From: Geomonas subterranea
GTDB taxonomy: Bacteria > Desulfobacterota > Desulfuromonadia > Geobacterales > Geobacteraceae
Direction: 5' to 3'
Length of the DNA: 64,000 bases
NCBI RefSeq assembly: GCF_019063845.1
Contig: NZ_CP077683.1
Coordinates: 3,154,501-3,218,500 of the forward strand
Shown: piece by piece, positions 1 through 64,000 of the stretch
How the letters are laid out: every line of letters starts with the position of its first letter
How positions within the stretch are numbered: position 1 is the first letter of the stretch
Notes under the pieces: generated by a model
What the model was told of the DNA's origin: nothing
Seen by the model: the letters and a program-made list of their open reading frames with translations, nothing else
The model's database searches: none
Made by a program: the position numbers and the translations under genes

Positions 1-678
1 CCTTCAATTGAGTCTCTGTTCCCCGGCGCCAGATCCATGATCGTCATGGCGTTTCGGGAACTCGCGGCATGCGAAAGCTCAAGCCCACAGATGGCAATGA
101 GCGCCAGGCTCGATCTCATGGAATTTTCCCGTTCCGCCTGTTACCGTATGGGCCGCTTTGTGGAAGGTACGCTCGGCAGCCCCGCCATGACCGTTCCAGT
201 CGGATATCCGATGGATTTCAACACCCCCGGAAAGATCGGAGTAGGTGAAGTGTCGTTGCGTCATGCTGCTGTCGCCGCGGGACTAGGCACCTTTGGCCGC
301 CACAATTTGGTTGTTCATCCTCGCTTCGGGACCAGGGTGATTTTCACGGCAATACTTACCAAACTTGAACTTGCGCCGGATGTGCCCGTGGAAATCAATT
401 CCTGCACCGACTGCGGACTGTGCGTGAGCAACTGCCCTGCAGGTGCACTCGACGATGCGGGAAAGACTGAAGTGCGGAAATGTCTAGGAAAGAGTCAGCC
501 ATTCGGAATGGGGGCCAATATCGCTTTCTGGTCCCGCTATGGTGATGCGACCCGCGACGAGCAGAAGGCGATGCTCCAGAGTCCGGAGTACTTAAGCCTG
601 TACCAGGCAGGTTCCATTGGCTATCAATATTACTGCTTTCGCTGCTTCTCGGTGTGCCCGATTGGCCTCAGAAATTAA
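1..678 (+). CDS. QueG-like 4Fe-4S protein, 5' end outside window
   Basis: The frame is open to the left edge of the window, so the first ATG inside it (37) is probably internal and the gene is 5'-partial. The visible part resembles the C-terminal half of epoxyqueuosine reductase-like (QueG/reductive dehalogenase-related) proteins: an (ARS)MIVMAF strand, then a ferredoxin-type cluster CTDCGLCVSNCP encoded near 403-438, and a second cysteine group CFRCFSVCP at the extreme C-terminus. Two 4Fe-4S clusters are typical of this family. The protein stops just after the second cluster and lacks the HEAT-like tail of true QueG, so it is more likely a QueG-related redox protein than the tRNA-modifying enzyme. 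The flavoprotein gene follows 54 bases downstream on the same strand, which suggests co-transcription. Family membership is fairly sure; the substrate is unknown. Confidence 0.7.
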   Translation, partial: PSIESLFPGARSMIVMAFRELAACESSSPQMAMSARLDLMEFSRSACYRMGRFVEGTLGSPAMTVPVGYPMDFNTPGKIGVGEVSLRHAAVAAGLGTFGRHNLVVHPRFGTRVIFTAILTKLELAPDVPVEINSCTDCGLCVSNCPAGALDDAGKTEVRKCLGKSQPFGMGANIAFWSRYGDATRDEQKAMLQSPEYLSLYQAGSIGYQYYCFRCFSVCPIGLRN

Positions 679-732
679 ACGCCAGGTTCATGTGCCGGCA
701 AAGTTAACGGAACAATGAACCCAGGAGGGAAA

Positions 733-1806
733 ATGAAGACTCTGTTCGACCCGATCACCATTGCCGGAATGAAGCTGAAGAACCGTTTTTTTCGCTCAGC
801 CACCTACGACGGATTCTCCGACGACAAGGGGCACCCCACTGCAAGACTCTACAAGACTTACGAGGATCTCGCTAAGGGGGGGGTGGGGACCATCATCACC
901 GGTCTCACCTCGGTGAGCGATGCGGAGCAGTTGGAAAGCGGCCAGATGTCCTTCCGCGACGATTCTTTCAGCGCCGAGTACCGGACCATGACGGACGCCG
1001 TGCACAACCACGGAGCCGCAATTATCCTCCAACTCGCCTTTTTGGGGTCACAGTGCTACTCCCCTGCCGGGGACAAAACAATTTGGGGTCCCAGTGCCGT
1101 CAAAGATGTTGCCTTTGAGAAAACGCCACGGGAAATGAGCAGGGAGGAGATCGCCCGCATGCAGGAGGACTTCGCAATGGGGGCCCTGAGAGCGAAGCAG
1201 GCCGGATTCGACGGGGTTCAGCTGCACATGGCGCACGGGTATCTGCTGAGCCGGTTCTTGACTCCCTACTACAACCGCCGCAGCGACGAATACGGCGGCT
1301 CCATCGAGAACAGGGGGCGGGCGCTCTTCGAAACCTACTGCGCGGTACGCGAAAAGGTGGGACCGGCGTACCCAGTGCTGATCAAGATCAACAGCGAAGA
1401 CTTTATTGAACAGGGGATGACCTTCGATGAGTGCCGGTTTGTCTGCAGAAGGCTCGTCGAACTGGGGATAGACGCCATTGAGGTCAGCGGAGGATATGCG
1501 TCGTCACCGCCGAGCGCGGGTCCCTGCCGAAAGGAAGAGGGGTACTTTGGCTCGTCTGCCGAGCACCTCGCACAGGAGCTCCCGGTTCCGGTGATCGCGG
1601 TTGGAGGAAACCGCGACTTCGACGCCATGACCGAATTTATCCAGCACACGGGGGTCACCGCAGCATCCCTGTCCCGGCCGCTGATCCGCGAGCCCAACCT
1701 GGTTGAACGCTGGCAAGGAGGAGACCGCCGTCGCGCGCTTTGCATTTCCTGCAACAGATGTTTCAAGCTGAACGGGACCGCTTGCGTGTTCAGCGCTGAA
1801 GCATAG
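733..1806 (+). CDS. NADH:flavin oxidoreductase, Old Yellow Enzyme family
   Basis: This is a 357-residue FMN-dependent TIM-barrel oxidoreductase of the OYE family, which reduces activated C=C bonds such as enones or enoates. It begins with the family opening LFDPITIAGMKLKNRFFRSAT. It has the HMAHGYLLSRFLTPYYNRRSDEYGG active-site segment (split here around HMAHGYLLSRFL and RRSDEYGGS), with the His/His-type substrate site represented by H-M-A-H, and a C-terminal phosphate-binding region VIAVGGN. Start 733 is chosen over the in-frame ATG at 715 because AGGAGG lies at 723-728, between the two. The C-terminus carries C337, C340, C343 and C351, resembling the Fe-S ligand set of 2,4-dienoyl-CoA reductases, but the FAD/NADPH domains of that subfamily are missing. 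It is probably in an operon with the Fe-S protein upstream. Confidence 0.85.
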   Translation: MKTLFDPITIAGMKLKNRFFRSATYDGFSDDKGHPTARLYKTYEDLAKGGVGTIITGLTSVSDAEQLESGQMSFRDDSFSAEYRTMTDAVHNHGAAIILQLAFLGSQCYSPAGDKTIWGPSAVKDVAFEKTPREMSREEIARMQEDFAMGALRAKQAGFDGVQLHMAHGYLLSRFLTPYYNRRSDEYGGSIENRGRALFETYCAVREKVGPAYPVLIKINSEDFIEQGMTFDECRFVCRRLVELGIDAIEVSGGYASSPPSAGPCRKEEGYFGSSAEHLAQELPVPVIAVGGNRDFDAMTEFIQHTGVTAASLSRPLIREPNLVERWQGGDRRRALCISCNRCFKLNGTACVFSAEA

Positions 1807-1868
1807 AGGCTTGCTACGTCTGATGATCTACAGGTACAAAAGACGCCGTCAAGCTCCCGCTGAATTTC

Positions 1869-2072
1869 TCAGGCTGCGGCAGATGTCTGCCGCAGTCTGT
1901 TGATGTCTCTCAAGGGAGGCGCACCAAAGAGACGGCCGTACTCGCGGCAGAACTGCGAAGCACTCTCGTACCCCACGTTGAAAGCTGCCGTTGTAGCATC
2001 GAGGCGCTCAGCCAGCATCAGGCGCCGGGCCTCGTTCAGGCGCAGCATTTTCTGGTACTGCAGCGGACTCAT
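1869..2072 (-). pseudogene. AraC-family regulator remnant (C-terminal part only)
   Basis: The 67 codons match the second helix-turn-helix of AraC/XylS-type regulators, running from [20 protein letters not shown] to the normal C-terminal end around [12 protein letters not shown]. The ligand-binding domain and first HTH are missing. Homology appears to stop at the ATG, close to where a flavodoxin fragment begins on the other strand (2087). It is almost certainly non-functional. Confidence 0.8.
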
Positions 2073-2086
2073 GGCGGTCAGGGTCC

Positions 2087-2308
2087 ATGCCCATGGCAGT
2101 CTTCACCTTTCTGGAAGGATATGACTTCTCTGGAAAGACCATCATCCCGTTCTGCACCCACGAAGGGAGTGGCATGGGACGCAGCGAGAACGATATCCGC
2201 AAGGTTTGCCCGGCGGCAACGGTGTTGAGGGGGCTCCCCATCGTGGGCGGCAGCGTTCGGACTGCGGAGGATGCGATCCGGAAATGGCTCGGGCTCCCGC
2301 GTCCGTAA
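2087..2308 (+). pseudogene. flavodoxin remnant (C-terminal part only)
   Basis: The 73 codons correspond to the C-terminal half of a flavodoxin-like protein of the kind annotated beside AraC regulators. They contain [19 protein letters not shown], the FCTHEGSGMGRS loop, and a terminal helix ending KWLGLPRP. The N-terminal FMN phosphate-binding loop is missing and no ribosome binding site precedes the ATG. The fragment starts at the point where the divergent araC remnant ends, so both genes look truncated at their 5' ends by one event. Confidence 0.75.
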
Positions 2309-2629
2309 AGCGTGAACTGCCGTATCCAACCTCTTATGAGCTTTCTTCCCGCGCTCTGTTGCCGCTGACACATTTCACTCCTTCCCAGTCGCGTCGACTC
2401 GTACGGAGTTTCATCCTCTCCTACCATCTACCATGCTGCCCACCACCAACAACTCCGCATTCGCCCGCCCTTGACTTGCGACAAACTTACGAGTATTCTC
2501 GCACACCGGATCCCGACGATCTCCCCTCGCCCCTGCGCCTCCCACTGAGGGATAGGGAATGTGGACGCTAGACGACGGGAGATTGCGACACCACGTGTTA
2601 CGGGTAAAGGACGTTGAATGGAGGTGGGG
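2309..2629. other. Intergenic region with the lexA promoter
   Basis: There is no convincing gene here. The left part is remnant DNA behind the flavodoxin fragment. The right part carries the lexA promoter and candidate operator (2471-2501) and about 125 bases of leader before the lexA start. Confidence 0.5.
2471..2501 (+). promoter_or_regulatory. lexA-imuB-dnaE2 promoter with overlapping palindrome
   Basis: The -35 TTGACT (2471-2476), a 17-base spacer and the -10 TATTCT (2494-2499) form a good sigma-70 promoter. A palindrome CGAG-TATT-CTCG (2490-2501) covers the -10 element, which suits an operator. Autoregulation by the LexA encoded just downstream is the natural inference. The motif is not the E. 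coli-type CTGT-N8-ACAG box. Confidence 0.6.
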
Positions 2630-3373
2630 ATGACGCCTAAACAGAAGAGGGTGCTTGATTTCATCCTGGCTTTCGTGGACCACCACGGCTACCAGCCTTC
2701 GCAGATGGAGATCGCGCAGGGGTGCGGCTTCGAGTCCCTGGGAACGGTGCAGCACTACCTCCGCTCGCTGGAACGACACGGGCACCTGGCGCGCCAGGCT
2801 AATGCCAAGCGGGGGCTGCAGTTGGCGGCATCGACTGCTGGGACGCTGGACAGACAAAAGGCAAATCCCCCCAGTCCCCCCTTCGCAAAGGGGGGAACGC
2901 GTACGACACCTTCACGTGCAAAAAAGGGGGGGGGTACGGCGGGGGCTTTTGGACAGGGGGGAAATGTAAGTTTCCTGGAACTGCCACTGGTGGGTATCGT
3001 GGCGGCGGGAAAGCCGGTGCACGCTTTTGAATTGGCGGACGCCATCGAGGTCCCCTCCGCCATGGCGGGGCCGGGGAACGTGGTCTACGAGGTACGCGGC
3101 GATTCAATGGTCGAGATGGGGATCATGGACGGCGATTACGTGGCGGTACACCCGCAGTCGGTCGCGGAAAACGGCCAGACGGTGATCGCGGAGGTGAACG
3201 GCTCGATAACCATCAAGAAGTACCTGCGCAAGGGAAATACCATCCAGCTTGTCCCCGCCAACTCGGCGATGAGCCCCATCACGGTTACCGAAGAGGACGA
3301 GTTTCATATCAGGGGAGTGTTGGTGGGCTCCATGAGGTTTTATCGCAAGTGGACCGGGAAATCCTCCACATAA
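2630..3373 (+). CDS. lexA: LexA-type SOS repressor with in-frame repeat insertion
   Basis: This SOS repressor is inactivated by RecA-stimulated self-cleavage. The N-terminal winged HTH (residues 1-65) contains SQMEIAQGCGFESLGTVQHYL. The C-terminal protease domain has cleavage site A126-G127 in VAAGKP, nucleophile S159 in RGDSM and general base K196 in ITIKK, all conserved. The start at 2630 is preceded by GGAGG (2620-2624); the ATG at 2618 overlaps that site and is less likely. The protein is 247 residues against about 200 for typical LexA. The excess is a Pro/Gly/Lys-rich linker (residues 78-112) encoded by a palindromic repeat (2863-2965). The imuB start overlaps the 3' end, so this is the first gene of the mutagenesis operon. 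A second lexA elsewhere in the genome is likely but not visible here. Confidence 0.92.
   Translation: MTPKQKRVLDFILAFVDHHGYQPSQMEIAQGCGFESLGTVQHYLRSLERHGHLARQANAKRGLQLAASTAGTLDRQKANPPSPPFAKGGTRTTPSRAKKGGGTAGAFGQGGNVSFLELPLVGIVAAGKPVHAFELADAIEVPSAMAGPGNVVYEVRGDSMVEMGIMDGDYVAVHPQSVAENGQTVIAEVNGSITIKKYLRKGNTIQLVPANSAMSPITVTEEDEFHIRGVLVGSMRFYRKWTGKSST
2863..2965. repeat. MITE-like palindromic repeat inside lexA
   Basis: This 103-base GC-rich element has imperfect terminal inverted repeats, AAATCCCCCCAGTCC at the left and GGACAGGGGGGAAAT at the right. An internal stem-loop CCCCCCTT-CGCA-AAGGGGGG lies at 2876-2895. The left 40 bases recur almost identically near 20858-20897, upstream of murD. The insertion keeps the lexA frame. 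Confidence 0.75.
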
Positions 3374-4599
3374 CCGTGCCCGCCTTTCCCATCGCGCTGG
3401 CACGGGTGATCCATTCGCAGTTGCGCGGTCGCCCCGTGGCGGTGGCCCCGCTCAACTCGGAGCGCGCCCTGCTGCAGTCGGTTTCATCGGAGGCTGCCGC
3501 CGAGGGGGTGCATGTGGGGACGCCGATTTATCACGCCCGCAGGTCCTGCCCGTCGCTCATCGTCATCGCGCCGGATCCGCACCTGATGGCCAGGGGGAGC
3601 CAGGCGCTCATGGAGCTCTCGGCGGAGTTCACCCCCATGGTCGAACCGGGGGCGGGACGGGTCTTCCTGGACGTGACGGCATCGAGAAGACTCTTCGGCC
3701 CGGCGCGCGACGTGGCGGCGCGCCTGGAGAAGTCCATCGCGGGCGAACTCGGGCTGGAGGCGATGGCCGGGACGGGGGGCAACAAGCTGGTGTCGCGGGT
3801 CGCGGCGGACACCATGCGGGAGCCGGGAGTATATGACGTCTTCCACGGCGCCGAGCGTCCTTTCCTGGCGCCGTTCCCGGTGTCGGTGTTGCCCGGCGTG
3901 GGGGAGTCGCGGCAGACGCTCCTCTTTCGTGATCTCAACCTGAAACTGGTGCAAGAGGTCGCGGCGCTCTCGGTACCGCAACTGCGGCTGGCCGTGGGGC
4001 CGTTCGCGCCCCTCTTGCACGACCGGGCCTGCGGCATCGACCGCTCTCCCGTGCAGCCGCCGCGCATGTCGACGGAGATCGTCGAGGAAGGGCTTTTGGA
4101 GCAGGAGGAGAACGACGACGCCATCTTGCTTTCGGAGCTGCTGCGGCTGGTGGAAGGATGCGGCCTGAGGTTGCGGCGTCTGCGCAAGGGGGCACGCAAG
4201 ATCACGCTCTCGGTCATATACGCGGACGGCGTCACACAGCAGGGGAAGAAGGTGTTGCCGGTGCCGGCGTCGCTGGATCTGCCGCTGCTTGCGGCCGTGG
4301 AGGAGCTCTTCTTCGCCACCTGCAAGAGGCGTCAGCGGGTGAAGAGTCTGCGGCTGAGCTGTGACCAGGTGGCGGAGGATGCGGGGCAGATGGATCTCTT
4401 TGCGGTCGTGCCGGCGCAAGTGTCCAGGAAGGAGAGCGACCTGCAGGAGACGCTGGATCTCTTGCGGGAAAAGCACGGAAAAAACGCGGTGCGCTGGGGG
4501 AAGGGGCTCGCGGCGCGCCGTGAGGTCACGGTCGCCAGCGAGGCGCCGCCGGAATGGGATCCGGAGCAGAACAAGTACATGACGGTCACTAAAAACTAA
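3349..4599 (+). CDS. imuB: ImuB-like Y-family polymerase homologue (catalytically degenerate)
   Basis: This 416-residue Y-family polymerase fold protein is the adaptor of the ImuB-DnaE2 translesion mutasome. It starts with GTG inside the end of lexA (25-base overlap, translational coupling). The family start DREILH is kept, but the metal-binding positions are gone: the first motif reads HITVPAF where active polymerases have D-x-D/N-x-FFA, and the second reads EPGAGRVFLDVT where they have DEAYLDVT. The helix-hairpin-helix (LPGVGES) and little-finger regions follow. QMDLF at residues 347-351 is a textbook beta-clamp-binding pentapeptide. Loss of catalytic acids plus a clamp motif beside dnaE2 is the ImuB signature. 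No imuA lies between lexA and this gene. Confidence 0.88.
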   Translation: MDREILHITVPAFPIALARVIHSQLRGRPVAVAPLNSERALLQSVSSEAAAEGVHVGTPIYHARRSCPSLIVIAPDPHLMARGSQALMELSAEFTPMVEPGAGRVFLDVTASRRLFGPARDVAARLEKSIAGELGLEAMAGTGGNKLVSRVAADTMREPGVYDVFHGAERPFLAPFPVSVLPGVGESRQTLLFRDLNLKLVQEVAALSVPQLRLAVGPFAPLLHDRACGIDRSPVQPPRMSTEIVEEGLLEQEENDDAILLSELLRLVEGCGLRLRRLRKGARKITLSVIYADGVTQQGKKVLPVPASLDLPLLAAVEELFFATCKRRQRVKSLRLSCDQVAEDAGQMDLFAVVPAQVSRKESDLQETLDLLREKHGKNAVRWGKGLAARREVTVASEAPPEWDPEQNKYMTVTKN

Positions 4600-4768
4600 G
4601 GTATTAACAGGGATAAAGGGGATAAAAGGGATAACGGAAAAACCAGACTTCTGGTTAAGACCTAACGGCCACGTCCTTAAACCTCCCCCTCCCTGGCCCT
4701 CCCCCTCCGGGGGCGGAGCCCGTGTTCATCCCTTGTATCCCTTTTATCCCTGTCAATTAGGTTTCCTG
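4600..4768. repeat. Intergenic inverted repeat between imuB and dnaE2
   Basis: The left arm has repeated GGGATAA(A) units (about 4610-4636). The right arm (about 4727-4757) has their complements ATCCCTT, ATCCCTTTTATCCCTG. Between the arms lies CCTCCCCCTCCCTGGCCCTCC followed by a GGGGGCGGAG-type stem (about 4681-4719). A close relative of this central part occurs at 55605-55645. It splits an operon that is otherwise tightly packed. Confidence 0.6.
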
Positions 4769-5299
4769 ATGTTCGTCCATCTCCACGTACATTCATCCCT
4801 CTCTCCCAACTGGGGCGTCCACTCGCCGGAGGCGCTGTGCGCGGAGGCGGCGCGCCTTGGCTTCGATACGCTCGCTCTCACGGACCGCAACGGGCTTTAC
4901 GGGGTGCCACGCTTTCTCGACGCGGCGCGCGAGGCGGGCATCTCCCCCATCATCGGCACGGAGGCGGTGACGGAACAAAATCGCGCGGTGCTGCTCGCGG
5001 CTGACCAGGAGGGGTACGCCAACATCTCGCGCCTCCTCTCGGACCTCCACTGCGACAACTCTTTCGACCTCTGCCAAGCGCTCTCCCGCTACCGGCACGG
5101 CGTAATCGTCGTGAGCGACGACCGGCGCCTGCTATCTGCGTTGAAGCGGGTATCGGAGGATGGGCTTTTCGTGGAACTGTCGCCTGGACACGACATGCAC
5201 AGCGCACTGGCGCTGTCGCGGGAACTGCGGCTGCCGGCGGTGGCGACGGCGAGGGCTGTCCTTCGCGCTGCGCGCTGCGCACCAGGGTCCCATGCGGCC

Positions 5300-5420
5300 G
5301 ACACCCTCACCCCGACCCTCTCCCAGGGGGAGAGGGAGGATGGGGACGAGTCCCATCACGTGGTTCAGGGAACAGGGGTAAAGGGGACAGGCACCTGGCG
5401 GAGCCAGTCCCCTTTACGGG
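5300..5420. repeat. Two palindromic repeats inside dnaE2
   Basis: The first unit (about 5302-5338) contains CCCTCTCCC-AGG-GGGAGAGGG. Relatives occur at 14805-14860 and 41335-41378. The second (5378-5417) is a near-perfect hairpin, GTAAAGGGGACAGGC...CCAGTCCCCTTTAC. Both are translated in frame into a low-complexity insert of DnaE2. Confidence 0.65.
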
Positions 5421-7877
5421 GGGATATCGGCGACTTCCACTTGCACCGGGTGCTGCGGGCCATTCACCTCAACACGAAACTGTCCCGACTGACGCCGGAC
5501 CTGACGGCATCGGAGTCGGATGTGCTCTTCTCTCCGAACCAGATGGCGGAGTTCTTCCCGCACTGCCCGGAGGCGCTCCAGAACTCGCTGCGCATCGCTA
5601 CCATGTGCCGCCGGGATTGGGACCTCTCCACCACCATCTTCCCCGCCTTCCGCGGGCTGGGCAACGACGACGCCTTCGAGACGCTCAACCAGCGCGCGCG
5701 GGAGGGGGCCCTCTGGCGCTACGGGTCCATCGCGCCCGACGTGGAGGCGCGCCTCGCCAAGGAACTCGCCATCATCCGCGACAAGGGGTTCGCCCACTAC
5801 TTCCTGGTGGTGGAGGAGATCACCCGGCAGTCCCAGCGCACCTGCGGCAGGGGGAGCGCGGCGGCGTCGCTGGTCGCCTACTGCCTCGGCATCACCCACG
5901 TCGATCCCATCCGCCACAACCTCTTCTTCGAACGATTCCTGAACGAGGGACGCAGCGACCCTCCCGACATCGACGTGGACTTTCCCTGGGATGAACGCGA
6001 CGCCATCCTCGACTTCGCCTTCGCCCGCTACGGCGCGAGACGCGCGGCGATGGTGGCGAACCAGGTGGGGTTCAAGGGGAGGTCGGCCCTGCGCGAGGTG
6101 GCCAAGGTCTACGGGCTGCCCGACTTCGAGATCAAGGAGATGACGGAACGCATCTCCGGTTTCTGGCGCGCGGAACAAAGCGCGGCCGCGATGTCCGGGC
6201 ACCCGCTGTTCCAGGGGGAGACGCTCTCGCGTGACTGGCAGGAGATCGTCGCCACGGCGCGCCACCTGAACGGTCAGTTGCGCCACCTCTCGCTGCACTG
6301 CGGGGGGCTCGTCATCGTCCCCGACGAGATCCGCAGGTACGTTCCGGTGGAGATTTCGCACAAGGGGCTCCCCCTGATCCAGTGGGAGAAGGACCAGGCC
6401 GAGGACGCAGGGCTGGTGAAGATCGACATCCTCGGGAACCGATCGCTCGCGGTGATCCGGGACGCAATGGCCGCGGTGAAGGAACAGACAGGGATCGAAA
6501 TCGACTACGCGAGCTGGCGCCCCCTGGATGACGGCCGGACCCAGAGCCTGATGCGCCGGGGACTCACCATCGGCTGCTTTTACCTTGAATCCCCCTCGGT
6601 GCGCCTGCTGCTAAGAAAGATCTGGAGTTCGACGGCGCCGCCGGAGACCTTCGCCATCGACCTCTTCGAGGTGCTGGTGCAGGCGTCCTCGATCATCCGT
6701 CCCGCCGCCAACAGTTTCATCCAGGAGTACGTGGCCAGGATGCAGGGTAAGAAATGGTCGCACCTGCACCCGCTGCTGGAACCGGTCCTCGGGGAGACGC
6801 TTGGCATCGCCATCTACCAGGAACAGATCACGCAGATCGCCATGGAACTGGCCGGTTTCTCTGCCAGCGAAGGGGACCTGCTCAGGAAGGTGATCACCAA
6901 GAAGCACCGGGAGAAGAGACTTGCCGATTTCCGGGCCAAGTTCATCGCGGGAGGAAAGGAGCGGGGCGTCACGGAACCGGTGCTGGACGCGATCTGGGAG
7001 CAGATCCTCTCCTTCGCCGGATATTCCTTCTGCAAGCCGCACTCGGCGAGCTACGCCCTGTTGAGTGCCAAGGCGGCCTACATGAAGGCGAACCACCCCG
7101 CGCAGTTCATCGCGGCGGTCATCTCCAACCAGGGGGGGTATTACTCGCCATTCGCCTACCTATCGGAGGGGCGCAGGCTGGGGCTCACCATACTGCCGCC
7201 GGACATCAACGAGAGCGACTACCACTACACGGGCTTCGAGAAAACGCTGCGGATCGGGTTGATGCAGATCGACGGGCTGACCCGGGAGGGGGCGCAGCGG
7301 CTCCTCAAGGAGCGCCGGGAGGGGGCCTTCACGTCGTTCCAGGATTTCCTGCGCCGGGCCAGCGTACAGCGGGCGGACGCGGAGCGGCTGGTGAAGGCGG
7401 GATGCTTCGACGCAGTGGAGGGGGAACAAAGGCGACCAGCGCTCTTGTGGGAACTGCTCCATTTCCAGCAGCAGGCGACGGCGCTCCTTTTCGAACAGAA
7501 AACCGAGCTCCCCACGCCACCCCCCTACGACGCGGAGACGGTCTTGAGGCAGGAAGTGGAGGCGCTCGGCTTCCTGGCCTCGCGGCACCCGCTCACCTTG
7601 TACAAGGCACAGTGGCAGAGGCACAGGCCCATCAAGGCGTCGGAGCTGATCAAACATTCGGGGAAGTGGGTGACCATGGTGGGATGGTGGATCACGACCA
7701 AGACGGTGGAAGACAAGCACGGCCGCCCCATGGAGTTCGTGTCGTTCGAGGACGTGACGGCGATCTTCGACGCCACGTTTTTCCCGGACATCTATGCCCG
7801 CTTTTGCCGCAAGCTGTCGCAGCGCCGTCCCTACCTCATAAAAGGGGTGGTCGAGGAGGAGTTCGGCGTGGCCACCA

Positions 7878-10037
<2,160 letters not shown>

Positions 10038-10171
10038 CGTCAAGGGGAACTCCGACTTAGCGTGCGCCACAGGGGCGGCCTGGTTTGGACAAAAAGGCCA
10101 TTGTGAACCTATCGGATAAATCTGCGGATGCTTGAGGGAGAGGGGGGGATAGAGGCGAAAAAGGGAGGGAA

Positions 10172-10311
10172 TCCCCCCCTCCCCTTGCGGGAGCGGGTAC
10201 GGAGTGGGGGAGAGTGCCACCATTACCGTGCTTGCGGCTTCGCCCCCCCTGCCCCCTCCTGCCTCCTGGGGACAAAGCTCTTCGGCGCGCAGGGCCGTCA
10301 AGGGAGGGGGA
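10172..10311. repeat. Paired stem-loop repeat, copy 1
   Basis: The element runs from CCCCCTCCCCTTGCGGGAG, through a GTGGGGGAGAGTGCCACCAT core and a CGGCTTCGCCCCCCC segment, to GTCAAGGGAGGGGG. The order of parts is the same as at 23535-23641 and 49589-49690. This copy has extra sequence before the last stem. Confidence 0.7.
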
Positions 10312-10325
10312 AAGGCCAACCCGAC

Positions 10326-10359
10326 AAAAAAAGGCCCGGCTCCCTCGCGGGGCCGGGCC
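10326..10359 (-). terminator. ftsZ intrinsic terminator
   Basis: The stem GGCCCGGC/GCCGGGCC (10333-10340 with 10352-10359) has an 11-base loop and, on the minus strand, is followed by seven T residues. It lies 25 bases beyond the ftsZ stop and ends the dcw cluster. Confidence 0.9.
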
Positions 10360-10384
10360 TTGTCGTTTCGTCTGCGGGCCGGTG

Positions 10385-11539
10385 TTAGTCGACGGACTTC
10401 CTCAGGAAGGTCGGGATGTCGTACTGATCCTCGTCGTCCATCAGGAAGCTGCGCTGCTGCCTGGTGGCCTCGCGCTCCTGCTTGGCGCGGATGTAGGTTG
10501 GGATCTCGCGGTTCACCTCGGGCTGCGGTTTCACCAGGGTGCTCACGTTCTTGATCTCGTGACGCCCCTTATCGAGGTCGAAGCGGTCGCCGAAGCCAGT
10601 GGCAATGGCGGTGACCTTGATGGTCTCGCCCAGGTTCTCGTCGATGACCAGACCGACGATGATGTTGGCGTCCTCGTGCACCTTCTCGTGGATCACCTTG
10701 CTGGCGGCGTCGAACTCGTCCATGGTCATCGAGGAGGAACCGGAGATGTTGACCAAGACGCCCTTGGCGCCGGAGATGTCGATGTCTTCGAGGAGCGGAC
10801 TGGAGATGGCCTTGAGGGCCGCGTCAACGGCGCGGTTCTCGCCGTTGCCCAGACCGATGCCCATCATGGCCATGCCGCGCTCGCTCATGATCGACTTGAC
10901 GTCGGCGAAGTCGACGTTGATCAGGCCGGACTGGGTGATCAGGTCGGAGATGCCCTGCACCGCCTGGCGCAGCACGTCATCGGAAGGCTTGAAGGCGTCC
11001 AGGATGGACATGGACTTTCCGGCCAGGCCCAGGAGCCTGTCGTTGGGGATCACGATCAGGGAATCGACGTGCTTCTTGAGTTCCTTGATCCCGTCCTCGC
11101 CCTTGGCGAGACGCTGACGACCTTCGCGGGTGAACGGCTTGGTCACCACCCCCACGGTGAGGGCGCCCTGCTCGCGGGCGATCTCCGCGATGATCGGCGC
11201 CGCGCCGGTGCCGGTGCCGCCGCCCATGCCGGCTGCGACGAAGATCATGTCGGCACCCTTGAGCGCCTCGGTGACCTTGTCCTTGTCCTCGAGAGCGGCG
11301 TCGCGGCCGACGTTGGGGTTCGCCCCCGCGCCAAGCCCCTTGGTGAGCTGGGTTCCGATCTGTATCTTGACCGGCGCCTTGGACATCCTGAGCGCCTGCG
11401 CATCGGTATTGGCAACGATGAAATCGACCCCGGTGATACCCACAGCCATCATGGTGTTGACTGCGTTCCCGCCGGAACCACCAACGCCTATCACCTTTAT
11501 CTTCGCACTCTGGTCGATGCTTTCATCGAAATGAAACAT
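10385..11539 (-). CDS. ftsZ: Cell division GTPase FtsZ
   Basis: This tubulin-like GTPase polymerises into the Z-ring. The nucleotide-binding fold begins [15 protein letters not shown]. The tubulin signature loop GGGTGTG is at residues 106-112, and NTDAQAL and the T7-loop region are present. The last residues DIPTFLRK form the conserved C-terminal peptide that contacts FtsA and other partners, so the 384-residue protein is complete. ATG 11539 follows AAGGGGGG at good spacing. It is the final gene of the dcw cluster, 111 bases beyond ftsA and separated from it by a small hairpin (11628-11649), so it may also have its own promoter. Confidence 0.98.
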
Positions 11540-11627
11540 GAACTACCCCCCTTATGATCGCGCCCCCCGGCGACGGGAAAAATATTAGGCCGTTTTATAC
11601 TACGTTTGCCGTGATAATGGAAGTCTT

Positions 11628-11649
11628 AAAACACTACATCTAGTGTTTT
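11628..11649 (-). terminator. Hairpin after ftsA (weak terminator or attenuator)
   Basis: The perfect 9-bp stem AAAACACTA-GATG-TAGTGTTTT starts directly after the ftsA stop and has only four terminal T residues. It could thin transcription into ftsZ or mark an mRNA processing point. Confidence 0.5.
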
Positions 11650-11650
11650 T

Positions 11651-12889
11651 TTAGAAGAACTCGCCGAACCAATCCTTCATCCTGCGGCTCACCCGACGGA
11701 ACACCGTCTCGTCACTTTGCTGGGTCGGGAACTCGTGCACGCCCACGTTCTTGGAGCCGTAGACGACGAGGCCCACGCCGGTCGCGTAAACAGGCGAATT
11801 GACTACATCGGTGAGGCCGCCGATCCGTTGCGGCAGGCCGCGGCGCACCGGCAGGTTGAAGATCTGCTCGGCCAGTTCCGGCATCCCTTCCAGGATGGTG
11901 GAGCCGCCGGTGATCACGACGCCCGAGGCGATCATGTCCTCGAGGCCGCTCTTCACGATCTCGCGGTTCACCAGGGTGAAGATCTCCTCGACGCGCGGCT
12001 CCAGGATCTCGCACAGGAGCTGGCGGGAGAGGACGCGCGGCTTTCTGCCGCCGACGCTTGGAACCTCGATGGTCTCGTCCTTGCCGACCAGGGAGGAGAG
12101 GCAGCAGCCGTACTTCTGCTTGATGCGCTCCGCTTCGGCCATGGGGGTCCTGAGGCCGACCGCGATGTCGTTGGTGAGGTGGTTGCCGCCAAGCGAGAGC
12201 ACGGAGGTGTGCTTGATGGCGCCGTCAACGAAGATGGCGATGTCGGTGGTGCCGCCGCCGATGTCCACCAGCGCGACGCCCAGTTCCTTCTCATCGGCGG
12301 AGAGCACCGCTTCGGAGGAGGAGAGCTGCTCGAGGACGATGTCCGCCACCTCGAGCCCGGCGCGGTTGCAGGACTTGACGATGTTCTGGGCGCTCGCCAC
12401 GGCACCGGTGACGATGTGCACCTTGGCTTCCAGCCGGACGCCGCTCATTCCCAGCGGCTCGCGGATGCCGTCCTGGTCGTCAATGATGAATTCCTGGGGG
12501 AGGATGTGGATCACTTCGCGGTCCATCGGGATGGCGATGGCCTTGGCGGCCTCGATCACGCGCTTCACGTCCTCGGGGGAAACCTCGCGGTTCTTGATGG
12601 CGATGACGCCCTGGGAGTTGAACCCTTTGATGTGCCCGCCGGCGATTCCGGCGTAGACGGACTTGATCTCGCAGCCGGCCATCAGCTCGGCCTCCTCGAT
12701 CGCCTTCTTGATCGCGGAGACGGTGCTCTCGATGTTGATCACGACACCTTTCCTGAGCCCCTTGGACGGGCTGGTGCCGATGCCGACGATGTCGATGCCG
12801 TCCTCGGTGACGTTGCCGACGATGGCGCAGATCTTGGTTGTGCCTATGTCGAGGCCGACGATCAGGTTATCCCTTCTGGTTGCGGACAT
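11651..12889 (-). CDS. ftsA: Cell division protein FtsA
   Basis: This actin-fold ATPase tethers FtsZ filaments to the membrane. Seen in the 412 residues: phosphate-1 motif VGLDIGTTKICAIVG at the N-terminus, the family-specific 1C domain, phosphate-2 VDIGGGTTDIAIF and the adenosine motif VITGGSTILEGM. An amphipathic C-terminus ends RRMKDWFGEFF and serves as the membrane-targeting helix. The ribosome binding site AAAAGGGGGGGAG precedes the ATG. It follows ftsQ by 15 bases. Confidence 0.97.
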   Translation of the reverse strand: MSATRRDNLIVGLDIGTTKICAIVGNVTEDGIDIVGIGTSPSKGLRKGVVINIESTVSAIKKAIEEAELMAGCEIKSVYAGIAGGHIKGFNSQGVIAIKNREVSPEDVKRVIEAAKAIAIPMDREVIHILPQEFIIDDQDGIREPLGMSGVRLEAKVHIVTGAVASAQNIVKSCNRAGLEVADIVLEQLSSSEAVLSADEKELGVALVDIGGGTTDIAIFVDGAIKHTSVLSLGGNHLTNDIAVGLRTPMAEAERIKQKYGCCLSSLVGKDETIEVPSVGGRKPRVLSRQLLCEILEPRVEEIFTLVNREIVKSGLEDMIASGVVITGGSTILEGMPELAEQIFNLPVRRGLPQRIGGLTDVVNSPVYATGVGLVVYGSKNVGVHEFPTQQSDETVFRRVSRRMKDWFGEFF

Positions 12890-12904
12890 GCTCCCCCCCT
12901 TTTC

Positions 12905-13729
12905 CTACACTTTTTTCACTATGATTTTGTCGATGTAATCGAGGTCTATGTAATCCAAAGCCTGCATTTGCGGTTTGAGGTCGCGGTAGATGTTGGACAG
13001 GCGCGCGAGCTTCTGGCTGAAGTCGCCGTTGCCCAGTTTCACCGGAACGCCCCCCTGCATGGTGAACAGGGTGAAGCCGTACCCCTTGCTGTAATGGATC
13101 TCCGAGATGTCGGCCAGGGTGAACACGCTCCCGCTCCTCAGGGTGGCTATCAGCTGCAGCGCGTTCTTGAGCGCCTCCTGGCTCCCCTTCGGGTCCTGGG
13201 CCAGATCCTCCTCGGTGATGCCGGTGATGAGCGGGAAGTCGAGGCGGTCCCCCTCGGAGAGAGACTTGAACAGCACTCCCTTTTCGTCCAGGTAGTAGAG
13301 GCATCCGACGTTGGCGACGGCCTGGGGCGTCCGTTCGGAAGCCGTTATCGAAAGGGTGTGCGGGAAGTAGCGGCGCACCTGGACCTGTTCCAGCCAGGGG
13401 TCCTTGGAGAGCCGCGCCATGATGGTCTTCAAGTCCAGCCCCAGCATGGAGTCCCCGGGCCTCACCCCGGCGAGGGTGATGATCTCGTCCCGGGAGACCT
13501 TCTTGAGCTGTGAAACCTCGATGGTTTCCAGACGGAGCAGCGTCGTGCGCGAGACGAGGCCATACGCCTTCCAGCCGCCGAAGCCGGCGACGGCGCAGAT
13601 GGCAGAGGCGCCAATCCCCCGGGAGAGCCACTTGAGAATGGGGCCCCAGTTGATCGGCTTGCGCTCTTTGGGTGCCTTCTTAACCCTGTTGTGGGGCACC
13701 CTCTGTTTTTTAGCGTGCAGGTCGCGCAT
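12905..13729 (-). CDS. ftsQ: Cell division protein FtsQ
   Basis: This bitopic inner-membrane protein links early and late divisome proteins. It has a basic cytoplasmic N-terminus (HAKKQRVPHNRVKKAPKERK) and one transmembrane segment around GIGASAICAVAGFGGW. A POTRA domain starts at LETIEVSQLKKVSRDEII, and the FtsQ beta-domain runs to the C-terminus. Length is 274 residues. The ATG has no strong Shine-Dalgarno sequence. Position between ddl and ftsA is the classical dcw order. Confidence 0.93.
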   Translation of the reverse strand: MRDLHAKKQRVPHNRVKKAPKERKPINWGPILKWLSRGIGASAICAVAGFGGWKAYGLVSRTTLLRLETIEVSQLKKVSRDEIITLAGVRPGDSMLGLDLKTIMARLSKDPWLEQVQVRRYFPHTLSITASERTPQAVANVGCLYYLDEKGVLFKSLSEGDRLDFPLITGITEEDLAQDPKGSQEALKNALQLIATLRSGSVFTLADISEIHYSKGYGFTLFTMQGGVPVKLGNGDFSQKLARLSNIYRDLKPQMQALDYIDLDYIDKIIVKKV

Positions 13730-13823
13730 TGCAGTTACCGTCTAGATTGAATTTCAGTGCAACAAATAACATCCGGCTACAAATCAGGCTCAGACTGCAG
13801 GTTGAATCAGAGCTTCAGTTCGG

Positions 13824-14741
13824 TCAGATCTTGAGCGATGCGGCCAGGAGGATGCGCACCACCAGTTGATCGAAATCGATGTCCGATCCGCGGGCGATCT
13901 CCGGCAGCAGGCTCAGGTCCGTCATGCCCGGCAGGGTGTTCACCTCGAGAAGGTAGCACTCTCCCGCCTCGTTCACGAGGAAATCGACGCGGCTGTAGCA
14001 GTCGCACCCCAGGGCGGCATGCGCCTTCTCCCCTTCCTTCAAGACCGCACGGTAGACGTTCTCCGGCAGGCGGGCCGGGAGGATGTGCTCGGCGCCCCCG
14101 TCGGTGTACTTCGCCTCGTAGTCGTAGAACTCGTTCTTCGGGACGATCTCGATGGCGCCCATGGCGCGTCCGTCGAGGATGCCGACCTGGACTTCCTTGC
14201 CGCTGATGAACGCCTCGACCAGGATCTCGGAGTCGTAGCGGAAGGCCTCCTTGAGCGCCTTTGCCATCTGCCCGGGCTCCTTCACGATGCTGACGCCCAC
14301 CGAAGAGCCTTCCTTGGAGGGCTTCACCACCACCGGGAGGGGGTTCTCGAGCTTCAGCTCCTCGCCGCGGCGCAGCACCTGGTAGGGGGCGAGCTTCAGC
14401 CCGGCGGCGGCAAACATCACCTTGGCGGCGATCTTGTCTATGGCAAGGGCGGAGGCGAGGACCCCGGAACCGGTGTAGGGGATAGCCATCAGTTCCAGGA
14501 GCCCCTGGACGGAACCGTCCTCACCGAAGCGGCCGTGCAGGGCGATGAAGGCTAACTCCACCTTCTCCCCGGCCAGTCGCTGGGCCAGGTCGCGCCCGAC
14601 GTCGATGCCGACGGCGTCGTACCCCTGGCGCGTGAGCGAGGCGAGCACCGCCTTGCCGCTGTTAAGGGACACCTCGCGCTCTGCGGAAAGTCCCCCCATC
14701 AGCACGGCGATCTTCTTGGTTTTCAGCTCCTGTACGGTCAT
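13824..14741 (-). CDS. ddl: D-alanine--D-alanine ligase
   Basis: This ATP-grasp enzyme makes D-Ala-D-Ala for the pentapeptide. The start at 14741 gives [23 protein letters not shown] and is preceded by AAGGAAG; an upstream in-frame ATG (14789) would add an unconserved tail. Family marks are [12 protein letters not shown] at the N-terminus, the HGRFGEDG loop, the ATP-binding [14 protein letters not shown] segment and the C-terminal [17 protein letters not shown] metal site. It is 305 residues, full length. Confidence 0.96.
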
Positions 14742-14789
14742 CGCGTTACTTCCTTTTTCTTTTTGTTTCCTTTGTCCTTGTACTGCCAT

Positions 14790-14866
14790 CAGCTCCGGGT
14801 CCCCCTCTGGGAGAGGGTCACTTCCGTGTATCCCCTCTCCTTGCGGGTGGGGAAGGAAGATACAAG
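14790..14866. repeat. Palindromic repeat between murB and ddl
   Basis: The 76-base gap contains CCCCCTCTGGGAGAGGG and CCCCTCTCCTTGCGGGTGGGG, related to the CCCTCTCCC/GGGAGAGGG family at 5302 and 41335. Confidence 0.5.
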
Positions 14867-15772
14867 CTAAGCTTCGCCGACCACCCTTACTTCTTCTTCG
14901 AGCTCCACCCCGCTATGCTCCTTCACCCGGCGCTTGATCAGCTCCGCCAGGGTCAGGAAATCGGTGGCCGTGGCGCCGCCGCGGTTCACCAGGAAGTTCG
15001 TGTGCACCTCGGAGACCTGCGCCCCCCCGATCATCCAGCCACGCAGCCCCGCCTCATCGATCAGGCGCCATGCGCTCCCGCCGGGCGGGTTCTTGAAGAA
15101 GGATCCCGCATTGGGAAAGCCGACCCGCTGGCCGCCGCGCTTGGTGATGTACTCCTGTATGTTCTCCTCGATCAGGCGGCGCTCGGCAGGCTCGAGTCTC
15201 AGCCGCGCCCCCAGCACGATCTCGCCCGGTTCCAGCTTGAGAAAGCGGTAGCCGTATTCCAGCTCGCTTCTTTTCCGGACCAGCACCCCGCTCTCCCGCA
15301 GGGTGGTCAGCAGCTCGACCCGCTGCATGGTCTCGCCACCGTGGGCGCCGGCGTTCATGGTCAGCGCGCCGCCGAAACTCCCCGGGATGGCGCTCAGGAA
15401 CTCGATCCCCCCCAGGCAGTTTTGCGCGGCGTAGCGGGTGAGGGCCTGGTTGGTGACCCCGGCGCCCACCTCGAGCCTCGCCCCCGGCAGCGGTTCCACC
15501 GCGTCCAGCCGCTTTAGGGAGACCACGCATCCCCTGATGCCGCCGTCGCGGACTAACAGGTTGTATCCCCCCCCTGCCACGAGGCACGGGACGCCGGCGG
15601 ACCGGATGAGCACCATGGTCCGCTCCAGATCGGCAAGGTCTGCCGGCTCCAGGTAGAGATCCGCCGGGCCGCCTACCCTGAGCGAGGTGTGCCGGGACAT
15701 GGGTTCGTCCCACAGGACGGTCCCCCGTACCTCTTGCGCCACCCGCTCCAGCTCGGCCCGGGACCAGGTCAC
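14867..15772 (-). CDS. murB: UDP-N-acetylenolpyruvoylglucosamine reductase
   Basis: This FAD enzyme reduces UDP-GlcNAc-enolpyruvate to UDP-MurNAc. Family features in the 301 residues are [16 protein letters not shown], the FAD loop [41 protein letters not shown] and the catalytic NAGSFFKNP serine loop, which marks a type I/II MurB. The GTG start at 15772 directly abuts the murC stop codon, so translation is coupled. Confidence 0.96.
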
Positions 15773-17155
15773 TTATGCCCCCGCGGCCTTCAGGCGCTCC
15801 AGCATGGTCTCGCCCACCTGCCAGACGTTGCCCGCCCCCAAGGTGAGCAGGATATCGCCCGGTGCGAGCACCCGCTCCAGGTGTTCGCAGAGCTTGTCGC
15901 GCTCCGGGATCCAGGTGACGTCCTTCTGGCCGTGCCTTCTGACCCGGGCGGCCAGCGATTCGGCGGTGATCCCCTCTATGGGGGCCTCTCCGGCCGCGTA
16001 GATGTCGGTGAGGATCAGTACGTCGGCGTCGTGGAACGCCTTGACGAAGTCCTCGAAGAGCTCCTTGGTGCGCGAATAGCGGTGCGGCTGGAACACGACC
16101 ACCAGGCGGTTCTCCGCGAAACCGGCCTTGGCCGCGGCCAGGGTCGCCTTGATCTCGGTCGGGTGGTGGCCGTAATCGTCCACCACCATGATGCCGTTCA
16201 CCTCCCCCTTGAGGGAGAAGCGGCGCCCGACGCCGCCGAAGGCCTTGAACCCTTCCTGGATGGTCTCGAACGGAATGTCCAGTTCCATGGCGACCGCGAT
16301 GGAGGCCAGCGCGTTCAGCACGTTGTGCGCGCCGGGCATGGAGAAGGTGATCTCTCCCAGCCTGACCCCCTTGTGGTGGGCCACGAAGCTCGTGGAGAAG
16401 CCGGAGAGGCGCACGTCGGTGGCGCGGAAGTCCGCCTGGGCCGAGAGACCGTAGCTGGTGAAGCGTTTCTTCACCCGCGGCAGGATGTCGGCGATGTTGC
16501 CGTTATCGAGGCAGAGGACGGCCAGGCCGTAGAAGGGGACCTTGTTGATGAACTCTACGAAGGTGTCCTTGATCTCCTCGATGCCGCTGTAGAAGTCCAG
16601 GTGGTCGGCGTCGATGTTGGTCACGACGGCGATGGTCGGGGAGAGGAGGAGAAACGAGCCGTCGGACTCGTCCGCCTCGGCCACCAGGAACTGTCCCTGG
16701 CCAAGGCGCGCGTTGCTCCCAAGCGAGTTCAGCCTCCCGCCGATCACCATGGTCGGGTCGATGCCCCCCTTGGCGAGGAGCGTCGCGACCATCGAGGTGG
16801 TGGTGGTCTTGCCGTGGGTGCCGGCGACCGCGACGCCGTACTTCATGCGCATCAGTTCGGCGAGCATCTCCGCCCTCGGGATCACCGGGATCAGCTTCAG
16901 GTGTGCCTCGATCACCTCGGGGTTGTCTTCATGCACGGCGCTCGAGATGACCACGACGTCCGCCTGGGCCACGTTCTCGGCGGCGTGGCCGATGAAGATC
17001 TCGCCCCCGAGGCTTTCCAGGCGCTGGGTGGTATCCGAGCTCTTCAGGTCGGAGCCGGTCACCTTGTACCCGAGGTTCAAGAGCACTTCCGCGATCCCGC
17101 TCATGCCGATGCCGCCGATACCGACGAAATGTATCCTCTCTATCTTTCCGTACAC
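15773..17155 (-). CDS. murC: UDP-N-acetylmuramate--L-alanine ligase
   Basis: This Mur ligase adds L-Ala to UDP-MurNAc. The N-terminal Rossmann domain [17 protein letters not shown] is the family hallmark, followed by the ATP P-loop [13 protein letters not shown] and the [10 protein letters not shown] segment. Length is 460 residues. The GTG start has GGGAG five bases upstream. It is separated from murG by a 138-base repeat-rich gap. Confidence 0.97.
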
Positions 17156-17159
17156 AGAA

Positions 17160-17290
17160 ACTCCCTTAACGACCGTTCTACGTTCTATGTTCTACGTTCT
17201 ACGTTAACTGCTCCCCCTTCCACAGGGGAGGCTTCTCTGGCAGCCGGTTCAGGTTTCAACGTGGAACCCGGAACGTAGCACTTGGAACGT
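17160..17290. repeat. Repeat-rich gap between murG and murC
   Basis: It contains tandem TTCTACG/TTCTATG units at 17175-17204 and complementary pieces (AACGTGGAAC, GGAACGTAGCACTTGGAACG) at 17258-17280. The same arms occur beside rnpB at 30803-30896. Confidence 0.55.
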
Positions 17291-17293
17291 CTG

Positions 17294-18370
17294 TTATTTT
17301 TTCAAAACCATGGCCGCGACGATGGCCTGAGCGGCGTCGAGCTGGGCCAGGGACCTGGCGTTCTTCTCCAACTCGGCCATCTGCTCGGGGTGCTCCATCA
17401 GCTGCAGGATCTCGGCGGCCAGGTGCTCGCCCGTCAAATCCTCCTCCAGGATCATCCTTCCGGCATCGCGCTTCACCAGCGACTCGGCGTTCTTCCTCTG
17501 GTGGTCGTCGGCCGCGTACGGATACGGGATGAAGACGCACCCCTTGCCGCAGGCGGTCACCTCGGCGATGGTGGTCGCCCCGGCCCGGCAGATCACGAGG
17601 TCGGCCGCGCCGTAGGCCGCGGACATGTCGTCGATGAAAGAAAGCACCTGTGCCTGGACGCCCCGGGCCTGGTACCCCTCGCGCACACGCGCCACGTCCT
17701 TCTCGCCGGTCTGGTGCGTGATGCGCAGCTTCCCCTTCACCTGCTCCAGGTGGGGCAGCGCCTCCAGCATGGCGGAGTTGATGCGCTGCGCGCCGGCGCT
17801 GCCGCCGAAGACCAGGATGCTGAAGTCTCCGCTCTTTCTGGCCCGCTGCTCCTGAAAGCCCCAGAGGATTTCCTTGCGGATCGGATTGCCGGTCATCTGG
17901 GTGATCCCCTCGGGGAAGAAGGCCGCGGCCTCCTCCATGGAGATGAAGACCCCGTCCACGACTCGGCTCAACACCTTGTTGGTCAGGCCGGGCAACGCAT
18001 TTTGTTCATGAATAAATCGCGGGATCCCCATCCCCTTGGCGGCAAGGAGGATCGGAGCGGAGGCGTAGCCGCCGACACCGAGCACCAGGTCGGGCCGGAA
18101 TTCCTTCAGGATCTTCCGGGACTGCGCGTAGCCGTACAGCAGGCGCCCGGCGCTCATAAGCTTCTTAACCGTACCGAGCCCCTTCATGCCGCTGGCGGAG
18201 ATAAGCTCCAGCTTGTACCCAAGCTTCGGCAAAAGGCGCGCCTCGATGCCGCGCTCGGTCCCGACGAACAGGACCTCGTTCTCGGAACTCCGTGCCAGGA
18301 ATTCCTCGGCCACCGCTATCCCCGGAAAGAGGTGCCCTCCGGTGCCGCCTCCCGCGATGATCAGCCTCAT
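17294..18370 (-). CDS. murG: UDP-GlcNAc:undecaprenyl-PP-MurNAc-pentapeptide transferase
   Basis: This membrane-associated GT-B glycosyltransferase makes lipid II from lipid I. ATG 18370 gives [22 protein letters not shown], the diagnostic first G-loop. Further marks are the second G-loop GVGGYASAP, HEQNALPG, and the UDP-GlcNAc-binding stretch ICRAGATTIAEV followed by GKGCVFIPYPYAADDHQ. It is 358 residues. Its start overlaps the ftsW stop (ATGA). The frame is open well upstream, but that part is the antisense of ftsW and is not coding. Confidence 0.97.
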   Translation of the reverse strand: MRLIIAGGGTGGHLFPGIAVAEEFLARSSENEVLFVGTERGIEARLLPKLGYKLELISASGMKGLGTVKKLMSAGRLLYGYAQSRKILKEFRPDLVLGVGGYASAPILLAAKGMGIPRFIHEQNALPGLTNKVLSRVVDGVFISMEEAAAFFPEGITQMTGNPIRKEILWGFQEQRARKSGDFSILVFGGSAGAQRINSAMLEALPHLEQVKGKLRITHQTGEKDVARVREGYQARGVQAQVLSFIDDMSAAYGAADLVICRAGATTIAEVTACGKGCVFIPYPYAADDHQRKNAESLVKRDAGRMILEEDLTGEHLAAEILQLMEHPEQMAELEKNARSLAQLDAAQAIVAAMVLKK

Positions 18371-19470
18371 GGTGTCCCCCTCATCCTGGTGGAAACGTTG
18401 AGGAGCACCCCCACCGCGCAGAGCGAGATGATGAGCGAGCTGCCGCCATAGCTCAAAAACGGGAGCGCGATCCCCTTGGTGGGAAGCAGTCCCGTGACCA
18501 CCGACATGTTGATGAAGGCCTCCAGGCCGAGCAGCGTGGCGATGCCGAAGGCGAGGAACCTGCCGAAGCTGTCCTCGGCGGCGATGGCGACCCGGATGCT
18601 CCTTTGCACCAGCAACAGGAACATCGAGGCGATGACCACGACCCCGATGAACCCCATCTCCTCGCCGAGGACGGAAAGGATGAAGTCGGTATGCGCTTCG
18701 GGGAGGTAGAACAATTTCTGTTTCCCTTCCCCGAGTCCCTGCCCGAAGAAGCCGCCGGTCCCGAGCGCCAGCCAGGACTGGATGATCTGGAACCCGGCGT
18801 CGGTCGGGTCCTGCCAGGGATCCAGAAACGCGGTGATGCGCCGCATTCGGTACGCCTTGGTGAAGACCAGGTAGCAGACGCCGGGCAGGGTGACGAGCCC
18901 CATCCCCAGGATGTACTGCACCTTGGTCCCCGCCGCGAAGAGCATCACGATGGCGACCACCAGCATGGTGAGCGCCGCCCCCATGTCGTGCTGCGCCAGG
19001 AGGATCGCGATGAAGACCCCGAGGATCAACATGTACGGGAAGAAACCGGACATGAACTGCTTGAGCTTCTCCTGGCGCTTCTCCAGCGAGTAGGCCATGT
19101 ACATGATCAGCGCCACCTTGGCGAGTTCGGAGGGCTGGAAGTTGAAGCCGGGGAGGCGGATCCAGCGCGAGGCCCCCTTGGCGGTCCCCCCGATTCCCGG
19201 CACGAAGACCAGCAGGAGCAGGAAGAAGGTCCCCAGAAAGAGCGGCACCGCCCATTTCTTCCAGACGTGGTAGTCGACGTGCATGGCGAGCCCCATGCCG
19301 ATGAACCCGATGAGCGCGTAGAGGGACTGCCTTTTCAGGAAGAAGAAGCCGTCGTGGAACCTCTTGGCCGCCATGACGGAGGACGCGGAGTAGACCATGA
19401 CCACACCGAAACAGGTGAGGATCACCGCCATCATAAGCACGATCATGTCGTACCCCTCCAGTCGCCTCAC
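18367..19470 (-). CDS. ftsW: Septal peptidoglycan polymerase FtsW (SEDS)
   Basis: This polytopic SEDS glycosyltransferase polymerises lipid II with FtsI. About ten hydrophobic segments are visible. Diagnostic motifs are VYSASSVMA at the N-terminus, [12 protein letters not shown], a QHDMGAALT extracellular loop, [12 protein letters not shown] and the C-terminal [14 protein letters not shown]. The 367-residue protein starts with GTG, overlapping the murD stop by four bases. Confidence 0.96.
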
Positions 19471-20828
19471 TTCTTCTCAGCCTCCTTGGCCGCGCGTACC
19501 GCCGCCTTGAAGCGCTCCGCGCGCTCCTCGTAGTTCTTGAACATGTCGAAGCTGGAACAGGCCGGCGAGAAGAGGACCACGCCGCCGGGCCGGGTCAGCC
19601 TGCGGGCGGTCTCGACCGCCTCCTCCAGCGTGTCGGCGAAGTGGGTATCGGTGAGATCGCCCAGCGCCTGGTGCATCCGCTCCCGCGCCTCGCCGATCAG
19701 GACCAGGTGGCTGACCCGTTGGGATACGAGCTGGGCCAGCGGCTCGTAGGAGCCCCCCTTGTCCTTGCCCCCGGCGATGAGGGTGATGCCGGAGTCGAAG
19801 CTTTCCAGGGACTTGACCACGCTGCCGACGTTGGTCCCCTTGCTGTCCTCGTAGTAGGCGACACCGTTCACTTCCTCGACGAACTCCATGCGGTGCGGCA
19901 GCCCCTTGAAATGCTTGACCGTGGCGTAGGCGCAGTCGCCGTCGCAGCGCATGAGGAGCGTGGACGCCATGCTGGCCATGATGTTGTCCAGGTTGTGCAC
20001 CCCCTTCAGCTTGAAGCCGTCGGTCCCGAAGCGGAGCACCTTGCCGTCGTGGGCGAAGGTGATGAATCCGTCACGGTAGCTGATCCCCTCTTCCAGCTCG
20101 TGGAAGCGGCTCATCGGGAAGAGGCGCGCCTTCAGCTTCGAGGCGCAGGCGGCCACCAGCGGGTCGTCGATGTTCAGGACCGCGAAGTCCTCGGGTCCCT
20201 GGTTCTCGAAGATGCGCAGCTTGGCGTCGATGTACTCCTGGAAGCTGTGGTAGCGGTCCAGGTGGTCCTCGGTCAGGTTCAAAAGCACAGCGACGTGGGG
20301 GCGGAAGCTCTCGACTCCCTCAAGTTGGAAGGAGGAGAGTTCGACCACGACGCGCTCCACCCGCTCGCCGCTCATGGCGAGTTCGATGAGGGGATTGCCG
20401 ATGTTGCCGCCGACGAAGGTGTCGAAGCCGCACCCCTTGAAGATCTCTCCGGTCAGGGTGGTCGTGGTGGTCTTGCCGTTGGTGCCGGTGATGGCGACCA
20501 TGGGGGCTTCGATGAACCAGGAGGCGAGTTCCACCTCGCTTACCACGCGGCGCTTCTGGGCCCGCGCCATCTCCAGCGGTTTGATGTCCATGGGGACGCC
20601 GGGGGAGACCACGATCAGGTCCGCCATCAGGAAGCTGTAGGGGACGTGACGGCCGAGTTCCAGGCAGAGGTCGAGATCGGAGAGTTCCGCCAGGACGTCC
20701 GCAAGCGCCTCGTCATCACGCATGTCGGTGACCGTGACGAGCGCCCCGCGCTCCGCCAGGAAGCGGGTCACGGCGACGCCGGTCTTCGCCAGCCCCACCA
20801 CCAGTATTTTCTTGTCCTTTAATTCCAT
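19467..20828 (-). CDS. murD: UDP-N-acetylmuramoylalanine--D-glutamate ligase
   Basis: This Mur ligase adds D-Glu. Features in 453 residues: N-terminal [19 protein letters not shown]-loop [24 protein letters not shown] and the C-terminal [25 protein letters not shown] precedes the ATG. Upstream is a 152-base gap with a palindromic repeat. Confidence 0.97.
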
Positions 20829-20854
20829 GTGACCTTCTTTTATCTCCAGAAAAA

Positions 20855-20975
20855 CCTGAATCCCCCCTGTCCCCCCTTCGCAAAGGGGGGGAACGCGGGT
20901 TCACGGACAGTACGTTGTGGCCGGCGGCACCCTCGCTTCCCATTTCGCGATGAAACTTCGCAAAGGGGGGCGCAG
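20855..20975. repeat. MITE-like palindromic repeat upstream of murD
   Basis: AATCCCCCC-TGTCCCCCCTTCGCAAAGGGGGG-GAACGCG matches the left 40 bases of the element inside lexA. A partial second arm, CTTCGCAAAGGGGGG, follows at 20955-20969. Confidence 0.7.
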
Positions 20976-20980
20976 GGCGG

Positions 20981-22057
20981 CTAGCGCATCTTCAAAGTCG
21001 AGATGGCGACCAGGGCCAGGATGATGGTGATGATCCAGAACCTGACGATGATCTTCGGCTCGGCCACCCCCTTCAATTCAAAATGATGATGAATGGGCGC
21101 CATGCGGAAGATCCGCTTACCGCGGTACTTGTACGACCCCACCTGGAAAATTACCGAAAGAGCCTCGACCACGAACACGCCGCCGACGATGACCAGCAGG
21201 ATCTCCTGCTTGGTGAGCACGGCCAGGGTGCCGAGCCCTCCCCCGAGCGACAGCGAGCCGACGTCCCCCATGAATACCTCGGCGGGGTAGCTGTTGTACC
21301 AGAGGAACCCGAGACCCGCGCCGACCATGGCCCCGCACAGCACGGCGAGCTCGCCGCCGCCCGGGACGTAGGGGATCTGCAGGTAACCGGAGAGTCTCGC
21401 GTTGCCGGCGATGTAGCAGAACAGCATGTAGGTGGCGGCGTTGATCGCCACCGGGCCGATGGCCAGGCCGTCGAGGCCGTCCGTCAGGTTCACCGCGTTG
21501 CTCGCCCCCACGATGACCAGGGTGACGAACGGGATGAACAGTATCCCCAGCTCCGGGTGCAGCCTCTTGAAGAAGGGGAAGTACAGCTCGGTGGAGAAGC
21601 CGGGGAGGTTGTAGAGGAAGATGCCGACGCCGCCGGCCAGGATCACCTGCCAGAACATCTTCTGGCGCGGCGAGAGCCCCTTGGGGTTCTTCTCCACCAC
21701 CTTCTTGTAGTCATCCACGAAACCGAGCACGCCGTATCCCGCGATGATGAGCAGGGTGAGCCAGATGAAGACGTTCTTCAGGTCGGCCCACAGAAGGGTC
21801 GGCACGATGATGCAGACCAGGATCAGCACCCCGCCCATCGTCGGGGTCCCCTGCTTCTTCAGGTGCGACTCCGGGCCGTCGGTGCGGATCACCTGGCGCG
21901 CCTGCAGCCCTTCCAGCTTCCTAACCACCCAGGGCCCCACGATGAAGGAGAGCACCAGCGCCGTGATCATGGCGTAGATGGTACGGAATGTCAGGTATTT
22001 GAAGACGTTGAAAAGCTTGTAGTCCGAGGCGAGCGGATACAAAAGATGGTACAGCAT
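20981..22057 (-). CDS. mraY: Phospho-N-acetylmuramoyl-pentapeptide transferase
   Basis: This integral membrane enzyme makes lipid I on undecaprenyl phosphate. In 358 residues: the cytoplasmic GTPTMGG loop, the Asp pair in [17 protein letters not shown] and [11 protein letters not shown], ending in the HHHFELKG signature. About ten transmembrane helices are visible. The start shares one base with the murF stop (TGATG). Confidence 0.97.
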
Positions 22058-23466
22058 CAGTCATGCCCCCCTTGTTTCGTGGGTGCCAGCGCCTCTTTTA
22101 CCGCCGTCGCCACCTTGTCCATCTTCATGCCGCGCGACCCCTTGAAGAGGACGCAGTCGCCGGGTTCGAGCCAGGCGATCAGTTCGCGGGATAGCTCCTC
22201 GTGGCTCGCCGCGTGCACGATCCGCTCTGCCGGGAGCCCCGCTTCCAGCGCACCCTTGGCGACCTCCCGGGCCAGCTCTCCCAAAAGGAAGAGACGCTCC
22301 ACGCTCGCCGCCGCCTTGCCGCCGAGCTCCCGGTGTGCCTCCTCGGTGCCCAGGCCAAGCTCCAGCATGTCGCCCAGGACCGCCGCGCATCTCGCGCCGC
22401 CGGCCACGTCCTTCAAGGTGGTGAGGGCGGCCGCCATGGAGGCGGGGTTGGCGTTGTAGCTGTCGTCGATGAGCGTCACCCCGGCGACGTCCTCGAGCTG
22501 GAAGCGCTTGTCGTAGGGGGTGAATTCCTCGAGCCCCTGGCGGATCACCGCTCCGGACACGCCCAGCGCATGTGCGGCTGCCGCCGCGGCCAGGGCGTTG
22601 TAGATGTTATGCCGGCCGTAGGCCCTGAGCGTCACCTGCTCCTCGCCGTCGGGAAGCCGCAAGGTGAAGCTCTCCCCCTCTTTACCGAGGCTCCTGATGG
22701 AGGCGGAGGAAATCTCGGCGCCGCGCAGGCCGAAGGTGAGCCGGGTCACGTTGAGGTGGGTCGGGCAGGCCGAGATGAGCGGATCGTCCACGTTGTAGAC
22801 GGCGACCGCGCCCTGTTTCAGGCGCAGGAACAGCTCACCTTTGGCGCGCGCCACACCTTCAACGCTCCCCAGGGTCTCCAGGTGCGCCGGGAAGGCGTTG
22901 GTGATGACCCCCACCTGCGGCTCGGCGATCTCGGCCAGCCGGTCTATCTCGCCGAACTCGCTCATGCCGATTTCGACCACCGCCCAGCGCTCGCGCCCGG
23001 TGAGGCGGAACAGGGTGAGCGGCAGGCCGATCAGGTTGTTCAGGTTCCCCTCGGTTTTCAAGCCGGGACCGGTCTGGGCCAGGATGCCCGCCAGCATCTC
23101 CTTGGTAGTGGTCTTGCCGTTGCTGCCGGTCACCGCCACCACCTTGAGGTCGAAGCGGCGGCGGTGCCAGGCGGCCAGGTCGCCAAGGGCGCGCAGGGTG
23201 TCCTTGACGGCGACGCCGCAGGCGCCCGCCGGAACACCGTTGCCGGCAAGCCAGCTCTCGGCCATGAGGAAGGTGGTGACGCCGCGTCCGGCCGCCGTAC
23301 CGATGAAGTCGTGGCCGTCGAAGCGCTCGCCGTTGAGCGCCACGAACAGCTCGCCCGGGGCCACCTGGCGCGAGTCGGTGGAGACGCCTGAGACTACGGT
23401 CTGCCCCTCGCCGATCAATCTACCGCCGGTCGCCTCGGCTATTTCCTTAAGCGTGAACATCGCCAT
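22057..23466 (-). CDS. murF: UDP-MurNAc-tripeptide--D-Ala-D-Ala ligase
   Basis: This Mur ligase completes the pentapeptide. The chosen start (23466, [15 protein letters not shown]) has AAGGA five bases upstream; further upstream the frame is repeat DNA. Motifs: [17 protein letters not shown]-loop [34 protein letters not shown] and the C-terminal [12 protein letters not shown]. It is 469 residues, full length. Confidence 0.96.
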
Positions 23467-23534
23467 CTGGATCCTTGTTTCCTTATGCTGCCGGACGCTT
23501 GCGCCCTTATTCTTTTTCCCTGTGCCTTCTTGGT

Positions 23535-23641
23535 CCACCTCCCCTCGCGGGAGGGGATAGGGGGTGGGGGAAGGTTCCATCATCTCGCTCTGCGTGCGGC
23601 TTCACCCACCTCCCTGCCCTCATCCGTCAAGGGAGGGTGGG
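23535..23641. repeat. Paired stem-loop repeat, copy 2
   Basis: CCACCTCCCCTCGCGGGAGGGG, then GGGGTGGGGGAAGGTTCCATCAT, CGGCTTCACCC, and finally CCGTCAAGGGAGGGTGG. The order of parts matches the copies at 10172 and 49589. It fills most of the murF-murE gap (23467-23700). Confidence 0.75.
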
Positions 23642-23700
23642 AAGCGGGTCTGCCGAAACTATGTAATGTGCCGCAAAATAAGGGAAAAGGGAACCTTTTT

Positions 23701-25215
23701 TTACGCCCTGAGCTTCAGGGCCGCGGCCGCCTCTTCTCTGTCGTCGAAGTGGAATTTCTCGGTGCCGACGATCTGGTAATCCTCGTGCCCCTTCCCCGCC
23801 AGGAGGACGATGTCCCCCGGGCGCGCGGCCAGGATGGCGGCGCGCACCGCGGTACGCCGGGACTCGATGGTGGCGAACCCCTTCTCGCGCACGCCCCCCT
23901 CCAGCTCTTCCAGGCTGTACTCCTTGAGGCCGGCCGGGATCCCCGCCCTGACGTCCGCGAGGATCGCCTCGGGGTCCTCGGTGCGCGGGTTGTCAGAGGT
24001 GACGATGGCGAGGTCGCTATAGCGGGCGGCGATCTCACCCATGACCGGGCGCTTTCCCTTGTCGCGGTCGCCGCCGCAACCGAAGAGGGTGATGATCCGG
24101 TCCGTCTTCAGCTCCGCTATGGTGGAGAGCACGTTCTCCAGGGCGTCGCCGGTATGGGCGTAGTCCACGAGGACGATGATCCCCTGCTCGTTGGGTACCC
24201 GCTCCAGGCGTCCCGGCACCTTCTTGTGCCCCTCGATCCCCGCCTCGATCGCCTCCCTGGGGACCCCCAGCGCGAGACCGGCGCCCACGGCGCCCATGAT
24301 GTTGTACAGGTTGAAGCGCCCCAGGAGGTCGGAGTTGATGTTGATCTCGCCAACCGGTGAGTTGAGCCGGCAGCGGATGCCGTGCACCGAGAAGTTCACC
24401 TCGGCGACGCTCAGGTCGGCCGGGCCGTCGACGGCGTAGGTGAGGACCGGAGCCGCCGACTCGGCGGCGATCCTCGCCCCGTACGGGTCGTCCAGGTTCA
24501 CCACGGCGCGCCTAAGCGGCTTGTGCACGTTCGGGGTCAAAAGGTCGGTGAAGAGCCGGAGCTTACTCTGGTAGTAGGACTCCATGTCCACGTGGTAGTC
24601 GAGGTGGTCGCGGGTCAGGTTGGTGAAGATGGCCACGTCGAAGATGCAGCCGTCCGCCCGGCGCTGCTCCAGCGAGTGCGAGGAGACCTCCATCACCGCC
24701 CCCTTCGCCCCCTGGTCCACGAGTTCCCTGAGGATCCGCTGCAGGTCGACCGATTCCGGGGTGGTGTTGGGGGCGGGGATGCTGGTATCCCCGAAGCGGT
24801 AGCTTATGGTACCGAGCACCGCGGCCGGTACGCCGGCACGCTCCATGATCCCCTCGACCAGATAGGTGGTGGTGGTCTTGCCGTTGGTGCCTGTGATGCC
24901 GACCAGCGGGATGTCACCGGTCGGCGTGCCGTAGAAGACCGCGGCCATGAGGCTCATGGCGCGGCGCGCATCGGGGACCTCGACACAGGTGACCCCGGCA
25001 ACGGCGCAGGGGCGGTCCGCAATAATTGCGACCGCCCCCCCCTTTACAGCGGATGCCACGAATTCGGTCCCGTCGCTCTTCACGCCGCGCAGGGCGAAGA
25101 AGAGGGCGCCGGGCGTCACCTGTCGCGAATCGTAACAGAGCGACGTTATCTCAACGGCGTCGTCCCCGGTCGGCTTGGCGTCCGGGACACAGGCCAGAAG
25201 TTGTCTCAGATTCAT
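23701..25215 (-). CDS. murE: UDP-MurNAc-Ala-Glu ligase MurE (probably DAP-adding)
   Basis: This Mur ligase adds the third peptide residue. The 504 residues include SLCYDSRQVTPGALFFAL, P-loop [33 protein letters not shown] and the residues TSDNPRTEDP, where the DNPR motif selects meso-diaminopimelate. GGGGGAAG precedes the ATG. It lies 14 bases after ftsI. Confidence 0.96.
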   Translation of the reverse strand: MNLRQLLACVPDAKPTGDDAVEITSLCYDSRQVTPGALFFALRGVKSDGTEFVASAVKGGAVAIIADRPCAVAGVTCVEVPDARRAMSLMAAVFYGTPTGDIPLVGITGTNGKTTTTYLVEGIMERAGVPAAVLGTISYRFGDTSIPAPNTTPESVDLQRILRELVDQGAKGAVMEVSSHSLEQRRADGCIFDVAIFTNLTRDHLDYHVDMESYYQSKLRLFTDLLTPNVHKPLRRAVVNLDDPYGARIAAESAAPVLTYAVDGPADLSVAEVNFSVHGIRCRLNSPVGEININSDLLGRFNLYNIMGAVGAGLALGVPREAIEAGIEGHKKVPGRLERVPNEQGIIVLVDYAHTGDALENVLSTIAELKTDRIITLFGCGGDRDKGKRPVMGEIAARYSDLAIVTSDNPRTEDPEAILADVRAGIPAGLKEYSLEELEGGVREKGFATIESRRTAVRAAILAARPGDIVLLAGKGHEDYQIVGTEKFHFDDREEAAAALKLRA

Positions 25216-25229
25216 ACTTCCCCCATGGA

Positions 25230-27194
25230 TCAGGCCGACGGCACGAAGCGCACCCAGACCTGGTCCTGCGTGGTGATGCGGGCTCCCGGCGGCGGGTTCT
25301 GCTCCACCGCGCGTCCGCTTCCCTGCAGCTTTACGTTGAGGCCGCGCTGCTCCATGACCCTCAGCACCTGCCTCATGCTCATGCCGCGGAAGTTCGGCAT
25401 GGCCCCGGCGTCAGCCCCCTCGACCGTTCCCCCCTCGACCACCGCCTGCTCCGCCTGCGGCGTGATCTTCTCGGGTACGGGCGCGGACTTCTTCTTGACG
25501 CTCTTGTCCGGCGGGACGTTCAGGTAGCACAGGCTCTGCTGCGCTATGGCACTGAAGGCCGGCGCGGCGACGATGCCGCCGTAGACGTTGGCGGTGGGCT
25601 CGTCCACCATCACCATGATGGCCAGCCTCGGTTTCTCCACCGGCACGAACCCGATGAAGGAGCCGATCCGCTTGCTGGCCGAATAGCTGCGCCCCTCGAC
25701 CTTCTGCGCGGTGCCGGTCTTGCCGGCGACACGGTAACCGTCTACCGCGGCCCCGGTGCCGGTCCCCCCTTCGACCACGACCCCTTCCAGCATGCGGGCC
25801 ACGGTCTTGGCGGTCTCGGGCGAGATGACCCGTCTTTTCACCTGCGGTCCGAACTGCTGCAAGACGACCCCTTCGTCGTCCACGATCCGGTCCACCAGGT
25901 AAGGCTTCATCAGGTTCCCGCCGTTGGCGACGGCCGAAACCGCGGCGGTGAGCTGCAGGGCCGTGGCGGTCACCCCCTGGCCGAAGGAGATGGTGGCGAG
26001 GTCGATGCCGTACCACTTCTCCTGGGGGCGGAGCATCCCGGAAACCTCGCCGGGAAGGTCGATACTGCTCTTCTCCCCGAACCCGAAACCGGTGAGCGCC
26101 GTGAACAGGCGCTGCGAACCGAGCCTCTGGCCGATCTTCGCGGCGCCGATGTTGCTCGAGTACTTGAGGATCTGCGGCACGGTCAGCGCACCGTACTTGT
26201 GCGTGTCATGGATGGTCCTGCCGTACATGTTGCAGGAGCCGTTCTCGCAGTTGAAGCTGTCCCCGGGGCGGATCACCCCCGCTTCCAGGGCCGCGGCAAC
26301 CAGGAAGATCTTGAAGGTGGAGCCGGGCTCGAAGCTGTCCGCTATGGCGCGGTTCCTGATCGCCCCCGGGGTCAGCTCCTTCATGTTGTTCGGGTTGAAG
26401 GAGGGGTAGTTGGCCATCGCCAGCACCCGCCCGGTGTCAGGCTCCATGACGATCGCGATCCCGGCCTTGGCGCCGTTTTTCTCGATGGTCTTGGTCAGTT
26501 CCTTCTCGGCTATGTACTGGATGTTCTTGTCCAGGGTGAGGACGACGTTGCTCCCCTTGGAGCCCGCCTTCCCCTCGCTCCCCTTCTTCAAGGCTATGTC
26601 GCGCCCGAGGGCGTCCCGCTCGGTCACCAGGTAGCCGGTGTTGCCGAGGATGATGTTGTCGTACTTCTTCTCGACCCCTTCCAGGCCGCTAGGGTCGAGC
26701 CCCGTGAAACCTATCACGTGAGCCGCAACCTGCGAGTTCGGGTAGAAGCGGCGGCTCTCCTTTACGAACCCGACACCCTCCAGGTCGAGGGCCTTCACCT
26801 TTTTCGCCTGCTCGGGGGGCATCCTGCGTGCCAGCCAGACGAAGTTCCTGGCCGCTTTCAGCTTGGCCTCGAGCTCCTCCCTCGTGCACCCAAGCACCGG
26901 GGCGAGTTGGGTGGCGGCCTCGGGGATGTTCTCCATGTTCCTGGTTTCCGCGTAGCAGGAGTCCATCTCGATGGAGACGGCGAAGGGGGCGCTGTTGCGG
27001 TCGAAGATCCCCCCCCGGCTGGGTGTCAGCGGGATGCTCTTCTGGTGCTGCTTCTCCGCGATCTTCACCAGCTTGTCGTTGTCCAGCACCTGCAGGTAGA
27101 AGGCGCGACCGGTAGCCGCTATGAAGAACCCGATGAAGAGCAGAGCCACGAAGCGCATGCGGACCCGGGCCCATTTCTCCCACTTGTCTATCAC
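25230..27194 (-). CDS. ftsI: Penicillin-binding protein FtsI/PBP3 with C-terminal PASTA domain
   Basis: This class B PBP is the septal transpeptidase partner of FtsW. It has an N-terminal transmembrane helix (residues 14-30), a dimerisation domain and a transpeptidase domain with S292-TFK, SSN (346-348) and KTG (492-494). The last 60 residues (NFRGMSMRQVLRVMEQRGL to VWVRFVP) form a single PASTA domain, more usual in Gram-positive SpoVD/PBP2x proteins than in enteric FtsI. The GTG start overlaps the ftsL stop by four bases. Length is 654 residues. Confidence 0.95.
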   Translation of the reverse strand: MIDKWEKWARVRMRFVALLFIGFFIAATGRAFYLQVLDNDKLVKIAEKQHQKSIPLTPSRGGIFDRNSAPFAVSIEMDSCYAETRNMENIPEAATQLAPVLGCTREELEAKLKAARNFVWLARRMPPEQAKKVKALDLEGVGFVKESRRFYPNSQVAAHVIGFTGLDPSGLEGVEKKYDNIILGNTGYLVTERDALGRDIALKKGSEGKAGSKGSNVVLTLDKNIQYIAEKELTKTIEKNGAKAGIAIVMEPDTGRVLAMANYPSFNPNNMKELTPGAIRNRAIADSFEPGSTFKIFLVAAALEAGVIRPGDSFNCENGSCNMYGRTIHDTHKYGALTVPQILKYSSNIGAAKIGQRLGSQRLFTALTGFGFGEKSSIDLPGEVSGMLRPQEKWYGIDLATISFGQGVTATALQLTAAVSAVANGGNLMKPYLVDRIVDDEGVVLQQFGPQVKRRVISPETAKTVARMLEGVVVEGGTGTGAAVDGYRVAGKTGTAQKVEGRSYSASKRIGSFIGFVPVEKPRLAIMVMVDEPTANVYGGIVAAPAFSAIAQQSLCYLNVPPDKSVKKKSAPVPEKITPQAEQAVVEGGTVEGADAGAMPNFRGMSMRQVLRVMEQRGLNVKLQGSGRAVEQNPPPGARITTQDQVWVRFVPSA

Positions 27195-27526
27195 TTGACC
27201 AGGACCACCTGCTGGTCGGTGGGGAGCGCCATGCCGAGCTCACCCTTGGCGAGCGCCTCGATGCGGGCCGGCGCCTTCAGGGACGCCACCTCCACCTTGA
27301 GGCGCTTGTTCTCCTGCTGCTGGTCCCGGTACTGCCTATTGGCCTCGCCGATCCTGAGGTTCAGGTCGATGACCTCGACCCGGGACCATACGTGGAAGAT
27401 GGAGACCAGCGTGAGCAGGACCATGACCCCCGTCAGATACCGGAAGCTGATCCAGTTTTCCCTTACTACCGCGCCGGGGCGTGCCGGTGCGGCGACCTTG
27501 CCGTAGGCAACTTTGCTCTGTGCCAT
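27191..27526 (-). CDS. ftsL: Cell division protein FtsL
   Basis: This is a small bitopic protein of 111 residues: cytoplasmic tail, one transmembrane helix (YLTGVMVLLTLVSIFHVW) and a periplasmic coiled coil with heptads (EANRQYRDQQQENKRLKVEV). It forms a complex with FtsB and FtsQ. Sequence conservation is weak in this family; the call rests on topology and position between rsmH and ftsI. AGAGGT precedes the ATG. Confidence 0.9.
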   Translation of the reverse strand: MAQSKVAYGKVAAPARPGAVVRENWISFRYLTGVMVLLTLVSIFHVWSRVEVIDLNLRIGEANRQYRDQQQENKRLKVEVASLKAPARIEALAKGELGMALPTDQQVVLVK

Positions 27527-27540
27527 AGTGGTACCTCTTG

Positions 27541-28479
27541 TTAAATCTTCTCGATGCCTCTAAGGCGTGCGCTCCTGGAGCGCGGGTTTGCATTCAGTTC
27601 GTCGTCCCCGGCCTTGACCGCTTTTTTGGTCAGCACCTTGTACTGCGGAACCCGGTTGCAGACGCAGATCGGGAGTTCCTTGGGGCAGGTGCAGCCGGCG
27701 GCGGCGTTACGGAAGGCCTCCTTGACGATGCGGTCCTCCAGCGAGTGGAAGGAGATCACCGCGCCGCGCCCCCCCGGCTTCAGGAGCTTCAGGAGGTCCG
27801 TGAGCCCATCCTCCAGGCTCTTCAGCTCCTCGTTGACCGCGATCCTGAGCCCCTGGAAGGTCCGGGTCGCCGGGTGCAGCCGCTCCTCCCACTTGGCCTT
27901 GGGTATGGCCCCCTTGATGATGTCCACCAGTTGCATGGTGGTCTCGATGGGGTGTTCCTGCCTGGCCTTCACGATGAAGGAGGCGATCCGCTTGGCCCAG
28001 CGCTCCTCGCCGTACTCCGCGATGATGCGGAACAGTTCGGCCTCGGAGAGGGTGTTCACCAGGTCCGCGGCGCTCGCGCCGGAGCTTCTGTCCATGCGCA
28101 TGTCCAGGGGAGCGTCGGCCTGGAAGCTGAAGCCCCGCTCCTCCTTGTCCAGCTGGTGGCTCGAGACACCCAGGTCGAGGACGAAACCGTCGATGGCGTC
28201 CACGCCGGTCTCGGCCAGGGTTGCCGCTATCGAGGAGAAGTTCCTCTGGAAGATCCTGACCCGGTCGCCGAAGGGGGCGAGCCGTTCGCGGGCCACCGCG
28301 ATCGCCTCCGCGTCCCGGTCGAACCCGATCAGCACGCCGTCCGGCGCGCTCGCGGTGAGCACCAGGCCGGCGTGGCCCGCGCCCCCGAGGGTGCCGTCCA
28401 CGTAGATGCCGCCGGCCCTGGGGGCGAGCAGTTCGAGGACCTCGTCCGGGAGCACCGATATGTGATGGAAGTCCTCCAT
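27541..28479 (-). CDS. rsmH: 16S rRNA (cytosine-1402-N4)-methyltransferase
   Basis: This SAM-dependent enzyme modifies C1402 of 16S rRNA. The 312 residues begin [14 protein letters not shown], then [13 protein letters not shown] (SAM motif), [10 protein letters not shown], the QAFRGLRI-type stretch [30 protein letters not shown] and a final [10 protein letters not shown]. The ATG abuts the mraZ stop directly. Confidence 0.97.
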
Positions 28480-28962
28480 CTACAGGCCAAGCGCCGTGAG
28501 CCCCGGCGCGTCGATCGGGAAGTTCTGCTCGTCCTGGGCACAGACCTGGGCCCAGATGGCCTGGCTGTATATGTCGATTTTCTTCTGCATGCCGACGAAG
28601 TGGAGCTCACGCTCCAGCTGCGCGGCCTTTCTCAGGTCGGGGGGAACCAGGATGCGCCCCAGTTTGTCCGCCGTGCACTCGACGGCGGGAACCAGGATGG
28701 TGCGCCGCACCGAGGCGAGCTGATCCACTGAGAAGCCCAACGCCGCCCCGTCCTTCAGCCTTTCTTCCAGGGCGAGAAACTCACTGTGGGGATAGATGAC
28801 GAGACCGTAGCTCATCTGCTCCCCGCCCAGTCGCATCGGAATGGACTTGGTGAGGAAGAAGCGCTCGTCGCCGAAGCTGTCGACCAGAACCTCGCGAAAT
28901 TTCGCGGGAATGCTGGTGCGCCCCTTGGCGTCGATGGTCGTGTCGAACTTCCCTCTGAACAT
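28480..28962 (-). CDS. mraZ: Transcriptional regulator MraZ
   Basis: This AbrB-like double-domain DNA-binding protein represses the dcw promoter. ATG 28962 gives the conserved start MFRGKFDTTIDAKGRTSIPAKFRE. A second copy of the fold contains DKLGRILVPPDLRKAAQLE. The GTG at 28986 would lie inside the operator repeats and is rejected. Length is 160 residues, slightly longer than the E. coli protein. It is the first gene of the cluster. Confidence 0.95.
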   Translation of the reverse strand: MFRGKFDTTIDAKGRTSIPAKFREVLVDSFGDERFFLTKSIPMRLGGEQMSYGLVIYPHSEFLALEERLKDGAALGFSVDQLASVRRTILVPAVECTADKLGRILVPPDLRKAAQLERELHFVGMQKKIDIYSQAIWAQVCAQDEQNFPIDAPGLTALGL

Positions 28963-28982
28963 GGTTTCCCCGGCACCTGTTT

Positions 28983-29007
28983 CCACTTTATACCACTACA
29001 TACCACT
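28983..29007 (-). promoter_or_regulatory. MraZ operator: three 10-bp-spaced AGTGG repeats
   Basis: On the minus strand AGTGG occurs at 29007-29003, 28997-28993 and 28987-28983, exactly one helical turn apart. This is the arrangement known for MraZ boxes (TGG-type pentamers with 5-base spacers). It sits just downstream of the predicted transcription start. Confidence 0.85.
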
Positions 29008-29018
29008 TTCGTGCACGA

Positions 29019-29047
29019 ACTATACGGGAGGCAAGGGTTGATGTCAA
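29019..29047 (-). promoter_or_regulatory. dcw cluster promoter
   Basis: The -35 TTGACA (29047-29042), a 17-base spacer and the -10 TATAGT (29024-29019) are close to the sigma-70 consensus. Transcription would start near 29012, immediately before the MraZ repeats. Confidence 0.85.
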
Positions 29048-29183
29048 GGCAAAATTAGCGGCAAATAGGGAATTTTTGGGAGGTTTTCCGGTGGGTTAAG
29101 CGGGAGACGGGAACCGGTGGCAAGAAGTGGTAAAAGCGCGGGTGGTGAACCGGGGTCAATTAAAATATCAAGCGGACAGAGGG

Positions 29184-29220
29184 AAAAAACGCGGCGGGCG
29201 GGGCCTTGAGGGCCCCGCCC
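29184..29220 (-). terminator. Terminator after the 109-residue protein gene
   Basis: GGGCGGGGCC (29196-29205) pairs with GGCCCCGCCC (29211-29220) around a 5-base loop. On the minus strand six T residues follow after six bases. It insulates the dcw promoter from upstream transcription. Confidence 0.8.
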
Positions 29221-29234
29221 GGAACGGTGCGACA

Positions 29235-29564
29235 TCACTGGTTCTTTTTCCTGTCGAAGAGGGAAACCACGTTCCCCTTCTTCTGTCCTCCCCCGTTGTC
29301 GACCGGGGGCACCGGCTTTTGGGGCGGCTCGGGGGAGACGATCTTCTCGAGCATGACCGGCGTACCGGACATGGTGAAGGGGGCGCCGTTCACCTGGCTC
29401 TCGTCCAGGATCCAGTGATACACCTGGAGCGGCACGGTGAGCACCAGGAGCTGCACCTGCCACCACCCCGGCTTCCCATCGGGGATGATGTCCTCGATCC
29501 GGGCGTAGAAAGCGGGCTTGTTGTCGATGTGCGCCAGCACGATGTCGTTGATGGTTGTCGTCAT
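29235..29564 (-). CDS. Conserved hypothetical protein, 109 residues
   Basis: ATG 29564 has AGGAG eight bases upstream and starts MTTTINDIVLAHIDNKP. The N-terminal part carries an aromatic segment GWWQVQLLVLTVPLQVYHW; the C-terminal third is Pro/Lys/Gly-rich and disordered-looking, ending SLFDRKKNQ. No catalytic motif is visible and I do not recognise the family. It is 19 bases downstream of the cysteine-cluster protein gene, probably in the same operon. Confidence 0.75.
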   Translation of the reverse strand: MTTTINDIVLAHIDNKPAFYARIEDIIPDGKPGWWQVQLLVLTVPLQVYHWILDESQVNGAPFTMSGTPVMLEKIVSPEPPQKPVPPVDNGGGQKKGNVVSLFDRKKNQ

Positions 29565-29583
29565 GGTGACTTCTCCTTTGCGG

Positions 29584-30078
29584 TCAAAGCAGGGGGCCGT
29601 CCATGCTCCGCCCCGGGAACAGGGCGCGGATCTCCGCGTAGCGGGCGGCAAGCTCCTGCTCCATCTTGTAAAAGCGGGAGACTTCCTCCCGCGGCAACTG
29701 ATCCTCGATGAGGTCGCAGTTAAAGGTGATGCAGTTGAAGGGGCGGTACCCCGGCGGGATCAGGCACTCCGGCTCACCAAGGTACGGGCAGAGCCCGTTG
29801 TCGAAGCGAGGCGCGAAGAGCGGCTTCCCGGCGGCCAGGTAGACCAGGAGGTCGACCGCGCTGAAATGGTACTTTCCCCTCGCGCAGCAGGCCCCGCCGC
29901 AGCCGGCGCAATGGGCGGCGGCGTCCACCTGGGCGACCAGTTGCTGCATCGCCTCCTTGTGCGCCGCCATGCCGCGTGCGAACTCTTCCAACTCCAGGCG
30001 GACGGGATGGGGCAGGCGCCCGAACGCCGCCGTCACCCTGTGCACAGCCTCTTGCCACTCATGATCCCAACCTGCCAC
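29584..30078 (-). CDS. YkgJ-family cysteine cluster protein
   Basis: This is a 164-residue protein with CAGCGGACC in the middle and CPYL, CLIP, CITFNC further on, the spacing of the YkgJ/UPF0153 zinc- or iron-chelating family. The biochemical role of the family is unclear. A GTG start at 30078 with GAGG six bases upstream is used. The N-terminal third is helical (RLELEEFARGMAAHKEAM). Confidence 0.8.
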   Translation of the reverse strand: MAGWDHEWQEAVHRVTAAFGRLPHPVRLELEEFARGMAAHKEAMQQLVAQVDAAAHCAGCGGACCARGKYHFSAVDLLVYLAAGKPLFAPRFDNGLCPYLGEPECLIPPGYRPFNCITFNCDLIEDQLPREEVSRFYKMEQELAARYAEIRALFPGRSMDGPLL

Positions 30079-30097
30079 GTGAAACCTCGTGCAACAT

Positions 30098-30129
30098 AAA
30101 AAAACGCCGTCCGGAGCGACCGGAAGGCG
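30098..30129 (-). terminator. Intrinsic terminator downstream of rnpB
   Basis: CGCCGTCCGG (30105-30114) pairs with CCGGAAGGCG (30120-30129) around AGCGA, with one mismatch. On the minus strand it is followed by seven T residues. It ends leftward transcription from the rnpB side before the YkgJ-type gene. Confidence 0.75.
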
Positions 30130-30353
30130 GGGCTAAATGCTCAAACCGCTTATTTAATGCAAAGACGCAGAGACGGCACAAAACGATGAACGGCAAAAGC
30201 ATGAGGCAGCCGCGGTTCCAGTTTTTCTTTGCGGCTTTGCCTTCAGGGCCGGTTCAACATCCATGCGTACAGCCCGCCGGCACCACGCAGGTGGCCGGAA
30301 GACGGGCAGATGCCGAAGGTTGAACGCTGAACGTTGAACGATCTATTTGTATA
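30130..30353. repeat. Repeat-like spacer downstream of rnpB
   Basis: It contains GCAAAGACGCAGAGACG (about 30160-30176) and an approximate inverse TTTCTTTGCGGCTTTGCC (about 30225-30242), an imperfect inverted repeat. A GTTGAACG/CTGAACG tandem (about 30319-30340) follows. No open reading frame is convincing. Confidence 0.4.
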
Positions 30354-30783
30354 TTGGCCGAAGCAGCCCGTAAGCCGGGTTCTGTTCCCGCCACCGGTTA
30401 CCCGGAGGCGGGCGATGATCATTCATCTAGGAGTACCGTTGCCGGCACCCTCAAGCAACCAACCCGGAAGCACGGACGGGCCGTCCTTGGCGCTTCCCTA
30501 TTTGGTCTTGCTCCTGGTGGGGTTTACCTGGCATCCGGCGTCGCCGCCGGACCCGGTGAGCTCTTACCTCACCCTTTCACCCTTACCCCCCTTCGCCAAG
30601 GCTTCGGGGGGCAAGCCCCTTAAGCTTTGGAATTGGCGGGCGGACTTCTCTCTGTGGCACTTTCCCTGGGGTTGCCCCCGCTGGACGTTATCCAGCACCA
30701 TGCCCTGTGGAGCCCGGACTTTCCTCCCTCCACCATCGCCAAAGGCTACGGTGAACAGCGATCATCTGGTCTGCTTCGGCCAA
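30354..30783 (-). ncRNA. rnpB: RNase P RNA (class A)
   Basis: This is the catalytic RNA that matures tRNA 5' ends. On the minus strand the RNA starts GGCCGAAGCAGACCAGAUGA and soon reads GAGGAAAGUCCGGGCUCCAC, the universal P4/J-region signature. It ends ACAGAACCCGGCUUACGGGC followed by CUGCUUCGGCC, which pairs with the 5' end to form P1 (30356-30366 with 30771-30781). A GC-rich stem around 30588-30622 lies in the variable specificity region. About 430 nt, somewhat longer than E. coli M1 RNA. Frames read across this locus are not genes. Confidence 0.93.
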
Positions 30784-30802
30784 ATCTCACAAACTGGTTC
30801 TG

Positions 30803-30896
30803 CGTTCTATGTTCCAGGTTCTACGTTGACACCGCCCAGCTCTCCGCGCCAATTCCGCCGCAGCAACGGGCGGGTTTTAACGTAGAACTTGGAACG
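30803..30896. repeat. GTTCTACGTT inverted repeat upstream of rnpB
   Basis: GTTCTATGTTCCAGGTTCTACG (split: GTTCTATGTTCC at 30803, AGGTTCTACGTT just after) pairs with AACGTAGAACTTGGAAC at 30879-30895. The same arms appear at 17175-17280. The element occupies the expected rnpB promoter region. Confidence 0.6.
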
Positions 30897-30907
30897 GATG
30901 TTAGCTT

Positions 30908-31624
30908 TTAGTCCTGCACTTCCTGCTTCATGATCAGGATGCGCTGGCAGTGCGGGCAGGTGATCACGTCGTCGGCGCGGAACAGGGTGTTGTAGAGCTG
31001 CGGCGGCAGGTGCATGTTGCATCCCATGCAGTTGCCTTCCTTGGCCTCGACCACGGCGACGCCCCTTCTCTGGTCACGCAGCTTGCTGTAGCGCTTCATC
31101 ACCGAGGCGGGGAGCCCCTTCACGGTCTCTTCACGGGTGGCGGCATCCTTGGCGATCCCCCCCTCCAGCGCCTCGACCTTCTGCTGGACCTCGGCCTGCT
31201 GCGAGGCGACGTTGCCTTCCAGTTCGGCGAGATCGGCTTCGCGCTTGGCGATGTCCCCGTTTATCTCCTCGATGGCGTTGATCTTCTGCAGGATCTGCTC
31301 CTCCAGCTCAGCGATCAGCTTCTTCGCGCCGGAGATCTCCTTGGAGACCGCCTGGTACTCCTTCTGGGTCTTGATCTCCTTCAGGTGCGACTCGGAACGG
31401 TTGATGTTTTCGTTCTCGGAGGCAAGGTTCGCCTCCAGGGTCCCCTTCTCGTCCTCGAGTGCGCTCACTTCCTCGCGACGCGCCGCGATCTTCTCCCGGG
31501 CCTCCGCAAGCTTCGCGTCCAGCGCCTGGGACTCGCTCACCAGCTGCGCCTTCTCACCGTCCAGACCGTCGATCCTGAGATCGATCTCCTGCAATTCGTA
31601 TAACGCCTTCAGTTTGTTACGCAA
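30908..31624 (-). CDS. Coiled-coil protein with C-terminal C4 zinc ribbon
   Basis: This family (C4-type zinc ribbon, related to chlamydial CT398) has a long antiparallel coiled coil and a small zinc-binding tail. Residues 10-180 are rich in Glu/Lys/Leu heptads (RIDGLDGEKAQLVSESQALD and onward). The tail has CMGC...CPHC ligands. I use the TTG at 31624 because GGAGG lies six bases upstream; the TTG at 31639 lacks a site. Homologues bind flagellar or sigma-54-related partners in some bacteria; no such link is visible here. Length is 238 residues. Confidence 0.85.
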   Translation of the reverse strand: MRNKLKALYELQEIDLRIDGLDGEKAQLVSESQALDAKLAEAREKIAARREEVSALEDEKGTLEANLASENENINRSESHLKEIKTQKEYQAVSKEISGAKKLIAELEEQILQKINAIEEINGDIAKREADLAELEGNVASQQAEVQQKVEALEGGIAKDAATREETVKGLPASVMKRYSKLRDQRRGVAVVEAKEGNCMGCNMHLPPQLYNTLFRADDVITCPHCQRILIMKQEVQD

Positions 31625-31671
31625 AATCCGCCTCCCCAACTACCTTTTTATGTTCTTAAAGAGCAGATGCC

Positions 31672-32790
31672 TCACCAGAAGCTGAAAGGTTCCTGCTCCC
31701 CTTGGTATTCCACTACTTCCGCCTCGAAACGGCGCGCCGCGAGGACGTCCTTCAACTGCGCACCAAGCCCCTGCACCATCAGTCGCTCGGTGGCAAAATG
31801 GCCGGCATCGAGCAGCGCCACGCCGAGCGCCTCGGCCTCACGCGCCTCGTGGTATTTGACGTCCCCTGTCACCAGGATGTCGGCGCCTTTGCGGGCCGCC
31901 TCGTGCAACAGCGAAACGCCCGAGCCGCCACAGACCGCCACCTTCTTCACCTGGCGCTCCGGGTCCCCCACCAGCCGGACCCCCGCGGCGCCCAGGCGTT
32001 CCCGTACCTCCTTCGCGAAGCGTGCGGCCGGAACCGGGGCCGCCAGCGTGCCGATGCGCCCCAGACCGCGCGACGGGCCCTGGTTCAGCACCGGGTAGAG
32101 GTCGTAGGCGGGCTCCTCGTAAGGGTGCGCACCCCTGAGGGCAGTCACGGCCGCACCGGTACGCTCCTTCAGGAGCAGGAATTCCAGCCGGCTCTCCGGC
32201 TCCGCGTGCCCGGCACCGACCTCCCCCACGAACGGCTTGGCGCCATCCACCGGGGTGAAGCGCCCGGTCCCCTCTACCTGGTAGGAACAGTCGCGGTAGT
32301 TGCCGATCGGCGGCATGAAGGGGGAGAGCGCGGCCAAAAGTTTCTCCTCGTACCCGCGCGGCGCGAAGAGCACCATCTTCACGTACTCCACCCCCCCGGT
32401 GATCTTCAGGGGCTGCGCCCCCTCGAGACCGAGGCGGGCGGCGAGAAGATCGTTCACGCCCCCGTGGGCTATGTCGAGGTTGGTGTGCAGGGAGATGATG
32501 GCGAGGTCGTGCTTGAGGGCGAGGATGGTAAGACGGCCGGTCTCGTCGGCGGCGGTGATCTTTTTGAGCGGGGAGAAGATGAACGGGTGATGGGTGACGA
32601 GCAACTGGCAGCGGGCCTCGATGGCCGCCTCCACGGCGGGCCGCCCGGGATCGAGCGCCACCATGATACGGGAAACCTGGGCGACGGGGTCGCCAAGCTG
32701 CAACCCCACGTTGTCCCAGGATTCAGCGAAGTGAATTGGGGCAATTTTACCAGTTATTCCAACTATATCCGATATTCTTGGAGTTATCAT
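31672..32790 (-). CDS. Nif3-like dinuclear metal-centre protein
   Basis: This NIF3/YbgI/YqfO-family protein forms toroidal hexamers with two metals per subunit. The N-terminal half has FAESWDNVGLQLGD, the ligand motif VTHHPFIF and SLHTNLDIAHGGVND. A middle insert of about 120 residues with a CutA-like/PII-like fold is typical of the long YqfO form. The C-terminal half has GDVKYHEAREAEALGVALLDAGH with further His/Glu ligands. The ATG at 32790 is preferred; GTG 32793 and TTG 32799 are alternatives. GTP cyclohydrolase activity has been proposed for some relatives, but the physiological role is unknown. It lies 47 bases upstream of the zinc-ribbon gene. Confidence 0.9.
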   Translation of the reverse strand: MITPRISDIVGITGKIAPIHFAESWDNVGLQLGDPVAQVSRIMVALDPGRPAVEAAIEARCQLLVTHHPFIFSPLKKITAADETGRLTILALKHDLAIISLHTNLDIAHGGVNDLLAARLGLEGAQPLKITGGVEYVKMVLFAPRGYEEKLLAALSPFMPPIGNYRDCSYQVEGTGRFTPVDGAKPFVGEVGAGHAEPESRLEFLLLKERTGAAVTALRGAHPYEEPAYDLYPVLNQGPSRGLGRIGTLAAPVPAARFAKEVRERLGAAGVRLVGDPERQVKKVAVCGGSGVSLLHEAARKGADILVTGDVKYHEAREAEALGVALLDAGHFATERLMVQGLGAQLKDVLAARRFEAEVVEYQGEQEPFSFW

Positions 32791-32799
32791 CACGCTCAA

Positions 32800-32835
32800 A
32801 AGAAAAAGAGTGCAACCGCTTGGTGTGCACTCTTT
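32800..32835 (-). terminator. Terminator of the tRNA gene
   Basis: AAAGAGTGCA (32805-32814) pairs with TGCACTCTTT (32826-32835) across an 11-base loop. On the minus strand it is followed by TTTTCTTTT. It stands between the tRNA and the Nif3-family gene. Confidence 0.8.
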
Positions 32836-32910
32836 CTCCCCACTAGAAGTGTATTTTTTCGTCTGACCAGGTGCTTTAAGGGCATCCCCACATCATCCTA
32901 ATTTGTAAGG

Positions 32911-32987
32911 TGGTGGGCCCACCAGGACTCGAACCTGGGACCGACCGGTTATGAGCCGGTAGCTCTAACCAACTGAGCTATAGGCCC
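32911..32987 (-). tRNA. tRNA with CAU anticodon, probably tRNA-Ile2
   Basis: The 77-nt cloverleaf on the minus strand has acceptor GGGCCTA, D-arm AGCTCAGTTGGTTAGAGCT, anticodon stem CCGG with loop CTCATAA, T-arm CCAGGTTCGAGTCCTGG and encoded CCA. The CAU anticodon could be Met or lysidine-modified Ile2. The anticodon stem-loop and the D-arm resemble known tRNA-Ile2 species more than elongator tRNA-Met, and it is not an initiator because the acceptor starts with a G-C pair and the stem lacks the three G-C pairs. Confidence 0.9.
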
Positions 32988-33002
32988 GAAAAGCGAAATT
33001 AA

Positions 33003-33031
33003 AACATATAGTAAAAGGATTAACGTGTCAA
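33003..33031 (-). promoter_or_regulatory. tRNA promoter
   Basis: TTGACA (33031-33026), 17 bases, TATGTT (33008-33003), placing the start about nine bases before the mature tRNA 5' end. Confidence 0.65.
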
Positions 33032-33062
33032 GCTTCTATTTTAATGACAGAAGCCACCGCTT

Positions 33063-34187
33063 CTAATACATCTCGTACTTGAGCAGACGGCACTCGATGG
33101 GGCCGTTGTAGAGCACCATCCTCCGGGTAGCCTTCAGCCCCACCGACTTGGCGAGCTCCAGGTTGCCGGTGAAGAGGTAGGCGGTGTATCCCTTGCAACG
33201 CTTCTTGAGGGTATCCCCGATCTCCTTGTACAGCGGGCGCAGCGCCTCCACCTCGCCGAGCCGTTTGCCGTAGGGAGGGTTCAGGATCAGCACACCCGGC
33301 CCGGGAGGGGGTTCCAGTTCCGCCATGGGAAGCCGCCCCAGCACCAGGCGCTCCAGCACGCCCGCCCGTTTCGCGTTCTGCACGGCCATCCCGACGGCGG
33401 AATGGGACAAGTCGGAGGCCTGCACCGGCGCCGGGAGCCGTTCCAGCATCCCGGAGCGAGCCTCCGCCACGATCCGGTCCCAGAGCGCACGGTCGAACCC
33501 CTGCCAGCGCTGGAACCCGAAGCCGCGGTTGAGTCCCGGTGGGATGCGCAGCGCCTTCAGAGCCGCCTCGATGGCGATGGTCCCGGTGCCGCACATGGGG
33601 TCGACGAGCGGGGTGCCGCCGTCCCAGCCGGAGAGTTCCACCAGCGCCGCCGCCAGGTTCTCCTTGAGCGGGGCCTCGTGCCGGTCCAGACGGTAGCCGC
33701 GCCGGTCCAGCGGCTCGCCCGACAGGTCGAGGCTCAGGGTGCAGCGGTTCTTGAACAGGCGCACGTTCACGCGCAGGTCCGGGTCCTTCGTGTCCACGCT
33801 GGGGCGGCTGCCGAAGTGATCCCTGAGCGCGTCGACGATGGCGTCCTTGGTCTTCAACGCCACGAACCCGGAATGGGTGAGCGTCGAGTCCCTCAGGTTG
33901 CAGTCGACGGCAAGGGTGAGCGCCGGGGTGAGAAAGCGCTCCCAGGAGATCCCCCGCACTTCGCGGTACAGCTCCTCCGGGCTCTCACAGGGGAACTCTG
34001 CGAGCGTCATCAACACACGGCTCGCGGTGCGCAGCCAAAGGTTGGCCCGGTAGGCCGCCTCCATTCCCCCGGCGAACCGGACGCCACCGCTCTCGGCGGT
34101 AACATCGGGCACGCCTAGCCTTACCAGCTCGGCAGCCAGTGCCTCTTCCACCCCCTTGGCGGTGGTGGCGAAAAAAAACTGCTTCAT
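33063..34187 (-). CDS. THUMP-domain RNA N2-guanine methyltransferase
   Basis: This class I SAM methyltransferase of the RlmL N-terminal-half/Trm14/UPF0020 family modifies guanine N2 in RNA. A THUMP domain fills the first 155 residues. Then come VDPMCGTGTIAIEAAL (SAM site) and the catalytic LNPPYGKRLGE. Length is 374 residues, the short single-domain form without the RlmK half. AAGGAG precedes two adjacent ATGs (34190, 34187); the second has better spacing. Whether the target is 23S rRNA or tRNA cannot be told from sequence. Confidence 0.88.
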   Translation of the reverse strand: MKQFFFATTAKGVEEALAAELVRLGVPDVTAESGGVRFAGGMEAAYRANLWLRTASRVLMTLAEFPCESPEELYREVRGISWERFLTPALTLAVDCNLRDSTLTHSGFVALKTKDAIVDALRDHFGSRPSVDTKDPDLRVNVRLFKNRCTLSLDLSGEPLDRRGYRLDRHEAPLKENLAAALVELSGWDGGTPLVDPMCGTGTIAIEAALKALRIPPGLNRGFGFQRWQGFDRALWDRIVAEARSGMLERLPAPVQASDLSHSAVGMAVQNAKRAGVLERLVLGRLPMAELEPPPGPGVLILNPPYGKRLGEVEALRPLYKEIGDTLKKRCKGYTAYLFTGNLELAKSVGLKATRRMVLYNGPIECRLLKYEMY

Positions 34188-34569
34188 CATCTCTCCTTAA
34201 AAACCGTGCCCGGGGCCGTGTCATGAGACCTCCGGGTCCACGACGCCACGGGCGCTCTCGGCGTGCCGCCGACCTTCATGAGGACTATACACGTAGCGGC
34301 TTTGCCGCCGCAACGTCAAAGGGCAAATTAATTTGGCGACGCGGTTGTATTGATTAAAAATAATGATAAAAAATTAATTTCTTTAGTTGCGGAGGCGGCG
34401 TGCCGATAGGTAGTTTCATGAACACGGCGCAGGCTTGGTTTTGCACCCCTGGCGCCACCGATCGGGGCATTTCTCCCACCGGCGCGGGGGCTTGCCTTTG
34501 CGTCGGCGTCATTTACAATTTCCCGGTGTCCGGTGCCACAATCCCCTGTTTTATCGGAGAAAATAGCAC
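34188..34569. other. Intergenic region between the methyltransferase and the GGDEF gene
   Basis: The two flanking genes diverge here. An unusually AT-rich patch (about 34324-34385) lies in otherwise GC-rich DNA and probably holds promoters; no clear -35/-10 pair stands out. I examined it for a GEMM (c-di-GMP) riboswitch and did not find the conserved core. Confidence 0.4.
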
Positions 34570-35859
34570 ATGAAGAGACTGTTAAGAGTCCTTATCGTAG
34601 AGGACGCCCCGGACGATGCACAGCTGATCGTGATCCAGCTCGAGCAGGGGGGATTCGACGTGCATTTCCAGCGGGTGGACAGCGCGCAGGCCCTGACCGG
34701 CGCCCTGGAATCCGCCCCGTGGGACGTCATCATCTGCGACTACGTGATGCCCGGCTTCAGCGGCCTCAAGGCGCTGCAGATACTAAAGGAGCGCGGCAGC
34801 GACGTCCCCTTCCTGATGATTTCCGGGAAGGTGGGCGAGGAGGCTGCGGCGGCCGCCATCCGCGCCGGCGCCGATGACTTCGTACTAAAGGGGAACCTGG
34901 CCCGCCTGGTGCCGGCGGTGCAGCGCTCCATCGCCGAGGCCGCGCTGCGTCAGCAAAGCCGACGCCACGAGCAGGAACTCAAGGAGAAACTGGAATTCAT
35001 CCAGGTCCTCATCGACACGCTCCCCACCCCGATCTTCTATAACGACCCCAACGGCCTGTACCTTGGCTGCAACAAGGCCTTTGAGGAGCAGATCGGCATG
35101 AACCGGGACGAAAACATCAACAAGAGCATCTACGAGATCCTCCCCCCGGACCTGGCCGCCCTCTACAGCCGCGGCGAGGAGTCCGCGGAGAACGGCGTCG
35201 GACCGCGCAGTTTCGAGGGGACCATCACCTGCGCCGACGGCGAACGCCGGGACATGATCTTTTACAGCGCCACCTTCAAGAACTCGGGAAGCAGCTCCGG
35301 TGGCGTCGTCGGGGCACTCCTCGACATCTCGGAACGAAAGCAGGCCGAGTTGAAGCTGCGCTACCTGAGCAGCCACGACATCCTGACCGGCATCTACAAC
35401 CGCGCCTACTTCGACGAGGAGCTCGAGCGGCTGAGCAAGGGGCGCAAGTTCCCGGTCAGCATCGTGATGGTCGATGTGGACCGCCTGAAAGAGGTCAACG
35501 ACCAGCAGGGGCACGCGGCGGGCGATGAACTGCTCCGGCACGCGGCCGAGGTGTTGAAAAACGCCTTCCGGCGCGAGGACGTGGTGGCGCGGGTGGGGGG
35601 GGACGAGTTCGCCGCCCTGCTCCCCAACACCGACGAAGCCACCCTGCGCGAAGCCATGGAGCGGCTCCAGGCCCAGCTGGCGCAGAACAACCAGGAGCAC
35701 GCGCCGCTCCCCTTGAGCCTCTCCATCGGTGCCGCCACCGCCCATGACGGCGAGGAGCTCATGGCCTCCTGGCGCCTGGCCGACCAGCGCATGTACCGCC
35801 AGAAGAAAGGTCGCAAAAACAGCAACGCCGGCAGCAGGCAGCACCAGTTGGTGGCCTAG
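34570..35859 (+). CDS. Response regulator diguanylate cyclase (REC-PAS-GGDEF)
   Basis: This predicted cytoplasmic enzyme makes c-di-GMP under phosphorelay control. The receiver domain (residues 5-120) has acidic pocket ED(11-12), phospho-acceptor D57 in ICDYVMPG and the K in LKGNL. A PAS domain spans about 140-260. The cyclase domain has GGDEF at 343-347, intact for catalysis. R334-x-x-D337, five residues before it, is the product-inhibition I-site. GGAG precedes the ATG by about 10 bases. The partner kinase is not adjacent. A strong terminator follows. Confidence 0.93.
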   Translation: MKRLLRVLIVEDAPDDAQLIVIQLEQGGFDVHFQRVDSAQALTGALESAPWDVIICDYVMPGFSGLKALQILKERGSDVPFLMISGKVGEEAAAAAIRAGADDFVLKGNLARLVPAVQRSIAEAALRQQSRRHEQELKEKLEFIQVLIDTLPTPIFYNDPNGLYLGCNKAFEEQIGMNRDENINKSIYEILPPDLAALYSRGEESAENGVGPRSFEGTITCADGERRDMIFYSATFKNSGSSSGGVVGALLDISERKQAELKLRYLSSHDILTGIYNRAYFDEELERLSKGRKFPVSIVMVDVDRLKEVNDQQGHAAGDELLRHAAEVLKNAFRREDVVARVGGDEFAALLPNTDEATLREAMERLQAQLAQNNQEHAPLPLSLSIGAATAHDGEELMASWRLADQRMYRQKKGRKNSNAGSRQHQLVA

Positions 35860-35879
35860 CGCCGGCGGCAGGCAGTCTG

Positions 35880-35915
35880 GGCGCGCGTCCCGTCTCCGGG
35901 GCGCGCGCCTTTTTT
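35880..35915 (+). terminator. Terminator after the diguanylate cyclase gene
   Basis: GGCGCGCGTCCC (35880-35891) pairs with GGGGCGCGCGCC (35898-35909) with one mismatch and is followed by TTTTTT. Confidence 0.88.
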
Positions 35916-36078
35916 ATTTTCCGTTCGACGTGATCTCCCGCCACATGCCTCCGCCACCCACCTCCCGGTGGAGAGGGCTGAGGGGAGCCGGCAGTTATCC
36001 CCCCTTGGACACCCTGTTCCGGAAGGGAGGGAACGGGGTAAGAGCACGCTTTTTTAAGCCACTACCTTCCGCTACTCC

Positions 36079-36870
36079 CTACTTGAAGATGATCATGGGA
36101 AGCTCGTCCTTGCCTGCGGCCGGCTTCGCCCCCTCCCCTTTCGGCTCCTCACCCTTCGCCTCGCGCGCCTTGGCCGGATATTCCGTCTCGAGCCTTTTCG
36201 CCACCTCTTCGGCACGCGCCGTGTCCCCGGACTTCAGGTAGGCCTGCTGCAGGTAGAAAAGGGTGTCCGCGAGCCCCGGTTCGCCGGGGAAGCGCTGCAG
36301 CGCCTCGCTCAGACGCTTGATGGCCGAAGGGTACTTCTTGGTCCTCAGGTAGAAGTTCCCGACGTAGTTTTCGTAGGCGAGTTCCTTGGCGCGGCAGTCG
36401 GCGAGCTTCGCCTTGGCGTCCTCCGTGTACTCCGAGCCAGGATACTGGGCCAGGAACATCTCCAGGTAGTGCACCGAATTCTTGACCGCCGTCTGGTCGG
36501 TGTCGATGCCGGTGATCTGGTTGTAGTTGGCAAGCCCCAGGCGGTACAGCGCGTAAGGGGCCTTCTCGTTACTGGGGTGGAGCTTGCGGAAGTCCTCGTA
36601 GGCGGCGGCCGCCTCGATGAAGGCGCCGTTCTCGAAATGGGCATCCGCGATCTTCAGCTCGGCCTGCGCGGTCAGTTCGGGATTGCTGTAGCTCTCCTTC
36701 ACCTTCTTGAACTGCGCGATGGCGTCCTCGAAGTGCCGGGAGGCGTAGGCGGCCTCGCCTTCCTTGAAGTAGGTCTCAGGGCCCTTTACCGGAGCGGGGG
36801 CCGTGGCGCAGGCGCCCAGCAGGGTAAGCAGGGTGGAAAGGCCCAGGTAACGCAGGGGTCGAGAGTGCAT
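36079..36870 (-). CDS. bamD: Outer membrane assembly lipoprotein BamD
   Basis: This periplasmic-facing lipoprotein of the BAM complex folds outer-membrane proteins. The signal peptide ends in the lipobox LGAC with C21 as the lipidated residue. TPR units follow (YFKEGEAAYASRHFEDAIAQF and later repeats), matching the five-TPR BamD architecture. Residues 225 to the end are a Lys/Glu/Gly-rich tail. Length is 263 residues, and AAGGAG lies upstream of the ATG. Confidence 0.9.
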   Translation of the reverse strand: MHSRPLRYLGLSTLLTLLGACATAPAPVKGPETYFKEGEAAYASRHFEDAIAQFKKVKESYSNPELTAQAELKIADAHFENGAFIEAAAAYEDFRKLHPSNEKAPYALYRLGLANYNQITGIDTDQTAVKNSVHYLEMFLAQYPGSEYTEDAKAKLADCRAKELAYENYVGNFYLRTKKYPSAIKRLSEALQRFPGEPGLADTLFYLQQAYLKSGDTARAEEVAKRLETEYPAKAREAKGEEPKGEGAKPAAGKDELPMIIFK

Positions 36871-36944
36871 GTATGACTCCTTGAGGTGCGATGAGATCGT
36901 TCAAAGCCCCCGAAGCCGGAACCGCCACGGCCGGGGGTGATGTT

Positions 36945-38750
36945 TCAGGACCGGCCGGCGCGCTTGCGCTTGGTCGGATCGAGCTCCTTCTTGCGCAGAC
37001 GGATCGAAACCGGAGTCACCTCGACCAGTTCGTCCTCGTCGATGAACTCGAGCGCCTGCTCCAGGGTGAGGACGCGCGGCGGTGTGAGCTTGATGGCGTC
37101 ATCGCTGCCGGAGGCGCGCACGTTGGTGAGCTTCTTCCCCTTGCAGGGGTTCACCTCGAGGTCGTTGTCTTTCGCGTGCTGACCGATGATCATGCCGCCG
37201 TAGACCTCTACGCCGGCCCCAAGGAACAGGATGCCGCGCGGCTGCAGCGCGTCCAGCGAGTAGGCAGTCGTCTCCCCCTGCTCCATGGCGATGAGGACAC
37301 CGTTCTTGCGTCCCGGGATCTCCCCCTTGTAGGGAGCGTAGTCGTGGAAGGTGTGTGTGATCACCGCGGTGCCGCGGGTCTCGGTGAGGAACTCGCCCCT
37401 GATCCCGATCAGGCCGCGGGCCGGCACGATGAACTCCAGGCGCACCGTCTCTCCCATCGGGTTCATGGCGACCATCTCCCCTTTACGGGGTCCCATGCGC
37501 TCGATGATGGCGCCCTGGTACTCGGCGGGGACGTCCACCACCAGGTACTCCATCGGCTCGTGGCGCACGCCCTCGACCATGCGCATGATCACCTCGGGCT
37601 TGGAAACGGCCATCTCGAAACCTTCGCGGCGCATGTTCTCGATCAGGATGGAGAGGTGCAGCTCACCGCGCCCGGAGACCTGGAAGGTATCGGCGTTGGC
37701 GGTGTTGGCGACCCTGAGCGACACGTTGGTGCGCAGTTCGCGGTCCAGGCGCTCGCGGATGTTCCTCGAGGTGACCAGCTTGCCCTCGCGCCCGGCGAAG
37801 GGGGAGGAGTTGACGATGAAGTTCATGGAGAGGGTCGGCTCGTCGATGGCGACGTAAGGGAGCGGCATCGGGTTTTCGGCAGAGGCCAGCGTCTCGCCGA
37901 TGCCCACCTCGGTGAAGCCCGCGATGGTGACGATGTCGCCGGTGAAGGCCTCCGGGATCTCGACCTGCTTCAGCCCCTCGTACCCCAACAGCTTGGTGAC
38001 GCGCCCCTTGGAGATGGTGCCGTCGCGCTTGATGAGGGCCACGGTCTCGCCGGCGCTCACCTTGCCGTTGAAGATCTTGCCGGTGGCGATGCGGCCGATG
38101 TAGTCGTTGTAGTCGATGTTGGTGACCAGGAGCTGGAAGGGGGCGTCCGGGTTCCCCTCGGGGGGATGCACGTTGTCCTTGATGAGCTCGAAGAGGGGCT
38201 CCATGTTCTCGCTGGGCTGGTCCATCTCCCTCATGGCGTACCCCATCTTGGCGCTGGTGTAGCAGATGGCGAAGTCGAGCTGGGCGTCGGAGGCCTGCAG
38301 TTCGCAGAACAGGTCGAAGACCATGTCCACGACTTCGGAAGGGCGGGCGCCGGGGCGGTCCACCTTGTTGATCACGACGATGGGCTTGAGACCCAGGTCG
38401 AGCGACTTCTTCAGCACGAAGCGGGTCTGCGGCATCGGGCCGTCGAGGGCGTCGACAAGGAGCAGCACGGAGTCGACCATCTTGAGCACGCGCTCCACTT
38501 CACCGCCGAAGTCGGCGTGTCCCGGGGTGTCCACGATGTTGATCTTGTAGTCGCCGTGGTGGATGGAGAGGTTCTTGGCGAGGATGGTGATGCCGCGCTC
38601 CTTCTCCAGGTCGTTGGAATCCATCACGCGCTCGGTGATCGCCTCGTTTTCCCTGAATACTCCGGACTGCTTCAACATGGCATCGACCAGGGTGGTCTTA
38701 CCGTGGTCGACGTGGGCGATGATGGCGATGTTTCTGATCTTCTCCTGCAT
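36945..38750 (-). CDS. typA: Ribosome-associated GTPase TypA/BipA
   Basis: This translational GTPase is related to EF-G and is involved in ribosome assembly and stress adaptation. G1 [11 protein letters not shown]3 [10 protein letters not shown] and G4 NKVD are present, with domains II, III and V and the BipA-specific C-terminal domain ([14 protein letters not shown] near the end). The full length of 601 residues and the lysine/arginine tail KRKRAGRS are normal. AGGAG precedes the ATG. Confidence 0.97.
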
Positions 38751-38782
38751 GCTTTACTGCTCCTTTTCGCTTGGCTCGGCTA

Positions 38783-38813
38783 CAAATAAAAAGACGAGCA
38801 GCAAGCCCGTCTT
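38783..38813 (-). terminator. Terminator of the membrane repeat protein gene
   Basis: On the minus strand AAGACGGGC and GCTCGTCTT pair around TTGCT (38791-38813), followed by TTTTATTT. Confidence 0.8.
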
Positions 38814-38855
38814 AAAAAACAGCTCAATATGGCATTTTTCAGATATCTTTACAAG

Positions 38856-39587
38856 TTATTTTCTGATGATGCGGCGCTGCTTTCCGCTCATCCCAGCCAT
38901 CTGCTGCTTCTGGATGGTGCCCAGACTCTCCAGGTGGAACTGCAGCCACATCTCGCCGTACCCTTTCATCTTCATCTTCTTCCCTTCGCGCAACAGCTCC
39001 AGGTTCTGCTTCAGGTTTTCATCTGCGGGGAGTTTCGCCACCCCCTTGGCCAGGATCTCGCACGCCTTCACGTTCTCGCCGGTCTCGTTGAGGCAGTAGC
39101 CGTAGAGGGCGTAGAGCAGCGACTCCTTGGGGCTCGCCATGAGCGCCTTGTCGAAGGTCTCTTTCATCTTGTCGTGCTTGTTCTTCTTCATGTAGGTGAC
39201 GCCGAGCATCCCCATGGTGACCCAGTTCTTGAAGAAGCCCTTCTCCAGGTACGGGAAGGCGGTGGCGAACTCGCGTCGCACGAAGTAGACCATGCCGATG
39301 GCGGAATTGATCTGGCTCTCCACGTAGATCTGCCACTTGCCGTAGCGCAGCGCCGACTTGAGGTCGCGAATCCCCTTCTCGAAACGCTGTGCCTGGATGT
39401 CCTTCATGGCCGGTTCCATGATCTCTTCGAGCTTTTTGGTGATGATGCGGGAGATGATCAAAAAGCTCGCCATGAAGACGATCATCGCGCCCAGGAGGGC
39501 GGCCCACCAGTACGCGGTGCCGGCGGCGAGGATGACGACGAGGAAGACTGCGATTGCTGCGCCTGCGGAAATGAGAAGGTTGTACAT
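38856..39587 (-). CDS. Membrane-anchored TPR-like protein, unknown function
   Basis: Two hydrophobic helices occupy the first 50 residues ([40 protein letters not shown]). About 150 residues of helical TPR-like repeats follow ([40 protein letters not shown]), and then a basic tail. I do not recognise a named family; it resembles adaptor proteins that hold partners at the inner membrane. It starts 58 bases after the end of the transglycosylase gene and may share its transcript. Confidence 0.75.
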
Positions 39588-39644
39588 CGGTTGATTTATC
39601 CTTTCGTGGTGCGGGTCACGTGATGTGCGAAACGGTTGACGGGG

Positions 39645-41150
39645 TTAGCCTTCGTCCTTGACCAGGGCGCCCTTCTTCTCCTGGTACTTGGCGACGATGA
39701 TGCGCTTGCCGGGCTTCAGGGCCACCCGGGTCTTCAGGTTGTTCCAGGCGGAGAGGAGCCTGGCCGTTACGTTGAACCTCTTGGCGAGGGAGGCGAGGGT
39801 ATCCCCCTTTTTGACGGTGTAGTACTTGTGGAACTCCTGGAGCTCCGCCTCGGCCTTGGCCACCTGGGTCGCGGTCCTGGTCTCGGCCTTTGCTTCCGCC
39901 TTGGGTTCCACCTTCGCTTCCGCCGCCGGATGGGCCTCGCCACGCGCCGACGCCACCTGGACCGGGATGGTGAGCACGCGGCCGGCAAGCTTCACCTTCT
40001 TCTTGCCAATGTTGTTCAGTTCGGCGATGGTCTGCTGGCTGGTGTTGAAGCGCCGGGCGATGGAGGCCAGGGTGTCACGCTTCTTGGCGCGGTACTGCAC
40101 GTTCCTGACCCGCTCGACGTAACGCTCCGACTCGGGGATCTTGGCGTATTCGGCGGCGCAGGTGGTGCCGGCCCCTTTGGGCACCTTCAACTGGTACCCC
40201 GGGTAGTCCGGCGGAGTCGTGGCGCGGCGCAGCTCCGGGTTCAACTCCTTGATATTCTGCAGGGGAACGCCGCAGGCCTTTGCCATCACGTCCAGGTCGG
40301 TGCGGGACGGGACAGGCACCTGGTCGAACTCGATCGGCGGGAGGTAAGCGACGTCCGCGAAGCCGAACTTGGCCGGTTCCTTGGCGATGATCGCGGCGGC
40401 GAGGAGCTTGGGGACGTAGTCCTTGGTCTCGCGCGCCAGGTAGCTCCCCTTGGAGATCTCCCAGAAATCGCGGGTATTGTACATGTTGATGGCACGCAGG
40501 ATCTTGTTCTCGCCGGCGTTATACCCCGCCGCGGCCAGGTACCAGTCGTTGTTGAAAAGCGCGTACAGCTCTTTGAGATAAAGCGCCGCGGCGACGGTCG
40601 CCTTCAGCGGATCGCGCCTTTCGTCGATCCAGGGGTCGATCCTGAGCGCGTAGCGCTTGCCGGTCGCGGGCATGAACTGCCAGGGGCCGACGGCGCTCGC
40701 CACCGAGACGGCGTGCGGTATGAACCCGCTCTCGATCATGGCGAGGTAGACCAGGTCTTCCGGGAGCCCTTCCTTCTTCAGCACCGTCTTCATCATCGGG
40801 ATGTAGCGCTCGCTCCTGGAGAGCCACTTGGCGAAGAAGCCGCGGCCGGATCCCTGGAAGTAGCGGGTGAAGTACTCAACCTTGGAATTGAAGGTAAGGG
40901 GGATGTCGGATTCCGGCAACTCCATCTCCGGCAACTTCAATTCGAAGTCGTCCGGATCGGCGTCGACGTCGTCGTTGCCGGGGAAGTCGGCGGAGGTAAG
41001 GCCGAGCCCCTTTGAAAGAGCGAGGTCGGCAGAAGCGAGCTGCTGAGTCTGGGTTTCCTTGCGTCCGGAATCGTGAAAGAGCTCTCCGGGCGCCGCGAGG
41101 GCGAGGCAGGGGGTCAGAAGTGCAAGTATGACAACGGTAACTTTGATCAT
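39645..41150 (-). CDS. MltD-like lytic transglycosylase with LysM domains
   Basis: This secreted murein hydrolase cleaves glycan strands to 1,6-anhydro products. A signal peptide (VILALLTPCLALAA) is followed by an SLT domain. The catalytic Glu is in AMIESGF, followed by AVGPWQFMPATGK and AAAGYNAGENKI. Two C-terminal LysM domains bind peptidoglycan (KKRDTLASIARRFNTSQQTI and KKGDTLASLAKRFNVTARLL), separated by an Ala/Lys/Glu linker. Length is 501 residues. Confidence 0.93.
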   Translation of the reverse strand: MIKVTVVILALLTPCLALAAPGELFHDSGRKETQTQQLASADLALSKGLGLTSADFPGNDDVDADPDDFELKLPEMELPESDIPLTFNSKVEYFTRYFQGSGRGFFAKWLSRSERYIPMMKTVLKKEGLPEDLVYLAMIESGFIPHAVSVASAVGPWQFMPATGKRYALRIDPWIDERRDPLKATVAAALYLKELYALFNNDWYLAAAGYNAGENKILRAINMYNTRDFWEISKGSYLARETKDYVPKLLAAAIIAKEPAKFGFADVAYLPPIEFDQVPVPSRTDLDVMAKACGVPLQNIKELNPELRRATTPPDYPGYQLKVPKGAGTTCAAEYAKIPESERYVERVRNVQYRAKKRDTLASIARRFNTSQQTIAELNNIGKKKVKLAGRVLTIPVQVASARGEAHPAAEAKVEPKAEAKAETRTATQVAKAEAELQEFHKYYTVKKGDTLASLAKRFNVTARLLSAWNNLKTRVALKPGKRIIVAKYQEKKGALVKDEG

Positions 41151-41504
41151 TCAATACCTATTTTTGGGTGACGGCACGCGTACGCACAGGTGCGCAGAAT
41201 AGCGGAATTTGGCACAGTTGTCAATTCAAACGGGTTTTGGCTCCTGCAGGCAAAGGGGCGGCAGCGGCTCCCGCGCGGGGTCCACCTCCTTACCTGGTGC
41301 ATCGGGCGATGCCGGGCTGAACTTTAGAGAGATTCCCCTCTCCCCCCCGGGAGAGGGTGCCCGGAGGGGGGGTGAGGGGTGGTTTCCTGACCCTCCAGCG
41401 CGAAGGCAGAAGGGGAGGGATGAGGACCATCCGGGCCGAAGAGAGAAAACGAAAAAGCCCCCGTGGTCGACGGGGGGCTTTTTTTCATGGGGAGCCCGCC
41501 GCGG
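41151..41504. other. Intergenic region with a palindromic repeat and bidirectional terminator
   Basis: The left part is the upstream region of the transglycosylase gene. At about 41335-41378 lies CCCCTCTCCCCCCCGGGAGAGGG followed by GGAGGGGGGGTGAGGGG (given in two parts), a copy of the GAGAGGG repeat family. The terminator at 41452-41480 follows. No gene is seen on either strand. Confidence 0.55.
41452..41484. terminator. Bidirectional terminator
   Basis: AGCCCCC (41456-41462) pairs with GGGGGCT (41473-41479), with A and T runs on either side. On the minus strand it is 25 bases beyond the candidate 24-codon gene. Confidence 0.8.
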
Positions 41505-41579
41505 TCAGGCGACGGGCCAACTAGGGCAACCTTCCTTGCAGTGGGTCACCGGACGGATCATAAAAAAGTTGGTCCACAT
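41505..41579 (-). CDS. Candidate 24-residue peptide with C-x3-C
   Basis: This small reading frame (MWTNFFMIRPVTHCKEGCPS then WPVA) has AGGAG eight bases before the ATG, a near-perfect sigma-70 promoter about 60 bases upstream and an intrinsic terminator just after the stop: a self-contained transcription unit of roughly 180 nt. The peptide is aromatic-rich at the N-terminus and has two cysteines three residues apart. I do not recognise it. It could be a functional micropeptide, a leader or modified-peptide precursor, or the transcript may act as an RNA. It lies just downstream of the DUF362 gene on the same strand. Confidence 0.5.
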   Translation of the reverse strand: MWTNFFMIRPVTHCKEGCPSWPVA

Positions 41580-41646
41580 GTCGCGATCTCCTTTTCCCTG
41601 GTTGGAATTGCATCCCTCGCTGTGTGGTTCCCGGAGGATGGGAAAA

Positions 41647-41675
41647 AATATAATGGCGCCCCATCCCCTTGTCAA
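41647..41675 (-). promoter_or_regulatory. Near-consensus promoter of the small peptide gene
   Basis: TTGACA (41675-41670), 17 bases, TATATT (41652-41647). Start expected near 41640, about 60 bases before the ATG. Confidence 0.75.
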
Positions 41676-41689
41676 CCTGCCCCGGCGCA

Positions 41690-42826
41690 CTACGACCGGC
41701 GGCCGGTTTTCTTCATCAGCCACAAAAGCCAGCCGTCCCTGAGGGTCAGGGCCGCGTGCGGGCAGAGCTCACGGCAGCAGAAGCAGCGGATGCATCGCTG
41801 GTAGTCGAAACGCAGCCTCCCCCCCTGCACCCGTATCGCCGCCGGGGGACAAGCCTTGACGCAGACGCCGCAGAGTTCGCACGTGCCGGGGACGACCTCG
41901 GGGCGGGAGGTGAACTGGTTTCTGAGCCGGTTCTTCAAGAATCCCGGGAGCCCGAACTGGACGTCGGAAAGATGGGGAAGCCGGAGCGGACGCTCCAGTA
42001 CTGCGTCGGGGTCGGGCCCCAAAACCGTGACCTCCTCGCGCCGCGAACCGGGAAGCCCCATATGCCTCGCGGCGCTCTCCAGGTAGAGAAGCTGCTGCGG
42101 AATCCCGGCCACGCGGGCGGCAACCTGGTCCACGGCAACCGCGTTGTCACCGGCCAGCAGCACGCCCACCGGGCAAGGGTCCCCGCTTCCAGGACCGTTC
42201 CCCTCCATCGCGACCACGGCGTCCACTATGTTCAGATCCGGCTCGCGCAGCCGGTAGAGCTCGATCAGCATGTTCGCGAAGAGCTCCTTGTCCGCCCCCG
42301 CCTTGAGGTGCCAGGCCGCCTTCGCGGTCCCGACCACCGCCCCGAACAGGTTCTTCACGCAGCACGTCATGGTCATCATCTCGTGCGTCTTCAGCTTGGG
42401 GAGGTTGATCAGGCGGTCCGCCTCGATATACGGCCGCGCCAGCTGGAACTCCTTGAAAGTCCCCGCGCCGGCGACGGGGAGGGATTCGGTGAAGGGGACG
42501 AACCGAGCGCCGGTCTCCTCGATGACCGCCATCATCCCCGAGCGCTCCGCCACCCGCCTGCCGCTTCCCACGCCGGGAGAATCCCCCACCAGCGCCACGC
42601 CACCTGCCCGCTGCACCTCCAGGATCACGGCGCGCAACAGCTCCGGATGCGTGGTCACCGCCGCCTCGGGCGGCTTGGCGGAGAGCAGGTTCGGCTTGAT
42701 GAGCACCCGCTCGCCCGGCTTCACGTAGCGCTGCATCCCGCCAAGCGGCTCAAGGAGCCGGGCCACCCCTTCCCGCATCTCTTCGCGCCCGTACCCCGGA
42801 ACCCGCTCCAACGCCACCTGGTGCAT
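41690..42826 (-). CDS. DUF362 domain protein with C-terminal 2x[4Fe-4S] ferredoxin
   Basis: The DUF362 core (residues 1-290) has VLIKPNLLSAKPPEAAVTTHP, LVGDSPG, INLPKLKTHEMMTMTCCVKN and a later G-D-P-C-P-V-G stretch. The C-terminus carries two ferredoxin clusters, CELCGVCVKACPP and CIRCFCCRELCP. Such proteins are predicted electron-transfer or Fe-S enzymes of unknown substrate. ATG 42826 has GGAGG five bases upstream; an open extension further upstream would collide with the divergent recombinase gene and is not used. Length is 378 residues. Confidence 0.88.
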   Translation of the reverse strand: MHQVALERVPGYGREEMREGVARLLEPLGGMQRYVKPGERVLIKPNLLSAKPPEAAVTTHPELLRAVILEVQRAGGVALVGDSPGVGSGRRVAERSGMMAVIEETGARFVPFTESLPVAGAGTFKEFQLARPYIEADRLINLPKLKTHEMMTMTCCVKNLFGAVVGTAKAAWHLKAGADKELFANMLIELYRLREPDLNIVDAVVAMEGNGPGSGDPCPVGVLLAGDNAVAVDQVAARVAGIPQQLLYLESAARHMGLPGSRREEVTVLGPDPDAVLERPLRLPHLSDVQFGLPGFLKNRLRNQFTSRPEVVPGTCELCGVCVKACPPAAIRVQGGRLRFDYQRCIRCFCCRELCPHAALTLRDGWLLWLMKKTGRRS

Positions 42827-42886
42827 CTCATCCTCCCCGTCAAAAGCTATTGTAAACCGGCATCGGCCTGAGGTAGATTGCATACC

Positions 42887-43762
42887 ATGAAACGGGCCAT
42901 CGAGCAATTCTGCGGTTACCTCGAGACCGAGCGCAACGTCTCGCCCCACACCCTCGCCGCCTACAGAAGCGATCTGGAGCTGTTCGCCTCTTTCCTGGCG
43001 CAGCGCGGAGAGCCGCTACCGGAAGCTGTCGATCATCTCGCCATCAGGCAGTACCTTGCCCAACTACACAAGGGGCACGCAAAGAGCTCCATCGGGCGTA
43101 AGCTCTCCGCGATCCGGGCGCTGTTTCGTTTCCTGCTCAGAGAGGGGCGCCTGGAAAAGAATCCCGCCGAGTTGGTCAGCACCCCCAAGAAGGAGAAGCG
43201 CCTCCCCTTTCACCTGAACATCGACCAGGTGAGCGCGCTCGTCGAGGCGCCGGCGGGGACCAGGCTGCCGCTCAGGGACCGTGCCGTTCTGGAAACCCTC
43301 TATTCCTGCGGGATCAGGGTGAGCGAACTGACCGGGATGAACGTGGGGGACCTCGACCTGGACGGCGGTCTGGCGAGGGTGATGGGCAAGGGAGGCAAGG
43401 AGCGCATCGTGCCGGTAGGCTCTTTCGCAAGGCAGGCGCTCTCCTCCTACCTCGCCGAACGCGGCAATCCGGGCGCGGCCGAGCCGCTTATCTTGAACAG
43501 CCGCGGGAAAAGGATCAACAGGCGCAGCGTGACGCGCATCGTGGATGATCATATGCTGCTCATCGCCGCCATGCGCAAGGTCTCCCCGCACACGCTGCGC
43601 CACACCTTCGCGACCCACCTTCTGGAAGGGGGCGCCGACCTGCGCGCCATCCAGGAGCTCTTGGGGCACGCATCGCTCTCCACCACCCAGAAGTACACCC
43701 ACGTCAGCATCGACAAGCTGATGGAGGTCTACGACCAGGCCCACCCCAAGGCGCGCCGCTAG
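42887..43762 (+). CDS. XerC/XerD-family tyrosine recombinase
   Basis: This site-specific recombinase probably resolves chromosome dimers at dif. The N-terminal SAM-like core-binding domain (residues 1-95) contains [18 protein letters not shown]. The catalytic residues are complete: R144 (CGIRVSEL), K168 (GKGGKER), H235 and R238 ([14 protein letters not shown]), H261 (LLGHASL) and nucleophile Y270 (TTQKYTHV). At 291 residues it has the housekeeping Xer length rather than that of an integron or phage integrase. A TTG at 42878 with GAGG at better spacing is an alternative start. XerC and XerD cannot be told apart here. Confidence 0.92.
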
Positions 43763-43828
43763 CCGCCAGCCGGCAATGTAACCGGTTGGATGTCGGACCA
43801 GTCGAACCTGCGCCACCTGCACACCTAC

Positions 43829-43865
43829 AAAAAAAGGCCCCGCCGTTTCCGGCGGGGCCTTTTTG
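43829..43865. terminator. Bidirectional terminator
   Basis: AGGCCCCGCCG (43835-43845) pairs with CGGCGGGGCCT (43850-43860) around TTTC, with A and T runs at both sides. It serves the recombinase and CoA-transferase genes, which converge here. Confidence 0.92.
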
Positions 43866-43881
43866 CTTTTCAACCGCGAGA

Positions 43882-45480
43882 CTAGTCTTCGCAGAGGTCG
43901 ATCTTCACATCCCAGTTCTTGAGCTTCATGGTGCCGTTCTTCTCAAGGTTGAGGTGCATTTTGAAGGCTCGATCCCACAGCTGCGGCTCGTGACCGACCT
44001 TCCTCGCCAGGCAGTCCTTCTCGGCGATGTTGAGGTACTCGGTGAGCTGCGCCTTGTAATCCGGGTGCGCGCACTTCTCGATGATGCGACGGGCGCGCTC
44101 CTTCGGAGCCAGGCCACGCAGGTCGGCGAGACCCTGCTCGGTGATGACGCAGTCGAGGTCGTGCTCGGTGTGGTCGATGTGCGAGCAGTGCGGCACGACG
44201 CAGGAGATACCGGTCGGGTCGGTCTTGCTCGGACGGGAAGACGGGGTGTGCATCATCTTCAGGAAGCCGTTCCTGAGGAAGTCGCCGGAACCGCCCAGGC
44301 CGTTGATCATACGGGTACCGCCGACCAGGGTGGAGTTGGCGTGCGCGAATATGTCGATTTCAACCGGGGTATTCATGGCGATGCAACCCAGACGACGGAT
44401 CGGCTCCGGTGCGTTGGAGATGGAGAGCGGACGCAGGGTGATCTTGTCAAAGTACTTGTCCATGTTCTCGAAGAAGCGCGGGAAGCCCGGGCTTGCGGAG
44501 AGGGACAGCGAGCAGGAGGAAGCCGCGTCGAGTTTGCCCGAGTCGAACAGGTCCAGCATGGTATCCTGGAGCACCTCGGTGTAGACGGTCAGGTTGCTGA
44601 AGGGGCCCTTGGCAAGGCCACCGATGACGGCGTTGGCGATGGAGCCCACGCCCGACTGGATCGGGAGCAGGTTCTTCGGCAGACGGCCCGCTTTAACCTC
44701 GGCGGTGAAGAAGTCGATGATATGGTTCGCGATCGCCTCGGAGGTGTCGTCCTGCTCTGCGAAGGCGCGACCCTGGTCACGCAGCTTGGACTCGACGACT
44801 GCCACGACCTTGCTCGGGTCGCACGGGATCGAGGTGGAGCCGATCCTCTCGCCGGCATGGGTGATGCCGAAGATCTGGCGGTTCGGCGGGGTGAGCGGGG
44901 TCAAAAGGTCATGGATCCCTTCGAAGGAAGGCTGTCCGGTGTTCACCTCGAGGATGATCTTGTCGCAGATCATCAGGATCTCAGGGATAACCCCGCAGGA
45001 AGAGGTCGGCACCAGCGAGCCGTCTTCCTTGATGGCGGAGACTTCGATGATGGCGAGGTCGAGCTTGCCGCTCTCGGAGTCCTTGGTGTAGAAGCCGTAG
45101 CCCAGGTCCTGTGCGAACAGGGAGAGGTGCTTGTCACCCATGCGGATGCGGCCGGAGTTGATGCCAGCGGCGATGTTCTTGCCGGTCTGGTACGGCCAGC
45201 GGCGGTCGATCATGTCCAGAGTAGCCCAGCGGTCTTCGGTTTCGGCACCGACGGAGGCGCCGATGAAGAGGTTGAACTTCAGCTTGCCCTGCAGGTTGTT
45301 CTTCTCCACGTGGTCAGCCAGGGCGATGGGCACCACTTTCGGATAACCGGCCGGGGTGAAACCGGACCAACCAAGGTTCATCCCGTTCTTGAAGAAGTCA
45401 ATGGTCTGCTCGGGAGTCATGACCTTGTTCAAAAGTTGTTTGCATTGTACCCGGTCTTGAAGTGTGCCGTACTCGGACAT
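43882..45480 (-). CDS. Acetyl-CoA hydrolase/transferase (probably succinyl:acetate CoA-transferase)
   Basis: This class I CoA-transferase of the Cat1/AarC family has 532 residues. In acetate-oxidising Geobacter, such enzymes activate acetate with succinyl-CoA and close the TCA cycle in place of succinyl-CoA synthetase; this substrate call is by family and lineage. Visible marks are the GVGSIANAVIGGLA glycine loop, the presumed active-site Glu in TVYTEVLQDTMLDLF, and NGLGGSGDFLRN. ATG 45480 with CAGGAGG seven bases upstream is the clear start. The promoter at 45622-45650 overlaps a palindrome. Confidence 0.9.
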   Translation of the reverse strand: MSEYGTLQDRVQCKQLLNKVMTPEQTIDFFKNGMNLGWSGFTPAGYPKVVPIALADHVEKNNLQGKLKFNLFIGASVGAETEDRWATLDMIDRRWPYQTGKNIAAGINSGRIRMGDKHLSLFAQDLGYGFYTKDSESGKLDLAIIEVSAIKEDGSLVPTSSCGVIPEILMICDKIILEVNTGQPSFEGIHDLLTPLTPPNRQIFGITHAGERIGSTSIPCDPSKVVAVVESKLRDQGRAFAEQDDTSEAIANHIIDFFTAEVKAGRLPKNLLPIQSGVGSIANAVIGGLAKGPFSNLTVYTEVLQDTMLDLFDSGKLDAASSCSLSLSASPGFPRFFENMDKYFDKITLRPLSISNAPEPIRRLGCIAMNTPVEIDIFAHANSTLVGGTRMINGLGGSGDFLRNGFLKMMHTPSSRPSKTDPTGISCVVPHCSHIDHTEHDLDCVITEQGLADLRGLAPKERARRIIEKCAHPDYKAQLTEYLNIAEKDCLARKVGHEPQLWDRAFKMHLNLEKNGTMKLKNWDVKIDLCED

Positions 45481-45609
45481 AGCTGCCTCCTGTTTTGTTT
45501 TGATGTTTACGAACAAATCAGCATAAAGCTGACAAATCACATGTTTTTTTGACGCCGTCCGGACGATAAAACGCCTTGTCTTCGCGTGCTTTTGTCCAAA
45601 TCCCCCAAA

Positions 45610-45630
45610 AAGTAGAACCGGATTCTACTT
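45610..45630. promoter_or_regulatory. Perfect 8-bp inverted repeat over the CoA-transferase promoter
   Basis: AAGTAGAA-CCGGA-TTCTACTT covers the -10 element and the predicted start region, the usual place for a repressor operator. The regulator is unknown. Confidence 0.6.
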
Positions 45631-45650
45631 AAGGGGAGTCGCAGAGTCAA
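45622..45650 (-). promoter_or_regulatory. CoA-transferase gene promoter
   Basis: TTGACT (45650-45645), 17 bases, TAGAAT (45627-45622). The leader to the ATG would be about 135 bases. Confidence 0.7.
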
Positions 45651-45733
45651 CTAAAAACCCGCCTTGCCCCTCATCGCGGCCCTGTCCCCCTGAATTGGCA
45701 GCGAGGTGACGCGGGGAGCGGAAATCACGGCAA

Positions 45734-45748
45734 TGTATACAGTATGCA
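45734..45748. promoter_or_regulatory. TGTATAC-type palindrome
   Basis: TGTATAC-A-GTATGCA is a 15-bp near-palindrome with one mismatch, resembling operators of GntR-like regulators. It lies about 85 bases upstream of the CoA-transferase -35 element. Confidence 0.4.
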
Positions 45749-46077
45749 ATCTAATCTGAACTTGCCGTTCACGTCAAGAATAAAAAGTTGTTTCGTGAGT
45801 CAGGCGATGTCGCTTCTGCCAGGGGGGATGCGGTTTATTCTGTTAAATTGGGTATTTTCATGAAGGGGAGAGTTCAAGCGCAGATCTAAGTTTTTCTTTC
45901 TATTCTGCCCCTCTATGGGCGGTGCCAAAGACGGTCGCCGCCCCGGGGACGGCGGTGGCGGCGCTCCGTGACGCCCGGGACGCGGCCCCGGCACTTCCTG
46001 CAGCGGGGAGCGCGTCCTACACAAAAATAAAACAAAAGGAAGGGGGGGCGCTCCGGTGGAGCTGCGGCCGCATAACG

Positions 46078-46109
46078 AAAAAGCCGGGGCACGCTGGCGC
46101 GGCCCCGGC
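46078..46109 (-). terminator. Chemoreceptor gene terminator
   Basis: GCCGGGGC and GCCCCGGC (46083-46090 with 46102-46109) form the stem; five T residues follow on the minus strand. Confidence 0.8.
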
Positions 46110-46115
46110 CCGCGT

Positions 46116-48197
46116 CTACTTCGCGAGGTACCCGAGACGAACGGCGCCCCAATGCCGGTTGTTGAACACGATAGGAGTTGAGATGTCGTTCATGATCTCT
46201 CCGGTGTCCCTCATGTAGGTCTGCAGCAGGTACGGTTCCGTGTTCTGCGCGGCCTTGAGTCCGGTCTTGTCATCGAAGATCCGCTTGGTCCTGTTGTTGA
46301 CCTTGTCGGTGTCCGGGTCGCCGGTCAGAGGTTTGGAGTAGCGCAGGTTGTGGCAGGGGACGTAGCCGTGATCGTCGACGCAGATGGCGAAGAATACGGT
46401 GCCCTTGCGCCCCAGGATCTCCTCCTGCACCGGCCCCACATACTGGTCGAAGAAGCTGTCGAACGCGGTGTGGTACTTCTGCGGCGACGTGTCGGCAATG
46501 GGGCGGTAATTCCGGTCGAAGAGGTCGGACATGGAGATCCTCCCCGACGCCACCCCCTGCTCGATGGTCGCGGTCAGCTTATCCCTCAGTTCGGTGGCGA
46601 GGGCCTTCATCTCGTCGTGCCGGTTGCCGACGCTGAATTTCCCCACGGTGGAGAAGATCTGCTCCGCCACCCGGGTCAATTCCGTCACGGCCCGGTCACT
46701 TTCCAGCATGTCCTCGTGGACCCCGGAGGCTGAACTTGAGACGTTGTGGATTTTTTCCGCGATTTCGTTGGTTGTGGCGCTCTGCTCCTCCGTGGCCGAG
46801 GCGATCTGGTTGATGAGCTGCGCCGTTTCCCCCGCGAGTCCGAGTATCCGCTCCAGGCACTCCCTGGCCGCCGCCGACTTGGCGACGCCGTCCTCGACCC
46901 GCCCCTGCTCCTCGGTGATGGAGCGCGCCGCCTCGCGGCTCTCGGTCTGGATGTTGGTGATGATCTTGGCGATTTCCTTGGTCGAGGTGGCCGTCTTCTC
47001 CGAAAGCATCTTCACCTCGTCGGCGACCACGGCGAAGCCGCGACCGTGCTCTCCGGCGCGCGCCGCCTCTATGGCGGCGTTCAGGGCGAGGAGCTTCGTC
47101 TGGTCGGCGATGTCCTCGATGAGGACGATGATGTCCCCGATCTGCGCGGACGAGGCCTCAAGCCGCTCTACGGTCCCCAGGGTCTGCGCCACGTTCTCCC
47201 TGATCATGGTGATGGAGGTGCAGGCGCCGTCCACGACGCCCATGCCGCGGTTGGCCGCCTCGTCCACCTCCGACGAGAATTCCGCCGCCTGATGGGTGTT
47301 GCCGGCCACGATGTTGAGGGTCGCCGCCATCTCCTCCGTTGCGACCGCCACGGCCTCGGAGCGCTGCTTCTGGTCCGCCGCCGAAGCGACCGTCCTGGTG
47401 GCGCGACTGGAGACATGGCACAGCGAGATCGAGATGCTCTCGGCAAGGTCGTAGAGCACCGTGATCGTCTCGCGCAGCATGTTGACCAGGTGGTTTATGT
47501 GGCGCGCCAGGTCGCCGACCTCGTCGTCAGAGCGGACCGGTATCTCCTTGGTGAGATCCCCCTCCCCTTCCGCGATGTCCTTGAGCTTCTCCGAGAAGAA
47601 CAGGATCTCGCGCATCACGGACTTCCTGAAGAATATGTACATCCCCCCCATCATGCAGACGAAGAAGAGGCAGCCGGCACCCACCAGGATGGCGATCATC
47701 CTCACCGCGCTCTGGTAACCATCCTCCAGGGAAGAGGTCAAGAGCACGGCGCCGAGGTACTTGTCCCCCGCGTCGTGGCACTGCTGACAGCGCTGCTCGT
47801 TCTTCATCGGCACCGCGGCGCGCAGGGTATGCACGCCGCCCACCGTCTCCCGTCTCTCGACGCGTTTGCCGGTGGCGAAGCTTTCGGTCACATCCTTGTT
47901 GACCGCTCCGGTGACCGGGTCCTTGCCGTCCTTGCCGAAGATCTGCAGGTCGAAGCCGAACTTCTGTTCCTTGGCGACCTTGGCCAGGTTCATTACCGAC
48001 TTCGAGTCGTCCTTCATCATGAACGACGCGATCTCGTCGATGATGACGGCCGACATGGTGCGGCTGTTCTGCTCCTGCAGCTTCATGGTCGAACTGTACT
48101 GGAGCCAGATTGCCAGACACCCGACGATGGTGATGCCGACCAAGAGGTTCACCCCGATGATCGCCAGGATCTTGTGCATCAGCTTGTTTTTGAACAT
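46116..48197 (-). CDS. Methyl-accepting chemotaxis protein with periplasmic c-type heme motif
   Basis: This transmembrane chemoreceptor has 693 residues. TM1 is at about 9-32, followed by a periplasmic domain with the heme-attachment motif CQQCH at 137-141, TM2 at about 165-190 and HAMP. The cytoplasmic methyl-accepting domain has the hairpin tip [26 protein letters not shown]. Geobacter has known MCPs with covalent heme PAS-like sensor domains, and this fits them. Unusually, about 160 residues follow the signalling domain and end in a Cache-like strand, [23 protein letters not shown] 48197 has GGAGG five bases upstream. A sigma-28-type promoter lies at 48242-48268. Likely signal: redox potential, oxygen or NO (inference). 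Confidence 0.92.
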
Positions 48198-48241
48198 CGT
48201 TCCTCCACGGTGGACGCCAGAGTCCTTTGTCAGTAGTAGGA

Positions 48242-48268
48242 ATATCGGCAACTGTCTACACTTCTTTA
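48242..48268 (-). promoter_or_regulatory. Candidate sigma-28 (FliA) promoter of the chemoreceptor gene
   Basis: TAAA (48268-48265), exactly 15 bases, then GCCGATAT (48249-48242), one base from the TAAA-N15-GCCGATAA consensus for flagellar/chemotaxis genes. The start would be about 38 bases before the ATG. Confidence 0.75.
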
Positions 48269-48329
48269 GAAACAGCGTTAAACATTACAGACAATTAATT
48301 CACAGCCCCGAGCGCGCACTCCCGCTCTT

Positions 48330-48343
48330 TTGATCTGGGTCAA
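48330..48343. promoter_or_regulatory. FNR/DNR-family binding site
   Basis: TTGAT-CTGG-GTCAA is one base from the FNR consensus TTGAT-N4-ATCAA. With the -10-like TATCAT at 48366-48371, its centre falls close to -41.5, the class II activator position for the PAS protein gene. Confidence 0.6.
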
Positions 48344-48398
48344 AAACCGGATGTGAAGAGGGTGGTATCATTGAGACAAAACTACACGGGAGGCCGAC

Positions 48399-48827
48399 AT
48401 GAAAGAGGTCGACGTACAGGAGCTGTACCGGCAACTGGTACAGAACTGCAACGATGCAATCATCTACTCTGACAGGGAGGGGCTGATCAGGCTGTGGAAC
48501 AAGGGAGCTGAAGAGATGCTGGGGTTCACCGCCGGGGAGGCGCTGGGGCAGTCGCTCGACATCTTCATCCCGGAAAACCAGCGTGCCCGCCACTGGGAGG
48601 GATACTACCGCGTCATGGAAACCGGCACCACGCGTTACGCCAAGGAGCTGCTGGCCGCCCCGGCGCTGAAAAAGGACGGTTCGCGCATCTCCACGGAGTT
48701 CTCCATGACCATCATCAGGGACGCCGAGGGGAATGTCGCGGGCACCGTGGCGGTGATGCGGGACGTGACGGCCCGGTGGCTAAAGGAAAAGGCGCTACGG
48801 GCACGCCTGGCCGAACTGGATAAGTGA
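48399..48827 (+). CDS. Stand-alone PAS domain protein
   Basis: This 142-residue protein is a single PAS/PAC module: LYRQLVQNCNDAIIYSDREG, LIRLWNKGAEEMLGFTAGEA, and the PAC end GNVAGTVAVMRDVTARWLKE, with a short C-terminal helix. There is no output domain, so it probably signals by protein contact or is a sensor fragment working in trans. GGGAGG precedes the ATG. It is divergent from the heme chemoreceptor, suggesting a linked redox response. Confidence 0.85.
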   Translation: MKEVDVQELYRQLVQNCNDAIIYSDREGLIRLWNKGAEEMLGFTAGEALGQSLDIFIPENQRARHWEGYYRVMETGTTRYAKELLAAPALKKDGSRISTEFSMTIIRDAEGNVAGTVAVMRDVTARWLKEKALRARLAELDK

Positions 48828-48843
48828 CAGGTTTCCCAGGCGG

Positions 48844-48882
48844 AAAAAAAGAGGGCGCCGGGTGTGGATCCCGGCGCCCTCT
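48844..48882. terminator. Bidirectional terminator
   Basis: AGAGGGCGCCGGG (48850-48862) pairs with CCCGGCGCCCTCT (48870-48882), with seven A residues to the left. It serves bacterioferritin (minus) and possibly the PAS gene. Confidence 0.88.
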
Positions 48883-48909
48883 TCTCATCTCAACCTGGCG
48901 GCAATCGCG

Positions 48910-49377
48910 TCAGCCGACCTGGTCGACCAGGTAGTTCTGCACCCCCATCTGCGAGATCTGGTCCAGTTGCGCCTCGATGTCGTCGATGTGATCCTCCTCC
49001 TGCTTGAGGATCGACTCCAGCAGTTCCTTGGTGCCGTTGTCTCCCAGCTCCATGGCCAGTTTGATGCTCTCGTTGTACCCCTTGATGGCGCTCTCCTCGA
49101 GGGCGTGGTCGAACTGGTGCATCTTGGGGATCTCGCCCCCGATGTGGATCGGGTCCAGCCTGCTCACGATGGGGCGCCCCTCCAGGAACAGTATCCGCTC
49201 GATCAGCTTCTCCGCGTGCTTCATCTCGTTGATGGCGCGCTCCCTTATGGCGGAGTACAGCCTCTTGTAGCCCCAGTTCTCGCACATCTCCGCGTGCACC
49301 ATGTACTGGTTGGTGGCGGTGAGTTCCTCCGCCAGGCGTACGTTCAACTGCTCGATCACCCTCTCGTTTCCCTTCAT
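48910..49377 (-). CDS. bfr: Bacterioferritin
   Basis: This 155-residue iron-storage/ferroxidase cage protein has a di-iron site identical in numbering to E. coli Bfr: E18, E51, H54, E94, E127 and H130. M52, the heme axial ligand, is present (NEMKHAEKL), so it should bind interface heme. AAGGAGG is correctly placed before the ATG. Confidence 0.97.
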   Translation of the reverse strand: MKGNERVIEQLNVRLAEELTATNQYMVHAEMCENWGYKRLYSAIRERAINEMKHAEKLIERILFLEGRPIVSRLDPIHIGGEIPKMHQFDHALEESAIKGYNESIKLAMELGDNGTKELLESILKQEEDHIDDIEAQLDQISQMGVQNYLVDQVG

Positions 49378-49466
49378 GGACGACCTCCTTTTTTTGGCGG
49401 CCCGGCAGCTGCGGGGCGCGGTTCGCTTCCGGCAACCGAAAGGGTGCGCCGGCTGACAGGTTAATT

Positions 49467-49516
49467 TATTCTAATTTAAAACGAATAGATTATACCCGCG
49501 CGAGCCGGGTTGGCAA
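49467..49516 (-). promoter_or_regulatory. bfr promoter with AT-rich inverted repeat
   Basis: TTGCCA (49516-49511), 16 bases, TATAAT (49494-49489). Just downstream, TATTC-N11-GAATA (49467-49487) lies in an AT-rich tract at the transcription start and could be an iron- or redox-regulator site. Confidence 0.5.
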
Positions 49517-49588
49517 TTCAAGAGCCGCTTAAGAGGGGAGGAGAAAGCCGTGCCCCCGGGAAAGTTCCACCCGAACGTCTCTCCTTTG

Positions 49589-49690
49589 CCCCCCTCCCTT
49601 GCGGGAGGGGTTAGGTTGGGGAAAGTGCCACATTTGCGCTAATGGCAGCTTCACCCCCCCCCCGCCCCCTCCCGTCAAGGGAGGGGGAGG
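49589..49690. repeat. Paired stem-loop repeat, copy 3
   Basis: CCCCTCCCTTGCGGGAGGGG, TTAGGTTGGGGAAAGTGCCA, CAGCTTCACCCCCCC and CCCGTCAAGGGAGGGGG in this order; the most compact copy of the family at 10172 and 23535. Confidence 0.75.
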
Positions 49691-49729
49691 TGACAGAGGA
49701 GTGTCCCAGTCAAATCCCGGGGCACCAAC

Positions 49730-49761
49730 AAAAAACGCCGCCCCGCTTTCGCGGGACGGCG
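49730..49761 (-). terminator. Terminator of the upp-uraA operon
   Basis: CGCCGCCCCGC (49736-49746) pairs with GCGGGACGGCG (49751-49761) with one mismatch; six T residues follow on the minus strand. Confidence 0.87.
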
Positions 49762-49788
49762 CATGTCGTTGCAGTGGGGGAAGGGGCG

Positions 49789-51069
49789 CTACGCCACCGT
49801 CTCCTCCGGTTCCTCCTCGACGGCGTCGCCACCCATCGGGGCAGCCTCACCTTTCGGGAGGAGGAGGTTCAGCAGGATGGCGGCTATGCCGCACAGGCTC
49901 ACGCCGTGCAGGTGCTGGCCGGCCACGTTGATGCTGAGCCCGCCGATGCCGAAGACCAGCACCAGCGAGACGATGATCAGGTTGCGCGGACGGTGCATAT
50001 CCACCTGTGCATGGATCAGGGTGTTGAGACCGACGGAAGCGATGGAGCCGAACAGGAGCATCATGATGCCGCCCATGACCGGCACCGGGATGGACTGCAG
50101 GATGGCGTTGAACTTCCCGAAGAAGGCCATGACAACGGCGAAGCCGGCGGCCCAGGTCATGATGACGGGGTTGTAGCAGCGGGTGATCATGACGGCGCCG
50201 GTGACCTCGGCGTAGGTGGTGACGGGGGGGCCGCCGACGAGTGCGGCGGCGCAGACGGCCAGGCCGTCGCCCAGCATGGTGCGGTGCAGGCCCGGCTTCA
50301 CGGTGTAGTCCTTACCGGTCACCGCGCCGATGGCGACCACATCGCCCACGTGCTCGATGGCGGGCGCCAGGGCTACCGGGACCATGAACAGGACCGCGGA
50401 CCAGTTCCACTCCGGCGTCACGAACTTGGGGACCTCGATCCAGGGCGCCGCGGCAATCTTGGAGAAATCGACCAGGCCCAAGAAGATGGAGAGCACGTAG
50501 CCGACGGCGACGCCGGAAAGGACCGGCAACAGCCGGAAGATGCCGCGGGCGCGCACGGCCACGGCCGCGGTGGTGGCAAGCGAGATGCCGGCCACGAGGA
50601 GCGCGGTGTTGTAGTCGACCAGGACGCCCTTGCCGTCGCCGGTCTTGCCCATCGCCATGTTGACGGCCACGTTGGCGAGCCCCAGGCCGATGATCATGAT
50701 GATGGGACCGACCACCACCGGCGGCATGATGCGGTGCACGAACTCCGCGCCGCGCAGGTAGATGGCGAGCGAGAATGCGAGGTAGAGCCAGCCGGCGGCG
50801 AAGAGCCCGGCCATGGTCGAGGGAAGCCCCCAGGTCTGCACGCTGTAGATGATGGGCGCGATGAAGGCGAAGGAGGAGCCCAGGAAGATGGGAACCTGAC
50901 GCTTGGTGCAGAGCTGGAAGATGATGGTCCCCACCCCCGCGCCCAGAAGGGCCATGCTCGGGTTGAGGCCGGTGAGGATCGGCACCAGCACCAGCGCGCC
51001 GAAGGCGACAAAAAGGATCTGCGCGCCGGACAGCGCCTGGCGCCAGACCGGATCTTTTACTTCTGACAT
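49789..51069 (-). CDS. uraA: Uracil permease (NCS2 family)
   Basis: This 426-residue nucleobase:cation symporter has about 14 hydrophobic segments. NCS2 marks are GLNPSMALLGAGVGTIIF near the N-terminus and the TM10 stretch EHVGDVVAIGAVTGKD with the conserved Glu, followed by GDGLAVCAAALVGGPPVTTY. The genetic link to upp strongly supports uracil as the substrate. Confidence 0.92.
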   Translation of the reverse strand: MSEVKDPVWRQALSGAQILFVAFGALVLVPILTGLNPSMALLGAGVGTIIFQLCTKRQVPIFLGSSFAFIAPIIYSVQTWGLPSTMAGLFAAGWLYLAFSLAIYLRGAEFVHRIMPPVVVGPIIMIIGLGLANVAVNMAMGKTGDGKGVLVDYNTALLVAGISLATTAAVAVRARGIFRLLPVLSGVAVGYVLSIFLGLVDFSKIAAAPWIEVPKFVTPEWNWSAVLFMVPVALAPAIEHVGDVVAIGAVTGKDYTVKPGLHRTMLGDGLAVCAAALVGGPPVTTYAEVTGAVMITRCYNPVIMTWAAGFAVVMAFFGKFNAILQSIPVPVMGGIMMLLFGSIASVGLNTLIHAQVDMHRPRNLIIVSLVLVFGIGGLSINVAGQHLHGVSLCGIAAILLNLLLPKGEAAPMGGDAVEEEPEETVA

Positions 51070-51132
51070 GCAATAGACCTCACTTGGAAGATGATACGGA
51101 GGGAACGCCCCCGCTTACGTGCAGCAGGGGTG

Positions 51133-51762
51133 TTACTTGGTGCCGAAGATCTTGTCGCCGGCGTCGCCGAGCCCCGGCAGGATGTAGCCGTTCTCGTTCA
51201 GGCGCTGGTCGATGGCGGCCACGTAGATGTCGATGTCGGGATAGGCCGAGGAGATCTTCTGCAGTCCTTCGGGCGCAGCGACCAGGCAGAGCACGCGGAT
51301 CTGGCGGCAGCCGCTTTTCTTCAGCATCTCGATGGTGGCGGCCATGGAGCCTCCGGTCGCCAGCATGGGATCGATGATCAGCGCGAGGCGTTCGTCCAGC
51401 TTGCCCACGAAGCGCTCGAAGTAGGTGTGCGCCTCGAGAGTCTCCTCGTTCCTGGCCAGTCCCACGACGCTCACCTTCGCGTTGGGGATCATGTCCAGGA
51501 CCCCTTCCAGCATGCCGATGCCGGCACGCAGGATGGGAACCACCGTCACCTTCTTCCCTTTGATCTGCTGGATGTCGAGGGTGTTGCCGTCCCAACCGGT
51601 GATGGAGCGCGACTCCAGCTGGAAATCCCTGGTGGCCTCGTAGGCGAGCAGGCAGGCGATCTCGGCGGTGAGCTCGCGGAACTTCTTCGTGCTGATGCCG
51701 CACTCGCGCATCAGGCCAATCTTGTGCTTCACCAGGGGGTGGTTTACTTCGTGGACGCTCAT
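51133..51762 (-). CDS. upp: Uracil phosphoribosyltransferase
   Basis: This enzyme converts uracil and PRPP to UMP for pyrimidine salvage. The 209 residues start [17 protein letters not shown]. The PRPP-binding loop is [17 protein letters not shown], and the uracil-binding C-terminus reads [25 protein letters not shown] precedes the ATG. It is 63 bases upstream of uraA in one operon. Confidence 0.97.
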
Positions 51763-51791
51763 CTGCCTCTCCCGTCAAAAATTTTGGTCTT

Positions 51792-51820
51792 ACCATACCG
51801 GATTTCATCTCTGGAAACAA
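51792..51820 (-). promoter_or_regulatory. Candidate upp-uraA promoter
   Basis: TTGTTT (51820-51815), 17 bases, TATGGT (51797-51792). Confidence 0.45.
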
Positions 51821-51977
51821 GCAGTTGCGCATTAGACAAAGCCAATCGGAAGGGACGGTTTGATATGGTCAGACCACCGGCGGGACGAGTTGCCGTTGCC
51901 GGTGGCGGCATGCGCCGCGAGGTCCGGAGGTGCGGAAAAAGTAGCGCAGAGAGGCGGGGTTGGCTCGGAGGGGTGGA

Positions 51978-52814
51978 TCAGAAATGACGGTACGATAGGA
52001 CCCGTACGCCGTACCAGGTGCCGAAGGCGAGGACAATGACGGTGACAAGAAGGCACAGCAGCGCCGCCGCACGGTGCACCCAGTTCTCGCGGCTCCGTTC
52101 CCGGTACCCCAGCAGCTTCGCCGCGACGATGCCGCCGACGATTCCGCCGCCATGCCCCCAGTTGTTGATGCCGGGCATGACCAGGCCGAAGACCACCAGG
52201 CTGATCAACCACCCGCTCACTTCGCGCGAGACCGCCTGACCGTAGTTGCCGCCGCGGCTCTTGCCGAAGTAGAACAGGGCGCCGATCAGGCCGCAGACCG
52301 CCGCTGACGCGCCGATGGTGAATGGGACGCCGGCCAGGACGGAGAGGACGTACCCCGCGACGCCGCTTGTGGTGTAGATGACGAACATGCGGCTCGCGCC
52401 GAACTCCGCGCAGACCCACGGGCCGATCTGCCGCAGCGCCATCATGTTGAAGAGGATGTGCAGCGCCCCGCCATGCAGGTAGTTGGCGGAAACGAGCGTC
52501 CAGACGCCGTACCGGGAGACAGGGTAGGTACCGGTCGCGCCCAACAGCGCGAGGCTGTTGTCGTCAGGAGAAAGGAATCCGAACAGGCCGCCGCCGAGGG
52601 AAGTCCCGCTGGAAATAAGCAGCGACAGGAGGTAATACGCGACGTTGACGACGATGATACCGTTTATGACGAGTTGGGAACTTTTACCGCCGGAGAGGAC
52701 CTCGATCACCCTCCCCCCGGACGGCGGGAGCGCCGCGCCACACCAAAGGCACGAGGAGTATCTGGCATCGGTGGCGCGTCCGCACTCGGGACAGGTTATG
52801 GAGGGGTGAGCCAT
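51978..52814 (-). CDS. Rhomboid-family intramembrane serine protease with zinc-ribbon N-terminus
   Basis: This polytopic protease of 278 residues has an N-terminal treble-clef/zinc ribbon (CPEC...CLWC), then six or more transmembrane segments. Rhomboid marks are NYLHGGALHILFNMMAL, the catalytic Ser in FTIGASAAVCGLIGALF (GxS-A variant of the usual GxSG) and the catalytic His in NNWGHGGGIVGG. The substrate is unknown. AGAGG precedes the ATG. Confidence 0.9.
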   Translation of the reverse strand: MAHPSITCPECGRATDARYSSCLWCGAALPPSGGRVIEVLSGGKSSQLVINGIIVVNVAYYLLSLLISSGTSLGGGLFGFLSPDDNSLALLGATGTYPVSRYGVWTLVSANYLHGGALHILFNMMALRQIGPWVCAEFGASRMFVIYTTSGVAGYVLSVLAGVPFTIGASAAVCGLIGALFYFGKSRGGNYGQAVSREVSGWLISLVVFGLVMPGINNWGHGGGIVGGIVAAKLLGYRERSRENWVHRAAALLCLLVTVIVLAFGTWYGVRVLSYRHF

Positions 52815-52943
52815 CAGGAATACCTCTGAGAGAGTTTGCGCCCCACTGTACCATCTTCGCCAAATAAAACAATATGGAGTGCTCAGTATGCTGTTAAAGG
52901 GCGTGTTCTGGCAGTTACATGAGGTGGCTGCGCGTCAGGTGCG

Positions 52944-52971
52944 TTGCGACATCATCGCCGCGTGATAGATT
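52944..52971 (+). promoter_or_regulatory. Candidate promoter of the amino acid dehydrogenase gene
   Basis: TTGCGA (52944-52949), 16 bases, TAGATT (52966-52971), about 50 bases before the ATG. Confidence 0.35.
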
Positions 52972-53025
52972 CTTATCGTCCTTAACTTCATTCAAATCCT
53001 GTGCAGCACGCCGGCGAGGTGTCCT

Positions 53026-54117
53026 ATGACAGAAATCTGTCGTGATGAGCTTGGACCCGCATCCATCATTCACCTTTATTCGCCGAAGGAAGCAATCCAG
53101 GCCTTCGTTGTCATCGACAACATCGCGCTCGGCCCGGCGGTCGGCGGGGTGCGCATGTCGCCCACGGTAAGCGTCGAGGAGGTGGCACGGCTAGCACGGG
53201 CCATGACCCTCAAGAACGCGGCGGCGGGGCTGCAGCACGGCGGCGCCAAGGCGGGGATCGTCGCCGACCCGTCGGACCCGCGCAAGGAGAGGATCTTCCG
53301 GGTCTTCGCACGTATGATCAAGCACCTCACCGACTACATACCCGGCCCCGACATGGGGTGCGACGAGACCGCGATGGCCTGGATCAGGAACGAGACGGGG
53401 AGGTCGGTGGGACTCCCCGCGGAACTCGGCGGGCTGCCGCTGGACCAGCTGGGAGCCACGGGTTATGGCGTGGCCGAATGCGCCGAGGTCGCGGCCGGAT
53501 TCGCGGGTGTCGAATTGAAGGGGGCGCGGGTCGCGGTCGCAGGGTTCGGGAGCGTCGGCAGGGCTGCGGCGCGCTTTCTCCTTGAGAAAGGGGCCCTGCT
53601 GGTAGCGGCCTCCGACAGCCGCGGCACGGTCCACGACCCTGCCGGCCTCGACCCGGCCGCCTTGGCCGAGGTGAAGCGCCAGGGGGGGAGCGTCGCCGAT
53701 TACGGCAAGGGAAAGCGCCTGTCGCGGGACAGGATATTCGGCGTTCCCTGCGATATCCTGGTGCCGGCCGCCACGCCCGACGTGATCCACGCCGGAAACG
53801 TCGGTCAGGTCCAGGCCCGCCTGATCCTGGAGGGGGCCAATATCCCCTGCACCGCTGAGGCCGAGAGGCAGCTGCAAACCCGCGGGACGGTGGTCGTCCC
53901 GGACTTCATCGCCAACGCGGGGGGGGTGATCATGGCGGCAATGGAATATGCCGGGCGGAACGAACAGGAGGCTTTCGCAGTGATCGGCGAGAGGATCAGG
54001 AAGAACACCGCGGTGGTGCTGGAGAGGGCGGCGGGCGCAGGGATCCTGCCTCGGGAGGCGGCGGACGCCCTGGCTCGCGAGCGGGTCAAAAAGGCCATGA
54101 GCTTCAGGGATTACTGA
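53026..54117 (+). CDS. Glu/Leu/Phe/Val dehydrogenase (probably leucine dehydrogenase type)
   Basis: This NAD(P)-dependent amino acid dehydrogenase oxidatively deaminates L-amino acids to 2-oxoacids. The substrate domain has GPAVGGVRM, catalytic Lys in GLQHGGAKAGI and IPGPDMGCDE with the catalytic Asp. The Rossmann domain has VAVAGFGSVGRAAARFL. The 363-residue length and motif style fit leucine/valine-type enzymes better than glutamate dehydrogenase (about 420). GAGGTG precedes the ATG. Convergent to the oxoacid dehydrogenase operon, whose substrates it could supply. Confidence 0.9.
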   Translation: MTEICRDELGPASIIHLYSPKEAIQAFVVIDNIALGPAVGGVRMSPTVSVEEVARLARAMTLKNAAAGLQHGGAKAGIVADPSDPRKERIFRVFARMIKHLTDYIPGPDMGCDETAMAWIRNETGRSVGLPAELGGLPLDQLGATGYGVAECAEVAAGFAGVELKGARVAVAGFGSVGRAAARFLLEKGALLVAASDSRGTVHDPAGLDPAALAEVKRQGGSVADYGKGKRLSRDRIFGVPCDILVPAATPDVIHAGNVGQVQARLILEGANIPCTAEAERQLQTRGTVVVPDFIANAGGVIMAAMEYAGRNEQEAFAVIGERIRKNTAVVLERAAGAGILPREAADALARERVKKAMSFRDY

Positions 54118-54216
54118 GGAACGGCAGGTTCTCTGCGTCCGGGGTGACCGCTGCGGCCACGTACCGGTTGGGAGAGAGGGTGCTCCCCCAGTGATGTTCC
54201 TTCCGCCTGCGCGTCC

Positions 54217-55527
54217 TCAGCCGCAGTCGAGGAACAACAGGGCGGGGTCTTCGAGGAAACGCAGTACCTTCCCCAGGAACCTGGCGGCGTCGGCGCCGTC
54301 GGTAGCCCGATGGTCGAAGGTGAGGGAGAGGGGAAGGATCTTCCTGACGACGATGGCCCCGTGGTGCACCCACGGGCGCTCAACGATGCGCCCGAATCCC
54401 ATGATGGCGACATCGGGCCAGTTGATGATGGGGGTGGCGAAGGTGCCGCCGAAGTGACCGTAGTTGGTGATGGTGAAACTGCTGCCGCGCAGATCCTCCA
54501 GTGCGATGCTCCGCTCGCGTGCCTTGCGCCCCAACTCCTGGATCGCCTGCGCCAGTTCAATGATGCTCTTTTTATCCACATCCCGGATCACCGGGACCAT
54601 GAGCCCCTCCGGCGTCTCCACCGCGATTCCGAAATGGTAGTGCCGCTTCAGCACCAGTTCCTGGGCCTCGTCATCGATGGAGGCGTTCAGGAGGGGGTGC
54701 TCCTTCAGCGCATGCTGCACGGCTTTCATGAAGAAGGGGAGGAAGGTGAGATGGGTGCCGCGCGACTCCACCTCCCCCTGTTCCCGGATGCGCATCTCAA
54801 AGATATCCGTTATGTCGACCTCTTCCATGCTGGTCACGAAAGCCGTGGTCCTCTGGGAGGCTATCACGTTGCGGGCGATGGTGCGGCGCAGGCCGCGCAG
54901 CGGCACCCGCTCCTCCGTCCCGGCGCCCCCCATCACCTTGGCGGAGGGAGGGAGCTGCCGGTCCAGGTCCTCAGGCCTGATGCAGCCGCGGGGCCCGCTC
55001 CCCTTGACGCTCCTGAGATCGATGCCCCGCTCGCGCGCCAGCTTGCGCACCATCGGCGTCGCCAGCCCCGCGAACCCACCCGGCTCCTCCGCGGCTGCAG
55101 CCTCCGCCGCCTCGGGGAGCGCCCCCGCGACGCCGGACGCTGCCGTGCGCGGTTCATCCTCCGCCTCCGGGAGGGATCCCACGATCCCCACCGACGCCGG
55201 CCGGGGTGCCATCCCCTGCGCCGGGAGCGGGGTTTGGGACCCGGATCGCCCCAGCACCGGGGACTGCGCCTTAGATGCCGGCTCGGCCGCGCGCTCCGCC
55301 AGTGTCAGCAGTACCTCGCCCACCCGCACTGTCTCCCCCTCCTTGTAGCGCAGCCCCGAGACGATGCCCGACCGGGGCGAGGGGACCTCGACCACCGCCT
55401 TGTCCGTCTCCACCTCCAGCAGCGGCTGGTGCTCACGCACCTGGTCCCCCTCCGCGACCAGCCAGCGGCGCAGTTCCACCTCGGCGATCCCCTCGCCCAG
55501 ATCGGGAAGCTTGAAGTCGAAAGACAT
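54217..55527 (-). CDS. 2-oxoacid dehydrogenase E2 (dihydrolipoyl acyltransferase)
   Basis: This is the core subunit of a branched-chain or pyruvate dehydrogenase complex, 436 residues. The N-terminal lipoyl domain has K43 in EVETDKAVVEV. An Ala/Pro/Glu-rich linker follows, then a peripheral subunit-binding domain (ATPMVRKLARERGIDLRSVK), then the catalytic domain with the acyltransferase motif TFDHRATDGADAARF. ATG 55527 has AGGAG six bases upstream. It is third after E1-alpha and E1-beta. Confidence 0.93.
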   Translation of the reverse strand: MSFDFKLPDLGEGIAEVELRRWLVAEGDQVREHQPLLEVETDKAVVEVPSPRSGIVSGLRYKEGETVRVGEVLLTLAERAAEPASKAQSPVLGRSGSQTPLPAQGMAPRPASVGIVGSLPEAEDEPRTAASGVAGALPEAAEAAAAEEPGGFAGLATPMVRKLARERGIDLRSVKGSGPRGCIRPEDLDRQLPPSAKVMGGAGTEERVPLRGLRRTIARNVIASQRTTAFVTSMEEVDITDIFEMRIREQGEVESRGTHLTFLPFFMKAVQHALKEHPLLNASIDDEAQELVLKRHYHFGIAVETPEGLMVPVIRDVDKKSIIELAQAIQELGRKARERSIALEDLRGSSFTITNYGHFGGTFATPIINWPDVAIMGFGRIVERPWVHHGAIVVRKILPLSLTFDHRATDGADAARFLGKVLRFLEDPALLFLDCG

Positions 55528-55657
55528 GGGTGTCTCCTTGAAATGCCTGTCTATAGCTCCTCCCCCCGGAGGGGGGAGGTTGGGAGGGGGAAGGGTTGCG
55601 ACAGCCGCGACGCGCCCCCTCCCTAGCCCTCCCCCTCCAGGGGAGGGAACTGTGCTC
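55528..55657. repeat. Palindromic repeat between E2 and E1-beta
   Basis: CTCCCCCCGGAGGGGGGAGG at the left and CCCCCTCCCTAGCCCTCC followed by CCCTCCAGGGGAGGG at the right. The right half matches the central part of the element at 4681-4719. Confidence 0.6.
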
Positions 55658-56620
55658 CTAGTACTGCAGCACCTCGTCGAGGGCAGACCTAATTTGCTGT
55701 ACATCAGGCAGGTAGTGGTCGATCAGCTTGGCCAGCGGCACCGGGACGTCCGGCGCGGTGACCCGCAGGATGGGAGCGCGCAGGTGCAGGATCGCCTCCT
55801 CGGCGACGGTAGCCGCTATCTCGGCGCCAAAACCGCAGGTCTTCGCGGCTTCGTGCACGATCACCAGCCGCCCGGTCTTCTGAACGGAGGCGACGATGGC
55901 CTCGCTGTCGAAAGGGTTCAAGGTCAGCAGATCGAGCACCTCCGCGTCGTACCCCTCCACCGCCTTCAGCACCCGCTCCAGCATGCTCCCCCACGCCACC
56001 ACGGTGACCGAGCCACCCTGTCGCGCCACCCGGGCCCGCCCCAACTCCACCAGATATTCCCCATCCGGCACCTCCTCGCGCAGGAGCCGGTACAGCCGGG
56101 TGGGCTCCAGGAACAGCACGGGGTCGGGGTCGCGCAGCGCCGCCACCAAAAGCCCCTTGGCGACGTAGGGGCCGGACGGCACCACCACCTTCAGCCCCGG
56201 CACCTGGCAAAACAGCGCCTCGGTGCTCTCCTCGTGCAGTTCAGGCGCCTTGATCCCGCCGCCGTAAGGGGTGCGGACCACCATGGGGCAGCTGTAGCGG
56301 CCGCGGGAACGGGAACGCAGCCGCGCGGCATGGGCGAAGAGCTGTTCGAATGCGGAATAGGTGAAGCCCATGAACTGAATTTCCGGCACCGGACGCAGGC
56401 CGTAGGCCGCCATGCCGATGGCCGCCCCCATGATGCCGGACTCGCACAGGGGGGTGTCCAGCACGCGGTCAGCGCCGAACCGCTCCAGGAGCCCCTCGGT
56501 GACCCGGAACACGCCGCCGTCCCGCCCGACGTCCTCGCCCAGCAGGAGCACCCGGTCGTCGCGTTCCATCTCCTGGGCGAGCGCCAGGTTGATCGCCTGT
56601 ACCATGTTCAGCTGAGCCAT
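55658..56620 (-). CDS. 2-oxoacid dehydrogenase E1 component, beta subunit
   Basis: This 320-residue transketolase-fold partner of E1-alpha has the family start MVQAINLALAQEMERDDRVL, then GEDVGRDGGVFRVTEGL, DTPLCESGIMGAAIGMA and PMVVRTPYGGGI. It completes the thiamine diphosphate site at the subunit interface. The start is two bases beyond the E1-alpha stop. Confidence 0.94.
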   Translation of the reverse strand: MAQLNMVQAINLALAQEMERDDRVLLLGEDVGRDGGVFRVTEGLLERFGADRVLDTPLCESGIMGAAIGMAAYGLRPVPEIQFMGFTYSAFEQLFAHAARLRSRSRGRYSCPMVVRTPYGGGIKAPELHEESTEALFCQVPGLKVVVPSGPYVAKGLLVAALRDPDPVLFLEPTRLYRLLREEVPDGEYLVELGRARVARQGGSVTVVAWGSMLERVLKAVEGYDAEVLDLLTLNPFDSEAIVASVQKTGRLVIVHEAAKTCGFGAEIAATVAEEAILHLRAPILRVTAPDVPVPLAKLIDHYLPDVQQIRSALDEVLQY

Positions 56621-56621
56621 G

Positions 56622-57677
56622 TCAGCGCACCTTCCTTTGCCCCGCCTGGCGCGGGGTGAGCGTCGCGAGGACGTCTTCGAAGAGTTCCGCCGCGGCCGGC
56701 GGGGAGAGCGCCTCCATCTCCGCCACCCCGGCGTCGACTATGGCGGCACCCCGGGCCGCTGCCTCATCCCGCTTCTGCGGGTTCCAGAGCCCGCGTCCCT
56801 CCATAAAGCGCTCCAGGCGCAGGATGGGGTCGCGCTCCTCCCAGTAGGCGACCTCTTCGGCCGAGCGGTAGCGCCCGGCGTCATCGGCGGTGGTGTGGTC
56901 GGCCATGCGGTAGGTGAGGCATTCGATGAAGGTGGGACCGGCGCCGCTTCTGGCCTTTTCTACCGCCTGGCGGGTGGCCCGGTACACGGCGAAGACGTCG
57001 TTGCCGTCCACCTGCACCCCCTCGAACCCGTAGGCGATCGCCTTTTGCGCCAGGGATGCGGAGGCGGTCTGTCCCTTGAGGGGGATGGAGATGGCCCACT
57101 GGTTGTTCTGGCAGATGAAGACCAGGGGGAGGTTGAAGACCCCGGCGAGGTTCATCCCCTCGTGGAAGTCTCCCTTGGAGGTGGCACCGTCGCCAAAGTA
57201 GGTGACCACCGCCACCGGATCGCGCCGGTAGCGCGCGGCGAGCGCGGCTCCCGCCGCCTGCGGGATCTGGCTTCCGACGGCGACGCAGAAGGGGAATATA
57301 TTCAGCTGCGGCGGCGCCTTCTGGGCCCGCTCATCGCCACCCCAGTATTGCAACAGTTGCGCGACCGGGTACCCAAGCGTCAGGTGCGCGCCCATCTCCC
57401 GGAAGGAGGGGAAAAGCCAGTCCTTGCCGGTAAGGGCGAAGGCGCTTCCCACCTGGGCCGCCTCCTGCCCCCGGATCGGGGGATAGGTGCCGATGCGCCC
57501 CTCCCGCTGCAGGGCCACGGCGCGCTCGTCGAAGATGCGCGCGAGCAGCATCAGCTCGTACATGCGCCACATCTGGGCGTCGGAGAGTTCCGGCAGCAAC
57601 TCCGGGTCCGCCTCCCCCTTCTCGTTCAGGACCTGCAGGCGCTTCACGTGGAAATCGGCAAGTATCAGTTCCGGCAT
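56622..57677 (-). CDS. 2-oxoacid dehydrogenase E1 component, alpha subunit
   Basis: This ThDP-dependent decarboxylase subunit has 351 residues. The ThDP motif runs from GDGATSKGDFHEGMNLA to the closing NN of FICQNNQ. Phosphorylation-loop-like YRMADHTTADD is present. AGG precedes the ATG. Substrate cannot be read from sequence alone; the adjacent leucine-type dehydrogenase argues for branched-chain 2-oxoacids, with pyruvate as the alternative. Confidence 0.93.
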   Translation of the reverse strand: MPELILADFHVKRLQVLNEKGEADPELLPELSDAQMWRMYELMLLARIFDERAVALQREGRIGTYPPIRGQEAAQVGSAFALTGKDWLFPSFREMGAHLTLGYPVAQLLQYWGGDERAQKAPPQLNIFPFCVAVGSQIPQAAGAALAARYRRDPVAVVTYFGDGATSKGDFHEGMNLAGVFNLPLVFICQNNQWAISIPLKGQTASASLAQKAIAYGFEGVQVDGNDVFAVYRATRQAVEKARSGAGPTFIECLTYRMADHTTADDAGRYRSAEEVAYWEERDPILRLERFMEGRGLWNPQKRDEAAARGAAIVDAGVAEMEALSPPAAAELFEDVLATLTPRQAGQRKVR

Positions 57678-57746
57678 GGGCCGCCTCGTTTTTAATAAAA
57701 GGTGGGCTGAACGGTTAGGAGAGTGTAAACGGACACTTGCAGGATG

Positions 57747-58430
57747 TCAAAAGCGGTTGTGCCGCTGTTTCAGCCTCGCGTACAGGACCGGAACCATGGC
57801 GAAGAGCCCCAACAGCGCGAAGGAGCCGAGAACGCGCGGCGAGGCGACGTCGGCAAGGGAGTTTATGGTGGCAAGGCTCGCACCCGCGTTGACGAAGACG
57901 AAGCCCCCGGGGATGATGCCGGCCAGGGTCCCGAGGACAAAGACGCGCAGCGGCAGGCGGGTGAGCCCCGCGGCCAGGTTGATCAGGAAGAAGGGAAAGA
58001 GCGGCACGAGCCTTAAAAACAGCAGGTAGTTCCACCCCCGCCGCTCCAGCTCCCGGTTAAGCCCTTCCAGCCGGGCGCCGAAGCGGCCGGCTACCATGTC
58101 CCTGAGCAGGTACCGGGTGACGAGAAACGCCAGCGTGGCGCCGATGGTGGCGGCGCACACCGCGTAGACGGTGCCGGCGAGCACACCGAAGATGGCACCA
58201 GCCGCCAGCGACAGGACGGCCGCGCCGGGGAGGGAAAGGGCGGTCTGCAGGATGTAGATCGCCATGAAGAGGGCGACGCTCGCCCCCCGGTGTTGAGCGT
58301 AATACCCGGCGAGGAACTCCCGGTTCGCCTTGAGAGCATCCAGGGTGAGGAAGCGCTGCAGGTCGAGGTAGAAGAACAGGGCCACCGCGAGGGAGGCGGC
58401 GAGGACGATCAGGATCTTTTTCAGGTTCAT
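57747..58430 (-). CDS. TVP38/TMEM64-family membrane protein
   Basis: This DedA/VTT-superfamily protein of 227 residues has about six hydrophobic segments. The VTT domain shows LPGAAVLSLAAGAIFGVLAG, then FLVTRYLLRDMV, a helix with FGARLEGLNREL and the LRLVPLFPFFLINLAAG motif. Relatives are lipid scramblase-like or transport-associated. It lies 60 bases beyond the disulfide reductase gene, a pairing often seen as a fusion in other bacteria. Confidence 0.88.
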   Translation of the reverse strand: MNLKKILIVLAASLAVALFFYLDLQRFLTLDALKANREFLAGYYAQHRGASVALFMAIYILQTALSLPGAAVLSLAAGAIFGVLAGTVYAVCAATIGATLAFLVTRYLLRDMVAGRFGARLEGLNRELERRGWNYLLFLRLVPLFPFFLINLAAGLTRLPLRVFVLGTLAGIIPGGFVFVNAGASLATINSLADVASPRVLGSFALLGLFAMVPVLYARLKQRHNRF

Positions 58431-58490
58431 GAAAGGGATGCTCCTGCATCTGTGGGGTATGCAGGTTTTAGCATATCGGCGGCGCGGGCG

Positions 58491-60023
58491 TTACCATTTT
58501 CTTCGCCAGCAAAGCCATGCGCGCAAGAGCCGCTGCACCAGGGGGGTGAGGCGGCGGCGCTGGTAGGCATCGGCGAGCTTGCGCCACGACTCGGATTGGG
58601 TGGGATAGGGGTGGATGGTGTTGCCGATGGCGGCGAGGCCGAGCCCCGAGCCGATGGCCAGCGTCATCTCGCTGATCATCTCCCCGGCGTGCCGCGCCAC
58701 GATGGTCGCCCCCAGGATGGTGTCCCCTCCCTTCTTGAGATGCACCCGGGCGAAGCCCCGCTCCTCGCCGTCCAGAACCGCCCGGTCGACCTCGGAGAAG
58801 GGAACGGTGAGGGTATCGACCTCGATGCCGCGCGCGGCGGCATCCGCCGGGTACATCCCGACATGGGCGACCTCGGGATCGGTATAGGAGCACCAGGGGA
58901 TGGTGAGCGAGGAATTCCTGCGCCTCCCCTTGAAGAGCGCGTTGGCGATGAGGATGCGGGCCTGGGCATCGGCCGTATGGGTGAACCGCAAGCGCGAACA
59001 GACGTCCCCCGCCGCGTAGACGCGCCGGTTGGTGGTCTGCAGCGTGTCGCCTACCGTGACGCCGTCCCGGTCGTACGCAATCCCCGCCTCCTCCAGCCCC
59101 ATTCCCTCCACGTTTGCCGCACGGCCGGCCCCCACCAGCACGCTTCCGGCCGCGACCTCGAAGCCCCCGCCATCCCGCCGCAGCCGCAGGAGCTTCACGC
59201 CGTCGCGCAGCTCCACCGCCGCCACCTTTGTCCCCAGGTGCACCGTAATCCCCTCGCGGCGGAAGGCCTCCAGCAGCACCGCTGCCGCATCGGGGTCGTC
59301 GCGCCCGAGTAGCTGCGCGCCCGGCTCGATGAGCGTCACCTGCGAGCCGAAGCGGGCGAAGGCCTGCGCCAGCTCGCAACCGATGGGACCGCCCCCGATC
59401 ACGGCGAGCGTCGCCGGGAGTTCGGTGAGCGAGAAGACGGTCTCGTTGGTGAGATATCCCGCCTCGGGCAGCCCCGGGATCGCGGGGACGGCGGCGCGGG
59501 CGCCGGTGCAAAGGGCGGCACGGGAAAAATGCAGCTCCGCACCGGCCACCTCTATGCGGTCCGCCGCCGTGAAGCGCGCCGTTCCGAAGAAGACGTCGAC
59601 GCCGAGTTCGTCCCGGAAGCGCAGCGCCGCGTCGTGCCGTCCGATGTTCGCCCGCAGGCGCCGCATCCGCTCCATGGCCGCGCCGAAATCGGGGCGCACC
59701 CCTTCGCCCTGCGTGACACCGAAGGTGCCGGAGCGGGCGTCGAAGACGGCGCGGGCCGCCCGCAGGAGCGCCTTGGAGGGGACGCAGCCGACGTTCAGGC
59801 AGTCGCCGCCGAGAAAGGCGCGCTCGATGAGCGCCACCCGCGCCCCCAGGCCGGCCGCACCCGCCGCGCAGACCAGCCCCGCGGTACCGGCACCAACCAC
59901 GACCAGGTTGTAACGGTCAGCGGGCGCGGGGTTGGACCATCCATCGGGACGCACCCTTGCCGCAAGCAGGCGGTTCTGCTCGGTGTCCGGCACAAGGTGG
60001 AGAGCATCGGTCATAGTGGTCAC
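58491..60023 (-). CDS. FAD-dependent disulfide reductase (mercuric reductase/Lpd-like)
   Basis: This class I pyridine nucleotide-disulfide oxidoreductase has about 510 residues. It has FAD site LVVVGAGTAGLVCAAGAAGLG, redox-active disulfide GGDCLNVGCVPSKALL, NAD(P) site LAVIGGGPIGCELAQAF and C-terminal His motif TIHPYPTQSES. MerA's N-terminal HMA domain and C-terminal Cys pair are missing, so mercury reduction is unlikely. It could serve as E3 for the downstream complex or act with the TVP38 protein. GTG 60023 and ATG 60014 are both possible starts. Confidence 0.87.
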   Translation of the reverse strand: MTTMTDALHLVPDTEQNRLLAARVRPDGWSNPAPADRYNLVVVGAGTAGLVCAAGAAGLGARVALIERAFLGGDCLNVGCVPSKALLRAARAVFDARSGTFGVTQGEGVRPDFGAAMERMRRLRANIGRHDAALRFRDELGVDVFFGTARFTAADRIEVAGAELHFSRAALCTGARAAVPAIPGLPEAGYLTNETVFSLTELPATLAVIGGGPIGCELAQAFARFGSQVTLIEPGAQLLGRDDPDAAAVLLEAFRREGITVHLGTKVAAVELRDGVKLLRLRRDGGGFEVAAGSVLVGAGRAANVEGMGLEEAGIAYDRDGVTVGDTLQTTNRRVYAAGDVCSRLRFTHTADAQARILIANALFKGRRRNSSLTIPWCSYTDPEVAHVGMYPADAAARGIEVDTLTVPFSEVDRAVLDGEERGFARVHLKKGGDTILGATIVARHAGEMISEMTLAIGSGLGLAAIGNTIHPYPTQSESWRKLADAYQRRRLTPLVQRLLRAWLCWRRKW

Positions 60024-60114
60024 CCGCTTTCACCGCGGCGGTGGGCAAGCTCCTGAAATAGCGTCCATTGAAGGGAGTGAATGAACCAGCGCTTCGATAA
60101 TTCCCGGTGCACTT

Positions 60115-60144
60115 TTGCTCCGTTTCCCTTATCATTTTTATCAT
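60115..60144 (+). promoter_or_regulatory. Candidate promoter of the GGDEF-EAL gene
   Basis: TTGCTC (60115-60120), 18 bases, TATCAT (60139-60144), in an AT-rich pocket. The divergent reductase gene starts at 60023. Confidence 0.35.
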
Positions 60145-60264
60145 AATAATCGCGGGGAGGCCGGGCCAATTAGGAGAACCATCGGCATCGGCAGTGCAAC
60201 CGCCTGAAATCACAGTACCGACAGTAGCCGCAGAACTCATTTGGCCGACGACACGGAGGAGCCC

Positions 60265-62835
60265 ATGAGCCGAGCAGCTGGGACGAACAGCATCACCGGG
60301 ACTCGTTCCGAAAAGAGCACCCATAAAAAGACAGCAAAGGCCATGCGCCTTTCCCGCAACGAGCTTGCCGCGCAACTGGAGCTCTACGCCGACCTTTATG
60401 AGCACGCGCCGGTCGCCCATATCACCCTGGACCGCCACGGCGTGATCCGTTCCGTCAACCTCACCGGCGCCGACATGTTGGGAGTGGAGCGTTCCTCCCT
60501 GCTGGGGCGCAAGTTCGCTGACCTGTTCAGCGAGAGCTCCCGCCGCCCCCTGGCGGAGTTTTTCGAGCGCCTCCTCGCCTCCAACGAGGGCAACTCCTGC
60601 AACGTCCTTTTGTCCGATGCCGGGAACGCGCTGCAACAGCTGCGCATCGTCGCCATCCCCTGCCGCGGCCGCTCCGAAATCAGACTCGCCCTGATAGAGA
60701 TCACCGAGAGCGAAAAGGCCGCCAAGGCGCTGGGTATATCCGAGGCGCGCTACCGTGGCCTCTTCGAGGCCGCCAAGGACGGCATCATGATCGTCGACGC
60801 GGCCACTGGCGAGATACATGACGTCAACCCCTTCCTCATGGAGATGCTGGGGTTTCAGCGGGACGAGCTTGTGGGGAGGCTGCTGTGGGACGTCCCGCCG
60901 CTGACGGTGCTGGCGGCAAGCGAGACCGAATTCGCGGTGCTCCAGCACCGGGATTACCTGCACAACGACGATCTGCGCCTGTCGACGCGCGACGGCCGCA
61001 GCGTGATCGTGGAGGTGGTCGTCACCGGATACAGTATCGACCGCAGCAAGGTGCTGCAGTTCAACATCCGCGACATCACGGTGCGCAAGAACGCGGAGGA
61101 GGCTCTTTCCAAGAGCGAGGAACAATGCCGCACCATCGTCAGCAACATCAACGAGTACGTCTACAGCGTCCGCTTCGAGGACGGCGACATCAAGTCCGTC
61201 TACCACAGCCCCAAATGCCTGGACATCACCGGGTACAGCCCGGAGGAATACTACCGGGACCCGCTTTTGTGGTTCACCATGATCCACGATGAGGACCGCA
61301 ACCAGGTGGTCCAATTCCTGAACAGCATCTTCGCCGGAGAGGACCAGGCCCCCATCCGGCACCGGATCGTGCACAAGGACGGGTCGATACGCTGGATCCT
61401 CAACAACTGTGCGGTGCAACGGATCCGCAAGGGGAACCGGGTGACCATCTCGCGCCTGGACGGCTTCATCCTCGACATCACCGACATAAAGCGCGCGGAG
61501 GAGAACATCTTTTTCCTCGCCCACCACGACCCGCTCACCAAGCTCCCCAACCGCAGCACCCTCTACGCCAGGATCGAGGATGTGCTCCGGGTGGCCCAGA
61601 AAACGCGCACCAGCGTGGCGCTTCTCTTCCTCGACATCGACGGTTTCAAGCAGATCAACGACTCCATGGGGCACGACATTGGGGACCGGCTGCTGCAATC
61701 GGTGGCGCGCAAGCTCGGGGACTGTACCCGCTCCTGTGACGTGGTGGCGCGGCTGGGGGGAGACGAATTCGTGGTGGTGCTGTGGGACTGCGGGGTGAGC
61801 GAAACCAGCTTCGTGGCGGAGAAGATCGTCAACGCGGGGTTCCCACTGCAGGGAACCAACGTGATCGTGACCCCCAGCATCGGCATCAGCCTCTATCCCG
61901 AGGACGGCAAGGACTACCTCGCCCTTCTGAAGCACGCCGACATCGCCATGTACCACGCCAAGAAACTGGGGGGGAACAACTTCCAGTTCTTCACCCACAA
62001 GCTCAACGAGATGGCGCACGAGCGCTTCGCCCTCGAGGCGGAGTTGCGCCATGCGCTCGAGCACGACGAATTCGTGCTGCACTACCAGCCCAAGGTAGAC
62101 CTGGCCACCGGCCACTTCACCAGCATGGAGGCCCTGATCCGCTGGCAGCATCCGGAACGCGGCCTGATCATGCCGGAGCATTTCATCCATATCGCCGAGG
62201 AAAGCGGCCTCTTGCACCAGATCAGCAAGTGGATCATCCCCACCGTATGCCGGCAGATCCGGCAGTGGCAGCACCAGGGGCTTGGGCAGGTCTCGGCGGC
62301 GGTGAACCTCTCCGCCAGCTTCTTCCAGCACCGCGACTTCGAGGAGACCATCGAGGCGTCGCTGCTGGAGACCGGCATCCCGCCGGAGTCCCTGGAACTG
62401 GAGCTCACCGAGGCGACCATCATGAGCGATCCGCAGCGGGTGCTGGGGAGCATGGCGGCGATGAAGGCGCTGGGGCTTCAGCTTTCCATCGACGATTTCG
62501 GTACCGGCTACTCGAGCCTCAGCTACCTCAAGAAGCTGCCGGTGGACAAACTCAAGATCGACCAGTCCTTCATCCGAAATATCGCACGCGACAACGACAA
62601 CGCAGCGGTGGTGCGGGCGGTGATCAGCATCGGGCGGAGCATGCAGCTCAGGGTCATCGCCGAAGGTGTGGAAAACGCCTCCCAGCTGGCCTGGCTGCAG
62701 GCTGAGGGGAGCGAGGAAGCGCAGGGGTACTACTTCAGCCGCCCGGTGCCGGTGCAGAAGATGACTGCGCTGCTCAAGGAAAAAGCGAATTTCCTGCACA
62801 ACCCGCGAGGACGGCTGCAGGGCAGGCAGTTCTGA
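60265..62835 (+). CDS. PAS-GGDEF-EAL c-di-GMP turnover protein
   Basis: This 856-residue soluble protein has three PAS domains in series (first at about 35-140, with DLYEHAPVAHITLDRHGVIR), then GGDEF at 498-502 with an RSCD I-site five residues before it, then an EAL domain with E622-A-L. Catalytic glutamates and the DDFGTGYSSLSYLKKLP loop of the EAL domain are intact, so both synthesis and hydrolysis of c-di-GMP look possible. ATG 60265 has GGAGG five bases upstream; TTG 60241 is rejected. No membrane segments. Confidence 0.93.
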   Translation: MSRAAGTNSITGTRSEKSTHKKTAKAMRLSRNELAAQLELYADLYEHAPVAHITLDRHGVIRSVNLTGADMLGVERSSLLGRKFADLFSESSRRPLAEFFERLLASNEGNSCNVLLSDAGNALQQLRIVAIPCRGRSEIRLALIEITESEKAAKALGISEARYRGLFEAAKDGIMIVDAATGEIHDVNPFLMEMLGFQRDELVGRLLWDVPPLTVLAASETEFAVLQHRDYLHNDDLRLSTRDGRSVIVEVVVTGYSIDRSKVLQFNIRDITVRKNAEEALSKSEEQCRTIVSNINEYVYSVRFEDGDIKSVYHSPKCLDITGYSPEEYYRDPLLWFTMIHDEDRNQVVQFLNSIFAGEDQAPIRHRIVHKDGSIRWILNNCAVQRIRKGNRVTISRLDGFILDITDIKRAEENIFFLAHHDPLTKLPNRSTLYARIEDVLRVAQKTRTSVALLFLDIDGFKQINDSMGHDIGDRLLQSVARKLGDCTRSCDVVARLGGDEFVVVLWDCGVSETSFVAEKIVNAGFPLQGTNVIVTPSIGISLYPEDGKDYLALLKHADIAMYHAKKLGGNNFQFFTHKLNEMAHERFALEAELRHALEHDEFVLHYQPKVDLATGHFTSMEALIRWQHPERGLIMPEHFIHIAEESGLLHQISKWIIPTVCRQIRQWQHQGLGQVSAAVNLSASFFQHRDFEETIEASLLETGIPPESLELELTEATIMSDPQRVLGSMAAMKALGLQLSIDDFGTGYSSLSYLKKLPVDKLKIDQSFIRNIARDNDNAAVVRAVISIGRSMQLRVIAEGVENASQLAWLQAEGSEEAQGYYFSRPVPVQKMTALLKEKANFLHNPRGRLQGRQF

Positions 62836-62938
62836 AAGGAGGACGGGGGAGTGGGGGAAGGCAGACGGCTCGACTGATGGCATCCCCCCTACCCCCTAGA
62901 GCCGGCAGTTGTTGAAGCCCGCAGTTACAAAAAACAAG

Positions 62939-62980
62939 AGGCCGGCGCAGGGAAATCCGCTTCCCATGCGCCGGCCTTTT
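62939..62980. terminator. Bidirectional terminator
   Basis: AGGCCGGCGCA (62939-62949) pairs with TGCGCCGGCCT (62967-62977). The 17-base loop itself contains GGGAA/TTCCC. It lies between convergent genes. Confidence 0.82.
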
Positions 62981-63024
62981 GTCGTCTCGAACACGGTACG
63001 GCAACCAGGCCGCACCGTTACCCG

Positions 63025-63927
63025 TCAATCCTCGTCCTGCCCGTCGTCCTGCCCGTCGTCCTGCCCGTCGTCCTGCCCGTCGTCCTGCCCGTCGTCCTGC
63101 CCGTCGTCCTGCCCGTCGTCACCCCAGCCTTGGTCGTCATCATCAGGGGGCTCCAGGCCATACCGTGGCATGGGCGCGAAGCGGTGCATCATCTCCTGGT
63201 GGTTGCGCTCCATCTCATCGGTCAGTTCGGCCCGCTGACGCGCCATCGTCGCCACGGTCTCCGCCAGCAGGTCCAGCTTTTTCTCGCGCGGGGCCTGCTC
63301 CATCTCACGCACCAGCGCCGCGAGCTCCGCATCCTGCCCCTTCACCTTCCGCATCATCTTTTCCATCATCATCCCGTGCCCGAAGGGCCCGCCACGCATC
63401 CCGTCCCGGGCTCCCCGCCCGGTGGCGCAGCCCGGAGTTCCGCAGCCGGCGAGCACCGGCTCGAGATGCCGCTTCACCTGATCCGGGTCGATGCGGTCCT
63501 GCAGCACCAACTGTTCCAGTTCCCTCAGGTGGGTCTTCACCTGCACCAGGTGTTCATCCATCATGCGCTGCCGCTCGGGGGGCACCTCCACCGATGCGCC
63601 GGCGCGGTACTTTTCCATCTCCTCGACGCCGCGCCTCATCTCCGCCACCGCCACCCGCGCCAGTTGCGCCGGGACCGGGGCACCCTGGTCAGCGGCGGCG
63701 TAAAGGAGGTGGCCAAAGTTGGCGACGTTTCTGTGGTAGGCCATCATCAGCAGGTGCTGGGGGGAGCGCATCATCTGCTGTCCCTTCGGGTTCTTCATCA
63801 CGTAGCCCGGGGAACCCGGCACGGCGTCCCGCATCTGCGGCTTCCCGTCGGAAGCCGGGCGGTCCTGGCCGGCTGCGAGGGCCGGCAAAGCGGCAAGAAC
63901 TGCTAAGGCTATCATCATCTTTCTCAC
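63025..63927 (-). CDS. Secreted protein with C-terminal DDGQ repeats
   Basis: This 300-residue protein has a Sec signal peptide (MIALAVLAALPALAAGQ) after a GTG start. The mature part is helical and rich in Met, Glu and Arg (RQRMMDEHLVQVKTHLREL), with one CGTPGC cysteine pair and a Met/His-rich patch (FGHGMMMEKMMRK) that could bind metal. Residues 262 to the end are acidic: DDDDQGWG, then seven perfect DDGQ units and DED. I do not recognise the family; Spy/CpxP-like or other periplasmic metal-responsive proteins have similar composition, but this is only a resemblance. Confidence 0.8.
   Translation of the reverse strand: MRKMMIALAVLAALPALAAGQDRPASDGKPQMRDAVPGSPGYVMKNPKGQQMMRSPQHLLMMAYHRNVANFGHLLYAAADQGAPVPAQLARVAVAEMRRGVEEMEKYRAGASVEVPPERQRMMDEHLVQVKTHLRELEQLVLQDRIDPDQVKRHLEPVLAGCGTPGCATGRGARDGMRGGPFGHGMMMEKMMRKVKGQDAELAALVREMEQAPREKKLDLLAETVATMARQRAELTDEMERNHQEMMHRFAPMPRYGLEPPDDDDQGWGDDGQDDGQDDGQDDGQDDGQDDGQDDGQDED
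63037..63120 (-). repeat. 12-bp tandem repeat, seven perfect copies
   Basis: CTGCCCGTCGTC repeated seven times without a mismatch, coding for DDGQ units on the minus strand. Perfect identity suggests recent slippage and a copy number that varies between strains. Each change keeps the frame. Confidence 0.95.
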
Positions 63928-64000
63928 TGGCGGCTTCCCCCTGGGTACGGTTTGGAGTCGGGGCCCCGTGGCCCCGCCTCTTTCTCTTTGCTGCGGTTTA

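Follow-up and report, generated by a model that had tools for sequence, protein, structure and literature searches.

A conserved micropeptide gene of Geomonas subterranea and its order, with an RNA structure behind a Cys-x3-Cys motif

A short transcription unit behind a DUF362 gene

The window, by which we mean the whole stretch of 64,000 nucleotides of Geomonas subterranea DNA that was analysed, carries on its minus strand a compact unit for a very small peptide. An earlier note on this DNA had described a strong promoter, a Shine-Dalgarno sequence, a 24-codon reading frame with a C-x3-C motif and a terminator, and every one of these parts was found. The promoter scan places the -35 box TTGACA at 41670..41675 and, after a spacer of 17, the -10 box TATATT at 41647..41652, which together match 11 of the 12 consensus bases; three promoter-like sites were found in the region 40500-42800, compared with 0.2 expected in shuffles. 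A 5' UTR block (CATCCTCC...GAGGGATG, 41611..41640) is near-invariant in 15 of 16 aligned copies from the genus and altered in L018, and by eye no such block was seen in the second-copy type mentioned below. The CCUCC within this block could pair with the Shine-Dalgarno sequence AGGAG, which lies at 41588..41592. The micro-ORF itself (41505..41579) runs from an ATG at 41579 through 24 codons to a TGA at 41507-41505 and encodes the peptide MWTNFFMIRPVTHCKEGCPSWPVA, which includes MWTNFF and, with the C-x3-C motif, HCKEGCPSW. Hairpin 1 (GCCCGTCGC/GCGGCGGGC, 41494..41517), as given by the best stem and the predicted fold, spans the end of the ORF and starts 8 nt after codon 18. It is followed by an intrinsic terminator at 41450..41483, with a stem at 41476-41458 and a T run, which was found by scan and is kept in the 16-copy alignment. 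Taken by themselves, terminator-like sites do not clearly exceed chance (four found, 2.2 expected), nor does the window transcript stand out in its folding energy (z -1.24). The unit taken as a whole exceeds chance, because the -10 box, Shine-Dalgarno sequence, ORF, hairpin and terminator all align across the 16 genus copies and the peptide occurs in all order genomes searched. This alignment stops short of the -35 box, which is visible in copies that were compared separately.

The upstream gene (41690..42949, minus strand) encodes a protein with a DUF362 and a 4Fe-4S (ferredoxin) domain according to Pfam. As 14 nt separate its end from the -35 box and both are on one strand, the micro-ORF may double as its last cistron. 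The downstream gene (39645-41150), named by eye as that of an MltD/LysM-type protein, has its own promoter-like site at 41224-41196. The same genome carries a second copy of the micro-ORF (G000:C1:1035753-1035821) with the peptide MWTSKFAIRPVSHCKEGCSI; this copy, the hairpin at 41517-41494 and the DUF362 gene 14 nt away are features beyond the earlier note. The window further holds a GC-rich, palindromic, REP-like repeat (CTCTCCCCCCCGGGAGAGGG...) at 41325-41395, with 46 matches in the own genome including itself, and at 30356-30777 the RNase P RNA of bacterial class A, as identified with Rfam.

Conservation and selection of the peptide

All 58 genomes of the order Geobacterales that were searched had a match to the peptide, with best E values per genome between 9.2e-15 and 1.5e-4, and many of them hold two copies. 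The set comprises 19 genomes of the genus, the own one included, 16 others of the family and 23 others of the order. In 32 nearest pairs among 48 copies (44 distinct), 68 codon differences were synonymous and 32 non-synonymous, where random single changes would give 21% synonymous ones, and codons 8-18 showed 46 synonymous versus 4 non-synonymous differences. As the regular expression used to collect copies fixed the RPV and CKEGC codons, this count was repeated free of it. All 125 Geobacterales copies scanned have a GGAG 7-12 nt before the ATG; some of these are one copy present in two collections. The N-terminus is kept as well, with W2 in 46 of 46 and T3 in 44 of 46 rows that were picked by a pattern fixing RPV and CKEGC and leaving these two positions free. 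The earlier note had favoured a real micropeptide over a non-coding RNA and had named a tblastn search with an analysis of synonymous changes among its checks; the universal match in the order, the synonymous excess and the constant GGAG bear it out. Frame-shifting substitutions were not seen, nor was a lack of conservation, though conserved RNA structure is also present. It is very probable that the unit encodes a selected and functional micropeptide.

The length of 24 codons holds for the window and not for the family. Among 97 distinct Geobacterales copies, 58 have 20 codons, 32 have 24 and seven have another length, and the commonest form, of 20 codons, reads MWTxx(F/Y)x(I/L)RPV(S/T)(H/R)CKEGCPS. 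The window copy is without the stop of this form and has four extra residues, which would best be explained by a change of TAG to TGG after codon 20.

Relatives reach beyond the order. A scan of genome_contigs with the pattern V[ST][HR]CKEGC yielded 174 relatives, and the 80 of them that were examined are labelled as Geobacter and its relatives, as Desulfuromonadales, or just as Deltaproteobacteria or Proteobacteria. The profile A1, made from order sequences, detected 21 of 395 phylum genomes at E<=0.01, namely all nine order members and 12 from elsewhere, of which several are weak and two (G226:C25 and G121) probably chance. After eight outside peptides had been added, the resulting profile A2 detected 46 of the 395 genomes at E<=1e-6; 37 of these do not belong to the order, and 8 of the 37 had themselves supplied A2 rows. 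Neither profile had a match in the eight class members that belong to other orders. Outside the order, the peptide usually reads [MV]KRFMIPRVAHC(S/K)EGC, with 18 to about 30 residues and a strong Shine-Dalgarno sequence. One peptide in A2, from G082, is a doubtful relative, as it has Ser instead of the second Cys and no pseudoknot of the kind described below. It was left out of the 40 copies that were collected with flanks (L189-L228; 39 from other orders or classes and L228 from within the order), as were the good matches of G250, G253 and G316.

In these 40 copies, the residue after C-x3 is Cys in 34, His in five and Ser in one, and the first Cys is preceded by His in 39 and by Arg in one. 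At position 13 the order itself often has Arg (20 of 46), so that His is not essential there. An exchange of Cys and His at one position is a pattern frequent for metal ligands and would fit such a role here. Metal binding, which had been offered among other roles, thus gains indirect support from this exchange and from some metal-related neighbours; going by the sequences, we would give about even chances that the peptide is a metal ligand via H-C-x3-C/H. The suggestion of a membrane peptide found no support, the hydrophobic stretch comprising, by eye, only about 8 residues. Nor does the peptide have, by inspection, a stretch able to span a membrane as expected of a type I toxin.

No relative of the peptide was found in NCBIfam or among PDB sequences. 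A Pfam scan with four family peptides returned no family up to E 10, DUF2946 included, although peptides so short can escape profiles. The window unit had no DNA match in plasmids, the consensus peptide of the outside form had no tblastn match in plasmids or phages, and no relative of the peptide was found in viral_contigs. A literature text search on peptide motif strings, including CKEGC with Geobacter, found no paper that was related by its title.

RNA structures behind the second ligand-like codon

In the order, the RNA structure is a hairpin of the form GCCCGYC..GRCGGGC. Compensatory pairs are present in it, in a count that leans toward the structure since the arms were set by best pairing. 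Over the 97 distinct Geobacterales copies, the best stem starts 8 nt after codon 18 in 81, 7 nt in 15 and 4 nt in one. Outside the order, its place is taken by a conserved element 3' of the ORF, GUCC-Y-GRGCA-N-GAC-NNNAAA-C-UGCYC, which can be drawn as an H-type pseudoknot. In all 38 measurable copies among the 40 with flanks, its start lies 8 nt beyond the second ligand-like codon; the two others, L220 without a pseudoknot and L221 with an insertion, were kept in the denominator of 40. The hairpin and the pseudoknot begin at the same homologous place, and the fixed spacing could therefore be plain inheritance without indels.

The proposed pseudoknot was assessed in an alignment (A3) of 38 of the 39 pseudoknots found, with L192 omitted. 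In these 38 sequences 96.7% of the cells pair, compared with 27-44% in slid controls, and both-sided changes occur at three pairs. Against it, the loop helix is backed in these sequences by a single double change (L225) and is broken in L210, seven of the 38 do not form the last stem pair, and the pair types number four, fewer than in shuffles (6.1). A search with the pseudoknot pattern in 26 genomes, 25 with a micro-ORF and G219 without, matched 22 of them at 25 places, 24 of which are at a known micro-ORF. In the 395 phylum genomes, 52 match at 59 places, and the reversed pattern had no match among the genomes listed. In bacteria, this element is thus mostly tied to micro-ORFs. Four of the 59 places (L524-L527) are without a clear micro-ORF, three of them (L524-L526) in three of the eight class members from other orders; the place G275:C96 stood outside those inspected for a micro-ORF.

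The same pseudoknot also follows a second type of peptide, MRWMFPHATHCS(T/A)CGS(M/I)RWS, which occurs in other families of the phylum and has an H-C-x2-C motif (ATHCSTCG). This type is present in 14 loci, namely 13 of L495-L508 (L502 being incomplete) and L529, with a variant motif in L495. Its second Cys (MRWMFPHATHCxxCGS) is farther from the pseudoknot. In two further loci, L371 and L537 (G078, G253), the pseudoknot stands behind yet another tiny ORF (MAHLCSS...) with a good Shine-Dalgarno sequence. Selenocysteine, pyrrolysine and programmed frameshifting were considered by eye on the sequences, and nothing conserved was seen downstream. Rfam 15 at gathering score had no hit at the window unit or in L152-L158. 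It had none for the pseudoknot either in the 20 virus loci scanned, where two tRNAs were all that was found, and looser scans gave sub-threshold matches alone.

The compact H-type pseudoknot recurs in virus contigs (IMG/VR loci L229-L348 and L374-L493) with strict Watson-Crick covariation. With the 3' strand fixed, the loop helix has C-G in at least 120 stretches, C-A in one and U-G in none, and its U-A version was likewise found in at least 120 stretches. Among the 122 matches listed in the U-A search, 77 carry the paired 3' strand. Over all 122, the second stem is A-U in 62, G-C in 15, G-U in one and A-C in none; the remaining 44 have no such strand where it would be expected, and some of these are surely chance matches. 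As a predicted pairing, the loop helix is settled by the virus contigs. In 55 of 152 cases among the matches listed (202 elements), an upstream ORF has its stop codon 6-8 nt ahead of the pseudoknot start. The flanking genes are unrelated, with no family in more than four among the matches listed, as judged from scans of 63 of the 139 proteins upstream and 60 of the 121 downstream. Virus pseudoknots sometimes adjoin tRNA genes, and two virus loci had no match in the phage collection.

Gene neighbourhood, possible roles and known systems

The neighbour survey covered 77 named Geobacterales copies, and a regular expression with the motif fixed chose 77 of the 80 loci behind this survey and behind the genome_contigs part of the length, direction and GGAG/hairpin counts. 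A DUF362 relative lies upstream in 36 copies; downstream, an HlyD/ABC operon follows within 2.6 kb in 46 and MltD in 15. The next gene downstream lies on the other strand in 18 of these 77 copies, in 11 of the 40 flanked copies and in six of eight second copies; it has the direction of the micro-ORF and lies within 350 nt in 56 of 77, 21 of 40 and two of eight, respectively, these genes having been chosen by ORF length, so that some may be wrong. Outside the order, the neighbours, assigned with Pfam on one representative each and partly by eye (BI-1, 'copper' and others), form three groups. One comprises rubrerythrin, an FAD oxidoreductase, a PDZ/Metal_resist protein and hemerythrin, another P-II and a heavy-metal P-type ATPase with HMA and YHS domains, and the third DUF445 with a BI-1-like gene. 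The P-II/ATPase group is found near three of the five C-x3-H copies and near one C-x3-C copy. Heavy-metal P-type ATPase-like genes, some with P-II-like ones, were seen near L215, L216, L220, L225 and L527, that is, three C-x3-H copies, one C-x3-C copy and one pseudoknot without an ORF. With neighbours as mixed as DUF362, MltD, DUF445 and a nucleosidase-like gene, the context does not name a function.

These comparisons show an autonomous-looking unit, selection on its amino acids and a predicted RNA structure that is positioned in two unlike forms. The explanation we consider best is a stand-alone gene that encodes a cytosolic micropeptide of some 20 residues, which would bind a soft or transition metal through H-C-x3-C/H and act in trans, perhaps as a small chaperone, as a buffer or as a regulator under metal or redox stress. 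The RNA structure may pause the ribosome as codon 18 is decoded, in the way of frameshift pseudoknots, which act at a spacing of 5-9 nt, and thereby set the amount of peptide, or alternatively couple peptide synthesis to metal loading. The greater distance of the second Cys in the ATHC type and a spacing that may be no more than inherited speak against pausing, which we regard as a tentative assignment, somewhat short of even odds. The same odds apply to the whole model of a stand-alone metal-binding micropeptide whose synthesis is paced by RNA structure; the mixed neighbours, the frequent Arg at position 13 in the order, the doubtful G082 relative, the four places without a clear micro-ORF and the unexceptional folding energy also count against it.

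The nascent peptide could instead act in cis, sensing a metal or small molecule inside the exit tunnel, arresting the ribosome at the RNA structure and so controlling readthrough into the next gene, in the manner of CutF, CruR or TnaC. The peptide would fit entirely inside the tunnel, the structure stands 8 nt past codon 18, the C-terminal tail and the stop position vary, and many copies have the HlyD/ABC operon or another co-directional gene behind them. An intrinsic terminator follows the ORF, as in attenuation leaders, and the peptide contains no repeated codon run of a regulating amino acid. However, this terminator comes at once, the next gene is often on the opposite strand, above all behind second copies, and downstream genes differ, whereas the N-terminus is conserved along with the motif. 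A co-directional gene to regulate fails as a general rule, though most remaining copies have one. Of the 44 named copies that precede the HlyD operon, 43 have a micro-ORF promoter with a score of 10-11 of 12, and the stretch from terminator to HlyD has a promoter-like site of its own of at least 8 of 12 in 23 of the 44 loci, a count without shuffle control. A leader for one conserved downstream gene was rejected as the general role on account of the terminator and of the opposite-strand or differing next genes. The unit is not an obligate leader, since it has its own terminator and some copies have no co-directional gene behind them, and we consider a cis-acting leader of the sensing kind unlikely.

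That the product is a dual-function RNA, with structured parts that base-pair or bind a protein and the peptide as a second product, would agree with the conserved and covarying 3' part, with the 5' block conserved in the genus and with the pseudoknot in virus contigs, where no peptide relative was found. But the order of the window swaps the pseudoknot for an unlike hairpin, so that no fixed RNA sequence is kept, and selection is clearest on the codons; we hold this reading to be quite improbable. A further alternative is a precursor of a modified peptide, which the earlier note had suggested, or of a peptide-derived cofactor, with its maturase encoded elsewhere. The peptide is of PqqA-like size, its motif is near-invariant, and unlinked maturases are known in principle. 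In the own genome, however, the radical-SAM model of the GeoRSP system (TIGR04303) reaches at best 76.8 bits against a cut-off of 400, and GeoRSP maturation was rejected on this ground. By eye, no recurrent maturase gene was recognised near the copies, a radical-SAM-like gene lying near just two of 14 ATHC-type copies, and NCBIfam and Pfam gave no match. This precursor reading has, in our opinion, only a slim chance of being right.

The stand-alone micropeptide gene adds a family that has no match in the libraries searched, is too short for usual annotation and is present in each of the 58 order genomes searched. A conserved micropeptide gene is a known kind of thing; the link to the pseudoknot would add more if pausing is true. 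The system is a small and tractable test of whether 20-residue peptides can handle metals, and of the role of a stop-codon-proximal pseudoknot in bacteria and phages. As a speculation that we would not expect to hold in full, the peptides may represent ancient phylum-wide metallopeptides of about 20 residues, in which the RNA structure at 8 nt times the ribosome and metal capture sets the peptide's own synthesis, while phages reuse the pseudoknot on terminating ribosomes.

Several known systems resemble parts of this unit. Tunnel-arrest leaders such as TnaC have about 20 residues, C-terminal conservation and an RNA structure just 3' of the ORF. The micropeptide shares this size, the conservation toward the C-terminus and the structure right behind, but it has no obligate downstream gene, a conserved N-terminus and a variable stop position. 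SgrS/SgrT is a dual-function small RNA, a short transcript with a promoter, a small ORF and a terminator; the unit described here has the same layout, whereas selection on it is clearest at the codons. PqqA-type cofactor precursors are likewise conserved peptides of about 20 residues, but no linked maturation genes were recognised near the micropeptide copies.

Other small ORFs with a Cys pair are CutF of Rhodobacter capsulatus and CruR of Bordetella, which are reported to be copper-responsive upstream ORFs of the DUF2946 family with a CxxxC (CutF) or CXXC (CruR) pair, a stall motif, proline-rich or RAPP, some 45 residues past it, and an RNA stem-loop or regulatory spacer behind (PMC9973294, PMC9426467). 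The micropeptide differs in its length of about 20 residues, which leaves no room for a signal peptide, in having no proline-rich stall motif, the window ORF ending 6 residues past the Cys motif, and in its lack of a DUF2946 match in Pfam, its own terminator and the absence of a fixed downstream gene. CutF and CruR are nevertheless the nearest described systems, as they too combine a small ORF carrying a Cys-pair motif with an RNA element that follows it.
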